Assembly: GCA_018669795.1 (NCBI GenBank)
Contig: JABHSQ010000005.1
Location: forward strand, 186,001-250,000
Origin: Flavobacteriaceae bacterium
Lineage (GTDB): Bacteria > Bacteroidota > Bacteroidia > Flavobacteriales > Flavobacteriaceae
Reading direction: 5' to 3'
Length of the DNA: 64,000 bases
Part shown: positions 1-64,000 of the stretch, piece by piece
Layout of the letters: each line of letters opens with the position of its first letter
How positions within the stretch are numbered: position 1 is the first letter of the stretch
Notes under the pieces: generated by a model
The model's input: the letters and a program-made list of their open reading frames with translations, nothing else
What the model was told of the DNA's origin: nothing
Database searches by the model: none
Position numbers and translations under genes: made by a program

Positions 1-381
1 GTAATACCAAATCAAACAGGATTAGAAAGCGATGTTATAACATCAGCTCCTAATCATATAGTACAGATTTCTACAACTGAAGAAACTTTTATTACCAACG
101 AAGATGGCATGAGTTTTTTTGCTGGACCTAGAAGAGATCCTTCTTATTTTGATTTTAATCGATTTATTGATATTGCAAATGGAGATGCAGCGCCAGAAGG
201 ATTTTACCCTCCAGGAGAATCAACTGATTTTTTTGTAGGATTAAATGTATTGGCAATTGCAGTTGAGGTGCCAAACTCATTATTAGGAAATGCACCACAG
301 CATATTTTAGAATCTCAAGGAACTATTAGTGGATTACCACCTGCATATAATGTATGGGTTTCTACAAAAAGAAAAGAATAA
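1..381 (+). CDS. DUF4331-like protein (N-terminal-type half), 5' truncated by window edge
   Basis: Frame 1 is open from base 1 (VIPNQTGLESDVITSAPNHIVQIS...FFAGPRRDPSYFDFNRF...GLNVLAIAVEVPNSLLG...VWVSTKRKE*); FFxGPRxDPxxFD and NVLAIxxEVPxSLLG resemble DUF4331. Confidence 0.75.
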   Translation, partial: VIPNQTGLESDVITSAPNHIVQISTTEETFITNEDGMSFFAGPRRDPSYFDFNRFIDIANGDAAPEGFYPPGESTDFFVGLNVLAIAVEVPNSLLGNAPQHILESQGTISGLPPAYNVWVSTKRKE

Positions 382-384
382 TAG

Positions 385-1110
385 ATGAAAAATTATAAAA
401 ATAAATCTTATAAATTAACTGTATTTGTTGTTTTGTTGCTTACTGCATTAATATTTGTACAATGTAAAGATGATGATGATAATGGAAATGTAATTGATGT
501 AATATCTTGTAATGATGGAATACAAAATGGAGATGAAGATGGGATTGATTGTGGAGGTTCTATATGCTCACCTTGTGAAGACAACCAATTAAATTTTGAT
601 GGTAATTTTGTTCAAGAAGATATTGCAGGTAGACCAGGAGTAAATATCATATTTGGAATTACAGACCTTTCAAAAAATAATTATAATGTATCTGAAGTTG
701 CTAATCGAACTATATTTCAAGAAGATTTCCAAGAAGTATTAGAACATTATTATGATATTTATGCTATATCATTAGATATTCCAGTAGATGAGCTAAACTA
801 TGAAAATAATATTTTTGATTGGAATGCTGGGACATTTACGACTATTATGTCTAATTATGATGCATTACAAGTAGCGCCAGATGGGCCAACAACCTATTAT
901 AACGCTACTAATAATTTAGTTTTTACTGGAAGGTATTTATCTGATGATGTTATGGATTTTACGCTCAAATTAATATTTGGTGGAGCTGATGGAACACGTT
1001 TTGATGGAAATAATAGTACGCCACAGCTAACCACAGATGATGTCGGTCTTGGTGATAGGGATTTTACATTGTCATTTCCATACCTCGAAGTTCCATTGAC
1101 TTTAGAATAA
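385..1110 (+). CDS. DUF4331-like lipoprotein (C-terminal-type half) with Cys-rich linker
   Basis: Lipoprotein signal ending FVQCKDDDD; CNDGIQNGDEDGIDCGGSICSPC motif; GRPGVNIIFG resembles the DUF4331 R(M)GRPAVNTV segment; starts 3 bp after the previous stop. Confidence 0.7.
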   Translation: MKNYKNKSYKLTVFVVLLLTALIFVQCKDDDDNGNVIDVISCNDGIQNGDEDGIDCGGSICSPCEDNQLNFDGNFVQEDIAGRPGVNIIFGITDLSKNNYNVSEVANRTIFQEDFQEVLEHYYDIYAISLDIPVDELNYENNIFDWNAGTFTTIMSNYDALQVAPDGPTTYYNATNNLVFTGRYLSDDVMDFTLKLIFGGADGTRFDGNNSTPQLTTDDVGLGDRDFTLSFPYLEVPLTLE

Positions 1111-1197
1111 ATTTAACCTTATTTCTTTTTGGTTTCAAAATATTTTTTTGAATATAACTTTCAATACTAACTATTTTTAAATTCAAATTTGGAAATA

Positions 1198-1232
1198 AAA
1201 AAAAACGGTAAAAATTTTTGCGGTTTTTTTAT
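1198..1232. terminator. Putative bidirectional terminator between convergent genes
   Basis: AAAAAAACGGTAAAAATTTTTGCGGTTTTTTT, imperfect inverted repeat flanked by A- and T-tracts. Confidence 0.5.
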
Positions 1233-1237
1233 TTTGT

Positions 1238-1822
1238 TTAAAGTATAATTCCACCACAAATAATTCTTGCCCCTGCAGCACCTGAAGGTTGAGATGTGAA
1301 ATCATCAGTTCCTTGATGTACAATAATTGCTTTACCTAAAATATTTTTGGTGTCATCTTCACAACCGATACACCATTCAGTAGTTTCCATAGTTATCTTT
1401 CCATAACCATTATCTATAACATTAAAATTACCGATATCTCCTTTGTGGTATCCGTCTTCATTTCCCCATTTACCATGGTTTGTAAATGTAGGGTTCCAGT
1501 GACCTCCAGCAGATTTTCCATCTATAGAGGAGCAATCTGCTTTTTCATGAATGTGTATGGCGTGCATACCAGGTGATAACCCCTGAAATTTAGCTGCTAA
1601 ACTAACCACTCCATCTACTTCTTTAAAAATTAGTTTTCCAACAGCCTTACTTCCACTTTTCGGTTCGAATTGTACTATAATTTCTTTTTTTTCTTGAGAG
1701 ATAGGAGAAGGGCTAACTTCTTCTGTTTTTTCAACTGTTGTCAGTGAATTTTTATTTTTTTCTTTACAAGAAATAAGTGTAATAAAGATTAAGGCTATTA
1801 AAGGAAATACTATTTTTTTCAT
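1238..1822 (-). CDS. sodC: Cu/Zn superoxide dismutase, lipoprotein
   Basis: HAIHIHEKADCSS...GGHWNPTFTNHG...DIGNF...AIIVHQGTDDFTSQPSGAAGARIICGGI, classical SodC metal-ligand motifs; SCKEK lipobox. Confidence 0.95.
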   Translation of the reverse strand: MKKIVFPLIALIFITLISCKEKNKNSLTTVEKTEEVSPSPISQEKKEIIVQFEPKSGSKAVGKLIFKEVDGVVSLAAKFQGLSPGMHAIHIHEKADCSSIDGKSAGGHWNPTFTNHGKWGNEDGYHKGDIGNFNVIDNGYGKITMETTEWCIGCEDDTKNILGKAIIVHQGTDDFTSQPSGAAGARIICGGIIL

Positions 1823-1913
1823 AATTATATTTTTATATTGGATTAAAGGTAATTAACTTTTATGGATTGTATCAATTGTATCAGAAAATCAGGTTATCAC
1901 AAAATAGCATCAT

Positions 1914-2666
1914 TTAATTAATTAATTTTTTTAAAAAATGAATATTGTTATGCCAATTGTACTTTCCTTCAATTTTTAAATTAAAATCACCAATACTATC
2001 TTTATTCCAAATATCAATTCTTGGAATTTGAAAGGGGTCTGTATTTTTAGAAATAGTTCCAAATTGAGTTGTGAAAGCGTGATTATATTTTTTAGATTTA
2101 ACAATATCTACAACCTTTTGATTATATTGACCGAAAGGATAACAAAAATTATTAATAGGAATAGAAAACTTATCTTCTAACCATTTTTTACTATATTCAA
2201 TTTCATATTCTAAATCTTTAACATTTAATTTCCGCAAATTTAAATGTGAAAAACTATGAGATCCAAAAGTAATTTTTTTACTTTTAATCATCTCTGTAAT
2301 TTGTGAATTACTTAAATATTCTTTTTTATTGGATTTAATAAATTTGGGACATACAAAAATATGAGAATGAAAATTATAGTGCTCTAATTGTTTCAAACAA
2401 ATTTCAAATAATTCACTAAATCCATCATCAAATGTTAAAATACATTTACGGTTTGGGTTAAATAAATCTTCAACATGATCTGGACTTTCAATGTTTTTAT
2501 GTTTTAAAAAACGTATTTGTTCGAAAAAAGAATCCAACTGCAACTGATAAAGTTTGGGCGTAAAATCATGATTAAAATCATTAATGGAGTGATAGGTTAA
2601 TGCAAAACTATCTAAAGATTTGAAGGGATAAAATTTACTTATTGTTGAATAAATTTCTTTTTTCAT
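1914..2666 (-). CDS. Polysaccharide deacetylase family protein (NodB-like)
   Basis: LTFDDGFSE, FGSHSFSHLNL, CYPFGQY motifs. Confidence 0.9.
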   Translation of the reverse strand: MKKEIYSTISKFYPFKSLDSFALTYHSINDFNHDFTPKLYQLQLDSFFEQIRFLKHKNIESPDHVEDLFNPNRKCILTFDDGFSELFEICLKQLEHYNFHSHIFVCPKFIKSNKKEYLSNSQITEMIKSKKITFGSHSFSHLNLRKLNVKDLEYEIEYSKKWLEDKFSIPINNFCYPFGQYNQKVVDIVKSKKYNHAFTTQFGTISKNTDPFQIPRIDIWNKDSIGDFNLKIEGKYNWHNNIHFLKKLIN

Positions 2667-2694
2667 ACTTATTTTTTATTTTGCTTAAAGGTAA

Positions 2695-5600
2695 TTAGTT
2701 TTCTTTTATGAAATAGGATTGAGTCTTTTTAAATGGGGATAGATTTATTTGGTTCATTTCCATTTTATAATTTTCCCAATCTTTTTCAAAAAATAAATTG
2801 GTTTCTTTTAAAACAACTTCCAATTTATCTTTTACCTGCTGAATTAAAATTATTTCAGTTTCTGTAATCCCATATGGCCTGCTACTAGAATACCAATTTG
2901 CAGTACTTATTCTGTTCGCAATAGTTACATAGGAACTATTCGTTATTCCTTGTCGCTTATCTTCTTTACCAATAAACTTATCTATTATAGAATCAATTCT
3001 TTTGATAATAATCTTACTTGCTTTTATTTCTTCTAGGTATAAAACCTTATCCTTTTTAGCCAAATCAACTTTGTATTTTTCAGCAATGCCTTTACTTTCA
3101 GCTAATTGTTTAACCGCATTAGCAGTAGTTTGCGTTAATACTTCTAATTCTTTTCCTTTTTGATAGATATCATTAATTGTAATTTCCGAAACCTCAACTC
3201 TAGGATCGCTCTTAATTTGAATAGCACTTGATGTGGTGTGGTCCAAGTAATTTAATTCTAAGCGATAGGTTCCTGGTTTAACCGAAACACCTCTTGGTTC
3301 ATTTTTACGTTTTTTTATTTTACGTGAAGGCCTGTCGACTCCAGCTTCATTCATAGACCAACGCCAATAATAAATACCTGTACTGTCGGGTGTTTTTTTC
3401 TTTAAACTTCGAATCAATCGAACCCCATCATAAATTTTTAAATAAATAGAATCTTTATGTTTGCCTTCAGTCTCTTTTTTATCTTCATCATCTTCTTCAT
3501 TTTGTTCTGAGGAATCCATATCCCTTATAATTTCTTTTTCTTTTTTCTGAAAATAATAGGGTATTCTTGCTCCATAAACCCTGTTTTCTCCTTGAAATAT
3601 AGCATCTGCAGCAAACCGACTACCCGTAGGTTGTTTAAAAGAAACTTGATAAGCATCAGGAGCTTCAAACAAAACAATATCTGAAGCCATCACTTGATTG
3701 TTTTTTGCAATATCTCTTAAGGGTATTAAGTCATCTAATACCCATGCAGCACGTCCAAAAGTTCCAATAACCAAATCATTTTCTCGTTCCTGAATTACCA
3801 AATCTTTAACGGGAACGGTAGGGAAACCATTGGTCCATTTTGTCCATGAATATCCAGCATCTATTGAAAGGTATAATCCATCATCTGTACCAAGAAATAA
3901 TAAATTCTTCTCTACGGGATCTTCAATAATACAGAGCGCATAACTCAAAACATCATCTTTGTCAACAATTCGTTGCCAAGATTTGCCATAATTAGAGGTC
4001 CTATAAGCGTAGGGTTCATAATTAAATCTTCGGTAATCATTAGCAATTAATAATGCTTCTCCTCTATTTTTATTGGAAGCCTTTATTTGTGTGATCCAAC
4101 TTCCCTTTGGTAAGCCAGATAAGTTATTGGAAACTTCATTCCATCTATTTCCTCCATTTTGAGTATAATGAACCCGACCATCATCAGTAGCAACCCAAAT
4201 CATATCTTGTTCTATGGGAGAAGGTTCTATTACTAAAATAGTAGTATGATTTTCAGCTCCAGTAGCATCCATGCTTATTCCTCCGCTTTCATTTTGTTTT
4301 TGTTTCTCAGGATCATTTGTGGTAAGATCTCCTGAAATTAGTTCCCAGCTAAGACCTTTATCGGTTGATTTATGTACAAACTGACTGCCAAAATAAATGG
4401 TGCTATTATTATATGGATCTATATTAATTGCAGAATTCCAATTAAAACGAAGCTTTACATCAGGATCAGGATGAGTTGGACGAACCGTATAATTATTTCC
4501 AGTTTGCCAATCATAACGACTTACATATCCCTGTTGACTCATAGTCCACCCATACCGGCTATTATCGCGATCTGGTATCACATCAAAACCATCTCCAAAA
4601 GATATTTCTTGCCAATAATCATTTCTAATTCCTTGCGAACGAAATACATAAGAAGGACCTTTCCAGCTACCGTTATCTTGCATTCCTCCATATATATTAT
4701 ATGGAAACTCATTATCAACTGCAATATGATAAAATTGAGCTACCGGTAAGTTTCCAATAAATCGCCAAGTTTTTCCTCCATCATGAGTAATGTTCAAACC
4801 TCCATCGTTTCCGTCAATCATAAAATTGCCATTGTCTGGATGAATCCACCAAGCGTGATGATCAGGATGTACACCATTATCCACACCATAAGCAGGCATT
4901 AATTGAGAAAAATTTTCCCCGCCATCTTCAGAAACATTTACATAAGTAAATACAGAATAAACTCTATTTTCATTTTGTGGGTCTACAAATATATCACTAT
5001 AATAAAAAGGACGATTTCCGATGTCACTTTTGTCATTTATTTTTTTAAATGTAAAACCTCCGTCTTCACTTTTATACAAAGCATTTTTTTTTGCTTCAAT
5101 AAGGGCATATACTATATCGGGTTTGTTTTTAGCTATAGCTAAACCAATTCTTCCTAGATTTCCTTTTGGTAAACCATTTTTATCGGTTCGTTCTTCCCAA
5201 GTTTCACCTCCATTATGAGTAATGAAAATACCAGATCCTTCTCCGCCAGAATTGAAAAACCATGGTTCTCTTTTATGTTCCCAAAGCGCTACTATTAATT
5301 TATTAGGATTGTTAGGATCCATAACCATATCACCTACACCAGTTTTATTAGTAGCATATAATATTTTATTCCAAGTTTTACCTCCATCTTTAGTTTTATA
5401 AACACCTCGCTCTTCATGTTCTCCCCAAGGAGAACCTATAGCTCCAATATATATGATATTTGGATTAGTTGGGTCAATAATAATGCGGTGGATATGACGT
5501 GTATTTTCAAGTCCCATAAGGTCCCAATTCTTTCCTGCGTCTAAAGATCGATAAACACCATAACCACCATTTAAACTATTTCTTGGATTTCCTTCACCAG

Positions 5601-5910
5601 TACCTAGCCATATAACAGACGGATTGGATTGTTGTATGGTAACGGCTCCAATTGATGCAGTAGCTTCTTTTTCAAATATTGGTTTCCATTTAACACCTCC
5701 ACTTTCAGATTTCCATAAACCACCTGAAGCGGTTCCTACGTAAATTATCTCAGGATTTTTTGTTACCACATCTATTGCTGTTATGCGACCAGACATTCCG
5801 CCAGGCCCAATGTTACGAGGCTTCATGTCTTTTAAAATATCTGTTGAAAAATCTTGAGCGGAAAGCGATGTTGTTATAATCAGCAGTATCAAAGAAATTA
5901 AATTCTTCAT
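2695..5910 (-). CDS. VPS10/sortilin-type BNR-repeat beta-propeller protein, secreted
   Basis: Signal peptide and repeated S.DGG.TW/ D.G.NW Asp-box motifs; large (1071 aa). Confidence 0.88.
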   Translation of the reverse strand: MKNLISLILLIITTSLSAQDFSTDILKDMKPRNIGPGGMSGRITAIDVVTKNPEIIYVGTASGGLWKSESGGVKWKPIFEKEATASIGAVTIQQSNPSVIWLGTGEGNPRNSLNGGYGVYRSLDAGKNWDLMGLENTRHIHRIIIDPTNPNIIYIGAIGSPWGEHEERGVYKTKDGGKTWNKILYATNKTGVGDMVMDPNNPNKLIVALWEHKREPWFFNSGGEGSGIFITHNGGETWEERTDKNGLPKGNLGRIGLAIAKNKPDIVYALIEAKKNALYKSEDGGFTFKKINDKSDIGNRPFYYSDIFVDPQNENRVYSVFTYVNVSEDGGENFSQLMPAYGVDNGVHPDHHAWWIHPDNGNFMIDGNDGGLNITHDGGKTWRFIGNLPVAQFYHIAVDNEFPYNIYGGMQDNGSWKGPSYVFRSQGIRNDYWQEISFGDGFDVIPDRDNSRYGWTMSQQGYVSRYDWQTGNNYTVRPTHPDPDVKLRFNWNSAINIDPYNNSTIYFGSQFVHKSTDKGLSWELISGDLTTNDPEKQKQNESGGISMDATGAENHTTILVIEPSPIEQDMIWVATDDGRVHYTQNGGNRWNEVSNNLSGLPKGSWITQIKASNKNRGEALLIANDYRRFNYEPYAYRTSNYGKSWQRIVDKDDVLSYALCIIEDPVEKNLLFLGTDDGLYLSIDAGYSWTKWTNGFPTVPVKDLVIQERENDLVIGTFGRAAWVLDDLIPLRDIAKNNQVMASDIVLFEAPDAYQVSFKQPTGSRFAADAIFQGENRVYGARIPYYFQKKEKEIIRDMDSSEQNEEDDEDKKETEGKHKDSIYLKIYDGVRLIRSLKKKTPDSTGIYYWRWSMNEAGVDRPSRKIKKRKNEPRGVSVKPGTYRLELNYLDHTTSSAIQIKSDPRVEVSEITINDIYQKGKELEVLTQTTANAVKQLAESKGIAEKYKVDLAKKDKVLYLEEIKASKIIIKRIDSIIDKFIGKEDKRQGITNSSYVTIANRISTANWYSSSRPYGITETEIILIQQVKDKLEVVLKETNLFFEKDWENYKMEMNQINLSPFKKTQSYFIKEN

Positions 5911-5994
5911 ATTTGAAAGGTTTTTAATATGTTCTAAAGATAAAAAATGAATCTAGAAAAAATTGATATAATTGGAACTTTAACAAATGAAATT

Positions 5995-6759
5995 TTAACA
6001 CAAGCTAGAAATGGCTTTTATTAATAATAAAAGTCCACTAAGCACCATAATTATTATTACTAGTTTGCGAAATAACAAACTACTCATTTTTGCTAATACT
6101 CGTTTTCCTATTAGGTTTCCGAAAGTAGCACCTATTCCTAAGGAAATTCCATAAATCCAAAGTTCAGTGGTAAGCAATCCAAAAAAAGTATAACTACTAA
6201 CTTGTGCAATTCCAAGAAAAAAGGAATTAGCAGCTTTTGTACCTACTAATGCTTCTTTTGTGATTCCAGAATTTAAATAAAAGGGATTAAGAATTGGGCC
6301 CATGCCTCCAGTGAAAGTTCTTATGATGGATACTAAAAAACCTAAAGGAATAAAATACCAAAGCGGTGCTTTAAAAGACCGTTCTTTTTTTCCAAATCGA
6401 TACTGAAAAAAGGTACTTATTAAAAATAAAGCTACGATTATTTGAAGCCAATTAATTTTTATTTCAGAAAAAAACCAAGCGGCTAAAAAAGCTCCTAAAA
6501 TGGCTGAAGGGACATAATACCAAAATACTTTCCAAACGATATTTTTCCAAAATAGGATGATTCTTGAAGGCCTACTTATAAATGCTCCAAGATTTATGAT
6601 AGGTGCAGTTTTTGTAGTTCCAACAATTAAATTTAATAATGGAATCAGCATTAATGCACCACCACCACCACTAATAGTTGATATTGAAAAGGTTATTACT
6701 CCTGCAATAAATAAAAATAGGATTAATAAAAAATCTATATTAGTAGCAATTTCGATCAT
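5995..6759 (-). CDS. TSUP family (TauE/SafE) membrane transporter
   Basis: Eight-TM-like hydrophobic protein with SGGGGALMLIPLLN...GTTKTAPIINLGAF and GGMGPILNPFYL...GTKAANSF. Confidence 0.85.
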   Translation of the reverse strand: MIEIATNIDFLLILFLFIAGVITFSISTISGGGGALMLIPLLNLIVGTTKTAPIINLGAFISRPSRIILFWKNIVWKVFWYYVPSAILGAFLAAWFFSEIKINWLQIIVALFLISTFFQYRFGKKERSFKAPLWYFIPLGFLVSIIRTFTGGMGPILNPFYLNSGITKEALVGTKAANSFFLGIAQVSSYTFFGLLTTELWIYGISLGIGATFGNLIGKRVLAKMSSLLFRKLVIIIMVLSGLLLLIKAISSLC

Positions 6760-6787
6760 TTATTAAATTGATATTAATGATGCTTTT

Positions 6788-8401
6788 CTATACGTCACTA
6801 TCTAATAAATCTGTAACTACATGATAACGTGGGTCCTCAATAGATGTCTCAATAATTTCATTAAACTTAGGATTTGCTTTTAATAATATTATTTTACATT
6901 CGGGACTTAAATGTGTAAGTTTTATATTTTTTCCTAGCGATAGGTATTTATTGGTCACATTTCGCAAGGACTCTATCCCTGAATGATCCCCTACTTTTGA
7001 TTCTATAAAATCGATTTCAATTAGTTCAGGGTCATTTTTAAAATCAAATTTTGAGTTAAAAGACTGTGATGATCCAAAAAATAAGGGTCCCCATATTTCA
7101 TAAACTTTGGTACCGTTTTCTTTAATTCTTTTACGTGCTCTAATTTTTGTAGCACTTTGCCAAGAAAAAACTAAGGCTGACATAATTACCCCAACAATTA
7201 CTGCAATTGCTAAATCTTGCCATACTGTAATAGCAGAAACTGTGATTAATACAATAGCATCAGCAAGAGGAATTTTATGAAGAATTCTAAAACTACTCCA
7301 AGCAAAAGTTCCAATAACTACCATAAACATTACACCCACTAAAGCTGCAATTGGTATCTGTTCAATTAAAGGGGCGCCAAAAAGCACAAAGCCTAAAAGT
7401 GCAAGGGCAGCTACAATTCCAGATAATCTACCTCGACCACCAGAATTTACATTTATGATGGATTGTCCTATCATTGCACAACCTCCCATACCTCCAAATA
7501 ATCCATTCAATATGTTTGCTCCACCTTGAGCTACACATTCTCTGTTTCCTGACCCTCGAGTCTCAGTCATATCATCAATAAGGTTTAATGTCATTAAAGA
7601 TTCTATAAGGCCTACAGCTGCTAATAAAAAAGCAGTTGAAAAAATTAAATCCCAATTACCAGCAAGGGTATCAAATAATCCAAAAATTTGAGCTTGAAAA
7701 CTAGGTAATGAACCTTGTAATCCTTCACCACCACTATCTATAATAAATGATCCAACAGTACTTACATTTACATCTCCAAATATCGTAATAGCCGCAACTA
7801 CAATAATAGCAACTAATGCTGCTGGAACTTTTTTGGTGACCTTTGGTAATAAAAACATGATTGCCATAGTAAGACCAACAAATCCAAGCATAATCCAAAG
7901 GTTTGAACCTTGAATCCACTCTAAATTTCCATTTATTTTTTCTTTAAAAAGTCCTAATTGAGATAAAAATATTACAATAGCCAGACCGTTTACAAAACCC
8001 ATCATTACAGAATGGGGGATAAGCCTAACAAATTTTCCTAATTTAAATACACCAGCTGATATCTGAATTGCACCCACAAAGAGCAGAGTAATAAACAACC
8101 ATTGAAGGCCTAAGTTCTCAATTGGTGTTTCTAATCCAATTCCAACATCATTTCCCTTTTGAATTAAATGAACCATTACTACAGCCATAGCTCCAGTAGC
8201 TCCTGAAATCATTCCTGGTCGACCACCAAATATTGCGGTGACAATTCCCATCATAAAAGCACCGTAAAGTCCTACTAATGGATCAATTCCTGCAACAAAA
8301 GCAAAAGCTACTGCTTCTGGTATTAGCGCTAGGGCAACCGTAAGACCAGATAAGATATCGTTCTTGGGATTGAAGGTAAAGTTTTTAAGTAATTTTTGCA
8401 T
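6788..8401 (-). CDS. SulP family inorganic anion transporter with STAS-like C-terminus
   Basis: DILSGLTVALALIPEAVAFAFVAGIDPLVGLYGAF; GGMGGCAMIGQSIINVNSGGRGRLSG; C-terminal EIDFIESKVGDHSGIESL. Confidence 0.95.
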   Translation of the reverse strand: MQKLLKNFTFNPKNDILSGLTVALALIPEAVAFAFVAGIDPLVGLYGAFMMGIVTAIFGGRPGMISGATGAMAVVMVHLIQKGNDVGIGLETPIENLGLQWLFITLLFVGAIQISAGVFKLGKFVRLIPHSVMMGFVNGLAIVIFLSQLGLFKEKINGNLEWIQGSNLWIMLGFVGLTMAIMFLLPKVTKKVPAALVAIIVVAAITIFGDVNVSTVGSFIIDSGGEGLQGSLPSFQAQIFGLFDTLAGNWDLIFSTAFLLAAVGLIESLMTLNLIDDMTETRGSGNRECVAQGGANILNGLFGGMGGCAMIGQSIINVNSGGRGRLSGIVAALALLGFVLFGAPLIEQIPIAALVGVMFMVVIGTFAWSSFRILHKIPLADAIVLITVSAITVWQDLAIAVIVGVIMSALVFSWQSATKIRARKRIKENGTKVYEIWGPLFFGSSQSFNSKFDFKNDPELIEIDFIESKVGDHSGIESLRNVTNKYLSLGKNIKLTHLSPECKIILLKANPKFNEIIETSIEDPRYHVVTDLLDSDV

Positions 8402-8498
8402 TTCTATGTATTTCTGAAGCGCGCAAATATAGACTTTTAAAAAGGAGTTTTTTGTTTTGGTAAATAAACTTTAAAGAAAAAATTGTTTATTTTTCACA

Positions 8499-9747
<1,249 letters not shown>

Positions 9748-9799
9748 AGAAACAGTTTACTAAAAATTTTCGCAAAGGTAGTGTAATTTAATTCCTATT

Positions 9800-11425
9800 T
9801 TAATTAGAAACTTGCACACTCTCTACATAAAAATCTTCTTTAATTTTAATGCTTTTTACTTCTTTTGAGAACTCTTTTGTTTTCCAATCTGCAGTAGGGA
9901 AAATCCATTCTTCGTTTCTATTAATAATAGCAATTACAGGCATTTCAAAATCTTCTATAATAGAAACATATCGAAAATTTAATTTATTATTACTTACTTT
10001 ATATTCCACTTTTGGGATTTGAGTAGTACGCAGGTATTGATTCCAAAACTCAGTTAAATCAATACCAGATTTTTCACCAATATACTCTTCTAATTGTTTG
10101 CTGCTTATTGTTTTATGGTAAAAATATTTATTCAAACCTCTTAATATTTCTCGCCATTTTTCATCGTCTTTAATCAATTGGCGCAGGGTATGTAAGATGT
10201 TCGCTCCTTTATAATACATATCGCCACTTCCTTCCTTATTCACCTCATAAATACCTATAATAGAGCGGTCATTTTGGATAGAAGCTCTGGTACCAATTAC
10301 ATATTCTGAAGAAGCCTTTTTTTCGTAGTAATAATCTAAATATAAGTTTTCAGAATAGGCTGTAAACCCTTCATGAATCCACATATCTGCAACATCTATA
10401 TGGGTAATGTTATTGGCAAACCATTCATGTCCAGATTCATGAATAATGATAAAATCGAATTTTAATCCCCAGCCAGTTCCAGATAAATCACGACCTAAAT
10501 ACCCATTCATGTATTGATTACCATACGTAACACTACTTTGATGTTCCATCCCTAAATAAGGAACCTCTACCAACTTAAAACTGTCTTCGTAAAAAGGGTA
10601 GGGACCAAACCAATGCTCGAAAGCTTCCATCATTTTTGGGGCTTGTTTAAATTGTTCTATGGCTTTAGTTTCATTTTCTTTAAGGACATAATAGTCCATA
10701 TCTAAAATCCCCTTTTCACCATCGTATTGTTCTCCAAAATGAATATAATCTCCAATGTTTATGTTCACCCCATAATTGTTTATTGGATTAACTACTTTCC
10801 AAGACCAAGTAGTTTTATTTTTTTTATTTTTTTTATTTGCTAATCTTCCATTGGCTACCGCCATTAATCCATTTGGTATGGTAATGTCAAAATCAATACC
10901 CTTATCAGGCTCATCATAATAATGATCTTTATTTGGCCACCAAAGACTCGCACCGATTCCTTGATTAGAAGTTGCAACAAAATGTTTCCCATTAGCATCT
11001 TTTGACCAAGAAAAACCCCCATCCCAAGGTGCGTTTTTAGCAATAGGTGGTTTACCAGAAAAATAAACGGTAATTTTTTGATTGGAACCTTTTTCTTGTT
11101 CCTTTTGAAGTTGGATAAAATGAGCATTCCCTTCCGAAGTAAATAATAGTTCCTTTCTGTTTTGAAGAACCTTTTCAATAATCATAGGTGCTTGTAAATC
11201 AATTTGCATTTTAGAATTTGTCTCTAAAACATTATAACTAATAGTATTGAGGCCATGTATAGTTTTTTTCTCTAGATCAACTTCCACCTGTAATTCGTAA
11301 TGTGTAAGATTCCACCAGGCCCTTTCTGGAGTGATACTTCCTCGCAAAGAATCTTGTCTTGTAAAGTTTTGACTTATTGCCGTTATTGAAATAAAAAATA
11401 ACAATACTAAAATAAAAGGTTTCAT
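9800..11425 (-). CDS. M1 family metallopeptidase (aminopeptidase N-like)
   Basis: Zinc motif HESGHEWFANN...HEGFTAYSE and GMEHQSSVTYGN; signal peptide. Confidence 0.93.
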   Translation of the reverse strand: MKPFILVLLFFISITAISQNFTRQDSLRGSITPERAWWNLTHYELQVEVDLEKKTIHGLNTISYNVLETNSKMQIDLQAPMIIEKVLQNRKELLFTSEGNAHFIQLQKEQEKGSNQKITVYFSGKPPIAKNAPWDGGFSWSKDANGKHFVATSNQGIGASLWWPNKDHYYDEPDKGIDFDITIPNGLMAVANGRLANKKNKKNKTTWSWKVVNPINNYGVNINIGDYIHFGEQYDGEKGILDMDYYVLKENETKAIEQFKQAPKMMEAFEHWFGPYPFYEDSFKLVEVPYLGMEHQSSVTYGNQYMNGYLGRDLSGTGWGLKFDFIIIHESGHEWFANNITHIDVADMWIHEGFTAYSENLYLDYYYEKKASSEYVIGTRASIQNDRSIIGIYEVNKEGSGDMYYKGANILHTLRQLIKDDEKWREILRGLNKYFYHKTISSKQLEEYIGEKSGIDLTEFWNQYLRTTQIPKVEYKVSNNKLNFRYVSIIEDFEMPVIAIINRNEEWIFPTADWKTKEFSKEVKSIKIKEDFYVESVQVSN

Positions 11426-11449
11426 AGTATCTATTTGAATTTGTTTTTT

Positions 11450-12340
11450 TTATTTATTTGAAATTTCAGGTTTCAGTTCAGCAACCATTGCTAATTTAGA
11501 ACCGTCTGGATTTACAGCAAGACGTGTAATATCTTTTATATTATATTTTGAAAGGTCTGCAACTAATTTCCATTCTCCATTTCCAAATAAATCTAGTAAA
11601 AATAATTTATCAAGACTTCCAATTAATAAAGTAGATTCGTCTAACCAAATATGATCCTGAATTCCAACAGGTAACTGACTGACAAAAAAACTTTCTAAAG
11701 TAGAAATATCAAGCTGATAAACATCCATATTGCCTTCATCATTTACTGAAGTATAACTCATGGTATTTATTGTATTGGGAACTTTATGAATGGATCTTCC
11801 TACTTTTACTAATAGGGTATCATTTGATTTTTTAGAGATGTCTGAATACACTAAATCTAAATTAGCTCCACTTAAAACTGATGAAAGCAATCTGTTTTCA
11901 TCAAAAAAAGAATAATAAGCAACCTGTAAATTTTCAATTAACAAAGAAGATTGCTTTGTTTTTGAATCGTATTTGTAAAGTCGTTGTAAACCTGTAGTAT
12001 CAAATCTAACAGCAGTGTAGTAATTACTGTTTGGAATTTTTTGTGGAGAATATTCACCCCCAATTTTAGTTTCGCTTAAATTGATTTGTGATTCATCTTT
12101 TAAATTATATTTAGTGATATCTGTTTGGTTATTATAGGTTCTAGCGTATACTATTTGTTCATTATTTATAAAAAATGATTGGCTATCATAGCCTGGATTG
12201 TTTGAAATATTTTTGATTTTTTTAATATTAAAATTATTTTCTGAAAATTCTAAATCCATTACAAAAACTTCTGTATTTGATTGTGCAATCAATAAGCAAC
12301 AAGTAAAAAGAAGTACAGAGGAAATTTGATATTTAAACAT
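11450..12340 (-). CDS. TolB-like/WD40-like beta-propeller secreted protein
   Basis: Signal peptide; blades such as IVYARTYNNQTDITKYNL and AVNPDGSKLAMVAEL. Confidence 0.65.
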   Translation of the reverse strand: MFKYQISSVLLFTCCLLIAQSNTEVFVMDLEFSENNFNIKKIKNISNNPGYDSQSFFINNEQIVYARTYNNQTDITKYNLKDESQINLSETKIGGEYSPQKIPNSNYYTAVRFDTTGLQRLYKYDSKTKQSSLLIENLQVAYYSFFDENRLLSSVLSGANLDLVYSDISKKSNDTLLVKVGRSIHKVPNTINTMSYTSVNDEGNMDVYQLDISTLESFFVSQLPVGIQDHIWLDESTLLIGSLDKLFLLDLFGNGEWKLVADLSKYNIKDITRLAVNPDGSKLAMVAELKPEISNK

Positions 12341-12400
12341 TTAATATAATTTCTATAAATATAAGAAAGAATTTTAAACGAGTTTCACAATCAAATATTA

Positions 12401-12433
12401 AAAAAACCGCCTTTCAAATTAATGAAAGCCGGC
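12401..12433 (-). terminator. Rho-independent terminator of the beta-oxidation operon
   Basis: Minus strand: GCCGGCTTTC-ATTAATTT-GAAAGGCGG-TTTTTT; 31 bp after the acyl-CoA dehydrogenase stop. Confidence 0.8.
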
Positions 12434-12463
12434 TTTAATCAATTAAGCAAAACTTAAATATAT

Positions 12464-14257
12464 TTAAAAAGGATACTTGTTTTCCTTTTGAATTTTTTCT
12501 GAAATATTATTGCGTATGGCAACCACATTAGGTTGGTTTTGATACTTTGTAAAACGCTTTAGTCCCATCAGCATCATACGTTGTTCATCGCCTTCAGCAA
12601 AAGAAACGATTCCTTCTTTTGCGTTTTTATGGATGATATCTACTGCATTATATAAATACAATTTTGACATTGCAATTTGGTATGTTTGAGAATCTTCACC
12701 AAAACGTTTACAGTTCTTCTCCGTACGTAAAATAGCAGATTCAGCCATATATGTTTCTATTAATATATTGGAAGCTGCTATTAAAAGCTGTTGATGTTCT
12801 TCTAGGTCTGGACCATATTTTTGAACTGCTGCTCCAGCAACCATTAAGAATACTTTTTTCAGTTTCTCAACCATTGCTTTTTCTTCAGAAAGCACTTCTG
12901 AAAAATCAGGAGTTTCAAAAGAAGGGATCCCCGTTAATTCATCTACTACTTTCATAGCAGGACCGATTAAATCGACATGACCTTTCATCGCTTTTTTGAT
13001 CAACATGCCCACCGAAAGCATTCTGTTAATTTCATTGGTGCCTTCGTAAATTCTTGTAATTCTTGCATCTCTCCATGCAGATTCCATAGGAGTTTCTTTT
13101 GAGAATCCCATTCCACCAAAAATTTGTATCCCCTCATCTGCACAACTTTGAACATCTTCAGAAACAGAAACTTTTAATATAGAACATTCAATAGCAAATT
13201 CCTCAACACCTTTTAACTCTGCATCTTGATGGGTATCACCTTCACCTTGTCTAATTTCTATTCTATTTTCAATGTCTTTTGAAGCTCTATAAGTAGCAGA
13301 TTCTCCAACATAAGTATTGGTTGCCATTTCAGCTATTTTAGCTTTGATAGCTCCAAATTCAGCAATAGGAGTATCAAACTGTTTCCGTTCAGATGCGTAT
13401 TGTATTGCATAAGATGTAATTCTTCTTTGCGAATCTAAACAGGCCCCAGCCAATTTAATTCTTCCAATATTAAGCGAATTCATCGCTATTTTAAAACCAT
13501 TGCCACGCTCAGAGAGCATATTCTCAACAGGAACTTCTGTGTCTGTAAAAAACACTTGACGTGTAGAAGAAGCATGAATTCCTAATTTATGTTCTTCTTC
13601 GCCCAATGAAATTCCATTATTAGGGTCATTTTCAACTAAAAAACCTGTAATGTTTTTATCATCTTCAATTCTTGCAAAAACAATAAATAGTTTACAAAAT
13701 CCTGCGTTTGAAATCCACATTTTTTGTCCACTAATTTTATAATGAGTTCCATCTTCTGAGAGAACTGCTTTAGTTCTTCCGCTATTAGCATCACTTCCAG
13801 CGGTTGGCTCTGTCAAGCAATAAGATCCAAACCATTCGCCACTTGCCAATTTAGGAACGTATTTTTGTTTTTGTTCTTCTGAACCATACAGGGTGATTGG
13901 CATGGTTCCAATACCTGTATGTGCTCCAAAAGCAGTACTAAAAGATCCGGTTCCACTAGAAATATAATCACAAGTTAATAATGTAGAAACAAAGCCCATT
14001 CCTAAACCACCGTAAGCTTCAGGAACAGCAACACCTAAAAAACCTAAGGCCCCTGCTTTACGCATTACTTCTTCTGTAAAAGCATAATCTTTATTTTCAA
14101 AACGATCTCTAAATGGAATAATTTCTCTGTCATTAAATTCCATGACAGCATCTTTCATCATTTTTTGTTCTTCCGTAAAATCCTCTGGAGTGAAAATATC
14201 TTCACATTTAGAGTTTTTTACGATAAATTGTCCGCCTCTTATTAGTTCTTTTTCCAT
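12464..14257 (-). CDS. Acyl-CoA dehydrogenase
   Basis: YCLTEPTAGSDANSGRTKA, KMWISNAG, CADEGIQIFGGMGF, RIYEGTNEINRM. Confidence 0.95.
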   Translation of the reverse strand: MEKELIRGGQFIVKNSKCEDIFTPEDFTEEQKMMKDAVMEFNDREIIPFRDRFENKDYAFTEEVMRKAGALGFLGVAVPEAYGGLGMGFVSTLLTCDYISSGTGSFSTAFGAHTGIGTMPITLYGSEEQKQKYVPKLASGEWFGSYCLTEPTAGSDANSGRTKAVLSEDGTHYKISGQKMWISNAGFCKLFIVFARIEDDKNITGFLVENDPNNGISLGEEEHKLGIHASSTRQVFFTDTEVPVENMLSERGNGFKIAMNSLNIGRIKLAGACLDSQRRITSYAIQYASERKQFDTPIAEFGAIKAKIAEMATNTYVGESATYRASKDIENRIEIRQGEGDTHQDAELKGVEEFAIECSILKVSVSEDVQSCADEGIQIFGGMGFSKETPMESAWRDARITRIYEGTNEINRMLSVGMLIKKAMKGHVDLIGPAMKVVDELTGIPSFETPDFSEVLSEEKAMVEKLKKVFLMVAGAAVQKYGPDLEEHQQLLIAASNILIETYMAESAILRTEKNCKRFGEDSQTYQIAMSKLYLYNAVDIIHKNAKEGIVSFAEGDEQRMMLMGLKRFTKYQNQPNVVAIRNNISEKIQKENKYPF

Positions 14258-14279
14258 TATTATTAAGACTTAATTTTGT

Positions 14280-15470
14280 TTAGTTTAAAAATTCAAATAT
14301 TCCACAAGCACCTTGGCCCGTTCCCACACACATCGTTACTGCTCCATATTTTCCTTGCATATTTTGTTTGCGCATTTCGTCAAATAATTGAACTGAAAGT
14401 TTAGCTCCAGTGCAACCTAAAGGGTGTCCTAGTGCTATGGCACCTCCATTGACATTTATGATATCAGGGTTGAGATCTAATTCGCGTATCACTGCTAAGG
14501 ATTGAGAAGCAAAAGCTTCGTTAAGCTCTATTAATGATAAATCTTTTTGTTTCAACCCAGCTTGCTTTAAAGCTTTCGGAATTGCTTTTACAGGTCCAAT
14601 TCCCATTATTCTTGGTTCAACTCCTGCAGCTGCATAATTTACTAATCTAGCAATAGGTTCAAGATTTAATTCTTTTACCATACCCTCGCTCATCACCATT
14701 ACAAATGCTGCTCCATCACTCATTTGAGATGAATTACCAGCAGTTACACTGCCACCTACCGCAAATACAGCACGTAATTTTGCTAGCGCTTCTTTACTAG
14801 TTCCTTTTCTAGGACCTTCATCTTTAGTTACCGTATATGATTTTGATGCTTTTTTTCTATTTTCATCTAGGTAGGTTTGATTTACAGTGATGGGAACTAT
14901 TTGATCTTGAAAACGATTTTCTGCTTGCGCTTTTAGCGCTTTCATATGAGAATTAAATGCAAAATCATCTTGATCCTCTCTAGAAACGTTAAACTGATTG
15001 GCAACTGCCTCAGCTGTATTTCCCATTCCCCAATAATAATCTTCGTGTCCAGAATTTACAACATCATAATTCAATTCTGGTTTAAACCCTGTCATTGGAA
15101 CCGAACTCATGCTTTCTGCACCTCCAGCTATAATACAATCTGCCATTCCACTCTGAATTTTAGCAGTGGCAATACCTATAGTTTCAATTCCTGAAGAACA
15201 AAAACGATTTACAGTTACTCCTGGGATATCTACAGAGTCTAATCCCATTAAAGAGATAAGTCTAGCCATATTTAGACCTTGGGGTCCTTCTGGCATGGCA
15301 TTACCTACGATAACGTCATCGATGCGAGTTTTGTCTAATTGAGGTAATTCTTTCATCATATATTGAATGGTTTCTGCCGCCAATTCATCTGTTCTTTTAA
15401 ATCTAAAAACCCCTTTAGGTGCTTTACCTACTGCTGTACGATATGCTTTTACTATATATGCTTGTTTCAT
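14280..15470 (-). CDS. Acetyl-CoA acyltransferase (thiolase)
   Basis: [60 protein letters not shown]. Confidence 0.96.
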
Positions 15471-15565
15471 AATCTTTTGCTTTAAGCTTTAAGCTGTCTA
15501 CTCTAAGCTTTTAATTTTATTAATTTTTGCCTTTTGCATATAGCTAAAGGCATAGAAAATCGCAA

Positions 15566-17974
15566 TTAGTTGCGAAGTGGTTTCCCTGTTTTTAACATAT
15601 GTTCAATTCGTTCTAAGGTTTTGCGTTCTGTACAAAGACTTAAAAAGGCTTCACGTTCAATATCTAATAAGTATTGCTCTGTCACTAAAGTAGGTTCTGA
15701 TAAATCTCCACCGGCCATTACATAAGCTAATTTATTTGCAATTTTTTGATCGTGTTCACTGATGAAATTCGAAGCTTCCATAGAATCTGTTCCAACTAAA
15801 AACATTCCTAAAGCTTGTTTACCTAGCACTTTTACATCTTTTCTTACTACGGGTTGAGTATAACCTAAATTTGCCATTGATTTTGCTACCGCTTTTGCGG
15901 TTGCTATCTGACGATTTTTATTTACGATAATAATATCTTTTCCTTTTTCTAAGATACCAAGGTCATATGCTTCATAAGCAGAAGTGGAAACTTTTGCCAT
16001 TCCTATGGTTAAAAAGTATTCTTGTAATACATTTAATTCTACATCATTTTTATGGAATAAATCACTGGCCCTTAAGGCCATTTCTTTAGACCCACCACCG
16101 CCAGGTATCACTCCAACTCCAAATTCAACCAATCCAATATAACTTTCAGCTGCAGCAACTACTCGATCTGCATGAAGTGTCACTTCACATCCACCACCTA
16201 AAGTCATTCCATGTGGTGCAACTACTGTTGGGATTGTTGAATAACGCAATCGCATGACACTATCTTGGAAATATTTAATTGCCATATTTAGTTCCTCATA
16301 CTCTTGCTCTACGGCCATCATAAAAATCATTCCGATATTAGCGCCCACTGAAAAATTTGCTCCTTGATTACCAACGACTAGGCCTTCAAAATCTTTTTCA
16401 GCAATGTCAATAGCTTTATTTAATCCAGCTAAAACATCTCCACCAATAGTATTCATTTTACTTTGGAATTCTAAATTTAGAATACCATCTCCTAAATCTT
16501 CAACTACACATCCGCTATTTTTAAATACTTCACTTGATTTTCGAATATTATTAAGAATAATAAATGCATCCTGTCCCGGTACTTTTGTATGTTTCTTTTG
16601 TGGAATATCATAATAATAGGTTGTTCCATCTTTAATGGTATAAAATGAAGTAATTCCAGAGGCCAACATTTCTGAAACCCAAGCAGCTGGTTCTTTTCCA
16701 ATGGTTTTCATTAATTCGACACCTTTTTCAATTCCGACAGCATCCCAAATTTCGAAAGGACCATGTTCCCATCCAAAACCTGCTTTCATAGCATCATCAA
16801 TTTTGTATAATTCGTCTGAAATTTCAGGAATTCGTTTAGAAACATACGAAAACATTAGTGAGAAATTCTTGCGATAAAATTCACCAGCTTTATCTTTTCC
16901 TGCTACTAAAATTTTAAAACGATCGATTACATTATCTACATTTTTTGTTAATTCTAGCGTAGGGAAAGTAGCTCTTTTTCCTTTTCGATATGCTAAAGTT
17001 TCAAGGTCCAATCCTAAAATCTGGCTCTTACCATTTTCATCTTTAACTTTTTTATAAAATCCTTGACCAGATTTGCTTCCCAACCATTTGTTCTCCATTA
17101 ATGTGTTAACAAAGGCAGGTAATTTAAATACTTCATGCTCTTCATCATCAGGACAATTTTCATAGATTCCATTAGCAACATGAACTAAAGTATCTAATCC
17201 TACTACATCAACAGTTCGGAATGTTGCTGATTTTGGTCTACCTATTACGGGACCAGTTAATTTATCGACTTCTTCAATAGTAAGTCCCATTTGTTTTACC
17301 AAATGGAAAAGACTTTGGATACCATAAATACCAATTCTATTTCCAATAAATGCAGGTGTATCTTTTGCAATTACAGTAGTTTTTCCTAAAAATTGTTCAC
17401 CATAACTATTAAAGAACTCCAATACTTCAGTTGATGTGTTTGGTCCAGGAATGATTTCGAAAAGTTTTAAATAACGGGGAGGATTAAAAAAGTGAGTTCC
17501 ACAGAAATGTTTCTGAAAATCTTCTGTTCTACCTTCATTCATAAATTTAATAGGGATTCCAGAAGTATTACTAGTAATTAAAGTTCCAGGAGTTCTGTAT
17601 TTTTCAAGTTTTTCAAACACTTGTTTTTTAATATCTAAACGCTCTACCACTACTTCAATAATCCAATCTGCAGATGCCACTTTTTGGATATCATCGTCAA
17701 GATTACCAGTAGTAATTCTATCAGCAAACTTTAGGTTATATAAAGGTGCGGGTTTAGATTTTATTGAAGCAGTAAGTGCATCATTTACCAAACGATTTCT
17801 TACCACTTTATCATTTAGAGTTAGTCTTTTAGCTTCTTCCTTTTCAGTAAGAGAAAAAGGAACGATATCCAGTAATAAAACTTCCACCCCAATATTTGCA
17901 AAATGACAAGCAATAGCGCTTCCCATGATTCCTGAACCAATTACGGCTACTTTTTTAATTCTTCTTTTAGACAT
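15566..17974 (-). CDS. 3-hydroxyacyl-CoA dehydrogenase/enoyl-CoA hydratase family protein
   Basis: N-terminal Rossmann VIGSGIMGSAIACHFAN; GTHFFNPPRYLKLFEIIPG; C-terminal crotonase GGGCEVTLHADRVVAAAESYIGLVEFGVGVIPGGGG. Confidence 0.95.
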   Translation of the reverse strand: MSKRRIKKVAVIGSGIMGSAIACHFANIGVEVLLLDIVPFSLTEKEEAKRLTLNDKVVRNRLVNDALTASIKSKPAPLYNLKFADRITTGNLDDDIQKVASADWIIEVVVERLDIKKQVFEKLEKYRTPGTLITSNTSGIPIKFMNEGRTEDFQKHFCGTHFFNPPRYLKLFEIIPGPNTSTEVLEFFNSYGEQFLGKTTVIAKDTPAFIGNRIGIYGIQSLFHLVKQMGLTIEEVDKLTGPVIGRPKSATFRTVDVVGLDTLVHVANGIYENCPDDEEHEVFKLPAFVNTLMENKWLGSKSGQGFYKKVKDENGKSQILGLDLETLAYRKGKRATFPTLELTKNVDNVIDRFKILVAGKDKAGEFYRKNFSLMFSYVSKRIPEISDELYKIDDAMKAGFGWEHGPFEIWDAVGIEKGVELMKTIGKEPAAWVSEMLASGITSFYTIKDGTTYYYDIPQKKHTKVPGQDAFIILNNIRKSSEVFKNSGCVVEDLGDGILNLEFQSKMNTIGGDVLAGLNKAIDIAEKDFEGLVVGNQGANFSVGANIGMIFMMAVEQEYEELNMAIKYFQDSVMRLRYSTIPTVVAPHGMTLGGGCEVTLHADRVVAAAESYIGLVEFGVGVIPGGGGSKEMALRASDLFHKNDVELNVLQEYFLTIGMAKVSTSAYEAYDLGILEKGKDIIIVNKNRQIATAKAVAKSMANLGYTQPVVRKDVKVLGKQALGMFLVGTDSMEASNFISEHDQKIANKLAYVMAGGDLSEPTLVTEQYLLDIEREAFLSLCTERKTLERIEHMLKTGKPLRN

Positions 17975-17986
17975 ATGATAATCTAT

Positions 17987-18427
17987 TTAATCTTGAATGT
18001 ATATTTTTTTGGAGTTAATTAACTCCAATATAGTATTAGTTACTTTTTTAAAAGCTTTTAGATCTTCTGAGTCAACTGCTTTGTTAATAGCTTCATCAAA
18101 TCCAAAAACAACTCTTTTTGAAAACTCTCTCATTTCAATACCAAAAGGTGTAAGGTAAATTAAAACACCTCTGCCATCTAAAGGGTTAGATTTTCTAACT
18201 ATAAGCCCTTTTTCTTCCATGGTTTTTAATGTTCTTGAAAGACTAGTAGCTTCAATGCCCATTTTAGGACCTAATGAAGTAGAAGGAGTACCTTCATCTG
18301 GATCGATACTAATAAGTGCAAAACCAGTTGCCATTGTACTTCCTTTTTTTCCAGCTTCTTCATTGTACATTTTGGTAACACCCATCCAAGTAGATCTTAA
18401 AAGGTAATCTATCGTTTTTTCTTTCAT
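17987..18427 (-). CDS. MarR family transcriptional regulator of the beta-oxidation operon
   Basis: Winged-helix LGPKMGIEATSLSRTLKTMEEKGLIVRKSNPLDGRGVLIYLTPFG. Confidence 0.92.
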   Translation of the reverse strand: MKEKTIDYLLRSTWMGVTKMYNEEAGKKGSTMATGFALISIDPDEGTPSTSLGPKMGIEATSLSRTLKTMEEKGLIVRKSNPLDGRGVLIYLTPFGIEMREFSKRVVFGFDEAINKAVDSEDLKAFKKVTNTILELINSKKIYIQD

Positions 18428-18431
18428 TTTT

Positions 18432-18465
18432 CAAATATACATAAAAATACTATGCATGCATAGTA
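18432..18465 (-). promoter_or_regulatory. Putative promoter -7 element (TATATTTG, 18432-18439) plus 18-bp palindromic operator (18448-18465)
   Basis: CAAATATA on + strand = TATATTTG on -; TACTATGCATGCATAGTA is a perfect palindrome immediately upstream. Confidence 0.72.
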
Positions 18466-18645
18466 AATGGGATTTAAAATTTATGATAGATTAAAAAAAA
18501 TAAATAGTAAACTTGACTACTAATATTTAGATAAATCATTGATAATTGCTATATTGATTTTTTTAAAATAAAAATTTCATTATTTTTTTTTAGTAACTTA
18601 GATCCAAACTAAAAGTTTAATGGGAATATCAACCACTAAAAAAAA

Positions 18646-19059
18646 ATGAACCCAATTCTTAAAAATATTCTCGCTGTTATTATGGGTTGGTTAGGAGGAA
18701 GTATTGTTAATATAGTGCTCATTGAGTTAGGTCATAAAGTTTTTCCGATCGCAGGGGTTGACTTTAATGATATGGATTCCCTCGCAACTCTTATGTCAAC
18801 ATTAGATCCTGCGTATTTTATTTTTCCGTTTTTAGCACACGCTTTAGGAACTATAGTTGGTGCTTTAATAGCAGGGAGAATAGCAACTACTCATAAAATG
18901 AAATTTTCACTCGCAATTGGAGGATTATTTCTATTAGGAGGTATTATGGTTAATTTTATGTTACCTGGTCCCTCTTGGTTTGCATTAGCAGATATATTAA
19001 TAGCTTATATTCCGATGGCTTGGATAGGAGGAAAGTTAGCTGAAAAATTAACTCAATAA
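18646..19059 (+). CDS. Small integral membrane protein of unknown function
   Basis: 137 aa with about four hydrophobic helices. Confidence 0.75.
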   Translation: MNPILKNILAVIMGWLGGSIVNIVLIELGHKVFPIAGVDFNDMDSLATLMSTLDPAYFIFPFLAHALGTIVGALIAGRIATTHKMKFSLAIGGLFLLGGIMVNFMLPGPSWFALADILIAYIPMAWIGGKLAEKLTQ

Positions 19060-19064
19060 AACGT

Positions 19065-20558
19065 ATGATTACAAAAATTACCGTTCTAGCAATTTATGTA
19101 GCCCTTCTATTTCTAATTGGAATTTTAGCTTCTCGAAGAGTAAAAAGTATGAGTGATTATTATTTAGGAGGAAAAAAAATGGGATTTTGGGCTGTTGCTT
19201 TTTCTGCTAGAGCAACAGGAGAATCCGGTTGGCTTTTAATAGGTTTAACAGGTATGGGAGCTATCGCTGGGTATTCTGGATATTGGGTTGTTGCTGGTGA
19301 ATTACTCGGAGTTTTTATTTCTTGGCAATTTATGGCCAAACGATTTAAAATACGTTCTGACGAATATAAAGCAATCACAATTCCCGATTACCTTCAAAGT
19401 CATTTTAAATCATCTACAAACACGCTTCGTATTATTTCCGCTTCGGTTTTGGTGGTTTTCGTGGTCATTTATGTCGCATCACAAATGGATGTAACGGGCA
19501 TTGCATTTGAATCAATGCTAGGTATCGATTATCGAATTGGTGTGCTTGTTGGTTTTAGCATTGTGCTCATCTATATTTTTATTGGTGGATTTGTAGCTGC
19601 GGTTTGGTCAGATATGTTTCAAGGAATACTGATGTTTATCGGTCTGGTGTTACTACCTATTGTAGTGTGGTTCTCTATGGATCATGGAGCTGGAATTACC
19701 GAAGGATTAAACACTATTGACCCTACATTAACACAAATAATGGGAAGAAGCGATGACGGATGGATGAACTTATTTACAATTATTGGTTTCTCTATGATTG
19801 GTTTGGGCTTCTTAGGCTCACCACAAGTTTATGTTCGTTTTATGTCCATTAAAAGTGAAAATGAGATTGATAAAGGAAAGTGGGTAGCATTACTTTTTAC
19901 ACTTTTAACAGATGCTGCTGCAGTAACCATTGGTATACTTGCTCGAATCTATTTTACATCGGAAGGACAAGATCCTGAGGCAGTATTAGGAACTGGCGGT
20001 GAAGATGTACTAAGTTTGATTACCAACGAATTCTTACCAACAATCCTAGTTGCCATCTTTATTGCTATTGTGCTTTCTGCAATTATGTCTACTATAGATT
20101 CGCTACTTATTCTTGCCTCTAGTGCAATTACGCGTGATTTTTACCAGAAAATATTTAGACCCGATATAAAAGATGAAGACTTAACAAATTTTTCGAGGTT
20201 AGTTACTGTTGGTATGGCATTAGTTGCATTGGGGATTGCTATTTTACTATATTATCTATACCCAGATAGGCAGATCTTCTGGATCATGATTTTTGGTTGG
20301 TCAGGCATTGCAGCCACTTTTTGTCCAGTAATCATTTTATCTCTCTTTTGGAAAGGGTATACTGAAAAAGGAGCGATTGCTTCTATGATTACCGGTTTTG
20401 CATCGGTAATCGTATTTAAATTTGTTTTTTCAAATATGGAGGGAATTGGAAAATATTTTGTAGAATTGGATGTGTTAGCTCCATCATTTGCCTTGGCAAT
20501 GATAGTGGGATATATAGTTTCAAAAATGTTTCCGAATAAAGGTATTAAAGATTTATAG
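19065..20558 (+). CDS. putP: Sodium/proline symporter (SSS family)
   Basis: SDYYLGGKKMGFWAVAFSARATGESGWLLIGLTGMG; LSAIMSTIDSLLILASSAITRDFYQK. Confidence 0.93.
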   Translation: MITKITVLAIYVALLFLIGILASRRVKSMSDYYLGGKKMGFWAVAFSARATGESGWLLIGLTGMGAIAGYSGYWVVAGELLGVFISWQFMAKRFKIRSDEYKAITIPDYLQSHFKSSTNTLRIISASVLVVFVVIYVASQMDVTGIAFESMLGIDYRIGVLVGFSIVLIYIFIGGFVAAVWSDMFQGILMFIGLVLLPIVVWFSMDHGAGITEGLNTIDPTLTQIMGRSDDGWMNLFTIIGFSMIGLGFLGSPQVYVRFMSIKSENEIDKGKWVALLFTLLTDAAAVTIGILARIYFTSEGQDPEAVLGTGGEDVLSLITNEFLPTILVAIFIAIVLSAIMSTIDSLLILASSAITRDFYQKIFRPDIKDEDLTNFSRLVTVGMALVALGIAILLYYLYPDRQIFWIMIFGWSGIAATFCPVIILSLFWKGYTEKGAIASMITGFASVIVFKFVFSNMEGIGKYFVELDVLAPSFALAMIVGYIVSKMFPNKGIKDL

Positions 20559-20760
20559 TTGATACAAATGTTTATAAAAGTAATTAAAAGCAGTTTATAA
20601 TACTCTTAATAATACTATCTTTAAAATTATATAAGCATCACTTTGATAAGGTTATGTTCATTTCAAAAGTGAAAGCGATAAACGTTTTATATTAATTTGT
20701 TATCACGCTTACAACTACTAATTATAACACATATAAAATAAAAATTTAAAAAATAAAATC

Positions 20761-20859
20761 ATGGCAAAAAGTAAAGACTCAAGGAAAAATGTAAAAAAAG
20801 AATCAACTAAAACTCCAAAAGAAAAAAAAGCAGAAAAGAGATTAAAGAAATCTAAATAA
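20761..20859 (+). CDS. Lysine-rich 32-aa small protein
   Basis: ATG...TAA reads MAKSKDSRKNVKKESTKTPKEKKAEKRLKKSK; below the ORF-track length cut-off; A-rich leader; upstream of the NYN gene. Confidence 0.6.
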   Translation: MAKSKDSRKNVKKESTKTPKEKKAEKRLKKSK

Positions 20860-20874
20860 AATAAAAATTAGTAT

Positions 20875-21603
20875 ATGAATTCAAATTTAGCGGTACTTAT
20901 TGATGGAGATAATATTCCTTCTGCTCATGTAAAAGAAATGATGGAGGAAATCGCAAAGTATGGAAATCCAACCATTAAAAGAATTTATGGTGATTGGACC
21001 AATCCTCATTTATCAAAATGGAAAAATCTACTTCTTCAAAATGCAATTACTCCCATACAACAATATGCCTATACTACTGGGAAAAATGCTACTGATTCAG
21101 CTATGATTATTGATGCTATGGACATTCTTTATTCTGAAAAAGTAAATGGATTTTGTCTGGTTTCAAGCGATAGTGATTTTACAAAATTAGCAACTAGACT
21201 AAGAGAAGCTGGAATGCAAGTAATTGGAATAGGGGAGAAAAAGACTCCTACACCCTTTATTGTAGCTTGTGATAAATTTATATATATAGAAATCCTAAGA
21301 AAACAATCCCCTAAAAAAGAGAATGTTAATGCGAAAGGAAAAATTGAAGAAAATGTTGATGAAATTACTTCAAAAGTAATTAAGTTGTTGTCTACTACCA
21401 TAACTGATTCATCAGATGAAGATGGTTGGGCGTTTCTTGGTGATGTAGGGAGTTTGATTCAAAAAAAACAGCCTAATTTTGATTCTCGAAATTATGGATT
21501 TGAAAAATTAACTCCATTGATTAAATCCATAGGAAGCTTCGAAATAGAACATCGCGAAAATCCGAAAAGTAAAAATAAATTAGTTTTTGTTAAGAATAAA
21601 TAA
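20875..21603 (+). CDS. NYN (LabA/PIN-like) domain protein with C-terminal OST-HTH/LOTUS-like domain
   Basis: LAVLIDGDNIPSA...RIYGDWT...ATDSAMIIDAMDIL...GFCLVSSDSDFTKLATRLREAGMQVIGIGEKKTP; C-term FLGDVGSLIQKKQPNFDSRNYGFEKLTPLIKSIGSFEI. Confidence 0.93.
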   Translation: MNSNLAVLIDGDNIPSAHVKEMMEEIAKYGNPTIKRIYGDWTNPHLSKWKNLLLQNAITPIQQYAYTTGKNATDSAMIIDAMDILYSEKVNGFCLVSSDSDFTKLATRLREAGMQVIGIGEKKTPTPFIVACDKFIYIEILRKQSPKKENVNAKGKIEENVDEITSKVIKLLSTTITDSSDEDGWAFLGDVGSLIQKKQPNFDSRNYGFEKLTPLIKSIGSFEIEHRENPKSKNKLVFVKNK

Positions 21604-21857
21604 AAGCATATAGCAAGGACTAAAAAACAATAATAACACGGTGATAATACCTTGTTAAAATAAAAGGAAACACTAAATAAATACGATTTTTAATTATTTA
21701 AATAATTGTTTTAAAATGATCATTTCTTTTTTATATTCCTTATATCATTATACTATTCGCCTTTTGCAACAGAAACATCAATTCCCAAAGATCATTCATA
21801 AAACTTTGTCTATATGTCATAATTCTTTTTTTGGCTTAATAATGGCAATAAAATGTT

Positions 21858-23594
21858 ATGAGTAAAAAAAAAGTATCTTATAAATGGGCATTCAAAGAAT
21901 ACATTTGGCCTAGAAAAAAAATTGTTTTAGTTGGTTTAGTATTAATTATCATACGTAGTTTGTCTGGGATGGTATTGCCTTATGCAAGTAAAACATTAAT
22001 GGATAATATAATTCCTTCAAAAGATGTATCTACACTTTGGGTTTTAATTATTATTGTTTGTTCTTCTATTTTGGTTCAATCGCTGACTTCTTTTTCACTA
22101 ACACGCTTATTAAGTGTAGAAGCCCAACATTTGATATATTTATTGCGCTCTCAAGTACAACGTAAATTATTATCACTACCAATAAATTTTTTCGACAATA
22201 ATAAAACAGGAGCCCTAGTATCTAGAGTAATGAATGATGTTGAAGGAGTTCGAAATCTTGTTGGTACAGGATTGGTTCAGTTAATTGGAGGTTCGATAAC
22301 CGCAATAATTTCTTTGATTATTTTAATAAATATAAATGCATTAATGACGGTTTTTGTGCTTGTACCCGTTGGTGTTTTTGCAATTATAGCCATGAAAGCT
22401 TTTGTATATATACGCCCAATATTTAAAAATAGGGGAGTCATCAATGCTGAGGTAACAGGTCGTTTAACTGAAATATTAAGTGGAGTTAGAGTGATAAAAG
22501 GCTTTAACGCTGAAGAGCAAGAAAACAAATCATTCCAAAAAGGAGCAGAAAAGTTATACTTGAACGTAAAGAAAAGTTTAACAGCAACTGCACTAATTAC
22601 TAGTTCTTCAACTTTATTATTAGGTCTAGCCTCAGCAGGAATAATGGGAATAGGTGGTTATTTTATGATGGATAACACGATGACCTTCGGAGATTTTATT
22701 TCCTTTACCTTGTTTTTAGGATTTATGATTGCACCAATCGTACAAATGAGTAATATTGGCAGTCAACTTACTGAAGCAATGGCTGGATTAGATCGTACTC
22801 AGGAGTTAATGGAAATGACCATTGAAGACAATCCAAAAGTTAGAACCAACTATTTAAATGAAATAAAAGGAGATATCGTATTTAATAATGTTTCCTTTAG
22901 TTATGAAGAAAACAAAGAAGTCTTGCACAATATATCTTTTGAAGCTCCTTCTGGAAGTGTAACTGCGTTAGTGGGTTCTTCGGGTTCTGGAAAATCTACA
23001 ATCGCTAGTTTAGCAGCAACTTTTTTAAATCCAACAAAAGGTGCTGTTACCTTAGACGGTATAGACCTTTCAGAAGTTAATTTAAGTAGTTTTCGTACTC
23101 ATTTGGGTGTGGTATTACAAGACGATTTTTTATATGCAGGAACCATACGTGAAAACATTCTTTTTCCTCGCCCTAATGCTACGGAGGAAGAAGTGATAGA
23201 TGCTGCTAAAGGTGCGTATGTGAATGAATTTACAGATAAGTTTGTAGATGGTCTGGATACAGTTATTGGAGAACGAGGTATAAAACTTTCTGGTGGACAA
23301 AAACAGCGAATCTCAATTGCACGTGCCTTATTAGCAGATCCTAAGATTATTATTTTAGATGAAGCGACTTCTAATTTAGATACGGAGAGTGAGACATTTA
23401 TACAAAAAAGTTTAAATACTTTAATGAAAGACCGTACAACATTAGTTATTGCTCATCGATTAAGTACTATACAGCAAGCAAATCAGATTTTGGTAATTGA
23501 AGAAGGAAAAATTGTTGAAGAGGGAAAACACGATGAATTGATTGCTAAAAAAGGACGTTATTTTGATTTATATACCTATCAAAGTAGAATATAA
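21858..23594 (+). CDS. ABC transporter, ATP-binding/permease (exporter type)
   Basis: Walker A GSSGSGKST, LSGGQKQRISIARALL, IILDEATSNLD, and N-terminal TM domain. Confidence 0.94.
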   Translation: MSKKKVSYKWAFKEYIWPRKKIVLVGLVLIIIRSLSGMVLPYASKTLMDNIIPSKDVSTLWVLIIIVCSSILVQSLTSFSLTRLLSVEAQHLIYLLRSQVQRKLLSLPINFFDNNKTGALVSRVMNDVEGVRNLVGTGLVQLIGGSITAIISLIILININALMTVFVLVPVGVFAIIAMKAFVYIRPIFKNRGVINAEVTGRLTEILSGVRVIKGFNAEEQENKSFQKGAEKLYLNVKKSLTATALITSSSTLLLGLASAGIMGIGGYFMMDNTMTFGDFISFTLFLGFMIAPIVQMSNIGSQLTEAMAGLDRTQELMEMTIEDNPKVRTNYLNEIKGDIVFNNVSFSYEENKEVLHNISFEAPSGSVTALVGSSGSGKSTIASLAATFLNPTKGAVTLDGIDLSEVNLSSFRTHLGVVLQDDFLYAGTIRENILFPRPNATEEEVIDAAKGAYVNEFTDKFVDGLDTVIGERGIKLSGGQKQRISIARALLADPKIIILDEATSNLDTESETFIQKSLNTLMKDRTTLVIAHRLSTIQQANQILVIEEGKIVEEGKHDELIAKKGRYFDLYTYQSRI

Positions 23595-23683
23595 CGATAC
23601 TATAGTAAGGTTAGATATAAAGTAAATAAACAGGAGAAGTTTAGAATTTAGATTACAATAATTAAATAAGTATTAAAATTAAA

Positions 23684-23715
23684 AAAAGCTATTATAAAAA
23701 ATTATAATAGCTTTT
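23684..23715. terminator. Perfect 14-bp-stem hairpin, bidirectional terminator
   Basis: AAAAGCTATTATAA-AAAA-TTATAATAGCTTTT between convergent genes. Confidence 0.75.
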
Positions 23716-23902
23716 AATCAACCAACTAAACATTTAAGACTTTCTTTTTCATAATAAAATCTTCCTTGTATATAAAACATCTATCATTTAAAAAACCCTA
23801 CTTTATTTTTAAATTTATTTTATTTTTTTAATAAAACAGAATTATATTTAACTTTAAAATTTTGATAAAAAGTTGTTTGTATTAGTTTGGAGCTTAAATA
23901 AA

Positions 23903-25684
23903 TTATTCATTATTCCCGTATATCTTATTGTAAAGACCCTTGTATTTTTCTTTAATAAGCTTGCGTTTAAGTTTCATAGTAGGAGTGAGGTGACCCGCTT
24001 CTATACTCCAAGTATCTGGTGTTAGTTCAAATCTTTTTATCTTTTCCCAACTTCCAAATTGTTTATTATATAAATTAACCTCTTCTTCTATTCGGCTAAT
24101 TAGTTGTGTGTTTGTTATTTTTTCTTCTATGGTGTTCCCTAAAATAATTTCTTTTCTTTTAGCCCAATCATTGACAAAATCAAAATTAAGTTGAATAAAA
24201 GCAGCAGGCATCTTTTCCCCATCACCGATTACCATTATTTGTTCAATAAATAAAGATTCTTTCATTGCATTCTCTAAAACTTGTGGAGCCACATATTTTC
24301 CTCCACTTGTTTTAAACATTTCTTTTTTTCGATCCGTTATCTTAAGAAACCCATCTTTATCTAATTCACCAATGTCTCCAGTGTGAAAATAGCCATCTTT
24401 TAATACGCTAGCAGTTAACTCAGGTTCATTATAATAACCCATCATTACTTGTGGACCTTTTACCAATATTTCGCCGTCTGCAGCAATTTTCACTTCTGTA
24501 TCCTTAATTACCTTACCAACAGTGCCAATTCTAAAATGATAGTCTCTCATGTCGTTTACCGATACAACAGGGGAAGTTTCTGTTAGCCCATAACCTTCCA
24601 TTATAGGAATTTCGGCAGCATTAAATACTCTAGCTAATCTTGACTGTAAAGCAGCACTACCTGAAGCAACAGCTTTTAATTCTCCTCCTAAAGCTTCTTT
24701 CCATTTACTGAAAATCAGTTTTCGTGCAATTTTTAATTGAAATTCATACCACCATCCATTTTGTCCATAAGGTTGGTATCTTAAACCTAAATTGACAGCC
24801 CAGAAAAACAACATTTTCTTAACACCCTTTAAATTAGCTCCTTTTGCATATATTTTATCATATACTTTTTCTAATAAACGAGGTACCGCTGACATGACAT
24901 GTGGATGTATTTCGTTTAAATTTTCGCTAATGGTTTCTAAAGATTCAGCGAAATGTATACTCACACCACAATACTGATACATATATAAAAGCATTCTTTC
25001 ATAAATATGACAAACAGGCAGAAAACTCAATGATCTTGATCTACCTAATTCCATAGGTAATCGAAGATTACTACTTATTGCATTACTTACAATGTTTTTA
25101 TGAGATAACATAACTCCCTTTGGTCTTCCAGTGGTTCCAGAAGTATAAATTATTGTTGCTAAATCTAACTCATTAACATTATCCTTTCTTCTTTCAACTT
25201 CTTCTTGTATAGAATTATCTTCTCCTAATTCTAATACCTTAGACCAATTCTCACAGCCTTCTATCTCATCAAAACAATAAACTTCCTTAAGTGAAGGAAC
25301 TTGTTCTTTTATTTTATTAATTTTTTCCAATACGAAATCACAGGATACAAAACAATAAACACTTTTACTGTGGTTCAATATATATGCATAATCATCTTCC
25401 GAAATAGTAGGGTAAATAGGTACGTCTTGCGCACCAGTTTGTAAAATTCCTATGTCACAAATATTCCATTCGGTACGATTGGTAAGAGATATAATAGCAA
25501 CCTTATCATTGGGCTTAACACCTAGTTTAATAAGACCTCTACTTATTTTATTTGCTTTATTTATATATTCTTGGGTAGAAGTTGCTACCCATTCCCCTTT
25601 GTATTTATTAACCAAAGATTTTTCAAGATTAAATTTTTCAAGTTGGTAATATGGAAAATCGAAAAGGCGTTTTACGTCAGTCAT
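23903..25684 (-). CDS. Long-chain acyl-CoA synthetase (AMP-forming)
   Basis: TIIYTSGTTGRPKGVMLSHKN, EGYGLTETSPV, YFHTGDIGELDKDGFLKITDRKKEMFKTSGGKYVAP. Confidence 0.95.
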   Translation of the reverse strand: MTDVKRLFDFPYYQLEKFNLEKSLVNKYKGEWVATSTQEYINKANKISRGLIKLGVKPNDKVAIISLTNRTEWNICDIGILQTGAQDVPIYPTISEDDYAYILNHSKSVYCFVSCDFVLEKINKIKEQVPSLKEVYCFDEIEGCENWSKVLELGEDNSIQEEVERRKDNVNELDLATIIYTSGTTGRPKGVMLSHKNIVSNAISSNLRLPMELGRSRSLSFLPVCHIYERMLLYMYQYCGVSIHFAESLETISENLNEIHPHVMSAVPRLLEKVYDKIYAKGANLKGVKKMLFFWAVNLGLRYQPYGQNGWWYEFQLKIARKLIFSKWKEALGGELKAVASGSAALQSRLARVFNAAEIPIMEGYGLTETSPVVSVNDMRDYHFRIGTVGKVIKDTEVKIAADGEILVKGPQVMMGYYNEPELTASVLKDGYFHTGDIGELDKDGFLKITDRKKEMFKTSGGKYVAPQVLENAMKESLFIEQIMVIGDGEKMPAAFIQLNFDFVNDWAKRKEIILGNTIEEKITNTQLISRIEEEVNLYNKQFGSWEKIKRFELTPDTWSIEAGHLTPTMKLKRKLIKEKYKGLYNKIYGNNE

Positions 25685-25743
25685 AAAAAAGGATATTTAG
25701 TATATCCTGCAAAGTATGAAAATATTTCAAGTTTTTTAAATAA

Positions 25744-25777
25744 AAAAGAGCAACCTTAAGATTACTCTTTTTTTATT
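25744..25777 (-). terminator. Putative terminator downstream of the acyl-CoA synthetase/M14 peptidase junction
   Basis: AAAAAGAG...CTCTTTTTTT imperfect hairpin in the intergenic gap. Confidence 0.4.
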
Positions 25778-25782
25778 TTATT

Positions 25783-28182
25783 CTAATTTTTAATAATTTT
25801 AAATATTTTAGTATGATCATTCGAAGTAAACTTTATAAGGTATATACCTTTTGTGTATTGACTGTAATCTATAGTCTGCGAACCCGAATAGACTGATGGT
25901 GTTCTAATTAACTGCCCTTGTATATTATAAATGCCTAATGTGTAATTGTTTTTAGGTGTGGTTATGTATAGTAAATTACTTACGGGATTTGGGTATACAC
26001 TAAACTGAGATGCTAAAACATCTGCATTACTAAGAGTTCCATCATCAAGAACATTTACAGTCAAGTTATCAAAATAAAAGCCATCAGCTCTTACTTCTCC
26101 GTCTGACTCAAATTTAAAACGCATTGTAATTTCTTCTCCTAAATAATCACTTAAATCAATTTGCTCCAACACCCAGTTATTTTGTATACCATCGTATAAG
26201 GGCTGCCCAGTTGGTTGACCTCCATTACTACTTCCTTCATTAGTAAAAAGGCCGCATTGAGGAATCCAAGAATTACCATTGTCTATGGAAACTTCTAATT
26301 GAACATAATCCCAATTATTTTCAATATCCCATTTTGCGTAAAAAGTAACACTTGCGCCAATCGCATTGGTTAAATTGATATTCTCTAATAGCCTAATGGT
26401 TTTATTCTCATTGTTTTGGTAATTTCCATTTGGAGACTCTGTAATGGAACTAGATGGAGATACATATGTTGTATTAGTGATACCCCACCCATTATTATCA
26501 AAATTATCAGTTGTACTATCTCCGATATCTTCAAAAACAGGAATTAAACTTCCAAATATTTTATTTAATAAAATTTTAGTATCATAACTGCCATTGTTTA
26601 TTATAATTTCAAACACAATTGGATCTCCAGCTTGAGTTTCATTAATTAAAGTATATTGAATGGTACCATTAGTTTCTTCCAATACATCTAAATTTGAAAA
26701 TGAAATAGGATCACCAACTGCACTTATATTTGTAGAAATAGGATTGATGCTTATTGTAAAATTTCCAGATCCAGAAAGCCCTAATCTTTTTAAGTCGAAC
26801 GTTTGATCTATAATAACCTCATTACCTAAAAAAAGAGGAGAAGTGTCGATTAAAGCAGCATAATTGTTCACCATTTTTGCTGAGGTAATATTTAGATACA
26901 TCATGCTTTTAGCAATCCCTTCTATTTGATTTGAAGGTGGCCAAAACTCAGGACCTATTTCTGGAGTCATTGCATAAATTTTTTCGTGAGTGCCTATAGT
27001 TCCATACATGAAGTCATCACTATCTCCTGCTGCAGGATATAATCCAGACGATAAAATATTATCAAATCCATTTTGTGAGACTAATACTTCAGATACTATC
27101 TCAAATAATTCATTTTCAGGAGTTGGAACATCATTGGCATAACCGTAAGGATATAACAATAGATTTCCATAGGAGTGATTATTAAAAGCCATGACAAAAT
27201 CATGCTGCTCACAAAACCATTTGATAGCTTGATTCTCCACTTCTGAAAAGGGAGCCGTTCCATGGTAAGTTTGGTTATTCGGATCATTAGAAGCACCTTC
27301 TCCTCCCCAAATTCCATCTGCGGGATCGCCATTAATATAGTAATCGTAATTACGATTGTTGTCTACCCCATTTCCATTCTTTCTGTTTTTTCTCCAAAAA
27401 CCACCTCCGTTCGGATCTGTTTTCTCGTTATATAAATAACCATCTGGATTAATAACTGGAACAAAAAATAATTCTGTGTTATCAACGATACTTTTTATTT
27501 CATTGTCTACATTATAATTTTCTAACAAATACCACATGTAAAAAATAAGCTGTGAGAGTGAATTTGGTTCTCTAGCATGATGAATAGCAGTATAAAGAAT
27601 CTGAGGTTCATTTTCTGAGCTATTATTTGGATTGTCACTAATCTTAACCCATTTAATACCGTTTCCTCCTATTGGTGGTGTTGTTGAATTATCTGGTTGA
27701 CCTTCAGTAATAAAATCACTAATATTTTCTTTTGTTGTTATTAAATCTGGATACAAAGACTTCATAAGATCTAATTCATCTAACATTTCTTGGTAAGTTA
27801 GATAACCTCCCATAGAGCCTAGATTAAAATTATCGGGTGTTTGGTAATCAGAAGAGGTTTGATCAGTGCAAAATAAGTTTCTTTCAGCTACGCTATTCAT
27901 ACTATTTCGTTGAAGAAAATATTCTTTTGAATCTTCAATTAAAATATCTACTGTGTAACCTGCATTTCTTGCAGTTTGTATTTCTGAAATAGAGAAATCA
28001 GAAATAATAAAAACTCCTTTTTTGTGAATTCCATGATCAATAGGGATTCCAAATGATGCTAATTTTATTAAATCTTCAGATTGATTGTAACTAATTTTAG
28101 CACGTTGGTGTTTTTCTTGAACATCTTGACCAAACATAATCTGTATGATCAAAAATACGGGTAATAGTAATTTTTTTTTCAA
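25783..28182 (-). CDS. M14 family zinc carboxypeptidase, T9SS-secreted
   Basis: HHAREPNSLSQLIFYMWYLLENY, VPVINPDGYLYNE, RKNRKN, NNHSYGNLLLYPYGY, TPEIGPEFWP; C-terminal VYPNPVSNLLYI...GQLI...GIYLIKF sorting domain. Confidence 0.95.
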   Translation of the reverse strand: MKKKLLLPVFLIIQIMFGQDVQEKHQRAKISYNQSEDLIKLASFGIPIDHGIHKKGVFIISDFSISEIQTARNAGYTVDILIEDSKEYFLQRNSMNSVAERNLFCTDQTSSDYQTPDNFNLGSMGGYLTYQEMLDELDLMKSLYPDLITTKENISDFITEGQPDNSTTPPIGGNGIKWVKISDNPNNSSENEPQILYTAIHHAREPNSLSQLIFYMWYLLENYNVDNEIKSIVDNTELFFVPVINPDGYLYNEKTDPNGGGFWRKNRKNGNGVDNNRNYDYYINGDPADGIWGGEGASNDPNNQTYHGTAPFSEVENQAIKWFCEQHDFVMAFNNHSYGNLLLYPYGYANDVPTPENELFEIVSEVLVSQNGFDNILSSGLYPAAGDSDDFMYGTIGTHEKIYAMTPEIGPEFWPPSNQIEGIAKSMMYLNITSAKMVNNYAALIDTSPLFLGNEVIIDQTFDLKRLGLSGSGNFTISINPISTNISAVGDPISFSNLDVLEETNGTIQYTLINETQAGDPIVFEIIINNGSYDTKILLNKIFGSLIPVFEDIGDSTTDNFDNNGWGITNTTYVSPSSSITESPNGNYQNNENKTIRLLENINLTNAIGASVTFYAKWDIENNWDYVQLEVSIDNGNSWIPQCGLFTNEGSSNGGQPTGQPLYDGIQNNWVLEQIDLSDYLGEEITMRFKFESDGEVRADGFYFDNLTVNVLDDGTLSNADVLASQFSVYPNPVSNLLYITTPKNNYTLGIYNIQGQLIRTPSVYSGSQTIDYSQYTKGIYLIKFTSNDHTKIFKIIKN

Positions 28183-28202
28183 AGCTTTTTTTTAAATAAC
28201 GG

Positions 28203-31200
28203 TTATTTTTTTATTTTATTCTCTAACCATTGCCTAGCATTAATAAAAGATTCTAGCCAGGGCGTAACTTCATCATTTCTTTCTTTAGGATAGTTTGCCC
28301 AATTCCATGAAAATGTAGATCTTTCTAGATGCGGCATCATTACTAAATGCCTTCCAGTTGAATCTGTTAGCATTGAAGTATTAAAATCACTACCATTAGG
28401 GTTTGATGGAATGGTATCATAAGTATATTTTGCAACTATATTATAATTATTTTCTGCTAAAGGAAAACTGAATTTTCCTTCTCCATGTGCTGCCCAAATT
28501 CCTAAATTACTTCCAGCTAATGAAGATAACATTACTGAATTATTTTCTTGAATAGCTACTGAAGTAAATGAACATTCAAATTTTCCAGTTTCATTATGAA
28601 GCATTTTTGGTTTTTCCACATGTTCTGGATTTAAAAGACCTAATTCAATAAATAATTGGCAACCATTACAAACCCCAAGAGATAATGTATCGTCTTTTGC
28701 AAAGAAATCTTTTAATGCTTTATTTGCTTTTTTATTATATAAAAATGCACCAGCCCAACCTTTTGCAGAGCCTAAAACATCTGAATTTGAAAAACCTCCA
28801 ACAGCAGCAATAAACTTAATATTCTCCAGTGTTTCACGACCTTCAATTAAATCGGTCATATGAACATCTTTTACATCAAAACCTGCTAAATACATAGCGT
28901 TTGCCATTTCACGTTCAGAATTTGAACCTTTTTCGCGAATGATCGCAGCTTTCGGTCTTACATGTTCTTTCTTAAAAGCTGGAAGCTTTCCAGTAAAATG
29001 TTTTGGAAAACTAAAGTTTAATGGTTGGTTTTTATAATTCTCAAAACGTTCTTTAGCTTTTTGTATACCGCTTTGTTTTTCGTCTAATAAATAAGATGTA
29101 TGGTACCAAGCATCTCGCATTTCTGGAATATTGAAATCTAGATTTTCATCAAAATACTTTATTTTAAGTGTTTCTGTTTCGTTAACAGACCCTATTTTAA
29201 TAAAATCAATTGTCTTCTCTGAAAGTAATTTTTCAACCAATACGTCATCAGAAGCTTGGAAAACAATTCCGTTATTTTCTGAAAATAATACCTTAACTAA
29301 ATCTTTTTCCCCAAGTGCTGTTAAGTTTAAGTTTGCTCCTATATTAATGTCCGCAAAACACATTTCTAAAAGGGTAGTAATTAGACCACCTGAAGCTACG
29401 TCATGCCCTGCGAGTATTTTATTTTTTTGAATTAATTGTTGAATTGTATTGAAAACCGAAGATAAATAAGATGCATCTTTTATCGTAGGCACTTCGTTTC
29501 CAATTGCGGATAAAGTCTGAGCAAAAGAAGAACCTCCTAATTTATAATCATCTTTTGAAATATTAATATAATAAATACTGCCTCCATTTTTTTGAAGTAA
29601 TGGCTCAACAACTTTTTTAATATCGTTACAATGACCTGCGGCAGATATGATAACCGTACCTGGCGATATTACTTCCTCATCTTTATATTTTTGTTTCATG
29701 GAAAGAGAATCTTTCCCCGTAGGAACATTAATTCCTAAAGAAATAGCAAAATTTGATATTCCTTCAACAGCTTTATATAAACGTGCATCTTCCCCTTCAT
29801 TATTACAAGGCCACATCCAGTTTGCAGAAAGCGAAATACTTTTTAATCCTTCTTCTAAAGGTGCCCAAATGATATTAGATAATGCTTCAGCAATTGAATT
29901 TTTAGACCCAGCAACTGGATCGATTAAAGCAGAAATAGGGGCGTGTCCTATGGAGGTAGCAACTCCTTCTTTTCCGTTATAATCCAAGGCCATAACACCA
30001 CAATTGTTTAAGGGTAATTGTAATGGACCCACACATTGTTGTTTAGCTACTTTGCCAGTTACGCATCGGTCTACTTTATTGGTTAGCCAGTCTTTACATG
30101 CTACAGCTTCAAGAGATAGTGTATTTAAAAGGTATTCTTTAATTTTTGATTGATCGTACTCTAAATTGGAATAATTTCGCTGAATTGTACTATCATTCAT
30201 TACCGTTTTTGGCGAACTACCAAACATATCTTCAAGATTAAAATCCATAGGCTTTTCACCAGTGCTTTTACTTTTAAAAGTGAATTTATTATTATCGGTT
30301 ACCACTCCAACTTCATAAAATGGTGAACGTTCTCTTTTGGCAATTCGTTTTAATGTATCGATGTCTTTTTCACCTATAACCAATCCCATTCGTTCTTGAG
30401 ATTCGTTTCCAATAATTTCTTTTGCAGATAGCGTAGGATCTCCAACAGGTAGTTTATCTAAATCTATTTTCCCTCCAGTCTCTTCTATCAATTCACTTAA
30501 ACAATTTAAATGACCTCCGGCTCCATGATCGTGGATAGAAACAATCTTATTGACATCGCTTTCTACCATTCCACGAATGGCATTTGCAGCTCGTTTTTGC
30601 ATTTCAGGATTGGATCGTTGGATGGCATTTAGTTCTATTCCGCTAGAGAATTCTCCAGTATCTGCAGAAGAAACCGCAGCTCCTCCCATACCAATTCGGT
30701 AATTTTCCCCACCTAGAATTATAATTTTATCTCCTTTGTTTGGTTTGTCTTTAATTGCTTGATCTGCTTTCCCATAACCAATACCTCCAGCTTGCATGAT
30801 CACTTTATCATATGCTAACTTTCTATTTTCTGTTTCATTTTCAAAGGTTAATACGGAACCAGTGATAAGAGGTTGACCAAATTTGTTTCCAAAATCGGAA
30901 GCACCATTACTGGCTTTAATTAATATATTTAAAGGAGTTTGATATAACCACTCACGTTCGTCCATTGCTTTTTCCCAAGGACGATTTTCTAATAACCTTG
31001 AATAAGCTGTCATATAAACAGCGGTTCCTGCTAATGGTAAAGAGCCTTTTCCGCCAGCTAATCGGTCTCTTATTTCTCCTCCACTTCCAGTGGCAGCACC
31101 ATTAAATGGTTCTACTGTTGTTGGGAAATTATGAGTTTCGGCTTTTAAAGAAATTACACTATCAAATTCTTTGTTTTCATAAAAATCTGGCTGATCTGGA

Positions 31201-31877
31201 GATTTTGGTGCAAATTGAACAACTCTTGGCCCTTCTATAAAAGCAACATTATCCTTATATGCAGAAACTATTGTATTTGGATTTTCTTTTGATGTATTTT
31301 TAATTAATTTAAACAATGAAGATGGCATTTCTTCGCCATCAATAATAAAAGCACCATTAAATATTTTATGTCTACAATGCTCACTATTAACCTGACTAAA
31401 ACCAAACACTTCACTGTCGGTTAGTTCTCTTCCAATTTTTCTAGATAGGTTTTCTAAATAAGAAACTTCTTCAGCATTTAAAGCTAAGCCTTCAGATTGA
31501 TTAAAAGTAGTGATATTATCTATTTCTATAATTTTTTCTGCTTGAATATTTATGGTAAATATATCTTGATTTAAGCTTGAATATTTTTGAAAAAGCATCG
31601 GATCAAAATCTGAAGATTCTTCAGTAGTGGGATGAAATTCTTCTATGCGAATTATCCCATTAATTCCCATATTTTGAGTAATTTCAACTGCATTGGTACT
31701 CCAAGGAGTAATCATTGCCGCACGAGGACCAACAAAAAAATCTACAATAACGGATTCTTCAATTTTGTGTTGGTCTGCAAATAACCACTGTAATTTTTTA
31801 ATGTCTGGGTTTGAAAGTGTAGTGTTGGTTTGGACTATAAAAATTGTTTTTTTTAGATTTCCAAAAAAGTGAATCAT
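28203..31877 (-). CDS. purL: Phosphoribosylformylglycinamidine synthase
   Basis: SLKAETHNFPTTVEPFNGAATGSGGEIRDR; C-terminal glutaminase SLGVCNGCQLFIELGLL; 1224 aa. Confidence 0.97.
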   Translation of the reverse strand: MIHFFGNLKKTIFIVQTNTTLSNPDIKKLQWLFADQHKIEESVIVDFFVGPRAAMITPWSTNAVEITQNMGINGIIRIEEFHPTTEESSDFDPMLFQKYSSLNQDIFTINIQAEKIIEIDNITTFNQSEGLALNAEEVSYLENLSRKIGRELTDSEVFGFSQVNSEHCRHKIFNGAFIIDGEEMPSSLFKLIKNTSKENPNTIVSAYKDNVAFIEGPRVVQFAPKSPDQPDFYENKEFDSVISLKAETHNFPTTVEPFNGAATGSGGEIRDRLAGGKGSLPLAGTAVYMTAYSRLLENRPWEKAMDEREWLYQTPLNILIKASNGASDFGNKFGQPLITGSVLTFENETENRKLAYDKVIMQAGGIGYGKADQAIKDKPNKGDKIIILGGENYRIGMGGAAVSSADTGEFSSGIELNAIQRSNPEMQKRAANAIRGMVESDVNKIVSIHDHGAGGHLNCLSELIEETGGKIDLDKLPVGDPTLSAKEIIGNESQERMGLVIGEKDIDTLKRIAKRERSPFYEVGVVTDNNKFTFKSKSTGEKPMDFNLEDMFGSSPKTVMNDSTIQRNYSNLEYDQSKIKEYLLNTLSLEAVACKDWLTNKVDRCVTGKVAKQQCVGPLQLPLNNCGVMALDYNGKEGVATSIGHAPISALIDPVAGSKNSIAEALSNIIWAPLEEGLKSISLSANWMWPCNNEGEDARLYKAVEGISNFAISLGINVPTGKDSLSMKQKYKDEEVISPGTVIISAAGHCNDIKKVVEPLLQKNGGSIYYINISKDDYKLGGSSFAQTLSAIGNEVPTIKDASYLSSVFNTIQQLIQKNKILAGHDVASGGLITTLLEMCFADINIGANLNLTALGEKDLVKVLFSENNGIVFQASDDVLVEKLLSEKTIDFIKIGSVNETETLKIKYFDENLDFNIPEMRDAWYHTSYLLDEKQSGIQKAKERFENYKNQPLNFSFPKHFTGKLPAFKKEHVRPKAAIIREKGSNSEREMANAMYLAGFDVKDVHMTDLIEGRETLENIKFIAAVGGFSNSDVLGSAKGWAGAFLYNKKANKALKDFFAKDDTLSLGVCNGCQLFIELGLLNPEHVEKPKMLHNETGKFECSFTSVAIQENNSVMLSSLAGSNLGIWAAHGEGKFSFPLAENNYNIVAKYTYDTIPSNPNGSDFNTSMLTDSTGRHLVMMPHLERSTFSWNWANYPKERNDEVTPWLESFINARQWLENKIKK

Positions 31878-32021
31878 CCTTTTTAATTTACACGGGTTTT
31901 ACAAGGGGCAAAGTTACTTATTTTCTAAGTATAAATTTATAATTAAATAGGGTTAATAATTTAGATTCAATCTTCTTGAAATTTTTTATAACTTAGACAT
32001 TGATAAAGAAAAACTAACCAA

Positions 32022-32156
32022 ATGAATTTAAAAAAGATATTACTAGCTTCTATAATTTTATTAAGTTGCGAAACTTATGCCCAAGAGTTATTTTCAACCA
32101 CGGAAGTAATTCAAGAAACATTTATCAAAACCACAATTTCATTAATTGTTTGTTAA
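32022..32156 (+). CDS. 44-aa ORF with signal peptide; possible gene remnant
   Basis: MNLKKILLASIILLSCETYAQELFSTTEVIQETFIKTTISLIVC*; typical Bacteroidota signal peptide then rapid termination. Confidence 0.35.
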   Translation: MNLKKILLASIILLSCETYAQELFSTTEVIQETFIKTTISLIVC

Positions 32157-32168
32157 ATATTATAATAT

Positions 32169-33380
32169 TTAGCTATTCTTTTGAAGTAATGCCATATAGA
32201 AACCATCAAATCCGCTTTCGCTTGGAAATACTTTTTCTTCTTTTACAAATTTAAAATCTTTTCCAGCTTCCCTTTTTAAAAATCCTTTTACTTGTAATTC
32301 ATTTTCTGAAGGTAAGATCGAGCAAGTCGCATATACCATTTGTCCACCAGGCTTCACCATGCGAGAATAAGAATCTAATATTTCTTCTTGTGTATCCTTT
32401 ATTATTTCCAAAAACTCAGGCTGTAATTTCCATTTAGAATCTGGGTTTCTTTTTAAAACTCCAATACCAGAACATGGAGCATCTATTAATATTTTATCTG
32501 CTTTTTCAATTAATTTTTTAATTACTTTACTAGAGTCAATAGTTCTTGTTTCAATATTATGAGCACCATTTCTTTTTGCCCTACGTTTTAATTCCTTTAA
32601 TTTATTTTCATAAATATCTAAAGCAATTATTTGTCCTTTGTTTTCCATTAAAGCAGCTAAATGTAAGCTTTTTCCTCCAGCTCCAGCACAAGTGTCTACT
32701 ACTCTTGATCCTGGTTTTGGATTTAAAAATTTAGCAACTTTTTGTGAAGAGGCATCTTGAACTTCAAACCATCCTTTTTGAAATGCATCTGTTATAAAAA
32801 CATTCGTGCGTTCTTTTAGTTTTAAAGCTTGAGGATGTCCTTTTAGGATTTCCGTTTCTATTTCTAAATTTTGTAAATTATTCTGTAATTGCTCTTTGGT
32901 AGTTTTTAAAGTATTTACTCTTAAAACAACATCGGCAGTTTGATTTAAAGAATGAATTTCTTTATCCCATTTTTTTCCCAACTCAGCTACTCCTAATTCA
33001 TCTAACCAATCTGGAATAGATTCTTTGTATTTTCTAATTTTAGATAATTCATCAAACTTTCCCTTTATTTTTCTAGTAGGAGTCTTTTCAAATTGTGGCC
33101 AATCTGGTATTTGTATTCCTTTTAAGGTTGCCCATACTGTAAACAGACGGAATAAGTTGGTTCGATCAAATGGTTCTTTTACTTCCGCTATTTTTGAATA
33201 AAGACGTTTCCAACGCACAATATCATAGGTGGTTTCAGCAATAAATCCACGATCTCTAGACCCCCAACGTTTATCTCTTTTTAAGGTGTTTTTTAATACT
33301 TTATCAGCTTGTTTATGTTCATTAAAGATAAGTTGAAGAGAATCAATAGCTGCAAATACTAAGTTTCGATGTAATTTCAT
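32169..33380 (-). CDS. RsmB/NOP family class I SAM-dependent RNA methyltransferase
   Basis: GWFEVQDASSQKVAKFLNPKPGSRVVDTCAGAGGKSLHLAALM, LIDAPCSGIGVLKRNPD, MVYATCSILPSENE. Confidence 0.93.
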   Translation of the reverse strand: MKLHRNLVFAAIDSLQLIFNEHKQADKVLKNTLKRDKRWGSRDRGFIAETTYDIVRWKRLYSKIAEVKEPFDRTNLFRLFTVWATLKGIQIPDWPQFEKTPTRKIKGKFDELSKIRKYKESIPDWLDELGVAELGKKWDKEIHSLNQTADVVLRVNTLKTTKEQLQNNLQNLEIETEILKGHPQALKLKERTNVFITDAFQKGWFEVQDASSQKVAKFLNPKPGSRVVDTCAGAGGKSLHLAALMENKGQIIALDIYENKLKELKRRAKRNGAHNIETRTIDSSKVIKKLIEKADKILIDAPCSGIGVLKRNPDSKWKLQPEFLEIIKDTQEEILDSYSRMVKPGGQMVYATCSILPSENELQVKGFLKREAGKDFKFVKEEKVFPSESGFDGFYMALLQKNS

Positions 33381-33541
33381 GTATCTATATTATTTTATTA
33401 AATCGATTACATACTGTTCGCTATTAGTCATTTTCTTTATATTGAATAATTTTAACATCTCGTTCCATAATTTCTAAATAGTTTACAAAGATATTATAAT
33501 AAGCGCTATCGATTTGTTTACTTTTGAAAAAAAAAATATCA

Positions 33542-34582
33542 ATGAGAATTTTCCTTATAATTTTAAGCGTTATTTCACTTATTTCTTGTAGTAAAAATGC
33601 ATCAAAAGGCTTTACCTCAGTATCTATAGAACGTGTTTTCACTGATAGTTTAAGTATTCGTGCTATTGAACCTATGGATGTTAACAAAGTTTGGTTTGCA
33701 GCGAATAATGGAAAGGTTGGCTTGATTGATTACAAAACTCCAAAGTTAGCTACGATTAAATATGAAGACTCATTTCTTCATTTTAGAGCGATTTCTTCTA
33801 CTCATAATGCTGTATTTGTATTAAGTATTGAAAATCCAGGTGTGTTATACAAAATTGGATTTAAAGATAATATTGCAACAAGTATAGAAGATGTTTATAC
33901 AGAGAAAGGGGAACATGTTTTTTATGATGCTATTAAATTTTGGGATGATAAAGAAGGGATTGCAATGGGTGACCCAATAGGTGGTTGCCTTTCAATTTTA
34001 GTTACAAGAGATGCTGGTAATAATTGGAATAAACTCTCTTGTGATATGCTTCCTGAAATTGTAAAAGGAGAAGCTGCATTTGCTGCAAGTAATTCTAATA
34101 TATCAGTCTATAAAAATCATGTTTGGATAGTTACAGGCGGTAAGAAAGCACGTGTGTTTTATTCGCCAGATAGGGGAGTCACTTGGGAAGTTTTTGAAAC
34201 TCCAATCATTCAAGGTAAAAGTATGACTGGTATTTATAGTGTAGATTTTATAGATGATCAAACAGGGATTATCTTTGGTGGTAACTGGGAAGAACAAGGT
34301 TTTAATGAGGGTAATAAAGCCATAACTCATGATGGTGGAAAAACGTGGCGTTTATTAAGTAATGGGGAAGGGCCTGGTTATCGATCCTCAGCTAAATTTA
34401 TTCCAGGTACCCAAGGGAATGATATTGTAGCAGTAGGATCTCTTGGTATTTCTTATAGTAATGATGGTGGTGATTATTGGATAGAATTGTCTAATGAAGG
34501 CTTTTATGCTATTGAATTTGTAAATGATACTTTAGCCTTTGCTTCTGGAAGAAATAAAATTTCAAGATTGATCTTTAAATAA
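33542..34582 (+). CDS. YCF48/HCF136-like beta-propeller lipoprotein (oxidoreductase-annotated family)
   Basis: ORF-track start 33524 is a TTG; ATG at 33542 gives MRIFLIILSVISLISCSKN lipobox; repeated TRDAGNNW, THDGGKTW, SNDGGDYW. Confidence 0.8.
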   Translation: MRIFLIILSVISLISCSKNASKGFTSVSIERVFTDSLSIRAIEPMDVNKVWFAANNGKVGLIDYKTPKLATIKYEDSFLHFRAISSTHNAVFVLSIENPGVLYKIGFKDNIATSIEDVYTEKGEHVFYDAIKFWDDKEGIAMGDPIGGCLSILVTRDAGNNWNKLSCDMLPEIVKGEAAFAASNSNISVYKNHVWIVTGGKKARVFYSPDRGVTWEVFETPIIQGKSMTGIYSVDFIDDQTGIIFGGNWEEQGFNEGNKAITHDGGKTWRLLSNGEGPGYRSSAKFIPGTQGNDIVAVGSLGISYSNDGGDYWIELSNEGFYAIEFVNDTLAFASGRNKISRLIFK

Positions 34583-34870
34583 AAAAGGTGATTTTTTTTG
34601 TTCTCTTTTTTATTTTAATCTATGTTTTGGTTATTGAAGTTTATTGCTTATTGTGTAGGTAAAATCGTCGACATGACAAATAAAGACGATAAAAGTAAAA
34701 AAAACTGATAAAAAACACTTTTGATTTTAAAACAAATATATAAGATACATGTTTGAATCATTCTTATGAAATTAACTATTGCTATAAGCCCCAAGCATAA
34801 TGATAGTAAGATATTATGGCGAGACCCCAATCGCTCTTTTTTATGGAATAAATTCTGGTAGAAGGGTTAA

Positions 34871-36694
34871 TTATACAAGCGTTTGCATTTTAACTAAATT
34901 AAAATAAACACCTTTCTTTTCCAATAACTCTTGATGCTTTCCTTGTTCTACAATTTCACCTTTTGAAAGCACTACTATATTATCAGCTTTTTGAATTGTA
35001 GAAAGGCGATGTGCAATAACAATAGAGGTTCTATTCTTCATCATATTTTCTAATGCATTTTGAACCAATTGTTCGCTTTCGGTATCTAAAGCTGAAGTAG
35101 CTTCGTCAAGGATCATTATAGGAGGGTTTTTAAGAACCGCTCTTGCAATACTTAATCGTTGTTTCTGTCCGCCACTTAATTTGTTTCCAGAGTCGCCTAT
35201 GTTTGTTTCTATACCATTCGGTAATGTTTTAACAAATTCCCAGGCATTTGCTATTTTTAAAGCATCAATTATTTCTTTATCGCTAGCATTTTGATTTGCT
35301 ACTAATAAATTTCCTTTTACCGTGTCATTAAATAATATGGAATCTTGAGTAACAAGTCCTAATAGCTTACGAAGTGAGTTTTGTGTAATTGATTTTATAT
35401 TTTCTGAATCAATATTGACAGAACCTTTGTTTACATCATAAAAACGAGTAATTAAGTTAGCAATGGTGCTTTTCCCACTTCCGCTTTGGCCAACTAAAGC
35501 TACTGTATGCCCTTTTGGAACCTTAAGAGAAAAGTCATTTAAAACCCAATCGTCTTGATATTTAAATGAAATATTTTTAATATCAATATCTGTAATAAAA
35601 GCTGTTTTATTAATAGCATTAGGAACATCTACTATATTGGATTCTGTTTCTAAAATTTCTAAAATACGCTCTGCTGCAGCATTTCCTTTCTTAACCGAAT
35701 AACTAGCTTTACTAATTGCTTTTGCTGGAGTCAATATTTGGTATGCAAGACCCATATAGGTGATAAAAAGCCCAGCGTTTAGAGATTTATCTATTAATAC
35801 CATTTGTCCACCATACCACAATAAAATTCCTATGACAGTAATACCAAGAAATTCACTGGTTGGTGAGGCTAAATTTTGACGATTCATTAAAGAATTTGAA
35901 AATCTATAAAACCGATTGGTAGATTCTGTAAATTTATTATTGAATATTTTTTCAGCTGTAAAACCTTTGATAATATTTAATCCGCCCAAAGTTTCTTCTA
36001 AAGTAGAAAGAAAAAGTCCTTGTTCTTGTTGAACTTTATCAGATTTCCGTTTTAATGATTTTCCGATTAATGAAATCAAAAAGCCAGAAATAGGAATGAA
36101 AATAAAAACAAATAATGTTAGTTTAGGGCTTATGACCAGCATCGCTAATATTGTAAAAATTATAGTTAGCGGTTCTCTTACTAAAAGTTCCAGTATCGAA
36201 AGAAAAGAATGTTGTATTTCTAAAACATCAGAAGTTATTCTTGCAATGGTATCTCCTTTTCTTTTTTCTGAATAATATGAAATTGGCAATACTAATATTT
36301 TATTGTATAAAGCATTTCTTAAATCCTTAAGGACTCCATTTCTTAAAAAAGTAATAGAATACATGGCTAAATAGCGAAATACGTTTTTAAGAAAAAACAT
36401 GGATATTACAAGTGCAACCATAAAAAGCAAAACATCTTCTGTTCCTTGTTCTGCTTTTTGAGTTACGAAAAAGTTTAAGTATTGTTCCGCATATTCTCTT
36501 GCGTTTGAAAAACTAGACCATACAGGCTCTATATTTACTTTTTTCGTCTGCCCAAACAAAACTGATAGCATCGGAAATAATGATACCATTGCCAATGTTC
36601 CAAATAAAGCATAAAGAACATTAAAAAATATATTTAATATCCCATACTTTTTATAAGGCACTGCAAAGCGTAATATTTTTTTAAAATAATTCAT
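34871..36694 (-). CDS. ABC transporter, ATP-binding/permease (MsbA-like)
   Basis: GQSGSGKSTIANLITRFYD, LSGGQKQRLSIARAVL, MILDEATSALDTESE, N-terminal TM domain. Confidence 0.93.
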   Translation of the reverse strand: MNYFKKILRFAVPYKKYGILNIFFNVLYALFGTLAMVSLFPMLSVLFGQTKKVNIEPVWSSFSNAREYAEQYLNFFVTQKAEQGTEDVLLFMVALVISMFFLKNVFRYLAMYSITFLRNGVLKDLRNALYNKILVLPISYYSEKRKGDTIARITSDVLEIQHSFLSILELLVREPLTIIFTILAMLVISPKLTLFVFIFIPISGFLISLIGKSLKRKSDKVQQEQGLFLSTLEETLGGLNIIKGFTAEKIFNNKFTESTNRFYRFSNSLMNRQNLASPTSEFLGITVIGILLWYGGQMVLIDKSLNAGLFITYMGLAYQILTPAKAISKASYSVKKGNAAAERILEILETESNIVDVPNAINKTAFITDIDIKNISFKYQDDWVLNDFSLKVPKGHTVALVGQSGSGKSTIANLITRFYDVNKGSVNIDSENIKSITQNSLRKLLGLVTQDSILFNDTVKGNLLVANQNASDKEIIDALKIANAWEFVKTLPNGIETNIGDSGNKLSGGQKQRLSIARAVLKNPPIMILDEATSALDTESEQLVQNALENMMKNRTSIVIAHRLSTIQKADNIVVLSKGEIVEQGKHQELLEKKGVYFNLVKMQTLV

Positions 36695-38415
36695 TAATTA
36701 TCTTTTAATACTGAAATAATAGCATTCAATTTTTCTTGATTTTCTTTAATAACCTCTAAACGATCACTAGAATTTGAATTCACGCTAATATAAAACTTTA
36801 TTTTGGGCTCAGTACCACTTGGTCTCATCGCAATTTTACTTCCGTCTTCCGTGTAATATATTAAAACGTTTGATTTTGGGATATGTATGGCTTCTAAAAT
36901 GTTTGTTTCAAAATCTTTAACTTCACTTAATTGATAATCTTCCAGTTTAATAACCTTACTTCCTGCAATTTCTTGATACGGTTTTTCTCTGAAGTTTTTC
37001 ATTATTTCTGAAATTTCTTCAGCTCCTTTTTTTCCTTTTTTAACTATTGAAATAAGATGTTCTTGATAATATCCATATTTAAAATAAATAGTGTCTAAGT
37101 AAGTTAACAAACTTTCTCCTTCTTGTTTTTTCTGTGCTGCAATTTCACAAACAAGTAGGGCAGCGGTTACTGCATCTTTATCTCTTACAAAATCACCTAC
37201 TAAATAACCAAAGCTTTCTTCACCACCACCAATGTGTTCTAGTTCTGGAAAGTCTTTAATCATTTTCGCAATCCATTTAAATCCAGTAAGACCTTCCTTG
37301 TAAATTACATTAAAATCTTCTGCAATTTTCTTTATTGCAGGAGTCGACACAATGGTGGAAGCTACAAATTGCTTTCCGTTAAGTTTATTTAACTTTTTCC
37401 ATTGTTCTAATAGAAAATGAGTTTTAATAAGCATCGCCTGATTTCCATTAAGGAGCGTATATTCACCTTCTGGATTTTTAACTGCAACACCCAATCGGTC
37501 ACCATCTGGATCGGTACCAATTACAATATCTCCATTTTGTTTTGAAGCCAAGTCAATTGCCATTGTTAAGGCTTCAGGTTCTTCAGGGTTTGGAGAAACT
37601 ACCGTTGGAAAATTACCATTTGGTATTTCTTGTTCTTTAACAATAGCTACATTTTTATATCCTGCTTGTTCAAATACTCTCGGAATTATCGCAATGGAAG
37701 TTCCGTGTAATGAGGTGAAAACTATATTTAATTTGTCCTTTGCTTCTTGACTTGTATTATACGATCCATTTTTAATAGAAGCATCAGCAAAAGCAGTATC
37801 GACATCTTCATCAATGTAGGTGATCAGGTTGCTATTTGACTTAAATTTAATTTCAGAATACGCTAAATTATTAATTTCAGAAATAATTTCTTTATCCTGT
37901 GGTGGTACTAATTGACCGCCATCTTCCCAATACACTTTATAGCCATTATATTCTGGTGGGTTATGTGATGCAGTTAATACTATACCACATTGACAAGCTA
38001 AATGTTTTACTGCAAAAGATAGCTCTGGAGTTGGTCTTAAACCTGAAAATAGATAAACCTGAATTCCATTTGCTGAAAAAACATCAGCTACTAATTTTGC
38101 TAATTCTTTACTGTTATTTCTACAATCATATGCAATTGCAGTTTTTATAGTTTGATTAGGAAATTGTTTTATTAAATAATTAGAAAGTCCTTGCGTGTTT
38201 TTTCCTAAGGTATATTTGTTGATTCGGTTATCACCTACACCCATAATTCCACGCATGCCACCGGTGCCAAATTCTAAGTTTTTATAAAAACTTTCTTCCA
38301 AATTTTTAGGCTCAAAAGCAATTAAATTTTTTACAGTTTGCTGCGTTTCTTTGTCAAAAAAAGGAGTGAGCCATATATTTACGCGCTCTAATATTTTAGG
38401 ATTTATATTTATCAT
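36694..38415 (-). CDS. Phosphoglucomutase/phosphomannomutase (phosphohexomutase family)
   Basis: LTASHNPPEYNGYKVYW, GTDPDGDRLGVAV, GGGEESFGYLVGDFVRDKDAV, RPSGTEPKIKFYI. Confidence 0.96.
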   Translation of the reverse strand: MININPKILERVNIWLTPFFDKETQQTVKNLIAFEPKNLEESFYKNLEFGTGGMRGIMGVGDNRINKYTLGKNTQGLSNYLIKQFPNQTIKTAIAYDCRNNSKELAKLVADVFSANGIQVYLFSGLRPTPELSFAVKHLACQCGIVLTASHNPPEYNGYKVYWEDGGQLVPPQDKEIISEINNLAYSEIKFKSNSNLITYIDEDVDTAFADASIKNGSYNTSQEAKDKLNIVFTSLHGTSIAIIPRVFEQAGYKNVAIVKEQEIPNGNFPTVVSPNPEEPEALTMAIDLASKQNGDIVIGTDPDGDRLGVAVKNPEGEYTLLNGNQAMLIKTHFLLEQWKKLNKLNGKQFVASTIVSTPAIKKIAEDFNVIYKEGLTGFKWIAKMIKDFPELEHIGGGEESFGYLVGDFVRDKDAVTAALLVCEIAAQKKQEGESLLTYLDTIYFKYGYYQEHLISIVKKGKKGAEEISEIMKNFREKPYQEIAGSKVIKLEDYQLSEVKDFETNILEAIHIPKSNVLIYYTEDGSKIAMRPSGTEPKIKFYISVNSNSSDRLEVIKENQEKLNAIISVLKDN

Positions 38416-38433
38416 TATTTAATTTTAATAGTG

Positions 38434-38464
38434 CAAAAGTAATTGTTTTAGTAGTACTCACAAA
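38434..38464 (-). promoter_or_regulatory. Bacteroidota-type promoter (TTTG-N19-TACTTTTG) upstream of the phosphohexomutase gene
   Basis: + strand CAAAAGTA(38434-38441)-19 nt-CAAA(38461-38464); 19 bp upstream of the start codon. Confidence 0.65.
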
Positions 38465-38503
38465 GTGACGGAGTATTTAAAGATTGTATTTAGAATAAAG
38501 AAT

Positions 38504-39445
38504 TTAAATATGCTCTTTAACAATATAGTTTTTTAAGCCTTTTTTGCTTCTAAGAATTAATTCTCCTAAAAATCCAGCTACAAAAAACTGGGATCCGATA
38601 ATCATTGCTGTAAGCGCAATGTAAAATTGTGGCCTTTCAGTAATTAATCTTCCTGTAGGGTTGATAAAAATTTTGTCTATTCCCAAATAAAAAGCAAATA
38701 GAAAGCCTACCATTAAAATAATAGCGCCCCAAGCACCAAAAAAATGCATCGGTCTTTTGCCAAATTTTGATATAAAAGAAATCGTTATTAAATCTAAAAA
38801 TCCTCTAATAAATCGTTCCATACCAAATTTTGTTTCTCCGTATTTTCTCGCTTGATGCTTTACTATCTTTTCACCGATTTTACTAAATCCTGCATTTTTA
38901 GCAAGTACAGGAATATACCGATGCATCTCACCGGTAACTTCAATGTTTTTAATCACCTCTTTTTTGTAGGCTTTAAGCCCACAATTAAAATCATTTAGTT
39001 GTACTCCAGATGTTTTTCTAGCAGCAAAATTGAATAATTTTGAAGGTAAGTTCTTTGCGATTTTCGAATCGTACCGCACTTTTTTCCAACCAGATATTAA
39101 ATCGTATCCTTCGCTGGTAATCATTTGATAAAGCTCAGGGATTTCTTCAGGATTATCTTGTAAATCTGCATCCATTGTGATAATTACATCTCCCTCGGCT
39201 TTTGCAAATCCTGCATGTAGCGCTTGTGATTTTCCAAAGTTTTCTAGAAAACGAATTCCTTTTACTTCAGAATGATCATAAGCTAATTTTATAATAATCT
39301 CCCATGATTTATCGGTACTACCATCATCAATAAAAATGACCTCATATAAATAACCATCAGACTGCATAACTTTTGCAATCCAATGGTATAATTCATTTAA
39401 TGATTCTTCTTCATTAAGAAGGGGAATGATGATAGAAAGATTCAT
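38504..39445 (-). CDS. Glycosyltransferase family 2 (polyprenyl-phosphate glycosyltransferase-like)
   Basis: LSIIIPLLNEEESLNELYHWI, IFIDDGSTDKSW, ITMDADLQDNPEEIPEL, C-terminal TM helices. Confidence 0.94.
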   Translation of the reverse strand: MNLSIIIPLLNEEESLNELYHWIAKVMQSDGYLYEVIFIDDGSTDKSWEIIIKLAYDHSEVKGIRFLENFGKSQALHAGFAKAEGDVIITMDADLQDNPEEIPELYQMITSEGYDLISGWKKVRYDSKIAKNLPSKLFNFAARKTSGVQLNDFNCGLKAYKKEVIKNIEVTGEMHRYIPVLAKNAGFSKIGEKIVKHQARKYGETKFGMERFIRGFLDLITISFISKFGKRPMHFFGAWGAIILMVGFLFAFYLGIDKIFINPTGRLITERPQFYIALTAMIIGSQFFVAGFLGELILRSKKGLKNYIVKEHI

Positions 39446-39457
39446 AGGGGTATGCGT

Positions 39458-39985
39458 CTAGTGTTCTGGACGATTTACTTTCATTATTAATCCAGCAATT
39501 AAAGAGGTAATAAAACCTAAAAATAGTGGTATGATTATTCCCATTGCTGTCATAATGGTTGGAGTCATCATTTTTTCTGTTATTCCGATAGCCATATCAA
39601 TTTGTTCTTGCGTCATGTCAGGATTTTGAATTACCATCTGCTCTGAAGAAAAATCTAACATTTGAATTACATATTCAGGTTCAATAACCGTAATAAAAAT
39701 ATAATTGTAAATAGCTCCTATAATGGCAGCAATTAATGAAATTGCTAAACCTACTTTAAGAGATTCTGATACCGATAAATAACCTTCATTTTCAGATTTA
39801 AAAGCCTTTAAACCATAAACAATAATTCCTGCCATAATAGCTAAACCTGCAATGGTTAGCCACATAGGTCTCTCTATGTGATTATCAGTTACATATGCAA
39901 TTACTGATAGTGCAATTGATAATAGGCCCCAAATAATACCATAATTAAAAGCTATTTTTTTAATAGCGTCTTTTTGATTTTCCAT
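39458..39985 (-). CDS. DUF4199-like membrane protein
   Basis: Four TM-like helices; KNQKDAIKKIAFNYGIIWGLLS and FKSENEGYLSVSESLKVGLAISLIAAIIGAIYNYIF. Confidence 0.8.
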   Translation of the reverse strand: MENQKDAIKKIAFNYGIIWGLLSIALSVIAYVTDNHIERPMWLTIAGLAIMAGIIVYGLKAFKSENEGYLSVSESLKVGLAISLIAAIIGAIYNYIFITVIEPEYVIQMLDFSSEQMVIQNPDMTQEQIDMAIGITEKMMTPTIMTAMGIIIPLFLGFITSLIAGLIMKVNRPEH

Positions 39986-40259
39986 AAGTTTAGTTTTTTG
40001 TTAAATTACCATAAATAGTAACTGATTTGTTAGTAATCAAAGATATAAAAACGTTACAAAGTTAATGTATTTATACTTTAACTAATAGCTTAATATTTTA
40101 GAATGTTAAAAGTATATTTAATTCTTTTAAAAAAATAATAATAATTTTATGGTAGATTATATATAAATGATTAAATTTGCAAACTGAAATCCTGGAAAGT
40201 ATTTTTTTAGGAAGATGATAAGTTTAATTAAAAGATTTCAGATTTTTAGGAAAAAGATT

Positions 40260-40511
40260 ATGAGAAAAGGTATTCACCCAGAAAATTATAGATTAGTAGC
40301 GTTTAAGGACATGTCAAATGAAGATGTGTTTCTTACAAAATCTACTGCTAACACTAAAGAAACCCTTGAAGTAGAAGGTGTTGAATATCCTTTAGTGAAA
40401 ATGGAAATTTCAAGAAGTTCTCACCCTTTTTATACTGGTAAGAAAAAACTGATCGATACGGCCGGTCGTATTGACAAGTTCAAAACCAAATATGCAAAAT
40501 TTAAGAAGTAA
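40260..40511 (+). CDS. rpmE2: 50S ribosomal protein L31, type B
   Basis: [32 protein letters not shown]...[41 protein letters not shown]; true ATG is 45 nt inside the ORF-track ORF; no CxxC zinc motif. Confidence 0.97.
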
Positions 40512-40534
40512 TCTTCTTTTAAATATATTTTTAC

Positions 40535-40566
40535 AAGCCTTTGAGAAATCAAAGGCTTTTTTTTTA
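40535..40566 (+). terminator. Rho-independent terminator after L31
   Basis: AAGCCTTTGA-GAAA-TCAAAGGCTT-TTTTTTT, perfect 10-bp stem. Confidence 0.92.
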
Positions 40567-40573
40567 TAGCTTT

Positions 40574-40601
40574 GAATACTGAATACTGAATACTGAATAC
40601 T
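40574..40601 (+). repeat. Four tandem copies of the heptamer GAATACT
   Basis: gaatactgaatactgaatactgaatact directly read; ends 5 nt before ATG 40607. Confidence 0.98.
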
Positions 40602-40606
40602 AAACT

Positions 40607-41782
40607 ATGAACTATATTTTATTTGACGGAAGTGCTCGCAATCAATTATTACCTTTTACCTATACGCGAACGGTAGCAGATATTCGAGTTGGAATTTTGA
40701 CCATACGTGAAAAATGGGAAAAAATGCTAGGCTTTACAACTTCAACAGTTACCGAAGATTATTTAATTGATAAGTTTCCAATGATCGAAATGGAGCAAAA
40801 TATTTTTATTAATGCTTCGATACTTCCAACCGAAAACTTAGTAAATCTTATTCAAAACCTATCAGAAAATAAAGCCTTGTTTATAGATGATGAGCCATTG
40901 GCCTTTTTTGCAAAAGAAGATCAGGAAATAGATTTTGAAACCTTTGATGTAATTTTATATACTAATGATGATATTTTAAGAATAGAAAACACCTGGGATA
41001 TTTTTAAGTTAAACGGTGAAGCAATTAAAAGAGATTTCAAGCTTTTAACTAGCGATAGAGAATCACAGCCTATCCCAGAAATGACTATAGCTTTTAATAA
41101 AGATCAAATTTTTATAGAAGAAGGAGCTGTTTTACCCCTCTGTTCCTTAAACGCTAACGATGGACCTATATATATTGGGAAAGATTCAGAAATCATGGAA
41201 GGATCTATGATTCGCGGACCTTTTGCCTTGTGCGAAAATGCTACTATTAAAATGGGTGCAAAAATATATGGGGCAACTACTATTGGTCCACACTCTAAAG
41301 TAGGAGGAGAGGTTAATAATTGTGTGATATTTGGATATTCTAATAAAGGCCATGATGGATTTCTTGGAAATTCTGTTGTAGGTGAGTGGTGTAATATTGG
41401 AGCCGACACCAATAATTCTAACCTTAAAAATAATTATGCTGAAGTGAGATTATGGGATTATGAAACTGAAGGATTCGCAAAAACAGGATTGCAATTTTGT
41501 GGATTAATGTTGGGTGATCATAGTAAATGTGGTATTAATACCATGTTTAATACCGGAACGGTAGTGGGAGTAAGTGCCAATATTTTTGGAAGCGGATTCC
41601 CTCGTAATTTTATCCCAAGTTTTAGTTGGGGCGGAAGCGCTGGAATGATCACTTATAAAACCAACAAAGCGTTTGAGGTAGCTAAAGTGGTAATGTCTAG
41701 AAGGGATATAGCATTTACAGAAGTTGATATTCAAATTTTAGAACATATCTTTAAGGAAACTAGTAAATGGAGGAAAGGTTAG
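40607..41782 (+). CDS. GlmU-like sugar-nucleotidyltransferase/left-handed beta-helix family protein
   Basis: YILFDGSARNQLLPFTYTRTVADIRVGILTIREKW; hexapeptide C-term GPIYIGKDSEIMEGSMIRGPFALCENATIKMGAKIYGATTIGPHSKVGGEV. Confidence 0.9.
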   Translation: MNYILFDGSARNQLLPFTYTRTVADIRVGILTIREKWEKMLGFTTSTVTEDYLIDKFPMIEMEQNIFINASILPTENLVNLIQNLSENKALFIDDEPLAFFAKEDQEIDFETFDVILYTNDDILRIENTWDIFKLNGEAIKRDFKLLTSDRESQPIPEMTIAFNKDQIFIEEGAVLPLCSLNANDGPIYIGKDSEIMEGSMIRGPFALCENATIKMGAKIYGATTIGPHSKVGGEVNNCVIFGYSNKGHDGFLGNSVVGEWCNIGADTNNSNLKNNYAEVRLWDYETEGFAKTGLQFCGLMLGDHSKCGINTMFNTGTVVGVSANIFGSGFPRNFIPSFSWGGSAGMITYKTNKAFEVAKVVMSRRDIAFTEVDIQILEHIFKETSKWRKG

Positions 41783-41866
41783 TTTTGTTTTAAGCTAACT
41801 GTATTTCACCTTCAAAGAAAATGTTTTGACTTTATAAGCCTTTGCGCATCTTTGTTGAATAAATAA

Positions 41867-43513
41867 TTACTTTTGTTTTTGAACCCTTTTCAACACCAAA
41901 AAATTTTGAGGATTAATGCCTAATCCACTTACTTTCTTACTAACAAATCGAACTGCCATGTCATAATATAAAGGAACTACTGGAGCTTCCTCAATTATAA
42001 TGGAATCCATTTTTTCATACAATAACTTTCGTTTTTCTATATTGGGAAGTGATAAGGATGCCACATATAAACTGTCGTAAACATTATTTTTAAAATGAGC
42101 ATAATTAGGTCCATTAGGGGTAAAATTCTTACTATAAAACAATGACAGGTAGTTTTCAGCATCAGGATAATCTGCAATCCAACTGGCTCTAAATATAGCT
42201 AACTCTCCTGAAGATTTCATTTGCCGCAGTGTAGAAGGGGGCACTACATCTATTTGTACTTGTATTCCTATTTTCTCTAATTCTCGTTGAATAAATTCAC
42301 ATAAATCTAAATATTGACTATTAGTACCTATAGCTATGGATGGATTATTATTTCCAGATTCTTTTTTATATTGACCTACTAATTCCTTTGCTTTTTCTGG
42401 TTGATAGGTATATCCTTCCATATTATTAAAACCGGCCAATCCTTTTGGAATAAATCCATGAATCGCAGGTATTCCTATTCCATTTCTTAAATACCTAATC
42501 ATTTTAATACGATCAAAGCCATAATTAATAGCCTGTCGTATTTTTTTTGATTGTATTTCAGAGCTTGGTGAATCCATATAAAATCCGAGATACTCCGTAT
42601 TTAAATAAGGACTTGTAATTAAATTTACTTGATTTTTATACTTTTCTTGAAGCTTTCCTTTAGTGCTTACTATTTCATCTTTATACGAATTATCTAATCC
42701 TGAAACAAAATCTAATTTTCCTTGAACAAATTGTAAAAATTCACTTTGTTTATCGGGTAGAAAAGTAATGGCTACTGCTTCTAGGTAAGGTAATTGATTT
42801 CCAAGTTCATCTTTTTCAAAATAATCTGGATTTCTACGAAGTACTAATTTTACATTTTCTTCCCAAAGTTTAAATTTAAATGGACCTGTTCCAACTGGAT
42901 TGGATCTAAAATCATTCCCATAATAATCGATAGCTTCTTTAGGAACTACCGAACAAAAACGCATAGAAAGTAATCCTAAAAATGCGGGGAATGGCTGGTT
43001 TAATTGAATACTGAAAGTACTATCATTTTCTGCATAAAAACGATTCACATTATTTAAAACCCAACTGCCTCTTGCAGCTACTTTTTCATCTAACAATCTA
43101 TTAAAACTATATTCAAAATCGCGAGCGGTTACAAGTCTTATAGAATCTTTATAATAGCCTGCAAATACCTCACTTTTATGAAAATACACATCATTTCTTA
43201 AATTAAATTTATAGGTTAGCGTACTATCATTAAAAGTCCAATTTTTTGCTATATCTGGTTGAACATTTAATTCATCATCTAATTGAACCAAGCTATTAAA
43301 TAACTGATTTGTTGGCCAAATTAATTGTGGATTACTTGCAAATGCAGGATCTAAAGTTGCAATATTGCTATGTTCATTATATCTAAATACAAGATGATCT
43401 TTATCAGATTTCATTTCTGAATTACAAGAAATCAAAAGAAATGACAAGTAACTTGCTGTTAATAAGTGAATTGATTTATTTTTTTTGAAGTTCATCTGCT
43501 TTTTTGAAACCAA
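41867..43513 (-). CDS. ABC transporter substrate-binding protein, peptide/nickel family (SBP_bac_5), lipoprotein
   Basis: LISCNSEMK lipobox; NPVGTGPFKFKLW; RKIRQAINYGFDRIKMIRYL; WIADYPDAENYLSLFYS. Confidence 0.93.
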   Translation of the reverse strand: MVSKKQMNFKKNKSIHLLTASYLSFLLISCNSEMKSDKDHLVFRYNEHSNIATLDPAFASNPQLIWPTNQLFNSLVQLDDELNVQPDIAKNWTFNDSTLTYKFNLRNDVYFHKSEVFAGYYKDSIRLVTARDFEYSFNRLLDEKVAARGSWVLNNVNRFYAENDSTFSIQLNQPFPAFLGLLSMRFCSVVPKEAIDYYGNDFRSNPVGTGPFKFKLWEENVKLVLRRNPDYFEKDELGNQLPYLEAVAITFLPDKQSEFLQFVQGKLDFVSGLDNSYKDEIVSTKGKLQEKYKNQVNLITSPYLNTEYLGFYMDSPSSEIQSKKIRQAINYGFDRIKMIRYLRNGIGIPAIHGFIPKGLAGFNNMEGYTYQPEKAKELVGQYKKESGNNNPSIAIGTNSQYLDLCEFIQRELEKIGIQVQIDVVPPSTLRQMKSSGELAIFRASWIADYPDAENYLSLFYSKNFTPNGPNYAHFKNNVYDSLYVASLSLPNIEKRKLLYEKMDSIIIEEAPVVPLYYDMAVRFVSKKVSGLGINPQNFLVLKRVQKQK

Positions 43514-43570
43514 TTATAGTTTGTATTTTTGTATTACCATAAATAAAAGGGTTTTGTCAAAAATACAAGA

Positions 43571-44887
43571 ATGAATCCAAGAAAAAAAGTCGCATTTTAT
43601 ACTTTAGGTTGTAAGCTAAATTTTAGCGAGACATCTACCATTGCTAGAAGTTTTAATGATGAAGGTTTTGATCGCGTTAATTTCTCTGAAAAGGCAGATA
43701 TGTATGTCATAAATACCTGCAGTGTTACAGAAAATGCAGATAGAAGGTTTAAAGATATCGTAAAACAAGCTCAAAAAGTAAATTCTGATGCATTTATAGC
43801 TGCTGTAGGCTGCTATGCACAACTAAAACCACAAGAATTAGCAGATGTAAATGGAGTTGATTTAGTATTAGGAGCTACTGAAAAGTTTAGGATCACAGAT
43901 TATATCAATGACCTAGCAAAAAATGATTTTGGTAAAGTTCATTCCTGTGAGATTAAAGATGCAGATTTTTATGTTGGCTCTTATTCTATTGGGGATCGCA
44001 CTCGAGCTTTTTTAAAGATTCAAGATGGTTGTGATTATGTATGTACTTTCTGTACCATTCCGCTTGCAAGAGGTATTTCTAGAAGTGAAGTATTGGATAA
44101 AGTATTGTTAAATGCGAAAAAAATTTCAGATCAAGGTATCAAAGAAATAGTACTTACTGGTGTTAATATTGGTGATTATGGGAAAGGAGAATTTGGCAAT
44201 AAAAAACACCAACATACTTTTCTAGAATTGATTCAAGAATTAGATAATATTGATGGGATTGAAAGAATTCGAATTTCCTCGATAGAACCCAACTTATTAA
44301 AAAATGAAACAATTCAATTTGTTTCCAGCTCAAAAGCATTTGTGCCTCATTTCCATATTCCTTTACAAAGTGGGAGTAATAAGTTATTACGTTTAATGAA
44401 ACGTCGTTATAAGCGTGAGTTATATGTTGAAAAAGTTAACGAAATAAAAAAATACATGCCAGATGCTTGTATTGGAGTGGATGTTATTATTGGGTTTCCT
44501 GGTGAAACCGATGAATTATTTTTAGAAACGTATCATTTTTTAAATGAATTGGATATTTCCTATCTTCATGTTTTTACCTATTCAGAAAGAGAAAATACAC
44601 CAGCAGCTAGCATGGATGGGGTAGTGCCATTAAATGTTAGGAAAAAAAGAAGTAAAATGTTACGTGGATTGTCCGTTAAAAAAAGACGTTCATTTTATGA
44701 AAGTCAGTTAAACACTGTGCACACTGTATTGTTTGAAGGAGAAAATAAGAAGGGTTATATACTTGGTTTTACAGAAAATTATGTAAAAATTAAACAGCCT
44801 TGGAATCCTGGGTTAATAAATACTACCCGTGAGGTTTTATTAACTGAAATTGATGATGATGGAATGGTACGATTTGAATTTACCTAG
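43571..44887 (+). CDS. mtaB: tRNA (N6-L-threonylcarbamoyladenosine(37)-C(2))-methylthiotransferase
   Basis: TLGCKLNFSETSTIAR, radical-SAM QDGCDYVCTFCTIPLARG, HIPLQSGSNKLLRLMKRRY. Confidence 0.94.
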   Translation: MNPRKKVAFYTLGCKLNFSETSTIARSFNDEGFDRVNFSEKADMYVINTCSVTENADRRFKDIVKQAQKVNSDAFIAAVGCYAQLKPQELADVNGVDLVLGATEKFRITDYINDLAKNDFGKVHSCEIKDADFYVGSYSIGDRTRAFLKIQDGCDYVCTFCTIPLARGISRSEVLDKVLLNAKKISDQGIKEIVLTGVNIGDYGKGEFGNKKHQHTFLELIQELDNIDGIERIRISSIEPNLLKNETIQFVSSSKAFVPHFHIPLQSGSNKLLRLMKRRYKRELYVEKVNEIKKYMPDACIGVDVIIGFPGETDELFLETYHFLNELDISYLHVFTYSERENTPAASMDGVVPLNVRKKRSKMLRGLSVKKRRSFYESQLNTVHTVLFEGENKKGYILGFTENYVKIKQPWNPGLINTTREVLLTEIDDDGMVRFEFT

Positions 44888-44889
44888 AG

Positions 44890-45189
44890 TTAGATATTAA
44901 TTCCTACTGGAAGTAATTTTTTATATTTTCTGCGATTTTTTTTTAAAAATGAAGCTATTTCTGGGCTGGTAGGGACTAAATGTATTCTTCGATCTTCAAC
45001 AATATTAAAGACAGCTTTAATGAAAACTTCTCTAAAACCTTGCTCCTCCATATCGCTTGGCATTTCATATTTGGTAAGAAATATTTTTCGATCTTGTGAT
45101 GCATACTCAATTCGCGCCATATGATCACCAACTTCTAATTCAAACTGTCTTAAAAACTCATTATCTGTAATTTCTACATCTTCAATCAT
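44890..45189 (-). CDS. GNAT-like N-acetyltransferase (YjdJ/YidJ type)
   Basis: Short GNAT-like fold ARIEYASQDRKIFLTKYEMP...VFNIVEDRRIHLVPTSPEIASFLKKN. Confidence 0.75.
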   Translation of the reverse strand: MIEDVEITDNEFLRQFELEVGDHMARIEYASQDRKIFLTKYEMPSDMEEQGFREVFIKAVFNIVEDRRIHLVPTSPEIASFLKKNRRKYKKLLPVGINI

Positions 45190-45347
45190 AGGGAGTTGTT
45201 TTACGGATTACTTAATAACTTTATTATCAAGAATTTGCTGACTTTTATTGGTAGTAACTGATATTGATTTCAAAATAAAAATACTTTAGGATTGTAATCC
45301 TTTAAAGGGTAAATTTACGAATAATTATCGAGCTTAACTGTATTCAA

Positions 45348-46031
45348 TTGCTAAAGAACAAAAATACTAAAAAAACTCCTGTTTATTTTATCCCTGGATT
45401 AGCAGCAGGTAAAGAGATATTTGAGTATATTTCTTTACCAGAGGAGCTTTATGATGTGCATATAATTGAATGGATTATCCCTGAAAAAAAAGAAACTATA
45501 AAGCAATACGCAAGGCGTATGGCAGCATTAGTTAAAAAACCCAAACCTATTTTAATTGGTGTTTCTTTTGGAGGAGTTATGGCTCAGGAAATGAATGAGT
45601 TTTTAGATTTAAAAAAGCTAATTATTATTTCTAGTATTAAATCTAAAAATGAAATTCCTACTAAAATGAGAATTTTTAAAACGATACCTGCTTATAGGTT
45701 AATACCAGCAACTTTTCTGGAAAATACTAAAAACTTGGTGAAGTATGGCTTGGGAATAAAATCTAAAAATAAATTAGAATTATATCAAAATTACCTATCT
45801 GTTAAAAATACGCACTATTTAAAATGGGCTATCAAACAAATGGTTGGATGGGATCGGGTAATTGAAATAAAAAATATAATACACATTCATGGAGATAAAG
45901 ATCCTGTATTCCCTATTGAAAAAATTAAAAATTGTATTGTTATTCCTGGCGGTACCCATATTATGTTAATTGTTAAGTTTAAATGGTTAAATGAAAATTT
46001 ACCAAAAATTATGGAGGATCGTTATAAATAG
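45348..46031 (+). CDS. Alpha/beta hydrolase
   Basis: PVYFIPGLAAGKEIFEYI, LIGVSFGGVMAQEM, IHGDKDPVFPIEKI; TTG start. Confidence 0.85.
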   Translation: MLKNKNTKKTPVYFIPGLAAGKEIFEYISLPEELYDVHIIEWIIPEKKETIKQYARRMAALVKKPKPILIGVSFGGVMAQEMNEFLDLKKLIIISSIKSKNEIPTKMRIFKTIPAYRLIPATFLENTKNLVKYGLGIKSKNKLELYQNYLSVKNTHYLKWAIKQMVGWDRVIEIKNIIHIHGDKDPVFPIEKIKNCIVIPGGTHIMLIVKFKWLNENLPKIMEDRYK

Positions 46032-46033
46032 TA

Positions 46034-48241
46034 ATGTTTAAAAAAAAGAAATACGGATCATTTGCTGGTGTTTTTACTCCATCTATATTAACTATCCTTG
46101 GTGTAATTATGTACCTAAGAATGGGTTGGGTGGTTGGTAATGCTGGATTGTTTGGTTCTATTATTATTGTTATTATTGCTCATATTATATCTGTTTCAAC
46201 TGGATTAAGTGTTTCTTCAATTGCTACCGATAAAAAAGTAGGCCCAGGTGGTATTTATTATATTTTATCCCGTAGTATGGGAATTCCAATTGGAGGTGCT
46301 ATCGGGATAGCCTTATATATTGGAACTGCTTTATCCATTGCATTATATTTAATTGGTTTTGCAGAAAGCTTTAATGCTTATTTTGGTTTTGCTACAGATG
46401 TTAATGGTCTGCGTCTTTCCGGTTCAGTTGCCTTACTTGTTTTAACAATTATCGCTTTAATAAGTACCTCTATTGCTATAAAAACACAGCTATTTATATT
46501 CATTGCTATCATAGTTTCATTGGTATCCATTTTTTTAGGTTCTACGGAATATATTCCAGAAACTGTAAAATTAGTATCTGATGAGAATTCGGTTCCAATG
46601 GAAGTCGTTTTCGCTATATTTTTTCCTGCTGTAACTGGTTTTACTGCTGGTATAGCGATGAGTGGAGATCTAGAAGATCCTAAAAAATCAATACCTAGAG
46701 GAACCATAGCTGCTATTGCTGTTGGTTTTTTTGTGTATATCGCTTTAATCATATTTCTTTCCTTTTATATTGATTCAGAAACTTTAAAATCTGATTATAA
46801 TATATTAATGAAAATTGCTTTTTATGCACCAGCTGTAGTGGTAGGGATTTGGGGAGCAACATTATCTTCTGCACTTGGAGGTATTTTAGGAGGACCTAGA
46901 ATTTTGCAAGCAATGTCTGTAGATAATATAACACCAAAAATATTTGGAAAAGGCAAAGGAAAAAACAATGAACCTGTAAATGCTTTATTTTTAGTTTTTG
47001 TAATCGCTTTATTAGGTGTACTAATTGGAGAGTTAGATGTGGTAGCTAGAATTGTTACTATGTTTTACTTATCTGCTTATGGATTTATTAACCTTTCATT
47101 TTTTTTAGAAAGTTGGGCGAATTCAGATTTTCAGCCAACTTTTAAAATAAAAAAATGGATAGGTTTGTTAGGCTTTATAGCTTGTTTTGCCGTAATGTTT
47201 AAGTTAGATGTACTGGCAATGTTTGGTTCTATAGTTATTATACTTGGTATTTACGCGTGGTTACAACGAAAGCAAATTGTATTAATGACTGGTGATGTGT
47301 GGCTAAGTGTATGGAAAAAAATTGTGGCAAATGGACTTCAGAAAATAGAATCAAAGTCTACAGAAACAAGCACTAATTGGAATCCGAATATTATACTTTT
47401 TAGCGGAGAAAGTAAACATAGAACCTACCTTGTTGAATTAGGAAAAACATTAGCGGGTAGGGCTGGAATTGTTACAAATTTTAGATTATTATTAGATAAT
47501 AGTAATAACTCTCCGCTGCCAAAATCTGATCAAATTGTTAAAGAAGAATATTTTGAGAAAATAGGGGTTTTTGCAAGACAGATAAAAGTTAATAATATTT
47601 ATAAAGGAATTGAAGATATAGCTTCCATATTCGGGTTTTCTGGAGTTGATCCAAATACCATTATGATGGGTTGGCCTAAAGGATTAGAAAATTCAGAAGA
47701 ATATTCTGAAATGACTCAAAAACTTCTTTACCTTGATTATAACCTATTGTATTTAGATTTTGACAGAGCTACAAAATTTGGAAATTATCAAACCATTGAT
47801 TTGTGGTGGAGAGAGACCGATAGTAAAAACGCTGAAATGATGCTAAATATAGCACGATTTATTGTTCGCTCTTCTAAGTGGAGTAGCGCCGTAATACGGG
47901 TACTATTTGTAAATAACAGCAATGTTGATTGTGAAATAATTGAAGGGAACATATTAAATTTAGTTGAAGATATTCGTGTAAAAGTTGAAATAAAAATAAT
48001 CAATAATGCAATAGAGCAAATTCCTTTTTATGAATTAATTTCTAAATATTCAATAACCACAGATTTGACATTACTCGGAATACCAAATTTTGATATAAAT
48101 AAACAAACACAATTTGTTATTAAAACGAATCAATTATTTGAATCTATTGGATCTACATTAATGGTCAAAGCATCAAAAAGCTTTAATGAAATCAATTTAG
48201 ATATTGTTAAAAAAACAGCAGAAGAGCCTTATTTTGAATAG
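46034..48241 (+). CDS. Cation-chloride cotransporter-like (SLC12/APC superfamily) permease
   Basis: GVFTPSILTILGVIMYLRMGWVVGNAGLFGSIIIVIIAH; GPGGIYYILSRSMG; C-term MGWPKGL...IDLWWRETDSKNAEMMLNIARFI. Confidence 0.9.
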   Translation: MFKKKKYGSFAGVFTPSILTILGVIMYLRMGWVVGNAGLFGSIIIVIIAHIISVSTGLSVSSIATDKKVGPGGIYYILSRSMGIPIGGAIGIALYIGTALSIALYLIGFAESFNAYFGFATDVNGLRLSGSVALLVLTIIALISTSIAIKTQLFIFIAIIVSLVSIFLGSTEYIPETVKLVSDENSVPMEVVFAIFFPAVTGFTAGIAMSGDLEDPKKSIPRGTIAAIAVGFFVYIALIIFLSFYIDSETLKSDYNILMKIAFYAPAVVVGIWGATLSSALGGILGGPRILQAMSVDNITPKIFGKGKGKNNEPVNALFLVFVIALLGVLIGELDVVARIVTMFYLSAYGFINLSFFLESWANSDFQPTFKIKKWIGLLGFIACFAVMFKLDVLAMFGSIVIILGIYAWLQRKQIVLMTGDVWLSVWKKIVANGLQKIESKSTETSTNWNPNIILFSGESKHRTYLVELGKTLAGRAGIVTNFRLLLDNSNNSPLPKSDQIVKEEYFEKIGVFARQIKVNNIYKGIEDIASIFGFSGVDPNTIMMGWPKGLENSEEYSEMTQKLLYLDYNLLYLDFDRATKFGNYQTIDLWWRETDSKNAEMMLNIARFIVRSSKWSSAVIRVLFVNNSNVDCEIIEGNILNLVEDIRVKVEIKIINNAIEQIPFYELISKYSITTDLTLLGIPNFDINKQTQFVIKTNQLFESIGSTLMVKASKSFNEINLDIVKKTAEEPYFE

Positions 48242-48372
48242 TTAAAAACTATTTGATAAATCTTGAACCTTAGTGGTGTTAAATTACAAATTCATACTAT
48301 ATTTAATCAATAATAATACTAAAAGATAATCCTCACTTTTAGCTATTAATTAATCCTAACTTATTTAGCTCC

Positions 48373-49305
48373 ATGAACAATGTATCAAAATATTTATTAT
48401 TTACACTTCTATTTGGATTAAGTATATTTTTAATTCAAGCTGTACAGGAAGCACCTACCGATGCTATTGTTGAACGTAAAATGATAAACGATTATAATAT
48501 TTATGCAATTCCAATACCTGAAAAATTGGATTTTGCAGGAGAACCAATGCCTTTAAATAATCCAGATATTAAAGAGCGAATGGATAGAGAGTTATTGGTA
48601 AATACCTATTGGCATTCCAATGCTTTGTTACTTTTTAAACGTGCAAATAAATACTTCCCAATTATAGAACCACTATTAAAAGAGTATAGTATTCCAGATG
48701 ATTTTAAATATTTAGCAGTAGCTGAAAGTGGGCTGCAAAACAATCGTTCACCTGCTGGAGCTGCAGGTTTTTGGCATTTTATGAAAGGCACAGGGGAGGA
48801 ATATGGATTAGAGATTAACGATTATGTGGATGAACGTTACAATATAGAAATTGCTACTCGTGTAGCTGCAGAATATTTAACGAAGGCCAGGAAACGTTTT
48901 GGTAGTTGGACATTAGCAGCAGCAGCATACAATGCAGGGAGTGCTGGAATTAGTAATCAACAAAATAGACAGCAAGCTACTGCTAGTTATTATGATTTAT
49001 TATTAAATGATGAGACGAGTAGGTATGTTTTTAGAATTGTAGCATTAAAGGAAATATTGTCTAATCCGCAGAAATATGGATTTAATTTTAAGGAGAATGA
49101 TTTGCACACTCTAATTCCTACCTATAAAGTAAAAGTAGATACCGCTGTCACAAATTTTGCCACTTTCGCAAAAAAGTTTGATATTAATTATAAAATATTA
49201 AAAATTCATAACCCTTGGCTGCGAGATAATTTTTTAAAAAATGCTTCAGGGAAAGAATATTATATTGAAATTCCTGAAAAAGGATATTATAAAACAATAA
49301 AATAA
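48373..49305 (+). CDS. Lytic transglycosylase (SLT domain)
   Basis: YLAVAESGLQNNRSPAGAAGFWHFMKGTGEEYGL...RFGSWTLAAAAYNAGSAGISN. Confidence 0.92.
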   Translation: MNNVSKYLLFTLLFGLSIFLIQAVQEAPTDAIVERKMINDYNIYAIPIPEKLDFAGEPMPLNNPDIKERMDRELLVNTYWHSNALLLFKRANKYFPIIEPLLKEYSIPDDFKYLAVAESGLQNNRSPAGAAGFWHFMKGTGEEYGLEINDYVDERYNIEIATRVAAEYLTKARKRFGSWTLAAAAYNAGSAGISNQQNRQQATASYYDLLLNDETSRYVFRIVALKEILSNPQKYGFNFKENDLHTLIPTYKVKVDTAVTNFATFAKKFDINYKILKIHNPWLRDNFLKNASGKEYYIEIPEKGYYKTIK

Positions 49306-49455
49306 AAATAAGTGCTACCGGAATTTTAAGTGGTTTAATTGAATATTCTCAATATTCTACTTAAGGAATTAGTTTAGTTGTCCTTGACAATTCCTTTGCA
49401 TTTTTAGTAGTCTATAATTATTATACAGAAGGCTTGTAAAATAAAAATTTGTTTA

Positions 49456-50019
49456 TTACCTTCTACCACCACGACTAGCACGACCAAATTGTTGCTGAGG
49501 TTGTCCAGCTTTTTTCATTTGATCTTTCATCATTTTCATTTGATTATCTAGCATGTTATGCTTGTCTAATTTCTTGGCTTCCGTAAGAAGTGCTTGAGCC
49601 TCTCTTTTTCTGTTTTTAGACATAGCAATACCTGCTAAATTTAATTTTGCCATGGCCATATCGGTATCCATAGACAAACCTAAACTTACTGCTTTTTTAA
49701 AATATTTTTCAGCTTCATTCATATTGGTTTGTGAAACCATTAAACCATTTAGATAATTATAATAACCTTGTTGTTTTCTTATCAATGAAGCTTCCGGATT
49801 TTTTATTTTATCCAGCCATTTTTTTGCACCTGGAAAATCTTCTTTTCGCAATCTTAGGAATGAAAGTAAGATGATTTCATTTTTAAAATAAAGAAAAATA
49901 AAAATGGAAGAAAGTAATATATACATAATACCATTACCAATATTTCCTTAAATAAATTGCCAAACGGCTACAGCAACTATTAAAGCTGTTAAAACTAATT
50001 TTATATTTTTATTAAACAT
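49456..50019 (-). pseudogene. TPR-containing membrane protein interrupted by an in-frame TAA (codon 24)
   Basis: From ATG 50019: MFNKNIKLVLTALIVAVAVWQFI*GNIGNGIMYILLSSIFIFLYFKNEIILLSFLRLRKEDFPGAKKWLDKIKNPEAS...; same frame before and after the stop (TAA at 49950-49948). Confidence 0.75.
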
Positions 50020-50080
50020 GATCTATTTTTGTTGGGAGTCAAAGGTATAAAAAACAATTCGAAATATTTTAATATTATGA

Positions 50081-50111
50081 TTTGTGTAAGTAAAAAATGA
50101 TTGTATATTTG
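50081..50111 (+). promoter_or_regulatory. Bacteroidota-type promoter TTTG-N19-TATATTTG upstream of rpmH
   Basis: tttg at 50081-50084, 19 nt, tatatttg at 50104-50111. Confidence 0.8.
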
Positions 50112-50183
50112 CCCTCAGTTTTGAGGCACTTAGTTTTAAGACTAGATAACAGAATACTATTCAGATTTTAAAGATATATTACA

Positions 50184-50345
50184 ATGAGTAAAAGAACATT
50201 CCAGCCTTCAAAAAGAAAAAGAAGAAACAAGCACGGATTTAGAGAGCGTATGGCTTCTGTTAGTGGAAGAAAAGTCCTAGCTGCACGTAGAGCGAAAGGC
50301 AGAAAGAAAATTTCTGTTTCATCAGAAACTCGTCATAAAAAATAA
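50184..50345 (+). CDS. rpmH: 50S ribosomal protein L34
   Basis: [53 protein letters not shown]; missing from the ORF track because of length. Confidence 0.98.
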
Positions 50346-50360
50346 TGTTAATAAATATAT

Positions 50361-50400
50361 AAAAAAAAGGTGTTGTTCTTAGAGCAACACCTTTTTTTTA
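50361..50400 (+). terminator. Rho-independent terminator after rpmH
   Basis: AAAAAAAGGTGTTG-TTCTTAGAG-CAACACCTTTTTTTT. Confidence 0.92.
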
Positions 50401-50447
50401 TACCCTGTAGTATTGTAATTTTACTTTTTTGAATAAAAAACTATATT

Positions 50448-53300
50448 ATGCCTAAAAACAAAAATCTTTCTTCTATATTAATTATTGGCTCAGGACCTAT
50501 TGTAATTGGTCAGGCCTGTGAATTTGATTATTCCGGAACACAAGCGTTAAGATCACTTAGAGAGGATGGAATAGAAACGGTACTTATCAATTCTAATCCC
50601 GCAACTATCATGACAGATCCTTCTATGGCAGATCATGTGTATTTGTTGCCACTTACTACAAAATCTATTATTAAAATCCTTAAAGAACACCCGCAAATTG
50701 ATGCAGTTTTACCGACAATGGGAGGTCAGACAGCCTTGAATCTATGTATTGAAGCAGATGAAAAAGAAATTTGGAAAGATTTTGATGTTGAAATTATCGG
50801 TGTAAATATAGATGCAATTAATATTACTGAAGATAGAGAGCAGTTTAGAGAATTGATGCTTAAAATAGGAATTCCTATGGCACCTCAAGCTACTGCTAAT
50901 TCTTTCTTAAAAGGTAAGGAAATTGCTCAGGATTTTGGTTTTCCTTTGATTATTAGAGCCTCTTATACTTTGGGAGGTGCTGGTGCATCTTTTGTTCATA
51001 AAGAGGAAGATTTTGATGAGTTGCTTACACGTGGCTTAGAGATATCACCTATCCATGAAGTGATGATTGATAAAGCTTTAATTGGTTGGAAAGAGTTTGA
51101 ATTAGAACTGCTTAGAGATGCTAATGATAATGTGGTTATTATCTGTTCTATAGAGAACATGGATCCAATTGGGATTCATACAGGAGATTCTATTACTGTT
51201 GCTCCAGCCATGACTTTAAGTGATAAAACATACCAAAAAATGCGTGATATGGCTATCCATATGATGCGTAATATTGGTGATTTTGCTGGAGGATGTAATG
51301 TACAATTTGCAATATCTCCAGATAACAATGAAGATATTATTGCAATTGAAATTAATCCAAGAGTATCCCGTTCTTCAGCATTAGCAAGTAAAGCAACAGG
51401 ATATCCTATTGCGAAAATAGCAGCTAAACTGGCTATAGGTTATCATTTGGATGAATTAGAAAATCAAATTACAAAATCTACTTCAGCTTTATTTGAACCA
51501 ACATTAGATTATGTTATTGTTAAAATACCTCGTTGGAATTTCGATAAATTTGAAGGTAGTGATAGAACTTTAGGTCTTCAGATGAAATCTGTTGGCGAGG
51601 TTATGGGAATAGGACGATCATTTCAAGAAGCATTGCATAAAGCGACTCAATCTCTTGAAATTAAGCGTAACGGATTAGGTGCTGATGGAAAAGAGAATAA
51701 GAATTACGAAGAAGTTATAGAGAAACTAACTTATGCATCTTGGGATCGTGTTTTTATTATTTATGATGCCATAAAAATGGGAATTCCTCTAAGTAGAATT
51801 TATGAAATCACAAAAATTGACATGTGGTTCTTAAAACAATATGAAGATTTGTACCTTCTTGAAAAGGAAATTTCTACCTTTACTATTGATACTATTAATA
51901 AGGAGTTATTATTAGAAGCCAAGCAAAAGGGTAATGGAGATAGACAAATAGCTCATATGCTAGGCTGCTTAGAAAGCCAAGTATATAGAAAGCGTGAAGA
52001 ATTAAATGTCAATCGGGTTTATAAATTAGTTGACACCTGTGCTGCTGAATTTAAAGCTAAAACACCCTATTATTATTCAACATTTGAAAATGAAGTAGAA
52101 ACTGCTGATGGTCATCGTTTTTCAGATAACGAAAGTATAGTTACTGATAAAAAGAAAATTATTGTTTTAGGTTCTGGTCCAAATAGAATAGGGCAAGGGA
52201 TAGAATTTGATTACTGTTGTGTTCATGGGGTTTTAGCTGCTGCTGAATGTGGCTATGAAACCATTATGATAAATTGTAATCCAGAAACAGTTTCAACAGA
52301 TTTTGATACTGCTGATAAGTTATATTTTGAACCTGTATTTTGGGAACATATATATGATATTATAAAACATGAAAAGCCTGAAGGTGTGATTGTTCAATTA
52401 GGAGGGCAAACAGCTTTAAAGTTAGCTGAAAAATTGACTAAATATGGTGTAAAAATTATGGGGACAAGTTTTGAATCACTTGATTTAGCTGAAGATAGAG
52501 GGCATTTTTCTAAATTATTAAAAGCAAATAATATTCCTTTCCCTGAATTTGATATTGCAACAACTGCAGACGAAGCTTCGGCAATTGCAGATGTTTTAGA
52601 TTTTCCAATATTGGTAAGACCCTCTTATGTATTAGGAGGCCAGGGTATGAAAATTGTTATTAACAAAGAAGAATTAGAAAAACATGTTGTTGATTTATTG
52701 AGGCGTATGCCAGGAAATCAATTGTTATTAGATCATTATTTAGATGGAGCAATTGAGGCAGAAGCAGATGCAATTTGTGATGGTGAAGATGTTTATATTA
52801 TTGGAATTATGGAGCATATAGAACCCTGTGGAATTCATTCAGGAGACAGTAATTCTATCTTACCACCCTTTAATTTAGGAGAGTTTATAATGCAGCAAAT
52901 TAAGGATCATACAAAAAAAATAGCATTATCGTTAAATACGGTAGGCCTAATAAACGTTCAATTTGCTATAAAGGATGATGTCGTTTATATAATTGAAGCC
53001 AATCCAAGAGCTTCTAGAACAGTTCCTTTTATCGCAAAAGCTTATGGGGAGCCCTATGTTAATTATGCTACAAAAGTGATGCTTGGAGAAAAGAAAGTAA
53101 AAGACTTTAATTTCAATCCAAAATTAGAAGGTTACGCAATAAAACAGCCTGTATTCTCATTTGATAAATTCCATAACGTGAATAAACAATTAGGGCCCGA
53201 AATGAAGAGTACTGGTGAGAGCATACTATTTATTGATAGCTTAAAAGATGATCAATTTTATGATCTATATTCCAGAAGAAAAATGTATTTAACTAAGTAA
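50448..53300 (+). CDS. carB: Carbamoyl-phosphate synthase large subunit
   Basis: ILIIGSGPIVIGQACEFDYSGTQALRSLREDG; second half IIVLGSGPNRIGQGIEFDYCCVH; EINPRVSRSSALASKATGYPIAKIAAKLAIG. Confidence 0.98.
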   Translation: MPKNKNLSSILIIGSGPIVIGQACEFDYSGTQALRSLREDGIETVLINSNPATIMTDPSMADHVYLLPLTTKSIIKILKEHPQIDAVLPTMGGQTALNLCIEADEKEIWKDFDVEIIGVNIDAINITEDREQFRELMLKIGIPMAPQATANSFLKGKEIAQDFGFPLIIRASYTLGGAGASFVHKEEDFDELLTRGLEISPIHEVMIDKALIGWKEFELELLRDANDNVVIICSIENMDPIGIHTGDSITVAPAMTLSDKTYQKMRDMAIHMMRNIGDFAGGCNVQFAISPDNNEDIIAIEINPRVSRSSALASKATGYPIAKIAAKLAIGYHLDELENQITKSTSALFEPTLDYVIVKIPRWNFDKFEGSDRTLGLQMKSVGEVMGIGRSFQEALHKATQSLEIKRNGLGADGKENKNYEEVIEKLTYASWDRVFIIYDAIKMGIPLSRIYEITKIDMWFLKQYEDLYLLEKEISTFTIDTINKELLLEAKQKGNGDRQIAHMLGCLESQVYRKREELNVNRVYKLVDTCAAEFKAKTPYYYSTFENEVETADGHRFSDNESIVTDKKKIIVLGSGPNRIGQGIEFDYCCVHGVLAAAECGYETIMINCNPETVSTDFDTADKLYFEPVFWEHIYDIIKHEKPEGVIVQLGGQTALKLAEKLTKYGVKIMGTSFESLDLAEDRGHFSKLLKANNIPFPEFDIATTADEASAIADVLDFPILVRPSYVLGGQGMKIVINKEELEKHVVDLLRRMPGNQLLLDHYLDGAIEAEADAICDGEDVYIIGIMEHIEPCGIHSGDSNSILPPFNLGEFIMQQIKDHTKKIALSLNTVGLINVQFAIKDDVVYIIEANPRASRTVPFIAKAYGEPYVNYATKVMLGEKKVKDFNFNPKLEGYAIKQPVFSFDKFHNVNKQLGPEMKSTGESILFIDSLKDDQFYDLYSRRKMYLTK

Positions 53301-53420
53301 CTATATTATAAGTTTTCAAATTCCATTCTACTTCATTAAATATTTTTTTTAAAAAACACCTCTATAAAGTAGGCTCATTAATTATTATTATATTTATTTG
53401 TAGTTAATAAGTCAATTTTT

Positions 53421-53795
53421 ATGAAAAATAATTCTCATTTATTAATTTACACTTTAATTATTTCACTTGTACTTTTAGGATGTACAACTACTACTTATGA
53501 TGATATTGAACCTGTAGATGACCCGATTTTGGATATTGTCACTTATCAAGAAGTTAAGTCTATTATCGATAATAACTGTTTAAATTGCCATGGTAATCCT
53601 CCCCAAAATAACGCTCCAATGCAATTGACAACTTATGATAATGTAAAAGAAGCGGTGTTAAATAGAGATCTTATAAGTAAAATAAGTCTTAATGATGGAG
53701 CAGATGGATTAATGCCTTTGGGAGGACCAAGGTTGTCTCAGGCATCTATTGATTTAATTTCTGAATGGGAAGAAGACGGACTTTTAGAAAACTAA
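53421..53795 (+). CDS. Cytochrome c-like lipoprotein with one CxxCH motif
   Basis: LVLLGCTTTT lipobox; IIDNNCLNCHGNPPQNNAPMQLTTYDNVKEA...LMPLGGPRLSQASIDLISEWEEDG. Confidence 0.85.
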   Translation: MKNNSHLLIYTLIISLVLLGCTTTTYDDIEPVDDPILDIVTYQEVKSIIDNNCLNCHGNPPQNNAPMQLTTYDNVKEAVLNRDLISKISLNDGADGLMPLGGPRLSQASIDLISEWEEDGLLEN

Positions 53796-53806
53796 AAATT
53801 AATATT

Positions 53807-54358
53807 ATGAAAAACCTTGTACTTACAATTATTTTTTTATCAAGTATCTTTCCCATATTAAATGCTCAAGAAAAATATATCACAAAATCTGGAGAAATCA
53901 ATTTTGAGGCCTCTGTTCCTTCTTTTGAAGAAGTAAAAGCAACACACAATTCTGTTAGTGCTATTATAAAAAGTAATGGAGAGTTTGCAAGTTTGGCCTT
54001 AGTGAAAGGTTTTCGTTTTAAAGTCGCTTTAATGGAAGAGCACTTTAATGAGAATTATGCAGAATCTTCTAAATATCCAAAAGCAACATTTAAAGGGAAA
54101 GTTATGGCTTTTGATATTACAGGATTAACAACAGATAGTAAGGAATATGTTTTAATAGGAATGGTTAATATGCATGGCGTTGATAAAAAAATTGAAACTA
54201 AAGCATTGATAAGAAAAGTAGGTGGTATTATATTTTTAGATACTCAATTTGTTTTAAAACCTGAAGATTTTAATATTAATATTCCAAATGTTGTAAGTAG
54301 TAAAATTGCTGAAGAGATTCGTATTTCTAGTAGTTTTGAATTAAAAGGAAAACTCTAA
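53807..54358 (+). CDS. YceI family protein
   Basis: Signal peptide; YITKSGEINFEASVPSFEEVKATHNSVSAIIKSNGEFASL...SSKYPKATFKGKV...GVDKKIETKALI; ATG 53807 preferred over the ORF-track start. Confidence 0.87.
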   Translation: MKNLVLTIIFLSSIFPILNAQEKYITKSGEINFEASVPSFEEVKATHNSVSAIIKSNGEFASLALVKGFRFKVALMEEHFNENYAESSKYPKATFKGKVMAFDITGLTTDSKEYVLIGMVNMHGVDKKIETKALIRKVGGIIFLDTQFVLKPEDFNINIPNVVSSKIAEEIRISSSFELKGKL

Positions 54359-54369
54359 AAATATCATTT

Positions 54370-54747
54370 TTGAAAAAACAAGTTAAAATAGTTATAGCTT
54401 TAGTTTTCGTATCCCTTGGGCTTTATTTTGCGTATAATTATATGTACCAAGATCATAGAGATATTAAAGCTGAAAAAGCCGTAGTTTTAATACCTGCTTC
54501 AGAATTAATTAGTTATTTTAATGAAAATAATTCCAAAAAAGTATTAAATAAAACAGTGCAAGTTTCAGGGATAATCACAGAAATAAATACTAAAAATATT
54601 ATCCTGGATGATAAAGTACAATGTAGTTTTGATTCAGTATTAAAAAATTTAAATTTAAATGAAACCATAATCGTAAAAGGTAGGTGTATTGGGTTTGATG
54701 AACTTTTTGAAGTTGTTAAAATGGATCAATCCTCAATTATTAAATAA
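54370..54747 (+). CDS. OB-fold (tRNA_anti-like) membrane-anchored protein
   Basis: TM anchor; LISYFNENNSKKVLNKTVQVSGIITEINTKNIILDDKVQCSFDS...IIVKGRCIGFDELFEVVKMDQ; TTG start. Confidence 0.75.
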   Translation: MKKQVKIVIALVFVSLGLYFAYNYMYQDHRDIKAEKAVVLIPASELISYFNENNSKKVLNKTVQVSGIITEINTKNIILDDKVQCSFDSVLKNLNLNETIIVKGRCIGFDELFEVVKMDQSSIIK

Positions 54748-54749
54748 TA

Positions 54750-55640
54750 ATGTTTATGAAAAAAATTGTATTACTTTTATTATTAGTTCCTTTTTTTGTT
54801 TTTTCACAAGACGATTTATTAAATGAATTAGATAGTGATAGTGAAGTTGATAATAGAGTGACTTCCGTTTTTAAATCTCTTAAAGTTGTTAATTTTGAAA
54901 GCACTAAACTTGCCAATAAAAAAGATCTTTATTTAATAATAGCTCACAGATTTGGTTCTGTAAAAAATGGAATTGATGACTTTTTTGGTTTGGATCAAGC
55001 TGTGACTCAAATAAAATTTATTTATGGACTTACTGAATGGTTAAATTTAGGTGCAGCAAGAAGCTCCAATCAAAAAAAATATGGACTTCAAGCTAAGTAT
55101 AGATTGAAGTATCAAGAGACAGATGGATTTCCTGTTACCATAGTAGGGTATAACTTAATAACTGCAAATACAGCTTTAAAAGATGATATCTATCCTAATA
55201 TTGAATTTCAAGATCGTTTAACATATACGAATCAAATACTTATTTCAAGAAAATTTAATGATAACTTATCATTGCTTTTAGCACCAACTTATATTCATGA
55301 AAATCTAACAACTAGAAGTTATGTTTTGCAAGAAGATGGTTCGACTAAAACATATGATGAAGAGAATGATCAATTTGCTATAGGTGTTGGAGGACGCTAT
55401 AAAATTTCAAAAAGAGTTAGTATTAATATTGATTATGGTATTCACTTAAACCGCAATAGTAATTCTGTTTATAATAATCCGCTTTCCATTGGAGTAGATA
55501 TTGATACTGGTGGTCATATATTTCAAATGAATTTTACCAATGCTCAGGCGATGTTTGAAGAAGGATTTATTACTCAAGGGCAGGGTGATTGGTCTGAAGG
55601 AGATTTCTTCTTTGGCTTTAATTTAATTAGGGTATTTTAA
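54750..55640 (+). CDS. DUF5777-like outer-membrane beta-barrel protein
   Basis: Signal peptide; STKLANKKDLYLIIAHRFGSVKNGIDDFFGLDQAVTQIKFIYGLTEWLNLGAARSS; ends in aromatic F. Confidence 0.8.
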   Translation: MFMKKIVLLLLLVPFFVFSQDDLLNELDSDSEVDNRVTSVFKSLKVVNFESTKLANKKDLYLIIAHRFGSVKNGIDDFFGLDQAVTQIKFIYGLTEWLNLGAARSSNQKKYGLQAKYRLKYQETDGFPVTIVGYNLITANTALKDDIYPNIEFQDRLTYTNQILISRKFNDNLSLLLAPTYIHENLTTRSYVLQEDGSTKTYDEENDQFAIGVGGRYKISKRVSINIDYGIHLNRNSNSVYNNPLSIGVDIDTGGHIFQMNFTNAQAMFEEGFITQGQGDWSEGDFFFGFNLIRVF

Positions 55641-55727
55641 TTAACCTTTAATAAGGTGGAGCGTTTTATAAGCTTATCTGTAGCGTGCTTTTTTTATGAT
55701 TTTAATATTTGAATGCTAAAACAATAA

Positions 55728-57029
55728 TTAATTTTCATCTTTAGATCTTAATAAAATTTGCTCTGGTATTGACTTTTTTGCTTTAGCACCCAATTTTTTA
55801 ATCTTTTCTACACTATTTACTAGGTTGCCACGCCCATCTACTAATTTATTCATGGCGGCTGAATACTCATTTTTAGCAGCATCAAGTTTTTTTCCCACAC
55901 CTGTTAAGTCTTCTACTAAGCCTACAAATTTATCATACAAAGCACCTGCTTGCCTAGCAATTTCTATTACATTTCTTTTTTGATCTTCTTGTTTCCAGAT
56001 AGAAGAAACAGTACTTAAGGTTGCCAGAAGGGTGGAAGTAGATACCAGAACAACATTTTTATCAAAAGCTTCTAAATAAAGTTTATTATTTTCATTAAAA
56101 GCAATTAATAATGCTGCTTCTATAGGAACAAACATCAAAACATAATCTGGGGTATTGATTCCATAAAGCTCCGTGTATTCTTTTTCACTTAATTCTTTAA
56201 TATGCTTTTTTATACTAGCAATGTGTTTTTTTAAATGATTGTCTTTTTCCTCTTTATTTTCTGAACTAAAATAGCCTTCATAGGCAGTTAATGATACTTT
56301 TGAATCTACTATTAAATGTTTGTTATCTGGAAGATTAATGATGAAATCTGGTTTTTTTAAATTTTCATTTTCATCTCTGTATCCTCCTTGACTTGTAAAA
56401 TGAATACCGTTGCTAAGTCCTGCTTTTTCTAATATTATTTCCAATTGAATTTCTCCCCAATCACCCTGAGATTTGCTATCTCCTTTTAAGGCTTTCGTTA
56501 GGTTAATAGCTTCTTTACTCATTTGTTGGTTTAGATCTTTTAAACCTTCTAATTGCTGCTTTAAAGCAGCATGCATTCCAACACTTTCCTTTTGAGAAGT
56601 TTCTACTTTCTTTTCAAAAGATTCAATTTTTTTATGGAGAGGATTTAATAATAAATCTAAGTTTTTTTTGTTTTGTTCCGTAAACTTATCAGATTTTTTA
56701 TCTAAAATTTTATTGGCTAAATTTTCAAATTGTATCCTTAGTTTTTCTTCTTGATCTAAAAGTTTTTTTTCTAAAGTATTAAATTCTGTAGTTTTCTTAA
56801 TTAATTCATCTTTATAAGAATCTTTTTCAGTTCGCATCTTCTCAAGATTACTTAGCGTTTCTTGTATTTGTCTCTCCAGCCTAATTGTTTGTTCTTCAGA
56901 ATTTAAAATCTCAGCTTCTAATTTACCAGTTTCAGATTTGTTTTTTAAAGAAGTAAAACGATTACTAATAAATGCACCTGTGGCAAAACCAATAATTAAT
57001 AATAAAAGAGGTATGAAAAATTCGCTCAT
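55728..57029 (-). CDS. rmuC: DNA recombination protein RmuC
   Basis: N-terminal TM and coiled coil; GDSKSQGDWGEIQLEIILEKAGL...FIINLPDNKHLIVDSKVSLTAYEGYF. Confidence 0.95.
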   Translation of the reverse strand: MSEFFIPLLLLIIGFATGAFISNRFTSLKNKSETGKLEAEILNSEEQTIRLERQIQETLSNLEKMRTEKDSYKDELIKKTTEFNTLEKKLLDQEEKLRIQFENLANKILDKKSDKFTEQNKKNLDLLLNPLHKKIESFEKKVETSQKESVGMHAALKQQLEGLKDLNQQMSKEAINLTKALKGDSKSQGDWGEIQLEIILEKAGLSNGIHFTSQGGYRDENENLKKPDFIINLPDNKHLIVDSKVSLTAYEGYFSSENKEEKDNHLKKHIASIKKHIKELSEKEYTELYGINTPDYVLMFVPIEAALLIAFNENNKLYLEAFDKNVVLVSTSTLLATLSTVSSIWKQEDQKRNVIEIARQAGALYDKFVGLVEDLTGVGKKLDAAKNEYSAAMNKLVDGRGNLVNSVEKIKKLGAKAKKSIPEQILLRSKDEN

Positions 57030-57075
57030 TTTTTTAATAAAAATTTTTATTAATTTATAAAGGTACTAATGTATT

Positions 57076-57870
57076 TTAATCTTTCAATATAAAACGTTTC
57101 AAATCCTTATTAAACTCTATAGTTTCTGATGGGAATAAAGTATTAAAACAGCCTAATTCAATAAGCTTATTTGGTTGATCGAAATGGACTTTATCTTTTG
57201 TCATTACTATCATTTTATTGGAAACCTGTATCGCTAAATCTATTTCTTGAGTTGAAAATAAGATAGTTTTTTGTTTTTCAACTGCTAATTTCTTCAATAA
57301 CTTTAATAAATATGCTCGATGGTAAATATCCAAATGAGTAGTTGGCTCGTCCAATAGAATTAATGGTGTGTCTTGGGCAAGTGCCCTTGCGATCATTACT
57401 CGTTGTAATTGACCATCACTAAGTTCCATACATTTATAATTTACTAGATCTTCAATTTCAGTAATATCAATAGCATTTTGAATTATTTTTTTATCATTTT
57501 CAGAAAGTGTTCCTATCCAATTGGTATAAGGATGTCTCCCTAGTGTAATCAATTCTAATACACTTAAGTTTTTTGATGAAGGAGCTTCTGTTAATACTAT
57601 ACTTATTGTATTTGCTAATTGTAATGAACTATAATCTGAAACATTTTTATTATTTAAATAAACAATTCCATTTAAAGCAGGTTGCATATTAGCTAATGTC
57701 CTTAATAATGTAGATTTCCCAATTCCGTTGATGCCAACAATACTCACTAATTCACCCTTTGGTATAGAGAAATTAATTTCTTTTGAAATGAGTATTTGTT
57801 CCTTTTTTAAAAAATACCCAATAGATAAATCTTTAACTTCTAAAACAGAATGTGATTTTTTTAAAGACAC
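57076..57870 (-). CDS. ABC transporter ATP-binding protein, FecE/BtuD type
   Basis: GINGIGKSTLLRTLANMQP, LSDGQLQRVMIARALAQDTPLILLDEPTTHLD. Confidence 0.92.
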   Translation of the reverse strand: MSLKKSHSVLEVKDLSIGYFLKKEQILISKEINFSIPKGELVSIVGINGIGKSTLLRTLANMQPALNGIVYLNNKNVSDYSSLQLANTISIVLTEAPSSKNLSVLELITLGRHPYTNWIGTLSENDKKIIQNAIDITEIEDLVNYKCMELSDGQLQRVMIARALAQDTPLILLDEPTTHLDIYHRAYLLKLLKKLAVEKQKTILFSTQEIDLAIQVSNKMIVMTKDKVHFDQPNKLIELGCFNTLFPSETIEFNKDLKRFILKD

Positions 57871-57882
57871 TTTTTTAATGTT

Positions 57883-58914
57883 TTAAAATAATAATTTTCT
57901 TTTTCTAACCAATAACCAAATTACAACTGGCGCTCCAAATAACGAAGTTATAGCATTAATTGGTAAGGTGAAATTACTAAATGGTAATTGAGCAACGGTA
58001 TCACAAAAGAGCATTAATATGGCACCACTTAGAAATACAGCCGGTAATAAAATAAAATGATTCGATGTAGTGAAATATTGCCTTGTTAAATGAGGTACTG
58101 CTAGACCTACAAATGCTATTGGTCCTGCAAAAGCAGTAATTCCTCCAGCCAATAAACTCGTTGCAACGATGATTAAAAGAGTTACTTTTTTTAAGTTTAC
58201 ACCCATACTTTTAGCATAGTTTTCACCTAGTAATAATGCATTCAATGATTTAATAGAAGATAGACAAATTAATAAACCAATTAAAACACAAATAAATAAA
58301 ATGAGTATTCCATTCCAAGATACATTTCCTAATGTTCCAAAACTCCAAAAAACAAACTGTTGTAACTGTTCCGCATTGCTAAAATAGGACAAAACAGAAA
58401 CTACCGCTGATGTAACACTTCCAAACATTAAGCCAATTATTAAAATAGTCATGGTATCTTTAACTTTAAAGCTTACTGCTAATACTGCTAGTAACACCAA
58501 AAAACTACCTAAAGCAGAAGCGATTACTAAACTCCAAGGACCCAGTAATAAACCTCCTAAAGTTCCACCAAAAACTCCAGCACCTAATATTAATAAGGCG
58601 ACTCCCAAACTAGCGCCACTACTTAATCCTAAGACAAAGGGTCCTGCTAAAGGATTTCTAAATAATGTTTGCATTATCAATCCAGAAACAGCTAAACCTC
58701 CACCCACTAAAACTGCTGTTATTGCTTTTGGTAACCGATATTCTAAAATAATAAACTGCCATGAAGATTTTATAGCCTCTCCACCAAATAAACTTGAAAA
58801 AACTTCTTTAAGAGGAATTGAGACGGTACCTAAACTTATATTAATGAAAAAAAACAGCACCATTAATAAAATTAGGATTATAAAATGTGATCGATATGTA
58901 TGTTGAGTTTTCAA
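57883..58914 (-). CDS. ABC transporter permease, FecCD/BtuC type
   Basis: LEYRLPKAITAVLVGGGLAVSGLIMQTLFRNPLAGPFVLGLSSGASLGVALLIL; AFAGPIAFVGLAVPHLTR. Confidence 0.95.
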   Translation of the reverse strand: MKTQHTYRSHFIILILLMVLFFFINISLGTVSIPLKEVFSSLFGGEAIKSSWQFIILEYRLPKAITAVLVGGGLAVSGLIMQTLFRNPLAGPFVLGLSSGASLGVALLILGAGVFGGTLGGLLLGPWSLVIASALGSFLVLLAVLAVSFKVKDTMTILIIGLMFGSVTSAVVSVLSYFSNAEQLQQFVFWSFGTLGNVSWNGILILFICVLIGLLICLSSIKSLNALLLGENYAKSMGVNLKKVTLLIIVATSLLAGGITAFAGPIAFVGLAVPHLTRQYFTTSNHFILLPAVFLSGAILMLFCDTVAQLPFSNFTLPINAITSLFGAPVVIWLLVRKRKLLF

Positions 58915-60051
58915 TTATTTAAGTTGATCAAAAAAGTATAAATTATGATTTGGCAATAATTCTGGATGCAATATTTTAATAATATCCTTTAATATAATAT
59001 CTGGTCTATTTGGGGCTAACTCAAAATATAATAAGCCACCAGTATCTCCAACTTTATGGGTAAAACTATATACTTGATCATTTTTAAAGGCATCAAATTG
59101 TTTATAAATAGCGTGGGCTTCTTTTAATTGTTTCATCGTGGTATAATAACTTGGCCCAATCCAAAATTGTGCATGTTCCCCTTTTTCTAAAACCGATTCT
59201 AAATTTAACGAATGACTTCCGGTACCTTTAGAATCACTCCATAAATATTTTCCATTTGCATCAGCTATAAATTGTGCGGCCCAACTTTTTCCTTGAGGTA
59301 AATACCAAATATCTTTATACATGGCTCCACTTAAAACGGTAGGTTTGTTTTTGGCTTTTAATGCAAGTTTTTTTGCATTTAGATATGCAGTTTTAATTTC
59401 TGAAAACAATTTATTAGCTAGCGCTTCCTTGTTGTAAAAAGCTGCAAAAAATTTAATCCATTCTGCTTTTCCCAATGGAGAAGTTTCTGTCCAATCTCCA
59501 TTATATAGAACGGGTATTCCGGTTTTTTTTAGCGTATTAAAAGTTTTATTGTTCCCATCTACAGCAAAACCGATGACTACATCTGGACTTAATTCGATAA
59601 GAGATTCCGTATTAATATCTTCATTTTTGCCTAACTCTTTTATCAATCCTTTGTTTATTCTTTCTCTTGTTTTTTTGGAAGAGATATAATCTAAATTTGG
59701 AAACCCAATTAATGTTTGATCAACTGCTAACATTTCTAGAGAAGGTATATGAGTGGTAGAGGTAACTACAATATTTTTTATTGGAATAGTTACAATAGCA
59801 TCATATTGTTCTGGAAAGTCAAGTATGGTAGCTTCCTCAATCAATGCATATTTAAAAACTTTTTCTGTTCCAGGCCAAGCGTTTTTTAAGGTGATTACTT
59901 TATACCCTTCTTGGTAGCTAATGTCAAATCCTTTTGCATATTCAATTTTTGAATTCTTATTAGTATTTATTTCTTCATTATTAGTTTCCTGTTGTTTTTT
60001 ACAAGAAATAAAAAGCAGTAAAGAAAACAAGATGTAAATCGATTTATTCAT
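58915..60051 (-). CDS. ABC transporter substrate-binding lipoprotein, BtuF/FhuD type
   Basis: LFISCKKQQ lipobox; VVTSTTHIPSLEMLAVDQTLIGFPN; LIELSPDVVIGFAVDG; next to the BtuCD pair and riboswitch-linked receptor. Confidence 0.9.
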   Translation of the reverse strand: MNKSIYILFSLLLFISCKKQQETNNEEINTNKNSKIEYAKGFDISYQEGYKVITLKNAWPGTEKVFKYALIEEATILDFPEQYDAIVTIPIKNIVVTSTTHIPSLEMLAVDQTLIGFPNLDYISSKKTRERINKGLIKELGKNEDINTESLIELSPDVVIGFAVDGNNKTFNTLKKTGIPVLYNGDWTETSPLGKAEWIKFFAAFYNKEALANKLFSEIKTAYLNAKKLALKAKNKPTVLSGAMYKDIWYLPQGKSWAAQFIADANGKYLWSDSKGTGSHSLNLESVLEKGEHAQFWIGPSYYTTMKQLKEAHAIYKQFDAFKNDQVYSFTHKVGDTGGLLYFELAPNRPDIILKDIIKILHPELLPNHNLYFFDQLK

Positions 60052-60111
60052 TCTTCAAAATTAATAGTATTAATTTTATTTTACCATTAAATAAAATCTT
60101 ATTTTTGTTTC

Positions 60112-60302
60112 GAATTTGGTGAGGATGTTTTTTATTATTAAAAATCATCTTCTTAAAAGGGAATTCGGTTTAATTCCGAAGCTGTTCCCGCAACTGTAAG
60201 TCATTTCAAATATAACATTTGAAATTGTAACTCTTTATAACCACTGCTCACGCGGGAAGGTTGTACAAATGACAAGCCAGGAGACCTGCCTATTCACTAA
60301 TT
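60112..60302 (+). promoter_or_regulatory. Cobalamin riboswitch
   Basis: AAAAGGGAATTCGGTTTAATTCCGAAGCTGTTCCCGCAACTGTAAG...CCACTG...GCGGGAAGG...GACAAGCCAGGAGACCTGCC (B12 box); flanks AATTTGGTGA/TCACTAATT can form P1. Confidence 0.95.
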
Positions 60303-60337
60303 AAACGATCGAGCTTTCGGGATAAAAGCAAGTGGAT

Positions 60338-62164
60338 ATGAAGAAATTATACCTTCTTATATTATTTATTAATGCTACGGCATCCATGTATGCTCAGCTA
60401 GATTCTATTCAACACTTAACTGAAGTGATGTTAATAGATGCAAAGTTGGAGGATTATTCTGAGGGCTTTGAACTCATTCAATTATCAGATACCTTAATAG
60501 CACGAAATTCGGTATCCTTAACGGAAGTATTAAACTTTAATACGACCATTTATTTTAAAGAAAATGGTTACGGAATGGTATCTTCACCCTCTTTTAGAGG
60601 AACAAATGCATCACAAACAGCTGTTATTTGGAACGGAATTTCGATCAACTCAAATCTTAATGGTCAAACCGATTTTAACACCATCGCTCCAAGTTCTTTT
60701 AATACTATAATTATAAGAAGTGGAGGAGGTAGTACTCAATACGGGAGCGGAGCAGTTGGAGGTAGTATTCATTTAAATAATACAATCGATTTTCAAAAAA
60801 AACAATCATCAGACTTAAGGCTATCCTACGGTAGTTTTTCAACAATTAATGGTGTATTTAAAAGTAGATTTTCATCTGATAAAAAGTACATTGATTTGGG
60901 AATTGACTTTATTAGTTCAGAAAATGATTATGAGTATATCGATTTAAATCAAAAAAATGAAAATGGAAATTTTGATAAACTAAATGTAGCTGCAAATGCA
61001 GGATTAAAATTTAGGAAAAGTACACTTTCTTGGAATTCAAATTACTTTTCAGGAACACGAAAATTTTCAGGAACCATTACATCACCTTCAAAAGACAGTT
61101 ATAAAGACATAACAACACGAAATTTAGTAACTTGGAACAAGACCTTTAATAAATGGAAAAATACGATAAAAGGAGCTCATACTTTTGAAAGATATCGATA
61201 CTATCCTCAGCCTGAAAATCAGTTATATTTTGAAGGGCAATCAACTACTTATTTAGGAGATTATCAATTGGAATATGAAATAAATAAGGATCTAAAAATA
61301 AGTTCCATCATTAGCTATACCTATATAAAATCTAAAGGGACTAATATTGGAACTAACGATCGTAATACCCTAGCTGCGATTTTTTTATGGAAGCATCACT
61401 TAAATGAAAAATTGAGTTATGGTATCAATTTACGACAAGAGTTTTTAACTGATTTTGAGAATCCTTTTTTTGCTTCTTTTGATGTTAATTATACGATCAA
61501 TAAGTACTATTCTTTAAAAGCAAATGGATCTAAAAATTATCGCACACCTACTTTTAACGATTTATATTGGAATAGTGGAGGAAATGAAAATTTAAACCCA
61601 GAAACTTCTTATCAAGTTGAAATCTCTAACCAATTTGTATGGAATCAATTTCAGTTGAATATAACCGGTTTTTATATATCTTCTGAAGACCTAATAAAAT
61701 GGCAACCAGGGGTAGATGGTTTATTTACACCAGTGAATATTTCAAAAACTGAAAATAATGGTATTGAAATAAATGGAAACTTTTCAAAATCATTTAATAA
61801 ACATGAATTAAATCTAGTTTTTAATTATTCATACACCGCTGCTAAAGATTTAGAAAAAAACAAACAGTTAATCTACGTTCCTTATCATAAGGTAACTGGA
61901 GTTTTTAATTATTATTATAAAAAATTTAGCGCTTATTATCAATTACTATTTAACGGTGAGGTATTTACAACCACCGATAATTATGGAATTTTAGATAGGT
62001 ATTCCGTTTCCAACCTAGGATTTGAATACCTAATACAAGAAAAGTTATTTCCAATAAAAATTGGAATTAAATTTAACAATATTTTCAATACGTATTATGA
62101 GAATGTTGCTTACCGGCCTATGCCAAATAGAAATATACAAACCTTTATAAACTTAAAATTTTAA
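60338..62164 (+). CDS. TonB-dependent receptor, BtuB-like cobalamin receptor
   Basis: Signal peptide; plug SFRGTNASQTAVIWNGISINSNLNGQTDFNTI, IIRSGGGSTQYGSGAVGGSIHLNN; ends FINLKF; riboswitch upstream; ATG 60338 preferred over GTG 60332. Confidence 0.92.
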   Translation: MKKLYLLILFINATASMYAQLDSIQHLTEVMLIDAKLEDYSEGFELIQLSDTLIARNSVSLTEVLNFNTTIYFKENGYGMVSSPSFRGTNASQTAVIWNGISINSNLNGQTDFNTIAPSSFNTIIIRSGGGSTQYGSGAVGGSIHLNNTIDFQKKQSSDLRLSYGSFSTINGVFKSRFSSDKKYIDLGIDFISSENDYEYIDLNQKNENGNFDKLNVAANAGLKFRKSTLSWNSNYFSGTRKFSGTITSPSKDSYKDITTRNLVTWNKTFNKWKNTIKGAHTFERYRYYPQPENQLYFEGQSTTYLGDYQLEYEINKDLKISSIISYTYIKSKGTNIGTNDRNTLAAIFLWKHHLNEKLSYGINLRQEFLTDFENPFFASFDVNYTINKYYSLKANGSKNYRTPTFNDLYWNSGGNENLNPETSYQVEISNQFVWNQFQLNITGFYISSEDLIKWQPGVDGLFTPVNISKTENNGIEINGNFSKSFNKHELNLVFNYSYTAAKDLEKNKQLIYVPYHKVTGVFNYYYKKFSAYYQLLFNGEVFTTTDNYGILDRYSVSNLGFEYLIQEKLFPIKIGIKFNNIFNTYYENVAYRPMPNRNIQTFINLKF

Positions 62165-62168
62165 AAAA

Positions 62169-63224
62169 ATGAACTTATTAAAAAAAATCGCTTATTTAGT
62201 TACTTTTACTTTCTTAGTTGCTTCTTGTTCTCAAGATGATGAAGGTGTACCATTGCCATTAGGAGCTTATGAAAACGGATTCTTAATCACCAACGAGGGA
62301 CCGTTTCAAAATGGATCAGGTACGGTATCATTTGTTTCAGATGATTATTTATTTGTGGAAAATGAAATCTTCAACCAAGTTAACTCCTCTGATTTGGGAA
62401 ATATAGTACAGTCTATGGGTTTTAATGATGATCAAGCTTTTATAGTAGTAAACAATTCCAATAAAATTGAAGTTGTAAATAGGTATACTTTTGAATCTAT
62501 TGCTTCCATAACAGAAGGTTTAAATAATCCACGGTACTTTGTGTCTTCAGGTAGCAATGGGTATGTTACTAATTGGGGAGATCCTTTTGATGATACCGAT
62601 GATTTTGTTGCCGTAATTGATCTCTCTACACATACGGTAACCTCTATTATACCTGTTGCTTTTGGTCCAGAGAAATTAATAATGGCAAACAATGATTTGT
62701 ATGTTGCTCATCAAGGTGCCTATGGTCAAAATAATATTTTATCTGTGATAGATGTTTCAGCTAATATTTTAGAATCCACCATTGAAGTAGGAGATGTTCC
62801 CAATTCGATGGTAGTTTCAAATAATGATATTTGGGTACTTTGTGGCGGTAATCCTGAATTTACCGGTAATGAAACGAATGGAAAATTAGTAAAAGTTGCA
62901 ACAAGGGAAAATGCGGTTGTACAAGTTTTTGATTTTTTACCGACCAACCATCCTAAAAGTTTATCGATTGATGGTGTCAGTTTAATTTATAATTTAAATG
63001 GAGAGGTTTTTAGTAAGGAAGTAACTAGTAGTTCTTTGCCAACAAGCAGTATTATTGCTGGATCCTTTTATGCCATGACTATTAATGATGGAAAACTTTA
63101 TGCTACTGACGCTGGTGATTTTGCAAGTAACGGAACATTAAAAATATTTGATTTATCTACCAATTCAGAAATCATAACAATCGCTACAGGAATTATTCCT
63201 GGAGGAGTTTACTTTAATAATTAA
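62169..63224 (+). CDS. DUF5074/YncE-like beta-propeller lipoprotein (BtuG-like candidate)
   Basis: LVASCSQDDEG lipobox plus acidic export-like signal; repeated propeller strands; 4-bp gap after the receptor. Confidence 0.85.
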   Translation: MNLLKKIAYLVTFTFLVASCSQDDEGVPLPLGAYENGFLITNEGPFQNGSGTVSFVSDDYLFVENEIFNQVNSSDLGNIVQSMGFNDDQAFIVVNNSNKIEVVNRYTFESIASITEGLNNPRYFVSSGSNGYVTNWGDPFDDTDDFVAVIDLSTHTVTSIIPVAFGPEKLIMANNDLYVAHQGAYGQNNILSVIDVSANILESTIEVGDVPNSMVVSNNDIWVLCGGNPEFTGNETNGKLVKVATRENAVVQVFDFLPTNHPKSLSIDGVSLIYNLNGEVFSKEVTSSSLPTSSIIAGSFYAMTINDGKLYATDAGDFASNGTLKIFDLSTNSEIITIATGIIPGGVYFNN

Positions 63225-63246
63225 TTAGAAAAATTCTTGATTTATG

Positions 63247-63277
63247 AGCACCTCAGGCATTGGGGTGCTTTTTTTAT
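63247..63277 (+). terminator. Rho-independent terminator after the B12 uptake transcript
   Basis: AGCACCTCA-GGCAT-TGGGGTGCT-TTTTTT. Confidence 0.9.
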
Positions 63278-64000
63278 TTAATCTCCAGTAATATAAACTG
63301 ATTGAGCTGTTTGCCAAAAACTTGAAAATTATCATCAGCGACAAAGATTAATGATTTATTCCCATTATTAAGAATAGGACCAAAAGTAATGCCTTCAATA
63401 TTATCTATAATACCCTCGGTAAGCTCACTTTTAATAGCGTCAAACTCGAAGAGTAATTTTTTATTCAAAGGTATGTAATCTGTGCTTTTTAAAGAATCGA
63501 TAGCTAATGAATTTGTAGTAGAACTATCTGCATAGGCATAATAAATATTAACCGTGTTGCCATACCCAAAATAATCACTTTGATAGGTTCTTTCGATAAC
63601 AAAAAAATGATTGGCTTTAAACTCTAAAATATCGGTAACTCCATTGATATTGAATCCTCCTTTATTAGTCTTTGTAATAGCAGATAACTGATATACAAAC
63701 TCTTTTGATGGCTTTCCAGTTTCTTTATCAAAATAAGTAAATCTAACCGGTGAATTTGCTTTCTGGTATTTAGGTTCCTCTCCATCTATAGGAAGGGGCA
63801 GTTCAAAAGCAGTCCAATAGCCTTTATCATCAATACTATGGCTTAGTCCTTCCAATGTTGCGTTATGAATGGGCTTGGAATTTGCACTTGCTAAGAATTT
63901 AGTTGGTAATTGGAAGTCTTTTATAAATTCACCATTTTCTTTAGCTGAAAATAAAAGAGGATCTTTACCATTATTAATAGCCCCTTCACTTACCATAATT
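63274..64000 (-). CDS. Esterase-like activity of phytase-family protein, 5' truncated by window edge
   Basis: LEGLSHSIDDKGYWTAFELPLP...NIEGITFGPILNNGNKSLIFVADDNF; the frame stays open to the window end. Confidence 0.75.
   Translation of the reverse strand, partial: IMVSEGAINNGKDPLLFSAKENGEFIKDFQLPTKFLASANSKPIHNATLEGLSHSIDDKGYWTAFELPLPIDGEEPKYQKANSPVRFTYFDKETGKPSKEFVYQLSAITKTNKGGFNINGVTDILEFKANHFFVIERTYQSDYFGYGNTVNIYYAYADSSTTNSLAIDSLKSTDYIPLNKKLLFEFDAIKSELTEGIIDNIEGITFGPILNNGNKSLIFVADDNFQVFGKQLNQFILLEIK

Follow-up and report, generated by a model that had tools for sequence, protein, structure and literature searches.

Organization of the locus and its riboswitch

Within the window (the whole stretch of DNA analysed, 64 kb in length), a cobalamin riboswitch aptamer of family RF00174 lies on the plus strand at 60100..60307. 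The aptamer is complete: cmscan aligns it to model positions 1-189 and scores it at 93 bits (E 8.1e-22), where the gathering score is 31.5. It is the sole Rfam family found in the entire window, and the 2.25 Mb genome contains no second copy. An earlier note on this DNA had recognized a clear cobalamin riboswitch starting at 60112, a position just inside the aptamer determined here.

Two open reading frames follow the aptamer on the same strand. The first encodes a btuB-like TonB-dependent receptor of 608 aa (60338..62164; ATG at 60338, alternative start GTG at 60332, stop at 62164) with Plug and TonB_dep_Rec domains; the earlier note, too, had described a TonB-dependent receptor behind the riboswitch. 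Exactly 4 nt separate its stop codon from the next ATG (62165-62168). The second frame (62169..63224, +) encodes a btuG-like propeller lipoprotein of 351 aa, predicted to lie at the cell surface. The same note had described this gene as a propeller lipoprotein 4 bp past the receptor, with SQDDE after its cysteine, and we indeed find VASC20-SQDDE at the N-terminus and a match to DUF5074. A terminator-like hairpin, an 11-pair stem and then a T run, is located after btuG at 63246..63270 (+).

On the minus strand, a divergent gene set starts 49 bp from the riboswitch. It consists of a btuF-like substrate-binding lipoprotein (58915..60051, Peripla_BP_2), a btuC-like permease (57883..58914, FecCD 271 bits; best NCBIfam match BtuC at 212 bits, cut-off 334) and a btuD-like ABC ATPase (57076..57870, ABC_tran; best NCBIfam matches iron/corrinoid-type ATPases, below cut-off). 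These genes are likely btuFCD, though they fall under the NCBIfam model cut-offs. A btuF-like gene was found at 59 relative loci and is divergent in 58 of them. On the other side of the operon, we notice a convergent lipoprotein-like ORF of 363 aa, which occupies 63274-64000 (-) and runs on to 64365 (L002:9274-10365). It matches PF13449 (esterase-like activity of phytase) and is likely itself a propeller.

Corrinoid riboswitches use a kissing loop between L5 and L13, and the L5 consensus is UCCCG (PMC10653944). The L5 loop element of our aptamer (60186..60190, +) reads UCCCG and matches this consensus. Between the aptamer and the receptor gene, a hairpin at 60313..60329 (+), whose 3' end is 8 nt ahead of the receptor ATG, carries the loop CGGGA (60318-60322). 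We propose this hairpin as P13 of the expression platform. The two loops are complementary and could form the L5-L13 kissing loop. Of the 96 riboswitches parsed, 92 have CGGG 3' of the aptamer; among random pieces the share is 14%. Covariation cannot test the L5-L13 pairing, because its CCCG/CGGG core is invariant; the flanking positions pair in only 34/92 and 69/92, which gives no covariation support. An alternative pairing seen by eye, between UCAC of the aptamer and GUGG before the start codon, was dropped, as it is not kept in relatives.

We looked for a plus-strand terminator at the riboswitch/receptor junction and found none, which makes translational repression the likely mode of regulation. 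The receptor and lipoprotein would be made while the cell is short of cobalamin. At high cobalamin, L5 of the aptamer would pair with the CGGGA hairpin loop before the start codon, and translation would be blocked. This direction and mode are modeled on the riboswitch literature. At a related locus in Algibacter miyuki (L146), two tandem cobalamin riboswitches (1135-1353, 1898-2124) are located upstream of the receptor.

The propeller lipoprotein and its receptor

The lipoprotein matches the Pfam family DUF5074 with 49.3 bits (cut-off 27.2). Because the sequence of BtuG2 itself matches the same model (1.5e-20), DUF5074 is, judged by sequence, the BtuG family. In a phmmer search against PDB sequences, the top matches are 8p97_B (BtuG3, 9e-27) and 8bmx_D (BtuG2, 6.7e-26). 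A profile built from 38 relatives aligns end to end with BtuG3 (2.3e-95, residues 1-352 on 1-355) and BtuG2 (6.5e-93), and matches BtuG1 with 4.3e-47. The identity to BtuG2 is approximately 27%. The earlier note had expected a sequence so diverged that it would be annotated only as a DUF. This holds for Pfam, and no NCBIfam BtuG-like equivalog scores over its cut-off; the divergence does not hide the homology, which a single-sequence search already detects.

The AlphaFold2 model of the lipoprotein, based on 56 aligned relatives, has a pLDDT of 94.2 and a pTM of 0.88. Comparing this model with the PDB by Foldseek, a check that had been named beforehand, we found BtuG ahead of all else. Ranks 1-16 are occupied by BtuG chains only, the majority of them with a corrinoid bound, and the TM-scores for BtuG2 and BtuG3 are 0.80-0.88 with an rmsd of 2.1-2.3 Å. 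BtuK1 follows at ranks 17-19, XusB at 33 and YncE at 39. The fold thus bears out the idea of a flavobacterial BtuG equivalent.

Among known systems, BtuG2 and BtuG3 of B. theta (PDB 8bmx, 8bmy, 8bmz, 8okv, 8p97; PMC6143338, PMC10404256) are the closest. They share with the present protein the DUF5074 seven-bladed propeller, the lipoprotein anchor, an acidic run after the cysteine, an adjoining BtuB, a cobalamin riboswitch, and the NEG loop and Tyr316 of the pocket. Apart from the low identity and the pocket changes given below, the differences are that btuB precedes btuG here, that the genome holds a single copy, and that a marine flavobacterium takes the place of a gut Bacteroides as host. 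BtuG1/BtuGH of B. theta (PDB 8blw) likewise has a BtuG propeller paired with BtuB1 (profile 4e-47), but it has an additional BtuH domain at its C-terminus, which our lipoprotein lacks. BtuK1 (PDB 9s6c; PMC12751083) is also a B12-binding propeller and comes next after BtuG in Foldseek, yet its sequence match (profile 7e-18) and fold match are far weaker.

The receptor gives a similar picture. Its only PDB sequence matches below 1e-3 are BtuB3, BtuB2 and BtuB1 of B. theta, from the three solved BtuBG complexes. The best NCBIfam match is the equivalog TIGR01779 (TonB-dependent B12 receptor) with 85.4 bits, below its cut-off of 599.7, which places the receptor by sequence in the same superfamily and outside that equivalog. 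In the receptor model (pLDDT 89.2), we counted 22 barrel strands from the secondary structure. The first 17 Foldseek matches are BtuBs, with B. theta BtuB3 and BtuB2 before E. coli BtuB. BtuB2 and BtuB3 (PDB 8bmx, 8p97, 8p98) share the 22-strand plugged barrel and the aromatic tip of loop EL8 described below; the present receptor, with 608 aa, is shorter and is 23-24% identical to them over the structural alignment.

In BtuBG, B12 is pushed off the lid by the aromatic tip of receptor loop EL8; this tip is Tyr538 in BtuB3, Phe in BtuB2 and Trp in BtuB1 (PMC10404256). Phe463 of our receptor aligns with BtuB3 Tyr538 and belongs to the loop that joins strands 15 and 16 of the model. By the usual strand count this loop is EL8; the aromatic tip is kept, and its function is predicted. 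Of 120 relatives, 115 have an aromatic residue here, mostly Trp. Taken by sequence and model, the lipoprotein and the receptor are homologues of BtuG and BtuB.

Gene order and distribution in the class

Across the class, 269 of 396 genomes, representing 140 of 199 genera, contain matches to the lipoprotein; the weakest of these matches could be other propellers. For 59 of the 60 stronger matches (58 genomes), a cobalamin riboswitch is present on the same strand at most 5.2 kb upstream; the sixtieth is at a contig end. A receptor like that of the window is directly upstream of the propeller gene in 48/60 of this class-wide sample. Seen from the other side, 59 of the 82 riboswitches in the 58 sampled genomes adjoin a BtuG.

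A second sample of 48 named loci, mostly from Flavobacteriia, was built from a narrower alignment of relatives than the class-wide one. All 48 have the riboswitch in the same upstream position on the same strand. The receptor is directly upstream of the propeller gene in 72 of 80 loci. The 60- and 48-locus samples share a few genomes, and their members have a common ancestry, which means that the counts are not independent events. Of 18 genomes tested in which no BtuG was detected, 16 also have a riboswitch; because riboswitch presence per genome does not discriminate, only adjacency at the level of the locus is informative. At that level, the order of riboswitch, receptor and propeller, which the earlier note had proposed to check, is conserved, and the gene pair occurs with riboswitches.

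The nearest relatives of the lipoprotein (83-72% identity) belong to uncultured, partly marine Flavobacteriaceae and Flavobacteriales. BtuG has been described from human-gut genomes, and dense competition in the gut was offered as a possible evolutionary reason (PMC6143338). That the riboswitch-BtuB-BtuG unit is shared by a marine-type flavobacterium with a small genome and by free-living relatives suggests that it is no gut speciality. With the unit spread through the class, capture of B12 under a lid seems to be an old and general trait of this group. Meanwhile, DUF5074, matched by BtuG2 and by riboswitch-linked relatives, can be given a functional name. In the literature searched, with subscription journals mostly outside its scope, BtuG in Flavobacteriia received a passing mention at most. 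What is new here is the host range and some pocket residues, in particular a lineage-conserved His in place of Trp272; the system is otherwise ordinary in kind.

We notice several variations among the relatives. In Maribacter, Kriegella, Aurantibacter and similar genera, a Calx-beta domain separates the BtuG propeller from the lipid-anchor region (L129:3590-4987, L142:3605-4987, L128:3653-4978, L132:3647-4984). This form looks like a stalked BtuG, and in the loci checked (L129, L130, L142) it stands behind the same riboswitch type. No publication joining BtuG and Calx-beta was found in the literature searched. At L037 (G132:C13), a BtuG relative follows a riboswitch directly, and the 10 kb stretch yielded no BtuB-like ORF. 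At L041 (G054:C1:3695158-3696168), stop codons or frame breaks disrupt the BtuG relative as well as the receptor, owing to decay or sequencing errors.

Ligand pocket, alternative readings and use of B12

We compared the pocket of the lipoprotein with the named BtuG2 residues rather than with the 13 hydrogen-bonding ones. In the alignment, the ligand-gripping loop N54-E55-G56 of BtuG2 corresponds to N42-E43-G44, and Tyr316 corresponds to Tyr301, which is near-invariant (93 of 94 aligned sequences). Trp194 and Tyr335 are replaced by the other aromatics Tyr185 and Phe318, and the position of Tyr244 stays aromatic as Phe231. The stretch around Tyr239 is shorter, and Trp272 becomes His261; this His is found in 44/53 of the mainly flavobacterial set and in 12/38 class-wide. 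In BtuG2, Trp272 and Tyr239 are near the upper-ligand cavity, and the capture face is acidic (PMC10404256). The mature lipoprotein contains 40 acidic and 11 basic residues, a composition in keeping with such a face.

The changed residues at the cavity raise the idea of a BtuG relative that no longer takes cobalamin and instead binds cobinamide, pseudocobalamin or some other corrinoid or precursor. The prevalence of the His in the mainly flavobacterial set and the shortened Tyr239 stretch fit this idea. Yet the contacts of BtuG2 are with the corrin ring while the lower ligand stays exposed, and BtuG2 accepts several corrinoids (PMC10404256); excluding cobalamin would therefore be unusual. The gripping loop and the Tyr316 equivalent are also kept. 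We regard this loss of cobalamin as improbable.

A lid for another metal chelate, placed behind a cobalamin riboswitch by chance, would be somewhat less probable still. Such a lid would carry a xenosiderophore in the manner of XusB, or haem. XusB, too, is a seven-bladed surface lipoprotein and forms the lid of a TonB receptor (PMC13142918), and the generic folds are common to both. It differs in Pfam family (DUF4374), ligand and binding site. Our lipoprotein has no DUF4374 match in the Pfam search, XusB ranks 33 in Foldseek against ranks 1-16 for BtuG, and the receptor matches BtuBs alone. Cobalamin riboswitches also precede the gene in 59/60 and 48/48 relatives. On family, fold rank and this linkage, we reject an XusB-like siderophore lid. 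The chance presence in the operon of an unrelated, general-function propeller of the YVTN/YncE type has a negligible likelihood: generic propeller-repeat models do match the lipoprotein, but the profile scores (BtuG 2e-95 vs YncE 3e-12), the Foldseek rank of YncE (39) and a linkage conserved across scores of loci contradict it.

We therefore consider, with high confidence, that the locus is a BtuBG-type operon for cobalamin uptake. The two genes after the riboswitch almost certainly build a lidded B12 importer as in gut Bacteroides, with BtuB as the channel and BtuG as the lid. Cobalamin binding, lid movement and surface location are here carried over from the B. theta system. Lipobox Cys20 is followed by SQDDE, and aspartate is found at +4 in 75 and at +5 in 65 of 94 aligned sequences. 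Surface-export signals of Bacteroidota include C-X-K-(D/E)2-X in Capnocytophaga, SDDFE in F. johnsoniae and SDDDD in B. fragilis (PMC5080379). The earlier proposal that the acidic run acts as such a signal fits these motifs and the retention of the run in most relatives; Cys-SQDDE is a predicted signal, with localisation read from the motif.

In the proposed mechanism, this signal would carry the lipoprotein to the cell surface, where it would serve as a lid on the receptor and capture corrinoid in its propeller face. As the lid closes, the aromatic tip of EL8 would push the ligand from the lid into the receptor. TonB would then drive the ligand inward, and the divergently encoded BtuFCD-like transporter would move it to the cytoplasm.

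The points against the BtuBG reading are the low identity to BtuG2, the changed pocket residues, the BtuF, BtuC and BtuD scores below cut-offs, and the absence of MetH and MetE. Neither MetH (PF02965) nor MetE (PF08267, PF01717) was detected in the 99% complete genome, and thus the best-known use of B12 is missing. On the side of the BtuBG reading, CobS was not detected, and the genome encodes methylmalonyl-CoA mutase, a fused IcmF-like ORF of 1157 aa and a cobalamin adenosyltransferase. B12-binding domains score over cut-off only in the mutase and the fused ORF, and a radical-SAM-like ORF falls below it. Since no methionine synthase was detected, the cell probably imports corrinoid for adenosylcobalamin-dependent mutases, and the organism may depend on outside methionine.

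On the basis of the conserved His, we also speculate, as a long shot, that flavobacterial BtuGs form a chemically distinct branch. His261 could contact or ligate the cobalt or the upper ligand, altering the corrinoid preference or the trigger of release. Such a branch would belong to organisms using B12 for mutases and not for methionine synthase. The flavobacterial BtuGs provide diverged natural variants for dissecting the pocket.
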